NCBI GenBank assembly: GCA_902516285.1
Contig: CABXXT010000001.1
Span: 1-35,654, forward strand
DNA from: an uncultured SAR86 cluster bacterium
GTDB lineage: Bacteria > Pseudomonadota > Gammaproteobacteria > Magnimaribacterales > D2472
DNA length: 35,654 nt
Direction of reading: 5' to 3'
The notes under the pieces were generated by a model. That model worked only from the letters and a program-made list of their open reading frames with translations, was not told the DNA's origin and did not search any database. The translations under genes and the position numbers were made by a program. This document shows positions 1 to 35,654 of this stretch, one piece after another (the first letter of the stretch is position 1; each line of letters opens with the position of its first letter).

Positions 1-427
1 TTAGTAATTCTGAGTTATTAAGGAAAACTCTAAGCAAAGCTAGCTTTTTTTGTTGACCAAATGACAAATTTGCAACAACCACATTTAAATATTTTTTTAA
101 ATTTAACAAGGTAATATATTTCTGTAATTTTGGATGGTTATTTAAATCCATTAGAAGAATATTGTCTTCCAGTGACAGATAGCTCTTGACTGCATTTTTA
201 TGACCAAGGAAACAAACCTCTTCTAGAGAGTGATTATCAATATTTCCTTTGGTTTGATTAGTGATTCCTAAAAGAATCCTTAAAAGTGTGGATTTACCTG
301 ATCCATTATCTCCACAAACATGAATAGCCTCTCCCTCTCTCAAGTCAAAGGACAGATTATGAAACAGCCTATTATCATTAATTTTGTAACTAATGTTTTT
401 AGCACTTATTAAAAATTTATCTTCCAT
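1..427 (-). CDS. ccmA: Heme exporter ATP-binding protein CcmA, partial (3' end beyond window)
   Basis: Translated from the ATG at 427 on the minus strand, 142 codons are open to the window edge. A Walker A motif (GDNGSGKST) lies near residue 40. It is followed by FLGHKNAVKSYLSLEDNI, which matches the LGH...K..L...EN stretch typical of CcmA, and by an ABC signature LSFGQQKKLALLR. CcmA is the cytoplasmic ATPase of the CcmAB transporter of cytochrome c maturation (system I). The start overlaps the stop of the upstream gene (TAATG), implying translational coupling. Walker B and the switch histidine lie outside the window. Another small ABC ATPase is possible, but the LGH block and the QQ after LSFG favour CcmA. 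Confidence 0.8.
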   Translation of the reverse strand, partial: MEDKFLISAKNISYKINDNRLFHNLSFDLREGEAIHVCGDNGSGKSTLLRILLGITNQTKGNIDNHSLEEVCFLGHKNAVKSYLSLEDNILLMDLNNHPKLQKYITLLNLKKYLNVVVANLSFGQQKKLALLRVFLNNSELL

Positions 428-939
428 TAAGAAATATTAATATTATTTGTTCTTATTATAAGAGGAGGTAAGGGATTTTGTGGATCAATTCTTGAATAAA
501 ATCTTTTAGCAATTTCTTTAAATGGTGATCTACCTAATTCGCCAATGCCACCAACTGAAAAATACAATCTTTTGCTAAAAAAAATTCCTTGTTCGAGTTC
601 TGGTATGCTTTTAATAGTGACTGAAATCTTTTTTAATCCTTTTATGAAGTCACCATTCTTATTATTGAGTTTAAACCATCCCCATGAAGAAATATCGATC
701 ATTGAAATCTTCAAAAGAGCTTTTTTTGCTTTAAGGTTTGGATTTGACGAGGGAGGTAATAATACAATTAGTCTCCCTTTTGCATTAGCAACTAATTCAT
801 CAATGACTTTTTCGTTTTTTTTATAGCTAGAAAAGTTGCTAAATATATATTCCTCAAATTTATTTGAAGAAGGAACTTTTAACTTTTCTAATCTTTTGGC
901 TGAGCCAAGAATTATGTAAGTAACTAATCCTTGACTCAA
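427..939 (-). CDS. Unrecognised 170-aa protein, possibly a decayed family 2 glycosyltransferase
   Basis: The only available start is a TTG six bases after the metY-like stop; no Shine-Dalgarno is visible, so translation may be coupled. I do not recognise the protein with confidence. Its second half resembles the C-terminal part of small GT-A glycosyltransferases of the TIGR04283 type: a RLIVLLPPSSNP block where such enzymes have a LLFLHADT-like block, then WGWFKLNNKNG, then EQGIFFSKRLYFSVGGIGEL where they have DQ.IFVRR..F...GGFP, and a PFKEIAKRFY helix. The DxD/HAD-type catalytic acid is absent (PPS instead), and the N-terminal nucleotide-binding part is shortened from roughly 80 to 50 residues. 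If the comparison is right, it is an inactive or repurposed relative. It sits between metY and ccmA and overlaps ccmA by one base. Confidence 0.6.
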   Translation of the reverse strand: MSQGLVTYIILGSAKRLEKLKVPSSNKFEEYIFSNFSSYKKNEKVIDELVANAKGRLIVLLPPSSNPNLKAKKALLKISMIDISSWGWFKLNNKNGDFIKGLKKISVTIKSIPELEQGIFFSKRLYFSVGGIGELGRSPFKEIAKRFYSRIDPQNPLPPLIIRTNNINIS

Positions 940-945
940 AATTTA

Positions 946-2238
946 TTATATTTTCGATAAAGCTTGTTCGAAGTCTGCAATTATGTCATCAGTGTGCTCA
1001 AGACCAATAGAAAGTCTTACAAAGCCAGGAGTAATACCAGCAGATAAAAGTTCTTCTTCAGAAAGTTGGCTATGTGTTGTGCTTCCTGGATGAATTGCTA
1101 AACTTCTAGAGTCACCAATATTTGCAACGTGATAGACCATTTCAAGAGCATTAATAAACTTTTCTCCAGATTCTCTTCCACCTTTGATTTCAAAACCCAT
1201 TAAGCCTCCATTTCCTCTTGATAAGTATTTTTCAGCCCTATCTTTGGCATATCCCTCCATTACTGAAGGATATATTACTCTTTCAACAGAGTCATGCTCA
1301 GATAAGTACTTAGCGATAACTTCAGCATTTTCAGAGTGTGCTTTCATTCGTAAAGCAAGAGTTTCTAACCCTTGAATAAACATAAAGGCATTAAATGGAC
1401 TCATAGCAGCTCCCATATCTCTTAAGATTGTTGTTCTAGCTTTGAGAATATAAGCAATTGGTCCAAGTGGTTTTACAGCTTCAGTCCATATAGCCCCACC
1501 ATAGGAAGGATCTGGAGTATTTAGTGCAGGTTGTCTTTCTGGAAAAGCTTCCCAATCGAAATTACCACTATCAACAATAATTCCACCAATGGAAGTTCCA
1601 TGACCACCAATAAATTTAGTTGTGGAATGAATTAGAGCTGCTGCTCCATGATCAAATGGTTTACATATTACTGGTGCTGCAGTGTTATCAACAATAAGCG
1701 GTATACCAAGTGGTCTCCCAATTTCAGCAACTTCAGATATTGGAAAAACCTCAAAACTTGGATTTGGTAAAACCTCTCCATAATAGGCTCTAGTATTTTC
1801 ATCTGTAGCTTCAGCAAAATTATTTGGATCAGATGGATCAACAAACCTTACTTCGATTCCCATATCAGACATAGGGTTTTTAAACTGATTATATGTACCG
1901 CCATATAAATGAGATGAAGCAACGATATTATCGCCTTTTTTTGCAATATTTTGAATTGCATATGCTGAGGCAGCTTGACCCGAAGCTACTGCTAATGCTC
2001 CTACGCCACCCTCTAAGGCAGCTATTCTGTCCTCTAAGACAGCACAAGTAGGATTCATAATTCTTGAATAGATATTTCCAAGTTCTGATAGAGCAAATAA
2101 GTTTGCTGCATGATCGCAATCATCAAATTGGAAACTAGATGTTTGGTGGATAGGCACTGCTACCGAATTAGTACTGTCATCTTTTCGCCATCCAGCATGA
2201 AGTCCAATTGTCTCTGGGTTTGTATATGTTTTGCTCAT
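946..2238 (-). CDS. metY: O-acetylhomoserine sulfhydrylase (homocysteine synthase, MetY-type)
   Basis: This 430-residue protein is a Cys/Met-metabolism PLP enzyme. It begins with ETIGLHAGW and carries the PLP-lysine motif STTKFIGGHGTSIGG. The long ~430-residue form and the segment between the PLP lysine and RMNPTC/NPS-type motifs fit O-acetylhomoserine aminocarboxypropyltransferase rather than the shorter MetB/MetC/MetZ enzymes. The expected reaction is O-acetylhomoserine plus sulfide giving homocysteine and acetate in the cytoplasm. The start ATG has a good Shine-Dalgarno (AAGGGAG, about 8 bases upstream). A possible -10 (TATACT) is at 2275-2280 on the minus strand, in the shared divergent region with the cupin gene. 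No SAM riboswitch fold was seen in the leader. Confidence 0.9.
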   Translation of the reverse strand: MSKTYTNPETIGLHAGWRKDDSTNSVAVPIHQTSSFQFDDCDHAANLFALSELGNIYSRIMNPTCAVLEDRIAALEGGVGALAVASGQAASAYAIQNIAKKGDNIVASSHLYGGTYNQFKNPMSDMGIEVRFVDPSDPNNFAEATDENTRAYYGEVLPNPSFEVFPISEVAEIGRPLGIPLIVDNTAAPVICKPFDHGAAALIHSTTKFIGGHGTSIGGIIVDSGNFDWEAFPERQPALNTPDPSYGGAIWTEAVKPLGPIAYILKARTTILRDMGAAMSPFNAFMFIQGLETLALRMKAHSENAEVIAKYLSEHDSVERVIYPSVMEGYAKDRAEKYLSRGNGGLMGFEIKGGRESGEKFINALEMVYHVANIGDSRSLAIHPGSTTHSQLSEEELLSAGITPGFVRLSIGLEHTDDIIADFEQALSKI

Positions 2239-2274
2239 TAATTAACTCCCTTTTAACTATTAAGTTGCCATTTA

Positions 2275-2321
2275 AGTATAGTAAATTATGTTTAATAACA
2301 ACACCCTAATTATCATATAAT
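2275..2321. promoter_or_regulatory. Divergent promoter region, metY-like gene / cupin gene
   Basis: On plus, a consensus TATAAT at 2316-2321 has a TTAATA at 2292-2297 (18-base spacer), predicting a start near 2328 for the cupin gene. On minus, TATACT at 2275-2280 would serve the metY-like gene; its -35 is poor. Assigned by eye only. Confidence 0.45.
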
Positions 2322-2346
2322 GGTATATTAATATTTATTATCTATT

Positions 2347-2352
2347 GGAGAG
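2347..2352 (+). promoter_or_regulatory. Shine-Dalgarno deciding the cupin gene start
   Basis: GGAGAG lies seven bases before the ATG at 2360. It makes an in-frame TTG at 2345, which would overlap this site, very unlikely as the start. Confidence 0.7.
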
Positions 2353-2359
2353 CTTTTTT

Positions 2360-2758
2360 ATGGCTAAGAAATACACAAATTTTAGAGTGGGTGGATCCCC
2401 TCAAAAAACTAACGAAGATTATACTGTATGGACAAATGATTTGTTACAAAGAGTAATAGCCAGTAAGACTGTAATTGAGCCAGGAAAATCAACAGTTGGT
2501 CATAAGCTTATTGATTCTGATGTGGTATATGTGATTACAAATGGAAGAGGAACTATGGAAGTTGTTGAATATATGAATACAGATGAAGGTCACGGTTCTA
2601 ATCCATCATTTGGTATTGAGCATAAAGATTCTTATGAACTTTCAGCTGGAGATATTGTTCTGGTAGAGTCAGGAGATTATTGTAAGGTATTAAATGATTC
2701 TGATCATGACCAACTTACTTATTTGAGGATCTTTGATAGAGGTGGCTGGAGACAGTAA
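2360..2758 (+). CDS. Cupin-domain protein, function unknown
   Basis: A 132-residue protein starting MAKKYTNFRVGG. The central part folds as a small cupin: GKSTVGHKLIDSDVVYV (motif 1 position), ITNGRGTMEV, then YELSAGDIVLVESGDYCKVLND (motif 2 position). Motif 1 normally reads G-x5-HxH-x3,4-E. Here only one histidine is kept and the glutamate is absent, so the usual metal site is incomplete and activity cannot be inferred. The protein could be a binding or structural cupin. There is no signal peptide, so it is probably cytoplasmic. It is monocistronic, divergent from the metY-like gene, and its stop lies only eight bases from that of the convergent gene, with no terminator hairpin between them. 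Confidence 0.75.
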   Translation: MAKKYTNFRVGGSPQKTNEDYTVWTNDLLQRVIASKTVIEPGKSTVGHKLIDSDVVYVITNGRGTMEVVEYMNTDEGHGSNPSFGIEHKDSYELSAGDIVLVESGDYCKVLNDSDHDQLTYLRIFDRGGWRQ

Positions 2759-2766
2759 TTACAACG

Positions 2767-3765
2767 TTAATTTAGCTCTATAACAGCTACCATTGGTAGA
2801 TGATCTGAAACCCCTTTCTTTTTATATGCATTAAATTTTATTGGTTTTCCAGTATCACTATATGAATTGAAATTTGTTCTATGAATATTAATAGAGTTAC
2901 TTTTAAAGCGTAGGTTATCTTTTTTAGAGACAAAAATACTATCTAAAAAATCCCAAGATTTTCCATAGTTATAAAAAAATGATCCTTTGCAATTTTCACA
3001 TCCATATATATGAGCAACCTCCCAAGTATCTTGTTGTGATTCATAAATATTATATTTATTATCTTCTTTAGAGTTAACATTGAAATCACCAAAAGCAATT
3101 GTTGGTAAGTCTTGATTATTCTTTAATTTTTTAAGTGTTTTTAAAGAATCTATCCTCATTGAAACATCGTAAAACCCAGATGGGAAATGTACATTATAAA
3201 ATCTTACATTTTTATTGTTTATTAACAGGGTGCTTTCTAGAATAGGTCTCGTATCTTTTTCTGAGAATTTTCCTGAAAAATTTATATAGTGTAGTTTTGA
3301 TTTTAAAATCTTATATTTTGAAACAATTGCAGTATCAATACCTCTATAGTCATTGCTCTCTAATAATACATAATCTCTATAGCCATATGGCTCAAGAAGA
3401 TTAAATAGTTGCCTTAAAATATTTAGATTTTCAACCTCTTGAAGTCCTAAAACATCTGGACCTACATTGTCATAAGAAATAATATTTTTAACTAAATTTC
3501 TGAGCTTAATATCCTTCGTTTCTTCATCCCAATCCATAAACATACATTCATCTTTCCATGACTTCACATTGATGTTTTCACAAGATTTTTGATGTTCTTC
3601 AGACTGTTTTTTTTTGATTGGCAAATAAGCCTTATCATCTTTTTTTGGATCATCTAAAGTATCAAAAAGATTTTGTACATTTAATGTCATTACACTAAAT
3701 TCATAGGAAGATGCATGTGTAAAGATAGAAAAAAATAAAAAGAAAATAGTAAGAAAGTTATTCAT
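2767..3765 (-). CDS. Secreted endonuclease/exonuclease/phosphatase family protein
   Basis: A 332-residue protein with an N-terminal signal peptide (hydrophobic residues 3-17, cleavage probably near HASS). The EEP fold is shown by the ordered motifs TLNVQNLFDT (metal-binding Asn), DVLGLQEVEN (metal Glu), VHFPSG, FGDFNVNS (catalytic Asp/Asn) and SDHLPMVAVIEL at the C-terminus (Asp-His pair). Family members cleave phosphodiesters of DNA, RNA, nucleotides or phospholipid head groups. Export suggests a periplasmic or extracellular nuclease or phosphodiesterase, perhaps for phosphate or nucleotide scavenging; the substrate cannot be read from sequence. The gene overlaps the upstream thioesterase gene by eight bases, so the two are probably co-translated. 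Confidence 0.8.
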   Translation of the reverse strand: MNNFLTIFFLFFSIFTHASSYEFSVMTLNVQNLFDTLDDPKKDDKAYLPIKKKQSEEHQKSCENINVKSWKDECMFMDWDEETKDIKLRNLVKNIISYDNVGPDVLGLQEVENLNILRQLFNLLEPYGYRDYVLLESNDYRGIDTAIVSKYKILKSKLHYINFSGKFSEKDTRPILESTLLINNKNVRFYNVHFPSGFYDVSMRIDSLKTLKKLKNNQDLPTIAFGDFNVNSKEDNKYNIYESQQDTWEVAHIYGCENCKGSFFYNYGKSWDFLDSIFVSKKDNLRFKSNSINIHRTNFNSYSDTGKPIKFNAYKKKGVSDHLPMVAVIELN

Positions 3766-4243
3766 TAATTGATTTTATATGTAGTTTTACATCAAATGGA
3801 AGTTTAGAAATATCAGCCTGTTCTTTACACACTTTGATAAGATGTTCCATTTTATCTTCTGGAAAATTTACAACTTTTCTTATTTTTAAATTGATATGCC
3901 CTAGAACTGTTTCAAAAATAGCAGCAAGTTCATCGTTTTTATTTTGAAGAATTCCAACAAAATGCATAAGTTTTTTATTTGATTTATAAAGCTGAAATGA
4001 CGGATAGATTACTTCACCCTCTTTAAATTCCTTGAGGTATCTTATGTTGTCTTCAAGAGTAAAAGTAGAAAAACCTTTCTGCATATAAGCATCATCAAAA
4101 CCGAGCTCATTAATATAAAATGATGTATAGGTACTATCAAATACTTTGTAATAATAATTTACGTTCATATGACCGTTATGATCACACATATCATCAGTTA
4201 CAATTATTGAATCAGGATTATAAGGAAGAGATCGCATCTGCAT
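3758..4243 (-). CDS. Hot-dog fold acyl-CoA thioesterase
   Basis: A 161-residue protein. The motif DHNGHMNVNYYYKVFD near residue 20 is the catalytic Asp-x-NGHxN region of 4-hydroxybenzoyl-CoA thioesterase-like hot-dog enzymes, followed by a strand-rich half with LEDNIRYLKEFKEGE. It should hydrolyse an acyl-CoA in the cytoplasm; the acyl group is unknown. Two ATGs are possible (4243 and 4237); neither has a Shine-Dalgarno. The start lies just downstream of the terminator of the TonB receptor gene, so the gene either has a weak promoter of its own in a very small space or depends on readthrough. It overlaps the following secreted EEP gene by eight bases, although the two products act in different compartments. 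Confidence 0.8.
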   Translation of the reverse strand: MQMRSLPYNPDSIIVTDDMCDHNGHMNVNYYYKVFDSTYTSFYINELGFDDAYMQKGFSTFTLEDNIRYLKEFKEGEVIYPSFQLYKSNKKLMHFVGILQNKNDELAAIFETVLGHINLKIRKVVNFPEDKMEHLIKVCKEQADISKLPFDVKLHIKSINE

Positions 4244-4252
4244 AGTATAAGC

Positions 4253-4283
4253 AAAAAAAAAGCTCAGTAAACTGAGCTTTTTT
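4253..4283 (-). terminator. Rho-independent terminator after the TonB receptor gene
   Basis: A ten-base-pair perfect stem (AAAGCTCAGT at 4259-4268 with ACTGAGCTTT at 4271-4280) is flanked on the minus strand by a run of about nine T. It lies 17 bases beyond the receptor stop. The plus-strand side also has a T run, so it could act both ways. Confidence 0.85.
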
Positions 4284-4299
4284 AATATATTTTAAAGGT

Positions 4300-7236
4300 T
4301 TAGAAACTTGATCCAAATGCTAAACCATAAGTTCTTGGATCTGTATATGTACCAAACTGTGCACCACCTTGAAGTGCAGATGCTGGAGACCATAAACCTA
4401 TAAATTGATCATCATTTAGGTTTTTAATATAAGCTTTTAAGAACCAATCACCATCATTAGGGTTATAAGTAAAACTTAAATCCCACATTTTAGTTTCAGG
4501 CATCCTGGACCTAGCTGAGTTAAAAGGATCACCTTCTCTTTCGCTAGTATATTTATATGATAACCTTGCAGATAAATAACCATTATCCATCATAAAGTCA
4601 TTGTTAATACCAACTGAGTATGATGTGTCTGGCATTCCAATTAGTGAATTTCCTTTAATATTTAATCTGTTTGGAGCTACAGGGCATGAATCACCAGTTA
4701 AAGGACTAAACCCAACAGTAGTTGCACATAATGATCCTGCTGATTTAAATACTGGAACAATAGTACCGTCAGCCAATACACCGTAACCGTATCTCATTGC
4801 GCCTAATGGATCAGCTGGTAGAGCATCAAGCCCAGTTCCAAGCGCAGCGGGTCCACATAGACCTGTTGCTGTGGCACAACCCACGCCAGGTATGAATGCA
4901 GTTGGGTCTACATCAAGCAATGCAGCAAGTCCAAGAGGGTTTAGTGGATCCGGTAATGTTTGATCACCAACAATCTCACTTTCAAATAATCCCCATGTTA
5001 AATCGATGCTTGCAGTTTCAGAAATAAATGCAATGAAGTTACCTTCTAGACCTCTTACCTCTGTATCAACGTTATTGTTAACTGCTCCTGCATCTTCAAT
5101 AGTTGGAATTAGCAAGCCATCAATAGTTTGTTGAAACAAAGTTGCGTTGAAAAGCATTTTTCCACCAAATAAAAGACTTTTTATACCTAACTCTATGTTA
5201 GTAGTTTCTTCTGGATCATAAGGATCAGGTTCAGCTCCCATTGAAGGGTTACTACCACCTGCAGTGACAGCAGTGGCAATATTACCATAGACCATAACTC
5301 CCTCATTAATATCATGAGATATAGCTACCTTATATGCAAAAGCATTATCTTCTACAAGCACTGATGTTGGAAAGTACTTATAAATATTGGAAGCATACTG
5401 TGCATCAGTGTAGTTTTCACAATCTTGCACCCAAAGACATGTCATAGGGTTATCCATAACGGTATCTTCGTTGTATCTAAAACCTACAGTTAATTGTGTA
5501 TCTTCTGAAAGGTCGTAATAGATTTCACCAAGTGCTGCATTTGCTTTAGTTCTAACATGATTATCATTTATATAACCTGATAGATTTATTGGAACATGAA
5601 ATGGAAATACGCTATTTAATGCTAATAAGGTTCCTAAACAAACAGGATTCAAAGTACTTGCAGGAGGTCCAGCTGCAGCTGGTGGTATACCTACAAAATT
5701 ACCGGTTGGTGTTCCGCCAAGTGCACAAGCGCTACTTCCAGATAGTCCTCCAAGAATTAATGTTTGATAAAAATCTAATCCGCCATATGCGTCAAACATT
5801 CCATTGCCAATTAATTTTGAATAAGGATGAAGTGAGAAATCACCTGCCATTCCCCATGAAGCAGTTTGCACTTGGAATCTGTTATGACTTCTGCTGTCAT
5901 AACTGTAAAGTCCCACTGTAAAATTAAGTGGACCATCAAAATTAGAAACTAAATTTATTTCAAACTGATTTGAATTAAAGTCAGCGTTTGCAAACTCATA
6001 AGTATGATCACGATCAGTTTCTTCAATGAAACCATACACTGCATTTCCACCATAATTTGTACCACCATAAGTCCTATCAAAAACTATTGAAGTTGGAAAA
6101 CCTGGAAGTCCTGCTAAAGGACCTGGAAAAGTTCTAGCATCTATTGGATGACTATAATCATTATCCTGCATTGCCATGTAAAGTCTTGTTTGATGTGATG
6201 CTTTTACTTTTAGAAGGATGTTTTCAGTTAAATCATGCTCTAATTCTAATTGAGTAAAGCTATATCTTGATTCATGAGTTGGCACTCTTGATAAATGAGC
6301 TTTTCTAAAATCATCATAAATTGGAACACCAGCATATGAATTAACATTAGCTGTTTGCTCAAGACCTGCAAGTGCTGCAAATATAGCTGATGTACTTCCT
6401 CTTGCATCAGGAGGTGTTCCAGCTGTACCTACAGTAAATGGATTACAACCATACAGTCCGTGCTGCTCACAAAATGAAGTACCAATATTTAATCTTTTAT
6501 CGTCAGCACTATAAAAATCTGTTGTGAATTTAAGCATTGTTGATTCTGAGATTAAGAAGTCGAGGGAAAATCTTCCACCATAAGCATCTCTGTCATCAAA
6601 TTTTTCACCTGTTCTCATATTTGTTGCAAAGCCATCTCTTTCAAGAGTAGTAAGAGCAAGTCTTGAAAAAATTCTATCTGAGAAAGGTATGTTTATTGTT
6701 AGGTTAGATCTCACAGCATCATAATTACCGAAGTCAACCTCAAAGTTACCTTCAAGATCTGCTGTTGGTCTTTTTGTAATAACATTTACTAGACCACTAA
6801 CTGCGTTTCTTCCACTTAAAGTACCTTGAGGACCTTTGGAAACCTCAATCCTTTCAATATCAAAAAATCCAGTATCCATAAATGAAGATGAGCCTGAATC
6901 ATGACCATTTGTTGAAATGATGACTGAATCTAGTGTTGCTGCACCAATTCCAAAAGAACCCACACCTCTAATAGTGTAAGCTCCACCAGAGCCAATATTT
7001 TTATTAATACTTAGCCCAGGAACTAAATCTTGAAGATCATTTGCATCTCTTACCATATTTGCTTCTAATGATTCTTCTGTGAAAGCTTCAATCGAAAGAG
7101 CCAAATCTTGAACTGATTCCTCTTTTTTAGTTGCTGTAACAACTACCTCTTCGATTTCTTGAGAAATAACATTTAATGAAAGCACTAAGAAAAAGCTAGC
7201 ACACACACTAAATGAGTAATTAAAAAATTTGTTCAT
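4300..7236 (-). CDS. TonB-dependent outer-membrane receptor
   Basis: A 978-residue protein. Residues 1-25 form a signal peptide (cleavage near VIS-QE), followed directly by a TonB-box-like EEVVVTATK. A plug domain follows (QDLVPGLSI, YTIRGVGS, IERIEVSKGPQGTLSGRNAVSGLVNVITKRP split over residues of roughly 65-160). The remainder is a 22-strand barrel with long extracellular loops, ending in a terminal Phe (GLAFGSSF). The protein imports an unknown ligand across the outer membrane using TonB energy; no ligand can be assigned. No siderophore or sugar-use genes adjoin it. The Shine-Dalgarno AGGGGGAT is strong, and the gene has its own promoter and terminator, so it is expressed as a single gene. 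Loops around residues 530-560 and 790-850 are rich in Gly, Pro and Ala. Confidence 0.93.
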   Translation of the reverse strand: MNKFFNYSFSVCASFFLVLSLNVISQEIEEVVVTATKKEESVQDLALSIEAFTEESLEANMVRDANDLQDLVPGLSINKNIGSGGAYTIRGVGSFGIGAATLDSVIISTNGHDSGSSSFMDTGFFDIERIEVSKGPQGTLSGRNAVSGLVNVITKRPTADLEGNFEVDFGNYDAVRSNLTINIPFSDRIFSRLALTTLERDGFATNMRTGEKFDDRDAYGGRFSLDFLISESTMLKFTTDFYSADDKRLNIGTSFCEQHGLYGCNPFTVGTAGTPPDARGSTSAIFAALAGLEQTANVNSYAGVPIYDDFRKAHLSRVPTHESRYSFTQLELEHDLTENILLKVKASHQTRLYMAMQDNDYSHPIDARTFPGPLAGLPGFPTSIVFDRTYGGTNYGGNAVYGFIEETDRDHTYEFANADFNSNQFEINLVSNFDGPLNFTVGLYSYDSRSHNRFQVQTASWGMAGDFSLHPYSKLIGNGMFDAYGGLDFYQTLILGGLSGSSACALGGTPTGNFVGIPPAAAGPPASTLNPVCLGTLLALNSVFPFHVPINLSGYINDNHVRTKANAALGEIYYDLSEDTQLTVGFRYNEDTVMDNPMTCLWVQDCENYTDAQYASNIYKYFPTSVLVEDNAFAYKVAISHDINEGVMVYGNIATAVTAGGSNPSMGAEPDPYDPEETTNIELGIKSLLFGGKMLFNATLFQQTIDGLLIPTIEDAGAVNNNVDTEVRGLEGNFIAFISETASIDLTWGLFESEIVGDQTLPDPLNPLGLAALLDVDPTAFIPGVGCATATGLCGPAALGTGLDALPADPLGAMRYGYGVLADGTIVPVFKSAGSLCATTVGFSPLTGDSCPVAPNRLNIKGNSLIGMPDTSYSVGINNDFMMDNGYLSARLSYKYTSEREGDPFNSARSRMPETKMWDLSFTYNPNDGDWFLKAYIKNLNDDQFIGLWSPASALQGGAQFGTYTDPRTYGLAFGSSF

Positions 7237-7283
7237 AACATATCCCCCTAAAAAATGGTTATTTGAACTTTTAATATGAATAA

Positions 7284-7311
7284 ACTATAGCATTAAACAG
7301 GGTCATTACAA
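7284..7311 (-). promoter_or_regulatory. Promoter of the TonB receptor gene
   Basis: Minus-strand -35 TTGTAA (7306-7311), a 16-base spacer and -10 TATAGT (7284-7289) preceded by TG one base upstream (extended -10). The predicted start is near 7277, giving a leader of about 40 bases. Read by eye. Confidence 0.55.
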
Positions 7312-7356
7312 AATATATGTACATAAAATATAAGTAATATTTATAGAAGAATATAA

Positions 7357-7551
7357 CTAGTCACTATCCCATGGATGACATTTCATAATTCTTTTTATTG
7401 CAAGTAAAGATCCTTTAAAAACCCCATTCTCTAGTATCACTTCAATTGCATATGCAGAGCAAGTAGGATGAAATCTGCATGATGATGGAAATAATGGAGA
7501 AATAAAATATCTATAAAATTGAATAGGTAATATAAAAATCCGAGCAATCAT
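7357..7551 (-). CDS. yidD: Membrane protein insertion efficiency factor YidD
   Basis: A 64-residue protein with the hallmark YidD pattern: an amphipathic N-terminal segment, YRYFISPLFPSSCRFHPTCS with three cysteines near the middle, and IKRIMKCHPW. YidD is a small peripheral inner-membrane protein that helps YidC-dependent insertion. The family usually runs on for several more residues after CHPW (a G-x-DP type tail); here it stops at CHPWDSD, giving a short form. It normally sits between rnpA and yidC. Here its ATG follows the thrS stop with no gap (TAGATG), so it is probably translated by coupling to thrS. Confidence 0.93.
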   Translation of the reverse strand: MIARIFILPIQFYRYFISPLFPSSCRFHPTCSAYAIEVILENGVFKGSLLAIKRIMKCHPWDSD

Positions 7552-9480
7552 CTAATATATAGTATTTTCTTGGATAATTTCTTTCAATGCTGTTTTGAGA
7601 TCAATCTCAATAGAATCATTGCTTCCAATTCTTCGTATCGAAACAGTTTCATTGTTTTTTTCATTTTTACCAAGCGCCAAGATTATTGGTACTTTTTTGG
7701 TACTATGATCTCTCACCTTATAACTTATTTTTTCATTTCTTATATCTAATTCAGCTCTAATTCCAGCATCCTTTAGTTTATTTAGTATTTCAACTCCATA
7801 ATCATCAACTTCAGAGGTTATCGTTGCTATAACCACCTGCTTTGGTGCTAACCAAAAAGGTAATTTCCCTGAATAATTCTCAATTAAAATTCCAATGAAT
7901 CTCTCGAAGGAGCCAAGAACAGCTCTGTGTATCATTACTGGATTATATTTTTTACCATCTTCACCAACATAATACGCATCAAGTCTTTCGGCTAAATTAA
8001 AGTCGAGTTGGAAAGTACCGCACTGCCAATCTCTTCCAATTGCGTCAGTAAGAACAAAATCAAGTTTTGGTCCATAAAATGCTCCATCTCCTTCATCAAT
8101 TCTATATGGATAACCTAAATTTTTAATAGCTGCCTCAAGTGCTTCTTCAGCTTTATCCCAAGTCTTATCAGATCCAACTCTCATTTCTGGTCTTGTCGAC
8201 AATTTAATATCGAATTCTTTGAATCCTAAATCTTCATAAAGACTTGATAAAAACTCTATGAATAAACCAGTTTCTGATTCGATTTGGTCCTCAGTACAAA
8301 AAATATGGCCATCATCCTGAGTAAATGCACGAACTCTCATTAATCCATGCATAGTTCCAGATGGTTCATATCTGTGACATAAACCAAATTCAGCATATTT
8401 TAAGGGTAGATCTTTGTATGATTTTATTCCTTGATTGTAAATTTGAACATGACCAGGACAATTCATTGGCTTTAGAGCATTTACTCTTTTTTCATTAGCG
8501 TGTTCTTCGTCAATTTCAGTGATATACATATTTTCACGATATTTGTCCCAATGACCTGATGCTTCCCATAGCTTTCTATCAATAACTTGAGGAGTATTAA
8601 CCTCAATATAGTCACTTGCTTGTAAACGTCTTCTTACAAAATTTCTTAAATTTCTATAAATAGTCCATCCGTCAGGATGCCAAAACACCATTCCTGGTGC
8701 TTCATCTTGAAAATGGAATAAATCCATCTCCTTACCAAGCTTTCTGTGATCTCTTTTCTCAGCTTCCTCAACTTCTAATAAATGTTTTTTAAGCTCTTGT
8801 TCGCTAGCCCATGCTGTTCCGTATATTCGAGTAAGCATTTCATTATTAGAGTCACCCTTCCAGTAAGCACCTGAGACTCTTGTCAACTTAAAAGAACCTA
8901 TAAAAGATAGATTTGGTAAGTGAGGTCCTCTACATAAATCAGCAAATTGATTATCATCTTGAAAATACAGTTGAAAATCATTCTTTTGATCAGAATCCTC
9001 AATGATTAATTTTTTATAGGGCTCTTTATTATCATTAAAAACTTTTAGAGCATCTTTTCTTGAAAATAATTTTTTTGTTATATTTGATTTTGAATCAATA
9101 ATTTTTTTCATTTCTTTTTCAATATCATGCAGGCTATCAATTGAGACTGTTTTGTTTGTTTTAAAATCGTAGTAAAAACCATCTTTAATTGTTGGTCCGA
9201 TAGCAAGTTGTGAATCTGGGTATATAGTCTTAATGGCTCTAGCTAAAACTTGAGCTGCTAAAGTGTGTCTCATTATCTCAAGACCTTCTTCTGAGTTAAT
9301 AGTAATTATTGAGACATTTGCATCCTCGTTTATAGGATCAAATAAATCTCTCTGTTCACCGTTGATATCAATTGCTACAGCATCCTTAGCAAGACCAGGA
9401 CCGATATCTTTTGCCAAATCAAATCCGCAGGAACCTGCCTCGATATCTCTAATACTATTATCTGGAAGTGTTAATTTCAT
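7552..9480 (-). CDS. thrS: Threonine--tRNA ligase
   Basis: This 642-residue protein has the full ThrRS domain order: an N-terminal TGS domain (1-60), the N2 editing domain (about 65-220), a class II catalytic core and a C-terminal anticodon-binding domain (QVVIATITSEVDDYGVEI). The catalytic zinc ligands are present: Cys in MNCPGH, His in FTQDDGHIF and His in MIHRAVLGSFER. In the editing domain the CxxxH motif is intact (C183, H187), but the first motif, normally HxxxH (H73/H77 in E. coli), reads H72-T-L-A-A-Q-V-L-A, so the second histidine is missing. No Shine-Dalgarno is seen; a consensus TATAAT lies six bases before the ATG, suggesting a leaderless message. infC, the usual next gene, is not here; yidD follows instead. 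Confidence 0.96.
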   Translation of the reverse strand: MKLTLPDNSIRDIEAGSCGFDLAKDIGPGLAKDAVAIDINGEQRDLFDPINEDANVSIITINSEEGLEIMRHTLAAQVLARAIKTIYPDSQLAIGPTIKDGFYYDFKTNKTVSIDSLHDIEKEMKKIIDSKSNITKKLFSRKDALKVFNDNKEPYKKLIIEDSDQKNDFQLYFQDDNQFADLCRGPHLPNLSFIGSFKLTRVSGAYWKGDSNNEMLTRIYGTAWASEQELKKHLLEVEEAEKRDHRKLGKEMDLFHFQDEAPGMVFWHPDGWTIYRNLRNFVRRRLQASDYIEVNTPQVIDRKLWEASGHWDKYRENMYITEIDEEHANEKRVNALKPMNCPGHVQIYNQGIKSYKDLPLKYAEFGLCHRYEPSGTMHGLMRVRAFTQDDGHIFCTEDQIESETGLFIEFLSSLYEDLGFKEFDIKLSTRPEMRVGSDKTWDKAEEALEAAIKNLGYPYRIDEGDGAFYGPKLDFVLTDAIGRDWQCGTFQLDFNLAERLDAYYVGEDGKKYNPVMIHRAVLGSFERFIGILIENYSGKLPFWLAPKQVVIATITSEVDDYGVEILNKLKDAGIRAELDIRNEKISYKVRDHSTKKVPIILALGKNEKNNETVSIRRIGSNDSIEIDLKTALKEIIQENTIY

Positions 9481-9486
9481 AAATAC

Positions 9487-9492
9487 ATTATA
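9487..9492 (-). promoter_or_regulatory. -10 element of thrS, possible leaderless transcript
   Basis: Minus-strand TATAAT ends six bases before the thrS ATG, so initiation would fall at or next to the start codon. No good -35 is visible, and no Shine-Dalgarno exists in the gap. Confidence 0.35.
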
Positions 9493-9517
9493 AGGGTGTT
9501 AAACAAATTTTAATAAA

Positions 9518-10477
9518 TTATTGTATCAACCCATTTAAATCATATTTTTTTAAAAAGTTCCAAATATAGCTTGCAGAATCAATATCATCATTTTTATTTT
9601 GATATCTACTGCTTGGCCAGTCATGTCCATAGTTTTCCAATAATACTGATGAAACTGAGACTTGATTATTACAATTGAAATGTAAATTTATAGTACCGGA
9701 CGATCCATCAAGATTATTATCTTGAATATTTGATGTAGTAAAAGACGAACACTGATTAAAATTTGCCCAGAAATCAATAGATTCAGCTACAGATTTTATA
9801 AATTGATTTCCACTTGGATCAAGAATACTGTCATTAGCTCCATGAATATGGACCACTGATTTAGATATTTCTGGTCTGCATGAATCAAATGTATCTGTGC
9901 TCATTGTTCCTCCTACTGGAGCAACAGCTGCAATCCTATTGCTTAACTTACAAGCCAGGTCATATGACATTATTGCACCCACTGAAAAACCTGAAGAATA
10001 TATTCTATCAAGGTTCACATTGTAATTTGTATCTACCCAATCAATAACTTTATTAATAAAAAAAAGATCATCAGAAATATTATTATTATTGTTAAATATC
10101 CAACCAGTTGAGCTTTTGTCTTGAAAAAATTGACCTTGTGGATAAATGACATAAAATTTTTCAGAATCAGCAATTTCATTAAATCCAGTATAAGAAAAAT
10201 TTCCAAGAGCAGTGCCACCTCCTCCATGAAAGCTAAATAATAATGGAACCGCAGACAATGATGAGATATTTGAAGGTTTATAAAGATATATTTCTCTAAT
10301 TAAAGAGTTTTGGGTTATCTGGCAATAGTCGATATTTGATGAGTATGCTGAACAATTAAAGTTAACAAAATTACTGTCAGACACAGCTGATTCTTGAGTA
10401 TTATCTAGATCAGAATAAGAGCCTCCCGAGCCTGAACAGGAAATTAAAAAAAAGATAATAAAAATCAAAAATTTCAT
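9518..10477 (-). CDS. Lipoprotein esterase, PHB-depolymerase/feruloyl-esterase-like alpha/beta hydrolase
   Basis: Start placed at the ATG at 10477, which overlaps the upstream stop as ATGA and opens a lipoprotein signal (MKFLIFIIFFLISC, lipobox LISC, lipidated Cys14). An upstream in-frame start at 10534 would bury this signal. The mature 319-residue protein matches LpqC/PHB depolymerase esterases: FSFHGGGG oxyanion region (83-88), GW after the PQG motif, nucleophile Ser165 in GFSVG, Asp216 in HGANDSIL and His in NYGHDWPSS. It should hydrolyse esters, such as polyhydroxyalkanoate oligomers or acetyl/feruloyl groups on polysaccharides, at the envelope surface. The substrate is not determined. 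It is co-translated with the membrane hydrolase upstream. Confidence 0.85.
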   Translation of the reverse strand: MKFLIFIIFFLISCSGSGGSYSDLDNTQESAVSDSNFVNFNCSAYSSNIDYCQITQNSLIREIYLYKPSNISSLSAVPLLFSFHGGGGTALGNFSYTGFNEIADSEKFYVIYPQGQFFQDKSSTGWIFNNNNNISDDLFFINKVIDWVDTNYNVNLDRIYSSGFSVGAIMSYDLACKLSNRIAAVAPVGGTMSTDTFDSCRPEISKSVVHIHGANDSILDPSGNQFIKSVAESIDFWANFNQCSSFTTSNIQDNNLDGSSGTINLHFNCNNQVSVSSVLLENYGHDWPSSRYQNKNDDIDSASYIWNFLKKYDLNGLIQ

Positions 10478-12321
10478 TCTATTGGTAGATATATGACAGT
10501 ATTTGTTGAGAGAATCATAATAAAAATTAAGCATGTTATTAGTGGTCCAAGATAAACACGGCCACTTATTTGAAAAAAAATTCTATTAAAATATGGGAGA
10601 ATAAACATCATTGGAACTATTCCAAAAAGAAGATTCACACTTAGCCAATTCGTTGTCCAGAAAACTGTTCCTGTTAGTCCATAGGTTACATATTGAATAA
10701 CAATTATCAACATCAGGCCAAGTGAATTTGCAAATCCACCAATTAATCTAGATTTCCATTCATCCTGATCTTCAAAACGCATGGATCCATTTATTCGAAG
10801 AGAATTTGAAAAAAAGAAAATAAAAAATAAAGGAAAGTACATAGCAAGAATAATAAGCAACTCAGGTTGAAAAACTCTAACACCCATAAACCAAAATCTA
10901 TAGTCAATATGGAATAAAAAATATAAAGAAAAAAGAATTATGTAATAAATAGAAAAGACTGTAATTCCTAATAGAAATGTCTTCGTAAGATCAGTTTTAT
11001 TAATTGCAAGGCCCCACGAATCTGGAGAGACCCCGTGATGCCTTCCAAAAAAATAATAAGAAGCAAAGAAAATTAATATGCCTACTAATCCATTGAAAGC
11101 AGCCCATAACATGACAGAGTTATTCATTCTTTGAGGAAAAAACCAGGTTAATTCTCTATTTGTTGCATCAACAAAAAATATTTTTGCAATATCAACCATA
11201 GGAATAAATGAAATGCATGCAATGGATGCGCTTATTAAAAATATGGTCCAAAAAATTAACTTGCTCTTTGTATTTTGTTTTGGAAGAGCTGCAGGTATTG
11301 GTTTAACAATTGATTTAAAAAAGTTAATTTCTAAAAGTGCTTTTGTTAAAGGTATAAGCATTATTAATGAAACTATCATATTTAATAAAGTAAAGAATTC
11401 TTTAAACTGCCAAATTTGATTATTTGGTTTAAGTGGCTTTGGGAATCCTAAAACATTACTAAAGTAACTGATTTGATTTGCTGTAGCTTCTCGATTGTAT
11501 GGTTGGAATGGATGAAGAAGTTCTTCATTGAATATTACTCGAGCTGTTCTTTTATCAATTTCACCATAATATTTTCCTAATTCAACTTTAGTTATTTGCG
11601 AATCATCTGATAAAGCGCTATTAACTGTTCTTAAAGATTCAGGTGCAATTCTCATATTTGCTGAGTCCCATCCTTTTAAATCATTTCTAAATGCGCCTTC
11701 ATCATATAATGCATAACTCACACCGACATTTGACTGAACATGTTTAAGTATGTCATCCCGAAGTGTCAAAACATATCCCGAAACAAATACTGAATTAAGC
11801 TTACTTTTTATATTTTGCTCTTTAGCTTGTCTTCCAAAATAACTAGCTCCTCGTATTGCAGCATTACCTCCCATTGAGTGTCCAGTAGATGCAATTTTAT
11901 TTATATCAACGTAAGGAATATTTCCTGCGTGGGCGAAATCAACCAATGCAAACATTCCATATCCTTGAGTGGTTGCTGCCAATCTACTTGTTGAAGATGA
12001 GGACATCCCTTGAGCATAAGGATCAATCAACGCAACAACATACCCTCTTCTTGAAAGCTCAATTGCAATATTGGATAAAGCTTCTTTAGATCTTTGAAAT
12101 CCAGGCACAACTACTATAAAAGGAGCTTTATTATCTTCAGTGGCAGATTTTGGTTTGTATAGATCATATACCAAAGTCTGTCCTTCAGGAGTTTTCAATT
12201 CTTGAAGTATGATTTTGGTGTTTCCAAGATCAGTTTGGATCAGTGATCCCAAAAAACTAGATATCAATAAAGTTAATAGGCAAACTAAAAGAGATTTATT
12301 ATTTTTTAAGTAATACAACAT
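10474..12321 (-). CDS. Alpha/beta hydrolase with multi-pass membrane C-terminal domain
   Basis: A 615-residue two-part protein. After an N-terminal hydrophobic segment (residues 10-28) comes an alpha/beta-hydrolase domain of dienelactone-hydrolase type: LYKPKSA, FIVVVPGFQRS, and the nucleophile Ser149 in GHSMGG. From about residue 310 to the end there are about eight hydrophobic segments, ending ILSTNTVIYLPIE. The catalytic part probably lies on the periplasmic side if the first helix acts as a signal anchor; this is inference. The function of the membrane part is unknown. The stop overlaps the start of the lipoprotein esterase by four bases, so the two hydrolases form one translation unit. 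No Shine-Dalgarno is visible before the ATG. Confidence 0.8.
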   Translation of the reverse strand: MLYYLKNNKSLLVCLLTLLISSFLGSLIQTDLGNTKIILQELKTPEGQTLVYDLYKPKSATEDNKAPFIVVVPGFQRSKEALSNIAIELSRRGYVVALIDPYAQGMSSSSTSRLAATTQGYGMFALVDFAHAGNIPYVDINKIASTGHSMGGNAAIRGASYFGRQAKEQNIKSKLNSVFVSGYVLTLRDDILKHVQSNVGVSYALYDEGAFRNDLKGWDSANMRIAPESLRTVNSALSDDSQITKVELGKYYGEIDKRTARVIFNEELLHPFQPYNREATANQISYFSNVLGFPKPLKPNNQIWQFKEFFTLLNMIVSLIMLIPLTKALLEINFFKSIVKPIPAALPKQNTKSKLIFWTIFLISASIACISFIPMVDIAKIFFVDATNRELTWFFPQRMNNSVMLWAAFNGLVGILIFFASYYFFGRHHGVSPDSWGLAINKTDLTKTFLLGITVFSIYYIILFSLYFLFHIDYRFWFMGVRVFQPELLIILAMYFPLFFIFFFSNSLRINGSMRFEDQDEWKSRLIGGFANSLGLMLIIVIQYVTYGLTGTVFWTTNWLSVNLLFGIVPMMFILPYFNRIFFQISGRVYLGPLITCLIFIMILSTNTVIYLPIE

Positions 12322-12350
12322 TTATCTTAGAATAGTTTGATTATTTTAAG

Positions 12351-12425
12351 GCCTTCTTAGTTAAATGGATATAACAAATCCCTCCTAAGGATTAGTTGCA
12401 GGTTCGATTCCTGCAGAGGGCACCA
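12351..12425 (+). tRNA. tRNA-Arg, anticodon CCU, with encoded CCA
   Basis: A complete cloverleaf can be drawn: acceptor GCCTTCT (12351-12357) with AGAGGGC, one G-U pair; D-stem GTTA/TAAC with a GG-containing loop; anticodon stem AATCC/GGATT with loop CTCCTAA (anticodon CCT at 12384-12386); four-base variable loop; T-stem GCAGG/CCTGC with loop TTCGATT; discriminator A and encoded CCA. It reads AGG codons. It is the only plus-strand element in the surroundings. Confidence 0.95.
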
Positions 12426-12456
12426 AAAAATAAGGCTGACAAATTGCCAGCCTTAT
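12425..12456 (-). terminator. Rho-independent terminator of the duplicated-domain secreted protein gene
   Basis: A nine-base-pair stem (ATAAGGCTG at 12430-12438 with CAGCCTTAT at 12448-12456) is followed on the minus strand by six T. The T run touches the CCA end of the convergent tRNA-Arg gene. Confidence 0.8.
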
Positions 12457-12470
12457 AAGCTATAAGAAAA

Positions 12471-13211
12471 TTACTCTTTTAATGCAAAAGCCATATATGT
12501 AGTTGAACGACCACATGATGTATTTTTTCTAATCACATCCATATGTTCTGAATTTCTAGAAGTAGACCACCAAATATCTGAATTTTTTCCACTTGCTTCC
12601 TCATTTGGTGCAACTGAAGATAGATAATAATCAGTATCATCTTCTCGATCATAACCGCTGTTTGGTATTATATATCGGTAGCCAAATTCAGCGCCTGCCT
12701 CAAAAGCTTCTAATGACATTTGTCTTCTCGCTTGACGCATTTCGCCTCTATTAAACCCAGATTTATAATTACATGGCCAATATTTTACAATTCTTCTACC
12801 TTCTGGAAGTTCATCAAATGATGATGGTCCAACCCTTTGAAAAGCTGAAAAATTCACATTGCATTCCATTGGAAGTTGCTCATTATTACCTGCAGCCATA
12901 ATTAATGAGAACATTTTATCTTTATATGCTCCCATCTCTTCTCTGCTGTTAGCATGCTCTACAAAGAAAAAGTCATGATCAGGCTCATTAGCGAGCATTG
13001 GAAAAAGAACTCCAACGTTTACATCATTCTCAAATGAATTTGCCAATTCGACATATTCGCCAATGTATGGTCGAGCGTCTGAAAAGGTCTTACCCTCTTT
13101 TAAATTACAGAATGAATACTGTGCATAAACACTTGTGTATCCCTCTATGTCTGGTTCCTGGGCAAAAACCGAAATACTTAATACAAGTATTGTAGAAAAA
13201 ATATATTTCAT
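12471..13211 (-). CDS. Secreted protein with two repeated domains, family unknown
   Basis: A 246-residue protein with a signal peptide (MKYIFSTILVLSISVFA, cleavage before QEP) and a clear Shine-Dalgarno (AGGAGAT). I do not recognise the family. The mature part appears to be two copies of one domain, about residues 28-127 and 140-243. Each copy opens with an aromatic residue then CN (C35-N36; C147-N148) and a lysine/glycine stretch. Each continues with a helix, a hydrophobic strand ending near Pro, an acidic D-x-D patch and a helix of the type S-x-E-x-M, and closes with a second Cys (C117; C233) and a final strand (NFSAFQRV; TYMAFALKE). The alternating strand-helix order is reminiscent of dimeric alpha-beta barrels, but that is a guess. 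The two cysteines per copy could form a disulfide after export. It is monocistronic with its own terminator. Confidence 0.8.
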   Translation of the reverse strand: MKYIFSTILVLSISVFAQEPDIEGYTSVYAQYSFCNLKEGKTFSDARPYIGEYVELANSFENDVNVGVLFPMLANEPDHDFFFVEHANSREEMGAYKDKMFSLIMAAGNNEQLPMECNVNFSAFQRVGPSSFDELPEGRRIVKYWPCNYKSGFNRGEMRQARRQMSLEAFEAGAEFGYRYIIPNSGYDREDDTDYYLSSVAPNEEASGKNSDIWWSTSRNSEHMDVIRKNTSCGRSTTYMAFALKE

Positions 13212-13307
13212 TATTGATCTCCTATTAAAATATGATTATTAATAATACATTAATAACCCTCTGGTGTGTCTAATAAGAAACTATTATGTAAAAATTATGT
13301 ATATTTT

Positions 13308-13910
13308 TTATGGAACAAGCCAAGACGTCTTGTAATCATCTTGCCAGTCATGAATTGATCTTCGATGTCCAGAACTTTTTAAATAAAGAAACTCTAATGA
13401 GTAAAAAGAAAATATCAACACTGCAAAGTTTTTATATCCCTCTTCCACATTGTGATCTTTGATGTCATGAGTTTCAGGACTATCAATTGGATTTGTCGAG
13501 CCATCTTTTACTGAATAACATTTCTTAGATCTTGCAGTAGAGCCATTCCATGCATTAAGAGTTTGGCTATCATCAATATGAACTTTAATATTCCCTTGAA
13601 GTTTAATCTGAACTTTAAGACCAGGATCGTAGCCAATCACAGTTGCAGTATTATTTTTTTGAAAAGTATCAATTTTTGCAGCTCTATTATCAGTGTGAAA
13701 TCTCATAATTTTTTTCTTCAAATCAAATTCTCTCAAAACCATTACCCTTGAAACAATTTTATCTCCATCGATTGATGAAACGACTGGAGTGTGAAATTGA
13801 TTTTTTGAATTATTTACTGCGTCAATGAGTATAAGATTCGATATATCTATGGTTTGCTTGAGACTATCAAAGTTTTTAGGGATATCTAAATTTACTTTAC
13901 TAGATTCCAT
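13308..13910 (-). CDS. Pyridoxamine 5'-phosphate oxidase family protein
   Basis: A 200-residue flavin split-barrel protein. The block SRVMVLREFD, then MRFHTDNRAAKIDTFQKNN and KVQIKLQGNIKV, matches the FMN-binding core of the PNPOx family, and the C-terminal GHRRSIHDW resembles the substrate-binding E/G-x-R-x-H-D of PdxH. It is too different from PdxH in its middle and C-terminal parts to be called that enzyme safely. It may be an FMN-dependent oxidase or oxidoreductase of unknown substrate. It overlaps the end of cysS by 19 bases; the GAGGG seven bases before its ATG lies inside cysS. It is the last gene of the folE-maf-cysS operon. Confidence 0.8.
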   Translation of the reverse strand: MESSKVNLDIPKNFDSLKQTIDISNLILIDAVNNSKNQFHTPVVSSIDGDKIVSRVMVLREFDLKKKIMRFHTDNRAAKIDTFQKNNTATVIGYDPGLKVQIKLQGNIKVHIDDSQTLNAWNGSTARSKKCYSVKDGSTNPIDSPETHDIKDHNVEEGYKNFAVLIFSFYSLEFLYLKSSGHRRSIHDWQDDYKTSWLVP

Positions 13911-15280
13911 GATGTGCCCTCTTTCGAATCTTTTATCTCAACTCCAAGTTCTCTTAATTCGTCTCTGATCTCATCCGCACGAGAAAAATCTTTTTTTTCT
14001 TTGGCAATAACTCTTGCAGACAACAACTTCTCAATTTTTACTTTCAACTCTTCTGAAATAGAAACATGATTATAATTTTTGTCTTGCAAAATGCCTAAAG
14101 CAGATCCAATGATATTTAATTTTGTTTTTATCAAAACATGATTTGTGTCTTTGTCTTTTGAATAATCTTTAACAAGTTTATTCAAATCTGATATCAAAGC
14201 TGGTGAATTTAAATCATCAAGTAAACTATCAATGATACTAAAACTACTATCATCTTCAGTTGCACCAATTTCAGATAAATCAAAATATATTTTATAAAGC
14301 TTATCAAGTAATTTCTTTGATTGATGAATAATTGAATCATTCCAGTCAAGTCCTTGTCTATAATGAGTAGATAACAGCGCTAGTCGAATAACTTCACCAT
14401 GATATTCAGATGCAAGATCTTTAGTGAGAATAATATTTCCTAAAGATTTTGACATTTTTTCACCATTAATTGTTACAAATCCATTATGCATCCAATACTT
14501 AGCATAAGAGTCAGGCTGATTCACGTTCGCAGATGAGCAACAGCTTTGAGCAATCTCATTTTCATGATGAGGAAAAATTAAATCTCTTCCTCCTCCATGA
14601 ATATCAAATGGGAGTCCAAGAGTTTTTTTTGACATTGCAGAGCACTCTGTATGCCATCCTGGTCTTCCTACTCCCCAAGGGGAATCCCAACCTGGTTGTT
14701 CATCGGTGCTTGGCTTCCATAGAACAAAATCTGCTGGATCTTTCTTGAAAGGCGCAACTTCTACTCGACTACCTGCAATCTGCTCTTCTCTGTTTCTGTT
14801 AGAAAGCTTTCCATAATTTTTGTAAGTTGGTACATGAAAAAGCACATGCCCTTTTTTTTCATAAGCAAAATCTTTTTCGATCAATTCAGCTATGAGATCA
14901 ATCATTTCAGAGATATATTCTGTGGCTTTTGGTTGAATATCAGGCTGTAAAACATTAAGTTTTGACATATCTTCATTGTAAATTTGTGTATATTTTTCAG
15001 TTATAGATGTAATCTCAACATTTTGTTCCATTGCAGCATCAATGATTTTGTCATCAATGTCTGTAATATTTGATACATATGTGACCTTAGGATAAATCAT
15101 TCTTAAAGTTCTTACTAAAGTATCAAAAACAACTGCCATTCTTGCATTTCCAATATGTGCGAAGTTGTATACAGTTGGTCCGCAAGCATAAATTTTTAAA
15201 TGCTTAGGATCGATAGCCTCTAATTTTTCTTTATTGCCACTTAGGGTATTAAATAAATGAAATGCTTTTTCTACGCTCAT
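13892..15280 (-). CDS. cysS: Cysteine--tRNA ligase
   Basis: 462 residues, close to the usual length. The class I signatures are present: the HIGH equivalent in PTVYNFAHIGNARM and the KMSKS loop GEKMSKSLGN. Zinc ligands are visible in YACGPT, in HTECSAMS and in the two histidines of IFPHHENE. The C-terminal helical domain contains the ARVIAKEKKDFSRADEIRDE tract typical of CysRS. It charges tRNA-Cys in the cytoplasm. It starts four bases after the maf stop, without an obvious Shine-Dalgarno, so coupling is likely. Confidence 0.97.
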   Translation of the reverse strand: MSVEKAFHLFNTLSGNKEKLEAIDPKHLKIYACGPTVYNFAHIGNARMAVVFDTLVRTLRMIYPKVTYVSNITDIDDKIIDAAMEQNVEITSITEKYTQIYNEDMSKLNVLQPDIQPKATEYISEMIDLIAELIEKDFAYEKKGHVLFHVPTYKNYGKLSNRNREEQIAGSRVEVAPFKKDPADFVLWKPSTDEQPGWDSPWGVGRPGWHTECSAMSKKTLGLPFDIHGGGRDLIFPHHENEIAQSCCSSANVNQPDSYAKYWMHNGFVTINGEKMSKSLGNIILTKDLASEYHGEVIRLALLSTHYRQGLDWNDSIIHQSKKLLDKLYKIYFDLSEIGATEDDSSFSIIDSLLDDLNSPALISDLNKLVKDYSKDKDTNHVLIKTKLNIIGSALGILQDKNYNHVSISEELKVKIEKLLSARVIAKEKKDFSRADEIRDELRELGVEIKDSKEGTSWNLVK

Positions 15281-15284
15281 AAAT

Positions 15285-15908
15285 TTATTCTAAATCAATT
15301 ATTTTTAATTCTCTTAATGCCCTTAATAAAGCTAATAATGGCATTCCTCTTACAGTGTGTGAAGATCCATTTACATAGGAAAAAAGATTGCATCCTAGTG
15401 ATTCAAATTTATATGCTCCTGCAGCATTTATAGGATTTTCAATATCAACATAATTAATAATTTCTTTTTCAGTTAAATTATGCATTTTTAATTCTACTGT
15501 CTCTGAATATTCCCATAAACACTTATTATTCTTAAAAATACAAACACCGCTATGTTGAAAATGTTTTTGGTTAGACAAAAGTTTTAAACTTTCAACGGCT
15601 TTTTCTTTAGTACCTGGTTTATGAAGTAGCATATTATTTAAGACACACATCTGATCGCCCCCAATAACTGCAAACTCAGGATTTTGTGAACTTACTGGCT
15701 CTGCTTTAGCTTTGGCAAGATGGATTACTTGTTCGCTATGTGGAAGTGATGATATTTTGCTTTTAATTGAATCCTCATCAGTTGGAGATACTTTTACATC
15801 AAATGCGATACCTGCCTCTTCTAGCATTAGTTTTCTGCTTTCTGAACCAGAAGCAAGAATTAATGGAACTTTTGGCTTAATACTGGAATACTCCAGAGAC
15901 CTGATCAT
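15285..15908 (-). CDS. Maf family nucleotide pyrophosphatase
   Basis: 207 residues. The N-terminal LILASGSESRKLMLEEAGI is the Maf phosphate-binding signature S-x-S-x-R. HLAKAKAE, GGDQMC (catalytic Asp-Gln region) and AAGAYKFESLG follow in order. The DQ form is nearer to YceF (m7GTP pyrophosphatase) than to the dTTP/UTP-type Maf with DT, but the specificity call is inference. These enzymes hydrolyse non-canonical or modified nucleoside triphosphates to monophosphates. The ATG directly abuts the folE stop (TAAATG). Confidence 0.88.
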   Translation of the reverse strand: MIRSLEYSSIKPKVPLILASGSESRKLMLEEAGIAFDVKVSPTDEDSIKSKISSLPHSEQVIHLAKAKAEPVSSQNPEFAVIGGDQMCVLNNMLLHKPGTKEKAVESLKLLSNQKHFQHSGVCIFKNNKCLWEYSETVELKMHNLTEKEIINYVDIENPINAAGAYKFESLGCNLFSYVNGSSHTVRGMPLLALLRALRELKIIDLE

Positions 15909-16553
15909 TTAGAATTTTTTAGGAGAATTTATTAGGTTAATGAACTCTTCTCTAGCCTTTATATCAGTTCTAAAGATTCCTAGCATCCTTGATGTAATGG
16001 TGCTTGAATGTGTTTTGTGAACACCTCTCGTACTCATACAATTATGATTTGAATCTATAACTACAGCAACACCCTTTGGTTTTAAAACTTTATCTATAGT
16101 ATTAGCTATTTGAGCCGTCATTGTCTCTTGTGTTTGCAGCCTTTTACTATAACAATCCACTAACCTTGCTAATTTGCTGATTCCAACAACTCTATTACTA
16201 GGAATATATCCAACATGGGCTACACCAATTATTGGAACCATATGATGCTCACAATGTGACTCTAATCTGATATCTCTCACTATAACAGCATCATCGTAAC
16301 CATCTACTTCTTCGAATGTTCGACTTAATATTTCTTCTGGATTGTCCTTATAACCTGAAAAAAACTGCTTGTAAGCCTTTACAACTCTTTTTGGAGTATC
16401 TAGCAAACCTTCCCTTTCTGGGTCATCTCCAGCCCAAAGTATTAGCGTCTTAACTGCCTCCATAGCCTCTTGCTGAAGAGAGCTCTCAGAGTTATCTTGT
16501 GATATTGTTTCTACCGCTTTTAAAACTTCATCCTTAGATGGTTTTTTTGCCAT
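15909..16553 (-). CDS. folE: GTP cyclohydrolase I (FolE1)
   Basis: 214 residues. The active-site zinc region is HCEHHMVPIIG (Cys and His ligands), with the second Cys ligand in NHNCMSTRGV. VVGISKLARLVD and RLQTQETMTAQIA are the family's conserved tracts. It converts GTP to 7,8-dihydroneopterin triphosphate, the first step of tetrahydrofolate synthesis. Its Shine-Dalgarno is GGAG eight bases before the ATG. A consensus TATAAT on the minus strand at 16616-16621 would give a leader of about 55 bases. First gene of the folE-maf-cysS-PNPOx operon. Confidence 0.96.
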   Translation of the reverse strand: MAKKPSKDEVLKAVETISQDNSESSLQQEAMEAVKTLILWAGDDPEREGLLDTPKRVVKAYKQFFSGYKDNPEEILSRTFEEVDGYDDAVIVRDIRLESHCEHHMVPIIGVAHVGYIPSNRVVGISKLARLVDCYSKRLQTQETMTAQIANTIDKVLKPKGVAVVIDSNHNCMSTRGVHKTHSSTITSRMLGIFRTDIKAREEFINLINSPKKF

Positions 16554-16604
16554 TTGTTAAGCTCCTTATGTTTATGATGCCCATTTTATATAAAAAAATT
16601 AAAA

Positions 16605-16623
16605 TGTATATCTAGATTATACA
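16605..16623. promoter_or_regulatory. Divergent promoter region folE / MBL hydrolase with inverted repeat
   Basis: TGTATA (16605-16610) and TATACA (16618-16623) form an inverted repeat around a CTAG-containing centre, overlapping the minus-strand -10 TATAAT (16616-16621) of folE. It could be an operator, or chance in AT-rich DNA. Confidence 0.35.
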
Positions 16624-16647
16624 AACTTAATAATTAATAATTAGCAT

Positions 16648-17295
16648 ATGATTAAGGTTTTAATACAGTCAGTTACTCCATTTCAACAAAATTCTTCAAT
16701 AATTTATTGTTTGGATACCAAAAAGTGTGTAATAGTCGATCCAGGTGGGGATGTAGATAGTCTACTTAAAATATCACAAGAAAATAATTTAATTCCAGAA
16801 AAAATTCTTTTAACACATGGTCATATAGATCATGCTGGTGGTGCCTCAGAATTAGCAGAGATTTTAAAAGTTGAAATTCATGGTCCTCACATAAATGATA
16901 AATATTTACTAGATCAGCTAAAAGAACAAGGCGAAATGTTTGGAATGCCATCAAGAAATTGTAGTCCCAATAAATGGCTTGAAGAAGGCGACCAAATTAC
17001 CATTGGCGATAATATTCTTAAAGTATATTTCTGTCCTGGTCATACGCCAGGGCATATTATTTTTTATAACGAGAACCAAAAGATAGCAATAGTTGGAGAT
17101 GTTTTGTTTAATGGATCAATAGGAAGAACTGACCTGCCAGGCGGTGATTTTAATGACTTAATAGATTCTGTGAAAAATAAACTTTGGCCACTTGGTGATG
17201 ATATTGAATTTTTTCCTGGCCATGGACCCATTTCGACATTTAAAAATGAAAAAGAAACTAACCCTTTTGTTTCCAATAAAGCTTTAGGTCTCTAA
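16648..17295 (+). CDS. Metallo-beta-lactamase fold hydrolase, glyoxalase II-like (YcbL type)
   Basis: 215 residues. The metal-binding motif THGHIDHAGG gives H57, H59, D61 and H62. Further ligands are in CPGHTPGH, in VGDVLF and in FPGHGP. The length and the absence of the C-terminal glyoxalase II substrate domain match the short GloB2/YcbL group, which hydrolyses S-lactoylglutathione or related thioesters weakly. It is cytoplasmic. No Shine-Dalgarno is visible before the ATG. Its stop is one base from the stop of the convergent SDR gene. Confidence 0.88.
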   Translation: MIKVLIQSVTPFQQNSSIIYCLDTKKCVIVDPGGDVDSLLKISQENNLIPEKILLTHGHIDHAGGASELAEILKVEIHGPHINDKYLLDQLKEQGEMFGMPSRNCSPNKWLEEGDQITIGDNILKVYFCPGHTPGHIIFYNENQKIAIVGDVLFNGSIGRTDLPGGDFNDLIDSVKNKLWPLGDDIEFFPGHGPISTFKNEKETNPFVSNKALGL

Positions 17296-17296
17296 A

Positions 17297-18097
17297 TTAT
17301 TGCTTATCGTATCTTCCTGGTGCTAACAATTTACCAAGAGCATTTATTATCCCTCTTGGAAGATACTGTAGTGTAAAAACTAAAAATTTATAAGTAAAAG
17401 TTGGCACACATAGACTCTTTCCAGCTAGTGTTGCTTCTACAGCTTCATCTGCAATCCTTTTTGCTGAAAATACTAAAAACCTGGGAACACGATCCATCTC
17501 ATCTTGAACTCCACTTGCAGTGTGAAAGCCAGTAATTGTGAAACCCGGGCATAAAGCTGTTGACGAAATGCCCTTGTGTTTGTAATTTACATTTATTGAA
17601 TCACTGAATCTATTCATAAAGGTTTTAATTGGTCCATAAAGCGGTTGAATTGCAGATGGTGCTGCAAAAGCAGCAACAGAGGATACAATCATTATTTTTC
17701 CAAAGCCATTTTCAATCATTTTTGGAATAAATAATTTTGTCAACATTATTACTGATGTGCCAAGAACTCTTACAAATTTTTCTTCATCCTCCACACTGGT
17801 TTTATCAAAAGATGTTTTTATTCCATAACCAGCATTATTAACAAGTATTTCAATTTGATAATTTTTGGATTCACAAAATTCAAAGATCTCATTAGTTGAA
17901 TTTTTTAAACTTAAGTCCTTAGAAATAATATCAACATGGATGTTATTTTCAGCTGAAATATCTGAAGCAATATTTTCTAGTAAATCCTTTCTTCTTGCCG
18001 TTAAAACTAGGTTGTATCCTTTTTTTGCAAAATTTCTGGCAATTTCTAAACCTATGCCTGATGAAGCTCCGGTTATTAATGCATATGAATTTTTCAT
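17297..18097 (-). CDS. Short-chain dehydrogenase/reductase
   Basis: 266 residues with a classical SDR layout: the NAD(P)-binding TGASSGIG (residues 9-16) followed by LTARR, which suggests NADP preference; NNAGYG; the catalytic Ser in IVSSVAAFAAP; and the YxxxK pair in YGPIK. The C-terminal segment KFLVFTLQYLPRGIINALGKLL is hydrophobic and may associate with membrane. The family acts on alcohols or ketones; the substrate is unknown. No Shine-Dalgarno is present before the ATG. Confidence 0.85.
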   Translation of the reverse strand: MKNSYALITGASSGIGLEIARNFAKKGYNLVLTARRKDLLENIASDISAENNIHVDIISKDLSLKNSTNEIFEFCESKNYQIEILVNNAGYGIKTSFDKTSVEDEEKFVRVLGTSVIMLTKLFIPKMIENGFGKIMIVSSVAAFAAPSAIQPLYGPIKTFMNRFSDSINVNYKHKGISSTALCPGFTITGFHTASGVQDEMDRVPRFLVFSAKRIADEAVEATLAGKSLCVPTFTYKFLVFTLQYLPRGIINALGKLLAPGRYDKQ

Positions 18098-18161
18098 AAG
18101 AATATACTATCAGTATGTTGAGTTCTAAGATAGAATTACATGCTTATTTTTGGTAATTCAA

Positions 18162-20678
18162 ATGCATCAACTTAAAATTAAAAATTACATAACATATCTT
18201 TTATTGGGCTTATTTTTTGCAGTCTATAGTATAAGTATCTCTTCCAACGATGAGATTGATGAGACTGCATCCGATGAAAATATATCTAGTGAATCAAAAG
18301 GTGAAATGGGTGCTTCTTCAAGTTTAAGAAAATGCTTGATGAAAGCAAAAAGTACCAAAGAAAGAAAAGAATGTGAAAAAGTAAATATGCCCACAGTTGA
18401 AAAATTCATAGAGGATGAAGAATTGAGTCTTTTAGAAGGTTTTCTAAAAATATATTCAGATCAAGATCAGTCCATGTATTTTTTAAAGTTAGATGGGTCT
18501 GATCTCAATGAAAGGTTTTTATATTTTGCCTATATTATGAATGCTCCTCAAGAGAGTGCACTCACTGGCGGGCTTCCATCAGATGGTAAAGTTTTAGAGT
18601 TTCGAAAATTCAAGAAAGATAACATAGGTCTGTTTCAAATTAATACTGCATTTATAAAAGGAGATGATAATAATATTGGTAGATCTTCTATCACAAATAT
18701 AACTGAGGCATTTATAGAAGTCTTTAAACCAGTTGCAAGAACCGAGGAAACAGTTCTCATAAGCTTAAATAATCTTTTGATGTCAGAAAAAATGGAATCT
18801 CTTAGTTACGTTCCTAAAGAATACAGAGAGTACATTTCAGTAAATTATGGGAGGCCTGATGAGAAAAAGACTTTCATAAATAATATATTCAATTACTCTT
18901 CAAATACTGCAGCGGAAGTGACTTTTTCTTATACAAATGTCATGCCCAATTCAGATGCATTTTCAGTTTCTGCTGTTACAGATCCTAGGTATTTATCAGT
19001 AACTGCAAGACATATTTTTATTAAAATGCCAGACGATCAATATGAAACAAGAATAAATGATCATCGAGTTGGTTATTTTGTAAACCAATCAACTGATCTT
19101 ACATCATATGAGAATTTCCCGAATTTTGCTCTCATCAATAAATGGCGTCTTATAAAAAAAGATCCTGAGCTAGAAATTTCTGAACCGGTTGAGCCAATTA
19201 TTTTTTGGGTAGAAAATACAACACCTGAGGAAATTGTTCCTGCGGTAATTGCTGGAATTGAGAACTGGAATATTGCCTTTAAAGAAGCGGGTTTTAAAAA
19301 TGCAATTGTTGCAAAAATTCAACCCGAGGATGCTAAGTGGGACGCAGCAGATTATGATTACAATGTAATTAGATGGTCATCTGAACCTGATGGAGGCTTA
19401 TTAGGTATTGGTCCAAGAGTAACAAATCCACTCACTGGAGAAATTATTTCTGCTGACGTTGTAAATAAATTACTTGCAGTTAAAGTTGGTCGAAACTATA
19501 GAAAACTTTATGGTTATACAGAAGATAATGATCCATTAATGCAGTACATAACTAATTTAACCCTTCATGAGGTTGGGCATGCTATTGGCCTTCGACACAA
19601 TTTCAGAGGAAGCTATTTATATAATCCAGTGGAAATACATGATAAAAATCTTACAGGAAATTCAATTATGAACTCAGTTATGGATTATGACCCAATAAAC
19701 GTTGCTCCAGAAGGAATTGAGCAGGGAATATTTTTCTCTACAGAACCAGGCATTTATGATAAGTGGGCTATTAAGTTTGGTTACACACCAGATTTGTCAG
19801 ATGAAGAAAGAGAAAATTTGCTCTTAGAGTCTGTAAAGAAGGAGCTAACTTTTGGAACTGATGAAGAGGCGATGTCTTATCCAGGAAATAATATAGACCC
19901 TAGAACTAAAAGATATGACATGAGCAATGATCCCATTACCTATGCTGAAAATATTGTGAAGATTGTTGATCAAAAAATAAATGAGCTCCCAGAAATATTC
20001 TCTGACGAAGATGGCTTTAATAACTATACAAGTTCCTTTTATAGACTTTTTAGAACAAAAGGTAGATTCTTAGAAACAGTTGCCCAACAAATTGGTGGTG
20101 TTTATATCAATAAAATCTCTGCATCACAGGATGAGTATACGGTACTTGAACCCGTGCCCTATGAGAAGCAGAAACAAGCTTTTAATCTTTTAAAAGAACA
20201 AGTATTTTCTAATGGCGCCATGAGTTATGATCCAAAAATTTTAGCAAACCTTATTTATGAAAGAGGTACTTTTGCAAGATCAAGTCGAAATAATAGAAAT
20301 AACGACCCAGATTTTCATGCCATTGTTTTATCTAGCCAAGAAAACATCCTAAAAAATATTCTTCATCCAGCTGTTATGAAAAGATTAATCAATAGTTCGC
20401 TATATGGAAATAAGTATATGCCTCAGGAGGTTTTAAATGACCTAAATTCAGCAATTTTTGTTGAAAATGAAATACCTGATACATTTAAAAGAAATTTACA
20501 ATCTTCATATGTTGACCTTTTAGTAAAAGGTTTTGAAGAAGCTCCATATGATGATGTTTCAAAGTCAGCAATTTTCTCTGCTCTTAAAGAAATAGCCAAC
20601 TTTACAAGAGAAAATAGATTTAAATCTGAACATTATGATTATTTATATTTTTTAGTTTCAAAGGTTTTTGAGGAATAA
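18162..20678 (+). CDS. Exported zinc-dependent metalloprotease (DUF5117/DUF4953 type)
   Basis: 838 residues from the ATG at 18162. An in-frame TTG twelve bases earlier is less likely, because the ATG is followed directly by a basic start and a hydrophobic signal (YLLLGLFFAVYSISIS). The mature N-terminal part (about 40-330) fits DUF5117. The peptidase core has HEVGHAIGLRHNF, with zinc ligands His469 and His473 and a third His in the HExxHxxGxxH arrangement, followed by SIMNSVMDYDP as a Met-turn-like segment. Proteins of this family are secreted or periplasmic and probably degrade proteins or peptides. The stop is one base before the start of the aminotransferase gene, so it heads a three-gene unit with peptide and amino-acid breakdown functions. 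Confidence 0.88.
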   Translation: MHQLKIKNYITYLLLGLFFAVYSISISSNDEIDETASDENISSESKGEMGASSSLRKCLMKAKSTKERKECEKVNMPTVEKFIEDEELSLLEGFLKIYSDQDQSMYFLKLDGSDLNERFLYFAYIMNAPQESALTGGLPSDGKVLEFRKFKKDNIGLFQINTAFIKGDDNNIGRSSITNITEAFIEVFKPVARTEETVLISLNNLLMSEKMESLSYVPKEYREYISVNYGRPDEKKTFINNIFNYSSNTAAEVTFSYTNVMPNSDAFSVSAVTDPRYLSVTARHIFIKMPDDQYETRINDHRVGYFVNQSTDLTSYENFPNFALINKWRLIKKDPELEISEPVEPIIFWVENTTPEEIVPAVIAGIENWNIAFKEAGFKNAIVAKIQPEDAKWDAADYDYNVIRWSSEPDGGLLGIGPRVTNPLTGEIISADVVNKLLAVKVGRNYRKLYGYTEDNDPLMQYITNLTLHEVGHAIGLRHNFRGSYLYNPVEIHDKNLTGNSIMNSVMDYDPINVAPEGIEQGIFFSTEPGIYDKWAIKFGYTPDLSDEERENLLLESVKKELTFGTDEEAMSYPGNNIDPRTKRYDMSNDPITYAENIVKIVDQKINELPEIFSDEDGFNNYTSSFYRLFRTKGRFLETVAQQIGGVYINKISASQDEYTVLEPVPYEKQKQAFNLLKEQVFSNGAMSYDPKILANLIYERGTFARSSRNNRNNDPDFHAIVLSSQENILKNILHPAVMKRLINSSLYGNKYMPQEVLNDLNSAIFVENEIPDTFKRNLQSSYVDLLVKGFEEAPYDDVSKSAIFSALKEIANFTRENRFKSEHYDYLYFLVSKVFEE
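20670..20674 (+). promoter_or_regulatory. Shine-Dalgarno deciding a TTG start for the aminotransferase
   Basis: GAGGA, inside the end of the metalloprotease gene, lies five bases before TTG at 20680. The alternative TTG at 20668 would overlap the site and has none of its own. Confidence 0.6.
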
Positions 20679-20679
20679 A

Positions 20680-21879
20680 TTGGCTAATATTAATGACTAT
20701 AATAAAAATATAATCCCTTTTTATAGACCTGCAAATTTTATTGTTGATAGAGCAAAAGGTTCTTTTGTTTGGGATAAAAATAATAAGAAATATATAGACT
20801 TTACTGCAGGCATTGCTGTTACAAATTTAGGACACAATAATAAAGATCTAGTAAAAGTTTTGAATGATCAAGCTAAACAGCTCTGGCATTTGTCTCCACT
20901 TTACATAAATCAACCTGCAATAGATCTTTCCAAAAAATTATGCAATAAAACATTTGCTGATAGGGTATATTTTTGTAACTCTGGTGCTGAATCTGTAGAG
21001 AGTGCAATCAAAATCGCAAGGAAGTATACATCCTCTTTTCATAAAAAAAAATCTGAAATAATTTCTTTTTCGTCTTCGTTTCATGGTAGAACCATGACAA
21101 GTATTTCTCTTGCAAAATCAAAGCATCTTACTGAGGGATTTGCACCACTGCTCAAAGGAATAAGGCAGCATAAATACAATAAAGTTGGTGATCTTAAAAA
21201 ACATTTTTCTGAAAATACATCTGCGGTAATACTTGAACTTGTTCAATGGCATGATGGAATAATAAAAGCAGATAAGAAATTTTTAACTGAAATTAAGAGG
21301 TTATCAAAAAAGTATAAATCTTTGATTATTATTGACGAGGTACAATCTGGTATTGGGAGAACGGGTACATTCTTTGCATATGAACAATTTAATATAAAGC
21401 CTGATATATTATGTTTTGCAAAAGGAATAGCTAATGGTTTTCCTATTGGAGGAGTCTTAACTACTGAAAAGATTTCCAAAAAAATGTCTTACGGATCTCA
21501 TGGAACAACTTTTGGCGGTGGCCCAATAGCCTGTGCAATTGGCTCAAAAGTTGTTGACCTAATTTCAAAGAAAAAGTTACTCGGTGATGTTTTCAAAAAA
21601 GAGAAGTTCTTTCTTGAAAAAATAAATGAATTTAATGAAAAATATGAATGTTTCGAAGATGTAAAATCTGCTGGATTATGGATAAGCATACATTTTAATA
21701 AGAATTTAACACCTTTTAGTGTTGATGAATTGATAGCAAAATGTCATTCAAATGGTTTAATGATATTAAAGGCTAATGAAACATCTGTAAGATTCTCTCC
21801 AAGTTTAATTATTGAGAATGACTTAATTGTTAAAGGTATGAAAATATTCCATGATACAGTTTTGTCGTTACTAAAATAA
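20680..21879 (+). CDS. Class III aminotransferase, ornithine/acetylornithine type
   Basis: 399 residues from a TTG start with a good Shine-Dalgarno. Fold type I class III signatures: NSGAESVESAIKIARK (PLP phosphate binding), IIDEVQSGIGRTG (Asp that contacts the PLP ring nitrogen), FAKGIANGFPIGG (the lysine forming the Schiff base) and HGTTFGGGP. Sequence features fit the ArgD/RocD group, which transaminates acetylornithine or ornithine. The tight link to a CtlX-like citrulline hydrolase favours ornithine aminotransferase in a catabolic direction (ornithine to glutamate semialdehyde). ArgD in arginine synthesis cannot be excluded. The stop is one base before the ctlX ATG. Confidence 0.87.
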   Translation: MANINDYNKNIIPFYRPANFIVDRAKGSFVWDKNNKKYIDFTAGIAVTNLGHNNKDLVKVLNDQAKQLWHLSPLYINQPAIDLSKKLCNKTFADRVYFCNSGAESVESAIKIARKYTSSFHKKKSEIISFSSSFHGRTMTSISLAKSKHLTEGFAPLLKGIRQHKYNKVGDLKKHFSENTSAVILELVQWHDGIIKADKKFLTEIKRLSKKYKSLIIIDEVQSGIGRTGTFFAYEQFNIKPDILCFAKGIANGFPIGGVLTTEKISKKMSYGSHGTTFGGGPIACAIGSKVVDLISKKKLLGDVFKKEKFFLEKINEFNEKYECFEDVKSAGLWISIHFNKNLTPFSVDELIAKCHSNGLMILKANETSVRFSPSLIIENDLIVKGMKIFHDTVLSLLK

Positions 21880-21880
21880 A

Positions 21881-22780
21881 ATGCAAAAGCTACAATCACC
21901 TACACATCTTTTTATGATTGAGCCAGAAGAATTTTGCAACAACTTACAAACTTTAGATTCAAATGATTATCAGGTTTTAGATAAAGACGTAAATAAAGAT
22001 GATGTTTTGAAAAAGGCTAAGCTAGAATTTGCGAACTTTAAAAATATGATTGAATCAAATGGAATTAAAGTGACCTATATGCATGGCAGTTTAGGATGTC
22101 CTGATCACATTTTTCCGAATTGGTTTGCCACATTTCAAGACAAAACTATGCAAATATTTAGTATGAAGGCTTTAAATAGAAGAGCTGAAAAAAAGCCAGA
22201 AATGATTAAGAAACTTCAAACAGAATATAAATTAACTGAAGATATGACACATTATGAAGAAAAAGGTGTTTTTCTTGAATCAACTAGTAGCATGGTCTTT
22301 GATAGAGTAAACATGATCGCCTATATTGGAAAATCGGTCAGAACAAATGCGAATCTTGCAAAAGAATGGTGTTCAAAAAATGGATTTGAGTTAATTCTTT
22401 TTGAGACAACTAATCACAAAAACAACTCTATTTATCATACAGATGTCTTAATGTTTGTAGGAACGGAAATGATTGGCCTATGCATAGATGTTATTAATGA
22501 AGATTATAAAGACATGGTATATTCGAAAGCTACAAATCATCACGAGGTTATGCTTATAACCAAAGAACAAATTTTAGATTTTTGTGGAAATGCTCTTGAA
22601 GCAAGAAATGATAATAATGAAAAGTTTTTAATAATGTCTACGAGAGCACATAGTTCGTTATCAACAGACCAACATAAATGTATTAGCAGATTCTATAAAA
22701 AAATCATTCATTCAGACATATCAACCATTGAAAGATATGGTGGTGGCTCAGCCAGATGTATGTTATCTGAATTATTCTAA
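21881..22780 (+). CDS. ctlX: CtlX-like citrulline hydrolase / arginine deiminase-related protein
   Basis: 299 residues of the amidinotransferase (pentein) fold. Diagnostic blocks are CPDHIFPNWFATF (Asp75), FLESTSSMVFD (Glu133), the catalytic His186 in YHTDVLMFVG and the catalytic Cys293 in GGGSARCMLSELF at the very C-terminus. The PD-x-IFPNW block is characteristic of the group named citrulline utilization hydrolase CtlX, which converts citrulline to ornithine, CO2 and ammonia. Alternatives are a dimethylargininase or agmatine deiminase relative. It is the last gene of the metalloprotease-aminotransferase-ctlX unit and is closed by a strong hairpin. Confidence 0.82.
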   Translation: MQKLQSPTHLFMIEPEEFCNNLQTLDSNDYQVLDKDVNKDDVLKKAKLEFANFKNMIESNGIKVTYMHGSLGCPDHIFPNWFATFQDKTMQIFSMKALNRRAEKKPEMIKKLQTEYKLTEDMTHYEEKGVFLESTSSMVFDRVNMIAYIGKSVRTNANLAKEWCSKNGFELILFETTNHKNNSIYHTDVLMFVGTEMIGLCIDVINEDYKDMVYSKATNHHEVMLITKEQILDFCGNALEARNDNNEKFLIMSTRAHSSLSTDQHKCISRFYKKIIHSDISTIERYGGGSARCMLSELF

Positions 22781-22781
22781 G

Positions 22782-22811
22782 AAAACGCCTATATGAAATA
22801 GGCGTTTATTC
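22782..22811. terminator. Bidirectional terminator between ctlX and the small membrane protein gene
   Basis: A perfect ten-base-pair stem (AAACGCCTAT at 22783-22792, ATAGGCGTTT at 22798-22807) with a five-base loop and T runs on both strands. It sits between two convergent genes and can serve both. Confidence 0.85.
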
Positions 22812-22824
22812 TTATGAGATATCG

Positions 22825-23256
22825 TTAGCTATCTTGACTGATCCAAAGAGGCAATACTGCTATAAGAAGTCCAGAAATATAAAATAAATATGCTCCTATT
22901 GAAGCAATTGTATTTCCACCTGATGACATAGCATCAATAAAAGCTTGAGAGCCTGCTCCAATATCTATATCGCCATTTGCAACATCAAGCGATGCTAAAG
23001 CTGCTGCATGACCTTCATATGTTCCAGATATCAAACCACCAAGATTAAATCCAAATAAAAAAACACCTACCGCAAAGGCAGTGCAAAGAATTTTACCCAA
23101 TAGATTTACGTTTTTTTCTAAAAGAACGCTAGAAAATCTAGCTGCGATCCATACAGCAATCACAGTTGCCAAAAATACAGTTGCGTTGGCACCTCTAGCT
23201 TGGGAAAAGACTTCCCATAAAGCAATCTCTGCCATTCCACTTTGTATTAATTCCAT
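22825..23256 (-). CDS. Small integral membrane protein, unknown function
   Basis: 143 residues with a good Shine-Dalgarno (GGGAG). Hydrophobic segments are at about residues 26-44, 53-77 and 115-139. An amphipathic, acidic N-terminus (MELIQSGMAEIALWEVF) precedes them, and a hydrophilic, acidic Gly/Ala-rich loop (78-114, with DVANGDIDIG) lies between the second and third. I do not recognise the family. There are no obvious catalytic residues; the single Cys58 is within a membrane segment. It is a single-gene unit between its own upstream AT-rich region and a shared terminator, and the strong ribosome site suggests good expression. Confidence 0.75.
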   Translation of the reverse strand: MELIQSGMAEIALWEVFSQARGANATVFLATVIAVWIAARFSSVLLEKNVNLLGKILCTAFAVGVFLFGFNLGGLISGTYEGHAAALASLDVANGDIDIGAGSQAFIDAMSSGGNTIASIGAYLFYISGLLIAVLPLWISQDS

Positions 23257-23351
23257 AATTTTTCTCCCATATTATTTATTAACAACTATTAATGATACTA
23301 AACAGATGTAATATTTGTGTGAGAATTATGTAAATTTTTTATACATTTGTA

Positions 23352-24203
23352 TTAAGCCTCTTTTACAAAATCAGAGACCATCTTTACTCCGCCTAGAGGA
23401 AAAAAATGTACTTTTTCGATATTAAATTCTGGATTATTTAATTTATATTCTGCTAAATCTTTAATAATTTCAGTAGGCTTATATGGAAGTAAAAGTTTTG
23501 TTAAGTCTTTAGCTCGTTTTTGAATAATTCCGATAGAAGCTCCTACACCGCATTCTATAGAATATCTTAATAAGGTTTGCAGTTTCGCAGGACCTGCTAT
23601 TCCGATATGAATAGGTAAATCAATTCCTGAGCTTTTTATTGAATTAGCCCAATCAATCACAGAACTAGAATCGAAACAAAATTGTGTTGTTATTGCCATA
23701 GATGCATCTGTTCGGTTACTAAATTGGTTTTTCCATGATAGAGCCTCATCAACATTCTTTGAGGAGCCATCTGGATCAATATCTTTGCTTCCTTCAGGGT
23801 GTCCTGCAATATGAAGTCTTTTAAAGTTAGCCCTATCAAATAGTTCTGATTCAATTAGATTAATTGACGAATCATATTCACCGTATGGCTTATTTGATCC
23901 CCCTGCTATGAGAAGCGCATTTTCCACACCTGCTTCATTTTGATAGCGTGTAATCCATTCGCCCAATACATTTTTATTTTTTATAATCCGAGCAGGAAAA
24001 TGAGGCATTGCCAAGAAACCCTGATCTGTAATTTTCTTAGCTGTCTGTACCATATCATCAATTGGAGTTCCTTCAATATGAGCTATATAAATTAAGGTTT
24101 TATGGGGTAAATAATCTGAAAAGTTTTCAATTTTTAGTGCAGCTTTTGGTGTAACTTCAATTGAAAAATCTTTAAGAAAATTATTTAAAATATTATTTTT
24201 CAT
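23352..24203 (-). CDS. Methylenetetrahydrofolate reductase family protein (divergent MetF)
   Basis: 283 residues, TIM-barrel MTHFR superfamily. The blocks line up with E. coli MetF: FSIEVTP (the catalytic Glu region FEFFPP), ALLIAGGSNKPYGEY (ALRGD region), RLHIAGHPEGS (AYPEVHPEA), ITTQFCFD (ITQFFFD) and PIHIGIAGPA (IIPGILPV). The folate/flavin-contacting Asp of the ALRGD motif is not conserved (GGSN). It may still reduce methylene-THF or act as a flavin-dependent C1 or methyl-group enzyme; canonical MetF is not proven. It lies 20 bases downstream of the tRNA-Ser gene on the same strand and is probably cotranscribed with it. The ATG has only a weak Shine-Dalgarno. Confidence 0.8.
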   Translation of the reverse strand: MKNNILNNFLKDFSIEVTPKAALKIENFSDYLPHKTLIYIAHIEGTPIDDMVQTAKKITDQGFLAMPHFPARIIKNKNVLGEWITRYQNEAGVENALLIAGGSNKPYGEYDSSINLIESELFDRANFKRLHIAGHPEGSKDIDPDGSSKNVDEALSWKNQFSNRTDASMAITTQFCFDSSSVIDWANSIKSSGIDLPIHIGIAGPAKLQTLLRYSIECGVGASIGIIQKRAKDLTKLLLPYKPTEIIKDLAEYKLNNPEFNIEKVHFFPLGGVKMVSDFVKEA

Positions 24204-24223
24204 ACTTTATTAAAACATAAATT

Positions 24224-24313
24224 TGGCGGAGAGTGAGGGATTCGAACCCTCGAACCAGTTACCCAGTTACCTCCTTAGCAGGGAGGCGCTTTCGACCACT
24301 CAGCCAACTCTCC
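24224..24313 (-). tRNA. tRNA-Ser, anticodon GCU, with encoded CCA
   Basis: On the minus strand the gene opens GGAGAGTTGGCTGAG and closes ACTCTCC-G-CCA. The acceptor pairs over seven bases. The anticodon loop is CTGCTAA (anticodon GCT), a long variable arm of the serine type follows (GTAACTGGGTAAC region), and the T-arm is GAGGG-TTCGAAT-CCCTC. It reads AGC/AGU. It lies between the dihydroorotase-like gene and the MetF-like gene, within the alaS-lysC operon direction. Confidence 0.96.
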
Positions 24314-24366
24314 TATATATAATTAAGAGGTGGATTATAACTCTTTAAAATATAAAGATAACTAGT

Positions 24367-25701
24367 TTATCTATCGAATTCAATTTGCATACCAAATGGT
24401 AAATCTTTAATAATTTCTCCGTCTTGAAATGCAATATTTCCATTTACAATAGTTAAATATATTGATGAAGGGAAGGTTTTACCAAGAAATGGTGACCAAC
24501 CGCACTTGTATAGTATGTTTTCTTTAGTTACTTCATATGATTTATCAATATCAAGAACTGCTAAATCTGCATAATACCCTTCTCTTATATATCCTCTATC
24601 TTTTACCTGAAACCTTTTAGCAACGTTATGACTTGTTTTTTCAACAATTGTTTCAAGCGAGAGTATGTCTTTATGATAAAAATCCATGAGAATTTGTAAC
24701 CCATGTTGAACAAGAGGAAGTCCAGCCGGCGCATCTTTATAGTTTTGCATTTTTTCTTCCCAGGTGTGAGGAGCATGATCTGTAGCAATAATATCTATCT
24801 TATCTTCCTTTAGGGATTTAATGAGAGCTTGTCTGTCAGTTTCAGTTTTTATAGACGGATTACATTTAATTTGATTTCCAAGCTCACGATAATATGAATC
24901 ATTTAAAAGCATATGATGCACACAAACTTCTGCAGTAATTTTTTTTCCATCAATCATTCCTGATGTAAATAATTCCATTTCCTTTTCAGTAGTTAAATGG
25001 AAGACATGGAGATCAGCATCATATTTTTTTGCAAGGTCAACAGCCAATGAGCTAGATAAATAACAGCTATCAACATCTCTTATTAAATGGTGATGTTCAG
25101 CAGATAAATTATCGCCATATTTATCATCAAATATTTGTTCACGATCTTTCACTCTTTGGGGATCTTCACAATGAGTGACAACAATAAGTGGGGAATAATT
25201 AAATATATCATTAAGTGCATCAATACTGTCGACTAACATTTCACCAGTAGAAGCGCCCATAAAAACTTTGAGTGCTGCTGCTTGTGTAATATCAACTTTT
25301 TTTATCTCTTCGATATTAGTATTGCTTCCTCCAAGATGAAAAGAGTAATTAGATAGAGACTTTTTGCTAGCTATTTCAAATTTTTTAGTTAAGTTTTCAT
25401 TGGTTGTTGTGGTCGGATTGACATTAGGCATTTCAAAGTAGCTGGTTACACCCCCTGCCAAGCCAGCTTTTGATTCAGTCGAAATGTCACCTTTATGAGT
25501 TAACCCAGGTTCTCTAAAATGCACTTGATCATCAATAAGTCCTGGTAGAACAAATCTACCATTAATGTCCATAGTTTTTTTAGATTCTGATGAAATTGAG
25601 GAAGCTACTAATTCAATTCTTCCTGACCTAATTGCAATGTCTGATTCAGTAATTTTATTTTCATTTACTACATTGCAATTTTTTAATATTAAGTCATACA
25701 T
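24367..25701 (-). CDS. Dihydroorotase-like cyclic amidohydrolase
   Basis: 444 residues, amidohydrolase superfamily. Blocks: DDQVHFREPGLTHKGD (57-72), a lysine in KVFMGASTGEML placed like the carbamylated metal-bridging Lys of hydantoinases and class II dihydroorotase, THCED, CVHHMLLND and ATDHAPHT. The best reading is dihydroorotase (carbamoyl-aspartate to dihydroorotate, pyrimidine synthesis). The first metal-binding His of the usual HxH is Gln59 here (Q-V-H). To my recollection this variant also occurs in dihydroorotases annotated in Bacteroidetes, which suggests either descent by transfer or a distinct clade. Its start overlaps the lysC stop by one base (TAATG). It lies where many gammaproteobacteria carry csrA. 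Confidence 0.82.
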   Translation of the reverse strand: MYDLILKNCNVVNENKITESDIAIRSGRIELVASSISSESKKTMDINGRFVLPGLIDDQVHFREPGLTHKGDISTESKAGLAGGVTSYFEMPNVNPTTTTNENLTKKFEIASKKSLSNYSFHLGGSNTNIEEIKKVDITQAAALKVFMGASTGEMLVDSIDALNDIFNYSPLIVVTHCEDPQRVKDREQIFDDKYGDNLSAEHHHLIRDVDSCYLSSSLAVDLAKKYDADLHVFHLTTEKEMELFTSGMIDGKKITAEVCVHHMLLNDSYYRELGNQIKCNPSIKTETDRQALIKSLKEDKIDIIATDHAPHTWEEKMQNYKDAPAGLPLVQHGLQILMDFYHKDILSLETIVEKTSHNVAKRFQVKDRGYIREGYYADLAVLDIDKSYEVTKENILYKCGWSPFLGKTFPSSIYLTIVNGNIAFQDGEIIKDLPFGMQIEFDR

Positions 25702-26915
25702 TATTCTTCCAAATTAAATTCTTTATGAAGTACTTGAACAGCCTTATCAACCAAGCTTTTATCAATTACCATCGTTAGTTTTATTTCAGAGGTACAAATA
25801 ATTTGAATATTCACATCGTTCTCTGATAGTGCCTTGAAAGCTTTACTAGCAACCCCAGATTGAGATCTCATACCAACACCAACAAGAGAAACTTTACCAA
25901 TATTTGAGTCAACCATAACATCTTTAAAGCTAACATCTTTTTTAATATCTTCGATAATAGCGTCTACAATTGGTTTTTCATCAATCGGGACTGTGAAAGT
26001 AAAATCAGTCTTTCCATCTACGCTTACATTTTGCACAATTACATCAACATCAATGTCAGCATCACTAATTGGGCCTAGAATTTTGAAGGCAGTTCCTGGT
26101 ATATCTCCAATACCATGAAGAGTATATTTAATTTGATCTTTTTGATATGCAATACCTGAAACTAAAGCATTTTCCATACTCTTTTCCTCCAATGAGATTA
26201 ATGTACCACTACTCTCATTAAAACTCGATAATACTTTTACTGAAACTCTATACTTATTTGCAAATTCAACAGCCCTTGTTTGCATTACTTTAGCTCCTTG
26301 ACTAGCCAGTTCTAGCATTTCTTCCATTGTTATAGAGTCTAACTTTTTTGCATTAGGAACTACCTTTGGATCTGCAGTAAAAATTCCATCAACATCCGTA
26401 TAGATATCACATCTTTTAGCATTAATTTTTGAGGCAATTGCAACAGCTGTTGTGTCTGACCCCCCTCTGCCCAAGGTAGTAATATCACCACTTTCAGTTA
26501 TTCCTTGAAATCCAGTAATTATTGGAATTATTCCTTCATCCAAGACATCTTTAATTTTATTTTCATCAACATCTAAGATTTTAGCTTTTGAAAATGAACT
26601 GGTTGTCTTCATTGATATTTGAGATGCTGAGTATGATCTTGCTTGAATGCCTTTAGATTGAAGAGCTATTGTAAGCAAAGCAGAGCTCACTGTTTCACCT
26701 GTTGAAATAAGTGCATCAAATTCTCTTTTATCTGGACTTTTGCTGAAATGTTTTGCTAAATCTATTAATCTATTTGTCTCTCCGCTCATAGCTGAAACGA
26801 CAACAATGACTTTATTATCTCGAGATGTTTTTTTGATAATCTCCGCTACAGCATCAATCCTTTCGACTGAGCCAACAGAGGTTCCTCCAAACTTTTGAAC
26901 AATTATGTCTGACAT
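25701..26915 (-). CDS. lysC: Aspartate kinase
   Basis: 404 residues, the monofunctional type. The catalytic domain starts VQKFGGTSVGS and contains GRGGSDTTAVAIA and YTDVDGIFTADP. Two C-terminal ACT-type repeats follow (about 265-400), including VSLVGVGMRSQSGVASK and NIQIICTSEIKLTMV. It phosphorylates aspartate, the first step to lysine, threonine, methionine and diaminopimelate. The ACT repeats imply feedback inhibition by lysine and/or threonine. It starts seven bases after the alaS stop, as in the alaS-lysC order of many gammaproteobacteria. Confidence 0.96.
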   Translation of the reverse strand: MSDIIVQKFGGTSVGSVERIDAVAEIIKKTSRDNKVIVVVSAMSGETNRLIDLAKHFSKSPDKREFDALISTGETVSSALLTIALQSKGIQARSYSASQISMKTTSSFSKAKILDVDENKIKDVLDEGIIPIITGFQGITESGDITTLGRGGSDTTAVAIASKINAKRCDIYTDVDGIFTADPKVVPNAKKLDSITMEEMLELASQGAKVMQTRAVEFANKYRVSVKVLSSFNESSGTLISLEEKSMENALVSGIAYQKDQIKYTLHGIGDIPGTAFKILGPISDADIDVDVIVQNVSVDGKTDFTFTVPIDEKPIVDAIIEDIKKDVSFKDVMVDSNIGKVSLVGVGMRSQSGVASKAFKALSENDVNIQIICTSEIKLTMVIDKSLVDKAVQVLHKEFNLEE

Positions 26916-26921
26916 ATTTAT

Positions 26922-29495
26922 CTATTTTGCGAGGGATTTTACTGTATTTGAAATAGATGTCACGAAGTCTTGAACATTTTCTGTCTCTCCGGCACCCTGA
27001 GCAAAATCAGACCTCCCCCCACCTGTGCCATTAATTTGTTTTGAAAGTTCAGCAATCACATCTTTTGCTGATAGAGATTCACATAAATTTTTAGTAACTC
27101 CACAAACTAAGGCAACTTTATTTTTAGAAATACTCATCAGAACGACACATACTTTTTCATTTGTATTTTTTTTGGCATCAACAAGATTCCTAAGCTCTTT
27201 TGGATTATCTATTTTTACTTGTTCGACTACTAATTTGAAATCATCAATTTCAAATGTTTCTGAAAAAACTGTAGATTTCTTAATAGTTTTGTTTTTATTT
27301 TTTTTAAGCTCTTTGTTTTCTTCAATGAGATTTTGTACCTTCTCAAGCATATCTTCAGAGGAGACATTAAGGCTGGTTTGAAGTGATAGATTAATTTGTC
27401 TTATTTTTTCAATATGGTCAATTGCTTTCATGCCTGCAACAGCTTCAATCCTTCTAATACCTGAAGCAACACTTGATTGATTGATAATTATAAAAAATCC
27501 AATATCACCGGTTCTTTTAACATGAGTTCCTCCACACAATTCAACTGAATATGAGTTATCTCCCATTGTAAGAACTCTTACATCATCATCATATTTTTCA
27601 CCAAATAATGCCATTGCACCAGATTTAAGAGCATCATCAAGTCTCATTAATTCAGTTTTTACTTCTGAATTATTTAGTGCTTCTTTGTTTACAATTGCTT
27701 CTATGGCAGATATTTGATCTTTAGTTAAAGGTTTGTCATGGGAAAAATCAAAACGTAATTTATTCTCATCTACTAATGAACCTTTTTGTTGAACATGATC
27801 ACCCAGAACCTCTCTAAGTGCTGCATGTGCCAGATGAGTAGAAGAATGATGAATTGCTATTGCAGCCCTTTTTTCTTTTTCAACAGTCATTTTTATAACA
27901 TCACCAGTTTTAATTTTACCTTTTTTTATCAGGGCCTTGTGTATAAATACCTTACCCTGCTTTTTACAATCTAAAATATTACCAGCAGCAGTCTTAGATG
28001 CAAATTTTCCTCGATCACCAACTTGACCTCCAGATTCTGCATAAAAAGGTGTTTGATTTAATGCAATAAATATTTCTTCGTTATTTTTTGCAGTATTTAT
28101 TCTTTTATTATCTTTCCACAAAACCATAACTTCTGAATTAGATTCTAACTCCTCATATCCTAAAAAATGAGTCTCATCTATACCTGAAGCAGCTGGAAGT
28201 GATGAAACAAAGCTGCTTGAGGCTTTTGATGTCTCTTTTTGTTTATCCATGCAAACATTAAAACGTTTTTCATCTACAAGTAGATTTTTTTCTCTAGCAA
28301 TGTCTGCTGTCAAATCAAATGGGAATCCAAAAGTATCATGAAGTTTGAATATAATATCGCCTGAAATAGTATCACCAGTCATTTTAGAAATTGATTCTTC
28401 AAGAATATCAATTCCATTTTCTAATGTTTCAAAAAATTTACTTTCTTCATTTTTAATCACTTTAGTAATCTCGATTTGCTTATTAATTAATTCTGGGTAT
28501 GCGGAACTCATTAACTTTAGAAGTTCATCTACAAGCAAATACATAAAAGGTTCTTTAGCTCCAATTTTATAACCGTGTCTAATCCCTCTTCTCATTACTC
28601 GCCTTAAAACATAACCTCGCCCTTCTTTTTCAGGAATGACTCCATCAGAAATTAAAAATACAGTTGATCTAATATGATCTGCAATTACCTTATGAGAAGG
28701 ACTACCTTTTTCACCAAGAATTTTTTCAGAAGCAACAATTAAGTCTACAAATGTATCTGTTTCATAATTAGAATTTACTCCTTGCATGACAGCAGAAATC
28801 CTCTCAAGGCCCATTCCTGTATCAACTGACGGTTTTGGTAAGGGCTCCATTGTTCCAGTTTCATCTCTATTGAATTGCATAAAAACCAGATTCCATATTT
28901 CAACAAATCTGTCTCCCTCGTCTCCCTCTGCTCCTGGCGGCGAGCCTTCAATGTGATCTCCATGATCATAAAATATTTCAGAACAAGGCCCACATGGTCC
29001 TGTATCACCCATGGACCAAAAATTATCATCATCACCTAATCTAGCAATTCTACTGGGATCAATACCAATTACATTTTTCCAAATCTCCTCTGCTTCATCG
29101 TCATCTTCATAAACTGTTATCCATAATTTATCTTTATCAAGCTTTAAAACTTCGGTCAAAAATTCCCATCCATATTTAATTGCATCCTCTTTAAAATAAT
29201 CTCCAAAGCTAAAGTTACCTAACATTTCAAAAAATGTATGGTGTCTTAACGTATAGCCAACATTTTCTAAATCATTATGTTTACCTCCAGCTCTTATACA
29301 TCTTTGTGAGGTAGTTGCTCTAGTAAAGTTCTTTTTTTCTGTTCCAAGAAAAACATCCTTAAACTGAACCATTCCTGCATTTGTAAATAACAATGTTTCA
29401 TCATTATTTGGAATAAGAGAGCTTGATAAAACAACTTCATGACCTTTAGACTTAAAAAAATCTAAAAATGACTGTCTGATATCACTTGTTTTCAT
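26922..29495 (-). CDS. alaS: Alanine--tRNA ligase
   Basis: 857 residues with the full bacterial AlaRS order: class II aminoacylation core from the N-terminus (LFTNAGMVQFKDVFLG, TTSQRCIRAGGKHNDLENVG), tRNA-recognition region, editing domain and C-Ala domain. The editing zinc motifs are intact: HxxxH in HHSSTHLAHAAL and the Cys/His of CGGTHV. The C-terminal glycine motif is GTGGGRSDFAQGAGE. The first 14 bases lie inside the end of the gamma carbonic anhydrase gene, so translation is coupled. Confidence 0.97.
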   Translation of the reverse strand: MKTSDIRQSFLDFFKSKGHEVVLSSSLIPNNDETLLFTNAGMVQFKDVFLGTEKKNFTRATTSQRCIRAGGKHNDLENVGYTLRHHTFFEMLGNFSFGDYFKEDAIKYGWEFLTEVLKLDKDKLWITVYEDDDEAEEIWKNVIGIDPSRIARLGDDDNFWSMGDTGPCGPCSEIFYDHGDHIEGSPPGAEGDEGDRFVEIWNLVFMQFNRDETGTMEPLPKPSVDTGMGLERISAVMQGVNSNYETDTFVDLIVASEKILGEKGSPSHKVIADHIRSTVFLISDGVIPEKEGRGYVLRRVMRRGIRHGYKIGAKEPFMYLLVDELLKLMSSAYPELINKQIEITKVIKNEESKFFETLENGIDILEESISKMTGDTISGDIIFKLHDTFGFPFDLTADIAREKNLLVDEKRFNVCMDKQKETSKASSSFVSSLPAASGIDETHFLGYEELESNSEVMVLWKDNKRINTAKNNEEIFIALNQTPFYAESGGQVGDRGKFASKTAAGNILDCKKQGKVFIHKALIKKGKIKTGDVIKMTVEKEKRAAIAIHHSSTHLAHAALREVLGDHVQQKGSLVDENKLRFDFSHDKPLTKDQISAIEAIVNKEALNNSEVKTELMRLDDALKSGAMALFGEKYDDDVRVLTMGDNSYSVELCGGTHVKRTGDIGFFIIINQSSVASGIRRIEAVAGMKAIDHIEKIRQINLSLQTSLNVSSEDMLEKVQNLIEENKELKKNKNKTIKKSTVFSETFEIDDFKLVVEQVKIDNPKELRNLVDAKKNTNEKVCVVLMSISKNKVALVCGVTKNLCESLSAKDVIAELSKQINGTGGGRSDFAQGAGETENVQDFVTSISNTVKSLAK

Positions 29496-30012
29496 TTTCT
29501 TTTAAAAGCTTCTTATACTTTTTGTAATTTTCAACATAATGATTTGATGCAATTGAAACCATGCTTTGTTCTTCTTGATTTAATGTTTTTTTGATTTTCC
29601 CTGGTACACCTAAAACCATTGAACCATCAGGAACGACCATTCCCTCAGTAACTAATGCCTTTGAACCAATGATGCAATTTTTTCCAATTTTTGCTCCATT
29701 AAGAACAACAGAACCAATACCAATTAGACTTCCATCATCAATAGTACAGCCGTGGAGCATAGCCATATGCCCAACTGTTACATTTTTGCCTATTGAACAC
29801 GGATATCCTGGGTCAGTATGAACAACTGACCCATCCTGAATATTAGAACCCTCTCCAAGAGAAATTGGTTCATTATCTCCTCTGAGAACAGCGTTAAACC
29901 AAATACTTGAATCTTTTGCTAATCTAACATCACCAATAATGGTCGCATTAGGAGCTATCCAAAAATTATCTCCATCAGTCTGTAATTTTTTCTCACCAAT
30001 ATCAATATTCAT
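29482..30012 (-). CDS. Gamma carbonic anhydrase family protein (YrdA type)
   Basis: 176 residues of left-handed beta-helix hexapeptide repeats (IGDVRLAKDSSIW, IGKNVTVGH, IGIGSVVLNGAKIG, IIGSKALV). Three histidines sit in the zinc positions (VVHTDPG; GHMAMLHGC). The layout fits YrdA/PaaY-like gamma-class proteins, which are trimers; carbonic anhydrase activity in this group is often weak or unproven. The ATG overlaps the end of the Nudix gene by 11 bases, and its own end overlaps alaS by 14. Confidence 0.9.
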   Translation of the reverse strand: MNIDIGEKKLQTDGDNFWIAPNATIIGDVRLAKDSSIWFNAVLRGDNEPISLGEGSNIQDGSVVHTDPGYPCSIGKNVTVGHMAMLHGCTIDDGSLIGIGSVVLNGAKIGKNCIIGSKALVTEGMVVPDGSMVLGVPGKIKKTLNQEEQSMVSIASNHYVENYKKYKKLLKENENK

Positions 30013-30601
30013 CGTAATTTCTAATTAAATCTAAATCTGTTTTAATTTGAGCATTAAAACAAATTCTTAAAAAGTCTGCTGTAATCATTGCCGTTAAACC
30101 CCAAATCTTATTATTATTATAAACCCAACTTGGGATATATACTTTCAAATCATTCCTTTTAAACTCTTTGTATTGAATATTACTCTCATCTACGAGAAAA
30201 CTAATTGGTACTGTAAAAATCTCATCTATTTCATAGTTACCCTTAAAACTTTGGAGTTCTTTTAAGTAACCAACATACGGATTTACTTCTATTTTATGTC
30301 TTGATAATAAAAAATTTAAAGCTCCTAGTTTGCCAACATTTTGTATATCTAAATTAATTTCTTCCATGGATTCTCTCAAAGCAGTTTGATAGAGATCAAT
30401 ATCATTTTCTTCCCATTTACCTCCAGGAAAGCTTACCTCTCCAGCATGTGACTTTAACTTTGTGGATCTTTTGGTAAACAGAATTTCATACTCATCCTCT
30501 TCAATATCTTTAATTAATAAAATCAAAACTCCTGCTTTTCTATACCTTGTAGAATCATTTAGATTTATTTGTTTTAGTTTTTGCTTTATGCTGTCAAACA
30601 T
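30002..30601 (-). CDS. Nudix hydrolase, CoA pyrophosphatase-like (NudL)
   Basis: 199 residues. The Nudix box GGKWEENDIDLYQTALRESM followed by EEINL has the spacing and TALRE core of the coenzyme A pyrophosphatase group. SFPGG just before it and NPYVGYL after it are also typical of NudL/YeaB. It probably cleaves CoA or related dinucleotide pyrophosphates. No Shine-Dalgarno precedes the ATG. It is the first gene of the minus-strand array running through the carbonic anhydrase gene, alaS, lysC, the dihydroorotase-like gene, tRNA-Ser and the MetF-like gene. Its promoter must lie in the 52-base divergent gap at 30602-30653. Confidence 0.88.
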   Translation of the reverse strand: MFDSIKQKLKQINLNDSTRYRKAGVLILLIKDIEEDEYEILFTKRSTKLKSHAGEVSFPGGKWEENDIDLYQTALRESMEEINLDIQNVGKLGALNFLLSRHKIEVNPYVGYLKELQSFKGNYEIDEIFTVPISFLVDESNIQYKEFKRNDLKVYIPSWVYNNNKIWGLTAMITADFLRICFNAQIKTDLDLIRNYDEY

Positions 30602-30642
30602 GTTGTTTAGTTTAACTTCATAAGTATCTATATTCGTAAATT

Positions 30643-30647
30643 AAGGA
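30643..30647 (+). promoter_or_regulatory. Shine-Dalgarno deciding a TTG start for the second Nudix gene
   Basis: AAGGA sits six bases before TTG at 30654. That TTG is followed directly by the zinc-ribbon CSNC, so no later start is possible without losing the ribbon. Confidence 0.65.
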
Positions 30648-30653
30648 AAAAAT

Positions 30654-31190
30654 TTGAAATATTGTTCTAACTGTGGAAGCTCAAATTTGGAATTTATAGT
30701 TCCAAAACATGACAACATTAAAAGATATTGCTGTCAGGACTGCGGCACAATCTTTTATACAAATCCAAATAATGTTGTTGGAGCACTTTGCATAAGAGAT
30801 AAAAAGATTTTAATGGCTAAAAGAGATATCGATCCGAGAAAAGGTCTATGGACACTGCCGGCAGGCTTTATGGAAAATGCAGAAACACTTCAGGAGGGCG
30901 CATTAAGAGAAACATTTGAAGAGACAGGTTCTAAAGCCAAAATTAAAAAAGCCTATACCATGTTTAGTCTTCCACATATTAATCAAGTGCATATGTTTTT
31001 TTTGGCTGATCTTCTCGATGATAATTATGGACCAACTTTTGAGAGTTCTGAGGTTAGACTATTTGATATTGAAGAAATTTTATGGGATGAAATAGCATTT
31101 CCAACTGTTAAGAAGACACTTGAATACTATATTGAAGACTCAAAAAAAGGTGAATTTATTTTTCGGGAAGAAGGTATTAAGTTCTGGTAA
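30654..31190 (+). CDS. Nudix hydrolase with N-terminal zinc ribbon
   Basis: 178 residues from a TTG start. Residues 4-31 form a four-cysteine zinc ribbon (CSNC and CQDC). The Nudix domain follows: LWTLPAGFMENAETLQEGAL then RETFEETGS, a canonical box G-x5-E-x7-REUxEExG. Such ribbon-Nudix proteins hydrolyse ADP-ribose, NADH or FAD-like substrates; they are shorter than NudC and lack its N-terminal domain. The substrate is not determined. Its stop directly abuts the stop of the convergent purL gene with no bases between. Confidence 0.88.
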   Translation: MKYCSNCGSSNLEFIVPKHDNIKRYCCQDCGTIFYTNPNNVVGALCIRDKKILMAKRDIDPRKGLWTLPAGFMENAETLQEGALRETFEETGSKAKIKKAYTMFSLPHINQVHMFFLADLLDDNYGPTFESSEVRLFDIEEILWDEIAFPTVKKTLEYYIEDSKKGEFIFREEGIKFW

Positions 31191-34100
31191 TTAATTGTTT
31201 TCAGTAAATTTTCTTGCATTTACAAATATCTGCATCCATGGAGAGAACTCTGACCAATTTTTTGGATGCCAGCTCATTTGAATTTTTCTAAAAACTCTTT
31301 CCGGATGAGGCATCATTATTGTGATTCTGCCATCTGCAGCAGTCACACCGGTGATTCCCTCCTCAGATCCATTAGGATTTATAGGATATTTTTCAGTTCT
31401 ATTTTCATTAGAATCAACAAAATTTATTGCTATTTGATTTTGATTCTTTAGTTCTTGAAGATTATTATTTGCAAAATTTGCTCTTCCCTCACCATGTGCT
31501 GAAGCCACAGGCAATGACCAACCAGTCATATTTTGTAATAGTATTGAGTTAGTTTGTTTAATCTTTACCTGGACCAGTCTTGCCTCAAATTGATCAGAGA
31601 AATTTCTTTCAAAGCTCGGCCAGTATAAAGCGCCAGGTATTATAGATTTTAAGTTCGATAACATTTGGCATCCATTGCATACGCCTAGGGTAAATGTTTT
31701 TTGATTATCAAAGAATTTTTCGAATTGATCTTTTACGTTATTGTTATATAGAATAGTTTTAGACCATCCACCTCCAGCACCTAAAACATCTCCATAAGAA
31801 AAACCACCACAAACAGCCATTCCTTGAAAATTATCTAAAAGAACATTTCCCTCAAGAAGGTCTTGCATGTGAACATCAACTGGATCAAATCCAGCTAGGC
31901 TGAAAGCAGCAGCCATTTCATTTTGACCATTCACTCCTTGTTCTCTGAGAACAGCAACTTTTGGTTTTATACTTTTTAGGTTAGGTACAAATATTTGTGA
32001 CTCATCAAAAGATATATTATGCATAAGGCCAGAAAAGTTTTTATCATCGAGTAAACTTAGTTCAGAATCAGCAATCTCTTTGTTATCTCTTAAACACTGC
32101 ATAGCATGAGATGTCTCACGCCAAACCTTTTCGAGCTCTAATATTGATTTTTCAAATAATTCTGTATCCCCTTTAAAGATTGAAAAATTATTATCTTGAA
32201 GACTTCCTAATTCTCTAGCAATTAAGCCTTTCACTGTAAAAGTATTTATTATCGAACTTACGCAATCTTTTTTGATTTGAATAACAAAACCGGACTCTTC
32301 TGAGAATAATTGTTCGTTTGTATTAGAAGATAAGGGTATATTCATCTTCATTCCAATTTTTTTAGTGAAGCACATTTCAAGCAAGGTAGTTATAAGTCCT
32401 CCATCAGAGATATCATGAATAGCTAATATTTGATGATTCGAAATCATTTCTTGTATAAATGTAAACATTGTCCTGAAATCATCAACATTATCTATATCTG
32501 GTGTTTCTGTATAACTTGTTTCAGTTACTTCAGAAAAAATGGAGCCTGATAATCTTGTTTTATCATTTAGTTTTATAAGTAGAAATGATGTATCCATATC
32601 AGATTCTATTTCTGGTGTTGCGCTAATTGTGACATCATCAACTGGAGCCATTGCTGAAACAACTCCAGATAAGGGACTTGCAACCTGCATTTCATTTTTA
32701 CCATCTTTCCACTTAGTCTTCATTGATAGAGAGTCTTTTCCAACAGGAACTGAAATTTTTAAATCAATACATATTTTTGATAAAGCTTCTACACCTTTTC
32801 TCAAGGCTGAATCCTCTTGTATTTCTCCAGTTGGAGCCATCCAGTTCGCTGAAACTTGAACGTAATTTAATCCTTTTATAACAACTCCAGCCATGTTTGT
32901 TAGAGCTTCTGCAACAGCCATGCGCATTGAAGCTGATGGATTTGAAATTGCCAATGTTGGTTTCTCACCAATAGATATAGCTTCACCGAAATTTGATGTA
33001 AAAGATCTTAAGCTAAGAGAATAATCAGAAACAGGAACTTGATAAGGGCCAATAAATTGATCTCTTGCCACCATCCCACCCACAGACCTATCACCAATTG
33101 TTATTAGAAATGATTTCGATGCAACGGTTGGATGTTGCAAGACCTTTATAATTGATGACTCGAGATCTAATTCTTCTGCATTATCATCATCAGTTTTATA
33201 TAGATAATTGCTAGTGGCTCTTATTTCCTTAATAGGCAGATCACCAAAAAGCATAGACAGTGGAACATTGACTGGAAAATTATTATTATCCTCATCATAA
33301 AGCTTTACAGTTTTTTCTTTAGTAGTTATTCCAACAATTGCGAACTCGCATCTTTCTCTATGGCAAATTTCTTCAAAAGCCTTTTGATTATCTTTATGAA
33401 TTGCTAAAACATATCTTTCTTGTGATTCATTTGACCAAATCTCCATAGGTGACATCGATTTATCAGAGGTTGGAATTTTTGATAACTCAATATAAACCCC
33501 TAATTCAGAATCTTTAGCAAGCTCAGGAATTGCATTTGATAAACCTCCAGCACCTACATCATGAATAAACTCTATATAACTGTTCTCTTGATTGGAGCAT
33601 TTATTAATTACCTCCTGACATCGTCTTTCCATTTCTGCATTGTCACGCTGTACAGATGCGAAATCTAAATCCTCCTCACTATCACCTGAAGAAACTGAAG
33701 ATGCTGCTCCTCCTCCAAGACCAATCAACATTGCAGGTCCACCTAAAACAATTACTAAATACTCTTCATCAATTTGTAACTTGAAATTATTTTTTTCCCT
33801 AATTTCTCCAATACCACCAGCTAACATGATAGGTTTGTGATAACCATATGCATTATTTTCAATAAATTTACTTTCAAAAGATCGGAAATATCCCAATGTT
33901 GCAGGTCTACCAAACTCGTTATTAAAAGCTGCAGCACCAATAGGAGCCTCTGTCATTATTTGAAAAGGAGATGCGATTCTCGATGGTTTTTGTTCTTCCC
34001 CTTCCCAACTTCTTGGCAAGTCTGGAATTCTAAGGTTTGAAACATTGTAACCAATCAAGCCTACCTTAGGCTTGGCACCTCTTCCAGTGGCACCTTCATC

Positions 34101-35030
34101 TCTTATCTCTCCACCAGATCCAGTTGATGCTCCTGGATAAGGTGAAATCGCTGTAGGATGATTATGTGTTTCTACTTTTATTGTTGAATTTAAATTATCT
34201 TCAATAAATTCATATTGATTTGCTTCATTCAAATGAAGTCTTTCAACTTTTTCACCTTTAACAATAGCTGCATTATCTTTATACGCTGATATGATTCCAT
34301 CAGGAGATGATTTGCTTGTCTCTTTGATTAAATCAAATAAGGTATTATTTTTTTGAGTGCCATCAACATTCCACTTTGCATTAAAGATTTTATGTCTACA
34401 ATGCTCTGAATTTGCCTGAGCAAACATCATTAACTCTGCATCTGTTGGGTTTCTTTTTTCTGAAGAGAAAAAATCAAAGAGGTAATCAATTTCGTCATCA
34501 CTTATTGCAAAGCCGAAAGATTGATTTGCTCTTTTAAGCTCATCTTTGCCTTTGTCCAATATATTAATTTGATTTAAAGATCTTGGCTTGTCTGGTACGA
34601 AGAGATTTTCAAAGTCTTCCTTATTCCAATATATTGACTGAGTCATTCGATCAATAAACATGGATGTATTTAGATTTTGATTACTGATTTTTAAATCAAT
34701 TAAATAGCCAAAAAGTTTTTCTACTCTAAGGATATTTTTAAATCCTACATTTCTTATAATATCCTCTGTTTTTGACGACCATGGTGAAATAGTCCCCAGC
34801 CTAGGTCCAACGTAAAATGAAAAGTCTTGATTATGTTCGCTTGCTGACAATACATCTTTAATTGCATCCATATCAATTTTTGATGAATCAGTAAGGACGA
34901 AATAAATTTCATTGGAAGATATCTCGGAATTTAGGTTATTAAATTTATTGAATTCGTGATTTATTTTTTCAAGTTTCGATCTTGAAAAACTTTGTTTACC
35001 CTTAAATATAAAGCTCTTTATCTTTGACAC
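31191..35030 (-). CDS. purL: Phosphoribosylformylglycinamidine synthase (large, single-chain PurL)
   Basis: 1279 residues, the usual length of the gammaproteobacterial single-chain enzyme. The N-terminal PurS-like domain contains GPRLGTISPWSSK. The ATP-grasp-like synthetase halves contain AQANSEHCRHKIFN, ETHNHPTAISPYPGA, GVGGG-like glycine runs and GKDSLSMK. The glutaminase domain contains GGFSYGDVLGAGGGW, the nucleophile Cys in LGVCNGCQML (about residue 1118) and the His/Glu of MPHPERVF. It converts FGAR to FGAM in purine synthesis. The start is GTG at 35030; a nearby ATG at 35035 is in another frame. It is divergent from the mltF-like gene, as in E. coli and Pseudomonas. Confidence 0.97.
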   Translation of the reverse strand: MSKIKSFIFKGKQSFSRSKLEKINHEFNKFNNLNSEISSNEIYFVLTDSSKIDMDAIKDVLSASEHNQDFSFYVGPRLGTISPWSSKTEDIIRNVGFKNILRVEKLFGYLIDLKISNQNLNTSMFIDRMTQSIYWNKEDFENLFVPDKPRSLNQINILDKGKDELKRANQSFGFAISDDEIDYLFDFFSSEKRNPTDAELMMFAQANSEHCRHKIFNAKWNVDGTQKNNTLFDLIKETSKSSPDGIISAYKDNAAIVKGEKVERLHLNEANQYEFIEDNLNSTIKVETHNHPTAISPYPGASTGSGGEIRDEGATGRGAKPKVGLIGYNVSNLRIPDLPRSWEGEEQKPSRIASPFQIMTEAPIGAAAFNNEFGRPATLGYFRSFESKFIENNAYGYHKPIMLAGGIGEIREKNNFKLQIDEEYLVIVLGGPAMLIGLGGGAASSVSSGDSEEDLDFASVQRDNAEMERRCQEVINKCSNQENSYIEFIHDVGAGGLSNAIPELAKDSELGVYIELSKIPTSDKSMSPMEIWSNESQERYVLAIHKDNQKAFEEICHRERCEFAIVGITTKEKTVKLYDEDNNNFPVNVPLSMLFGDLPIKEIRATSNYLYKTDDDNAEELDLESSIIKVLQHPTVASKSFLITIGDRSVGGMVARDQFIGPYQVPVSDYSLSLRSFTSNFGEAISIGEKPTLAISNPSASMRMAVAEALTNMAGVVIKGLNYVQVSANWMAPTGEIQEDSALRKGVEALSKICIDLKISVPVGKDSLSMKTKWKDGKNEMQVASPLSGVVSAMAPVDDVTISATPEIESDMDTSFLLIKLNDKTRLSGSIFSEVTETSYTETPDIDNVDDFRTMFTFIQEMISNHQILAIHDISDGGLITTLLEMCFTKKIGMKMNIPLSSNTNEQLFSEESGFVIQIKKDCVSSIINTFTVKGLIARELGSLQDNNFSIFKGDTELFEKSILELEKVWRETSHAMQCLRDNKEIADSELSLLDDKNFSGLMHNISFDESQIFVPNLKSIKPKVAVLREQGVNGQNEMAAAFSLAGFDPVDVHMQDLLEGNVLLDNFQGMAVCGGFSYGDVLGAGGGWSKTILYNNNVKDQFEKFFDNQKTFTLGVCNGCQMLSNLKSIIPGALYWPSFERNFSDQFEARLVQVKIKQTNSILLQNMTGWSLPVASAHGEGRANFANNNLQELKNQNQIAINFVDSNENRTEKYPINPNGSEEGITGVTAADGRITIMMPHPERVFRKIQMSWHPKNWSEFSPWMQIFVNARKFTENN

Positions 35031-35047
35031 TTCATTAAGTCTGAAAT

Positions 35048-35062
35048 ATTGTATATAACAAT
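35048..35062. promoter_or_regulatory. Inverted repeat in the purL / mltF-like divergent region
   Basis: ATTGT and ACAAT flank a five-base AT centre within the 63-base gap between the two divergent starts. It may be an operator or part of the promoters; the gap is too short for much else. Confidence 0.3.
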
Positions 35063-35093
35063 TATAGAGTCTTTATGTATTAAATAATTAAAA

Positions 35094-35654
35094 ATGGGGA
35101 ATATCTTTAAACTTTTTTTATGCATGCTGGTAGTTCTTGCACTATTAGGATTTTGGCAATATTTTATTAAGGTTGATTGCAACAAAATTCTAGAATCAAC
35201 TTACTCAAATTCTTCTCTTAATACTTTTGAAAAAAATAAATTTAAAGATTTGTTGTCCACTAGATATCCTAACTTTGATGAAATGTTTAGTCAGGCTGCC
35301 ATAGAAAATGAGATAGAAAAGAATTTACTTGCAGCTATCTCATTTCAAGAATCACAATGGGATCCAAAAGCAAAATCAAATATGGGTGTAAGAGGAATGA
35401 TGATGGTTACTTTAGAAACTGCAGCACTTGTTGGTGTTGAAAAAAGACTAAATCCTGAACAAAATATAAATGGTGGAGCAAAGTATTTCTCAATGCTGCA
35501 ACAAAAAAATAAAATTGGTCTTACTGAGGCAGATAAATTATCTATCACACTTGCTAGTTACAATTTAGGTCCTACTAATATTAAAAATATTGCAAATTCA
35601 CTTAATAACGATGTTGAAAAAGTTACATGGAGTGAAATAAAAAATAAATTAAAA
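35094..35654 (+). CDS. mltF: Membrane-anchored lytic transglycosylase, MltF catalytic domain only, partial
   Basis: 187 codons are open from the ATG at 35094 to the window edge. A single hydrophobic segment (residues 5-25) is followed by a short linker and, from about residue 60, a goose-lysozyme/SLT-type domain. SFQESQWDP gives the catalytic Glu86; GVRGMMMVTLETA, LNPEQNINGGAKYF and LASYNLGP match MltF. MltF cleaves peptidoglycan with formation of 1,6-anhydromuramic ends. E. coli MltF has about 250 residues of a solute-binding-like domain before this region; here only about 35 residues separate the anchor from the catalytic domain. No lipobox cysteine is apparent. The 3' end is outside the window. 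Confidence 0.85.
   Translation, partial: MGNIFKLFLCMLVVLALLGFWQYFIKVDCNKILESTYSNSSLNTFEKNKFKDLLSTRYPNFDEMFSQAAIENEIEKNLLAAISFQESQWDPKAKSNMGVRGMMMVTLETAALVGVEKRLNPEQNINGGAKYFSMLQQKNKIGLTEADKLSITLASYNLGPTNIKNIANSLNNDVEKVTWSEIKNKLK

Follow-up and report, generated by a model that had tools for sequence, protein, structure and literature searches.

Organization of the locus

The window, by which we mean the whole 35,654-nucleotide stretch of DNA that was analysed, comes from an uncultured SAR86 cluster bacterium whose genome comprises ~1.08 Mb in 30 contigs. The gene considered here occupies positions 12474..13211 of the minus strand, with its stop codon at 12471-12473, and encodes a protein of 246 residues. 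Homology search establishes that the open reading frame is real: homologs are found at up to 57% identity, apart from one identical fragment, a 120-residue sequence on a SAR86 cluster bacterium contig that matches residues 1-120 at 100%. Judged by eye, residues ~1-17 (13161..13211, minus strand) form a signal peptide cleaved between VFA and Q, with a Lys near the start, a hydrophobic core, and a small residue preceding the cut; the N-termini of the aligned relatives resemble that of the window protein. The initial annotation of the product as a secreted protein agrees with these features.

The same annotation gave the gene a terminator of its own, and an intrinsic terminator-like site is indeed found at its 3' end, where a 12-pair stem spanning 12456 to 12430 on the minus strand is accompanied by a T run; the scan recovered one such site against 0.3 expected. 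The description of the gene as monocistronic is not supported: a PNPOx-like gene (13308-13910, also on the minus strand) begins the upstream side at a distance of 96 bp, and the scan places no terminator between the two. Promoter-like sites are at chance level, with 6 found and 5.3 expected.

Downstream on the minus strand are two further genes of the hydrolase type. The nearer (10474..12321) encodes an alpha/beta-hydrolase-like domain fused to what appears by eye to be a multi-pass membrane part; a homolog occupies the same place in locus L005, and all of its profile matches, PETase-like and dienelactone hydrolase-like ones among them, fall below the cut-offs. The other (9518..10534) encodes an alpha/beta-hydrolase-type esterase that matches Abhydrolase_2 just above the cut-off and Esterase_PHB below it. 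The esterase has a G-x-S-x-G motif at residue 182 and, read from an internal start, an N-terminus that by eye resembles a lipoprotein signal. A tRNA-Arg on the plus strand lies among these minus-strand neighbours.

Internal duplication

Residues 28-127 and 140-243 had been proposed to be copies of one domain, in a duplication so faint that it could easily be missed. Self-alignment of the window protein confirms the faintness: its halves score 31 against each other, a value equalled or beaten in 249 of 2000 shuffles, and because so many shuffles score as well, the duplication is undemonstrable from this protein alone and relatives are needed. This result would suit a single non-repeating domain whose halves are alike by chance, as would the outcome of the same half-to-half test on 35 SAR86 rows taken singly, 12 of which had 0 of 500 shuffles reaching their score while most others were non-significant.

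Comparisons that draw on relatives contradict a chance likeness and put the duplication well beyond it. The halves of L036, from a genome outside the order, score 71, a value that none of 2000 shuffles equals (highest 58), and profiles of the N-terminal and C-terminal halves of the family align with each other in hhalign with a score of 51.3, where 40 column-shuffled controls reach at most 17.3. A one-domain model (A8), built from 10 domain rows of five other proteins and excluding both the window protein and its closest relative, matches the window protein at two separate places. The match to residues 27-122 (E 4.3e-10) corresponds to copy 1, residues ~28-127 (12831..13130, minus strand), and that to residues 141-241 (E 1.2e-9) to copy 2, residues ~140-243 (12483..12794, minus strand). 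Each of the four family members in the host genome is likewise matched twice by A8, to which one of the four, L003, contributed rows. Relatives with one domain also occur (see below). We take these comparisons to show, at the level of sequence, that the window protein is a tandem duplication of one ~105-residue domain, and give the single-domain alternative a vanishingly small probability.

Conserved cysteines and motifs

The only cysteines of the window protein are C35 (codon 13107..13109) and C117 (12861..12863) in copy 1 and C147 (12771..12773) and C233 (12513..12515) in copy 2, all read from the minus strand. The Cys pair initially annotated in each domain is therefore present, and the reported spacings of 82 and 86 are exact. 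Both Cys of copy 2 are invariant in alignment A1 (27/27 rows each), which retains 27 of 39 aligned rows after exclusion of near-identical and truncated rows; the fragments in L004 and L006, which do not differ from the window, had been set aside beforehand. At the position of C35, Cys is found in 10 of the 27 A1 rows; for C117, a count of Cys was made over N-terminal domains.

This count covered 171 domains in 97 unique proteins, from 144, and scored the second Cys anywhere 60-105 residues past the column of the first. Both Cys are present in 39 of 74 N-terminal domains, neither in 35, and just one in none, numbers that overstate the evidence to the extent that the sequences are related. The C-terminal domains have both in 71 of 74 cases, the remaining three being open reading frames cut by the locus end. 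The 23 single-domain entries, which include open reading frames whose other domain fell below threshold, divide into 18 with both Cys, two with neither, two with the second only, and one, at a contig end, with the first only. The two with the second only, L102 and L111, are distant one-domain relatives and are exceptions to the both-or-none pattern. Because N-terminal domains carry both Cys or none, a disulfide within each domain is likely. The window protein falls in the part of the family with both Cys pairs, and the pattern strongly suggests that each of its domains is held by a disulfide that joins residues near the end of the first strand and the start of the last.

The remaining annotated motifs fared unevenly. 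A D-x-D patch is found in both copies (D78-H-D80 and D192-T-D194). An S-x-E-x-M helix, also assigned to both, occurs only once, as S89-R-E-E-M93; the supposed second occurrence, S221-E-H-M, is situated elsewhere in the domain, nine residues before C233, and when the halves are aligned SREEM stands opposite NEEAS. The aromatic-x-CN opening fits copy 2 (W145-P-C147-N); in copy 1 the aromatic F34 directly adjoins C35. Over the 171 domains the best-conserved positions are Gly, Pro, Asp, and Cys, and these look structural. No catalytic residues were identified, and no conserved catalytic set was found in both copies; at no column is a His found in more than 10 of the 27 A1 rows.

Predicted fold

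A structure model built from the single sequence had a mean pLDDT of 42.5 and a pTM of 0.42. In this model copy 1 is arranged as strand-helix-strand-strand-helix-strand, and copy 2 is poorly modelled. A second model, of copy 1 with copy 2 as the sole other aligned row, had a mean pLDDT of 42.5 and was set aside. The first 13 matches of the first model in Foldseek (E up to 0.001, best 3.5e-4) are coproheme decarboxylase chains, superimposed with TM-scores near 0.3 and rmsd values of 11-13; chlorite dismutase-like, SP1, and NIPSNAP chains follow lower in the list. A second look with VIA at model residues 6-113 (protein residues 23-130) returned numerous proteins of the dimeric alpha-beta barrel type (Z 7.4-8.8), a range in which the tool warns that best values of 7-8 are typical for models without a clear match. 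It also ranked aIF2-alpha, a designed protein, ribosomal S6, and an amidohydrolase at Z 7.5-8.7, the non-barrel matches being other ferredoxin-like folds and unrelated chains. A fold search of BFVD gave no match at E ≤0.001.

Profile comparison with two barrel families gave no significant similarity. Against ABM (PF03992), hhalign yielded P 0.09-0.56, and two of the three scores narrowly exceeded the highest from 40 shuffled controls; against Dabb (PF07876) it yielded P 0.08-0.53, and one of three did so; as a positive control, the ABM and Dabb profiles find each other at 7e-5. Pfam searches produced no match to ABM or Dabb among 27 members or 10 domains, and none to NIPSNAP (PF07978) or EthD (PF07110) at E up to 1 among the 27 members. 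The initial annotation had singled out dimeric alpha-beta barrels for a fold search and structure prediction as the check. The prediction favours a ferredoxin-like domain and, with barrel proteins listed, is compatible with that suggestion, against a mean pLDDT of 42.5, unrelated chains of similar Z, and non-significant comparisons with the ABM and Dabb profiles. The model suggests, at low confidence, that each domain adopts a ferredoxin-like beta-alpha-beta-beta-alpha-beta fold and that the two copies form a fused alpha-beta barrel.

Among known systems, the dimeric alpha-beta barrel proteins (ABM, Dabb, EthD, and NIPSNAP) are structural neighbours of the low-confidence model and resemble the window protein in predicted order of strands and helices and in domain size. 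The window protein differs from them in its signal peptide, its Cys pair per domain, and its tandem fusion. Chlorite dismutases and coproheme decarboxylases (PF06778) have two ferredoxin-like domains in one chain, and in chlorite dismutase and HemQ the proximal heme His is in the C-terminal domain. The window protein shares the two-domain chain predicted for it with these enzymes, which are also its first Foldseek matches, and its one-domain relatives weakly match TA0507 by profile (E 1.2). A heme-binding protein of this kind nevertheless seems very improbable: the family, unlike PF06778 proteins, has no conserved His (10 of 27 rows at most for a column), none of the 27 members matches Chlor_dismutase in Pfam, and the window protein has a signal peptide and Cys pairs.

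Family and distribution

With the window protein as query, 67 of the 107 genomes searched in its own taxonomic family gave a match, and profile A1 matched at least 165 of 199 genomes of the order, with up to 7 matches per genome among the matches listed. Across the class, A1 matched 4 of 369 genomes, of which only G273 lies outside the order. The one-domain model matched 51 of 81 genomes in the family to which G273 belongs and, phylum-wide, 2 of 299, namely the host genome and G879. The host genome has four two-domain members, one of them lipoprotein-like. The features that mark the family, all present in the window protein, are two A8 domains, the Cys pair of the C-terminal domain, and either a lipobox or a signal peptide, the latter judged by eye.

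The one-domain secreted relatives, of ~125-135 residues including the signal, come mostly from a second family of the same class. An alignment of 16 of them (A9), with signal peptides recognized by eye, is homologous to the two-domain family by profile (hhalign 7.3e-14). They differ from the window protein in having a single domain and resemble it in the Cys pair, which most of them carry.

The initial annotation assigned the protein to no known family, and no fitting Pfam or NCBIfam family was found. The best matches were E 0.008 (Pfam) and 0.03 (NCBIfam) for the 27 A1 members and E 0.011 and 0.008, respectively, for the 16 A9 members, all to unrelated families and each in one or two members. 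In the PDB, the window protein, A1, A7, A8, and A9 found no convincing match by sequence (best E 0.066). No relative was confirmed in the viral contigs scanned, and a one-domain relative as query found no match in the plasmids searched. Among the titles and abstract openings of the literature retrieved, no paper on the family was recognized. The window protein thus belongs to an unnamed family, probably a novel form within a fold class that is already known.

Linkage to a secreted esterase

The esterase encoded near the window gene has homologs at 76 listed places (E up to 1.9e-43, weaker ones dropped) from 62 of 107 genomes searched, and these were compared with 107 listed places of the family. 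At least 41 of the 76 listed esterases, in 40 genomes and with that of the window among them, lie within 2 kb of a family member, where ~0.4 would be expected from uniform placement. Of these listed near pairs, which span six genus labels (g1, g2, g3, g4, g5, and g9), 39 are on the same strand and 36 have the esterase upstream; the other 35 listed esterases are without a listed family member within 2 kb. The window and its closest relative, G054, instead have the esterase downstream, separated from the family member by the hydrolase gene; G008 has it downstream with no such separation, and two g5 genomes carry it on the opposite strand. As the genomes are related, one inherited ancestral arrangement may explain many of these cases. 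The loci of the second lineage, with flanks of up to ~1.5 kb on each side, yielded no homolog of the window esterase.

A 142-residue secreted protein with no convincing Pfam match is encoded between the esterase and the two-domain gene at L033:1063-1488 and L183:8337-8762, and similar open reading frames of the same length occur in L034, L049, L064, and L068. Profile A1 matched this neighbour in L033, L034, L049, L064, and L068, and it was dropped as a candidate family member; in L033 the match covers residues 1-51 only, the signal peptide and first-strand region.

Proposed role

The explanation that we favour, tentatively, is that the window protein is a fused barrel with disulfides that serves the nearby esterase in the periplasm, either by binding a hydrophobic or ester-derived compound or by converting it. 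The fused chain would pack as one pseudo-dimeric alpha-beta barrel and would replace the homodimer that the one-domain relatives would form. Acting in the periplasm, the barrel interior may bind, or transform without a cofactor, a hydrophobic or ester-derived small molecule that the secreted esterase encoded nearby would produce or consume, and the several paralogs per genome could serve different ligands. A study of SAR86 makes the case that its cells break down complex lipids in the periplasm (PMC11582366), which fits the proposed role without testing it.

Two other roles were weighed against ligand handling for the esterase. The protein could itself be a secreted enzyme, a cofactor-free cyclase, isomerase, or oxygenase with a fused barrel, for which the esterase is a mere neighbour; the VIA list includes a polyketide cyclase, a hydroxynitrile lyase, and ABM proteins, and genes for an FAD monooxygenase-like protein, a GMC oxidoreductase, and a putative cyclase are found within several kb of paralogs. 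We regard this as rather doubtful, given that no set of conserved catalytic residues was found in both copies and that the top conserved positions look structural. It is unlikely, to a slightly greater degree, that the protein has no small ligand and is instead a structural or scaffold protein in the periplasm or outer membrane, or one part of a larger assembly, for instance a TonB-linked receptor system. Some relatives are lipoprotein-like, in L181 a paralog has a TonB-dependent receptor gene (PF00593) at a distance of 3.5 kb, and genes that by eye look receptor-like are found at 5.1 kb in L183 and at 2.9 kb in L184. By contrast, no receptor gene was recognized by eye among the open reading frames within 5 kb of the window gene, nor was one recognized in L182, and the linkage that was counted is to the esterase.

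The family is notable for its breadth in the order and for its link to a secreted esterase. The genomes searched in the order are small (listed at ~0.7-1.8 Mb, and in many cases incomplete) and yet keep several copies. A broader reading, to which we give little credence at present, is that SAR86, together with a second lineage in its class, carries an expanded, unnamed family of exported, disulfide-stapled fused barrels, which in SAR86 would be paired with secreted esterases and, in the periplasm, would trap hydrophobic ester products or transform them. The excerpts of the literature that were searched contain no description of such a nutrient-handling module. The domain, its Cys signature, and the linked esterase provide a concrete handle on the processing of imported material, and make the function testable.

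Several other genes were seen at the loci of the family. Secreted proteins of ~230 residues are encoded at L181:18398-19099, L182:6413-7117, L183:6526-7230, and L184:9617-10306; by eye they consist of two repeated alpha-beta units without Cys pairs, the two that were tested have no Pfam match, and in three of the four stretches they are near TonB-dependent receptor-like genes. A DUF1330 protein (PF07045) is encoded at L182:13484-13768, directly after the malate synthase gene, and L183 has a similar 95-residue open reading frame in the equivalent position. Beside the family member in L035 are genes for a secreted DUF4440/SnoaL-like protein (L035:2252-2716) and for another secreted protein of ~230 residues (L035:2729-3421).
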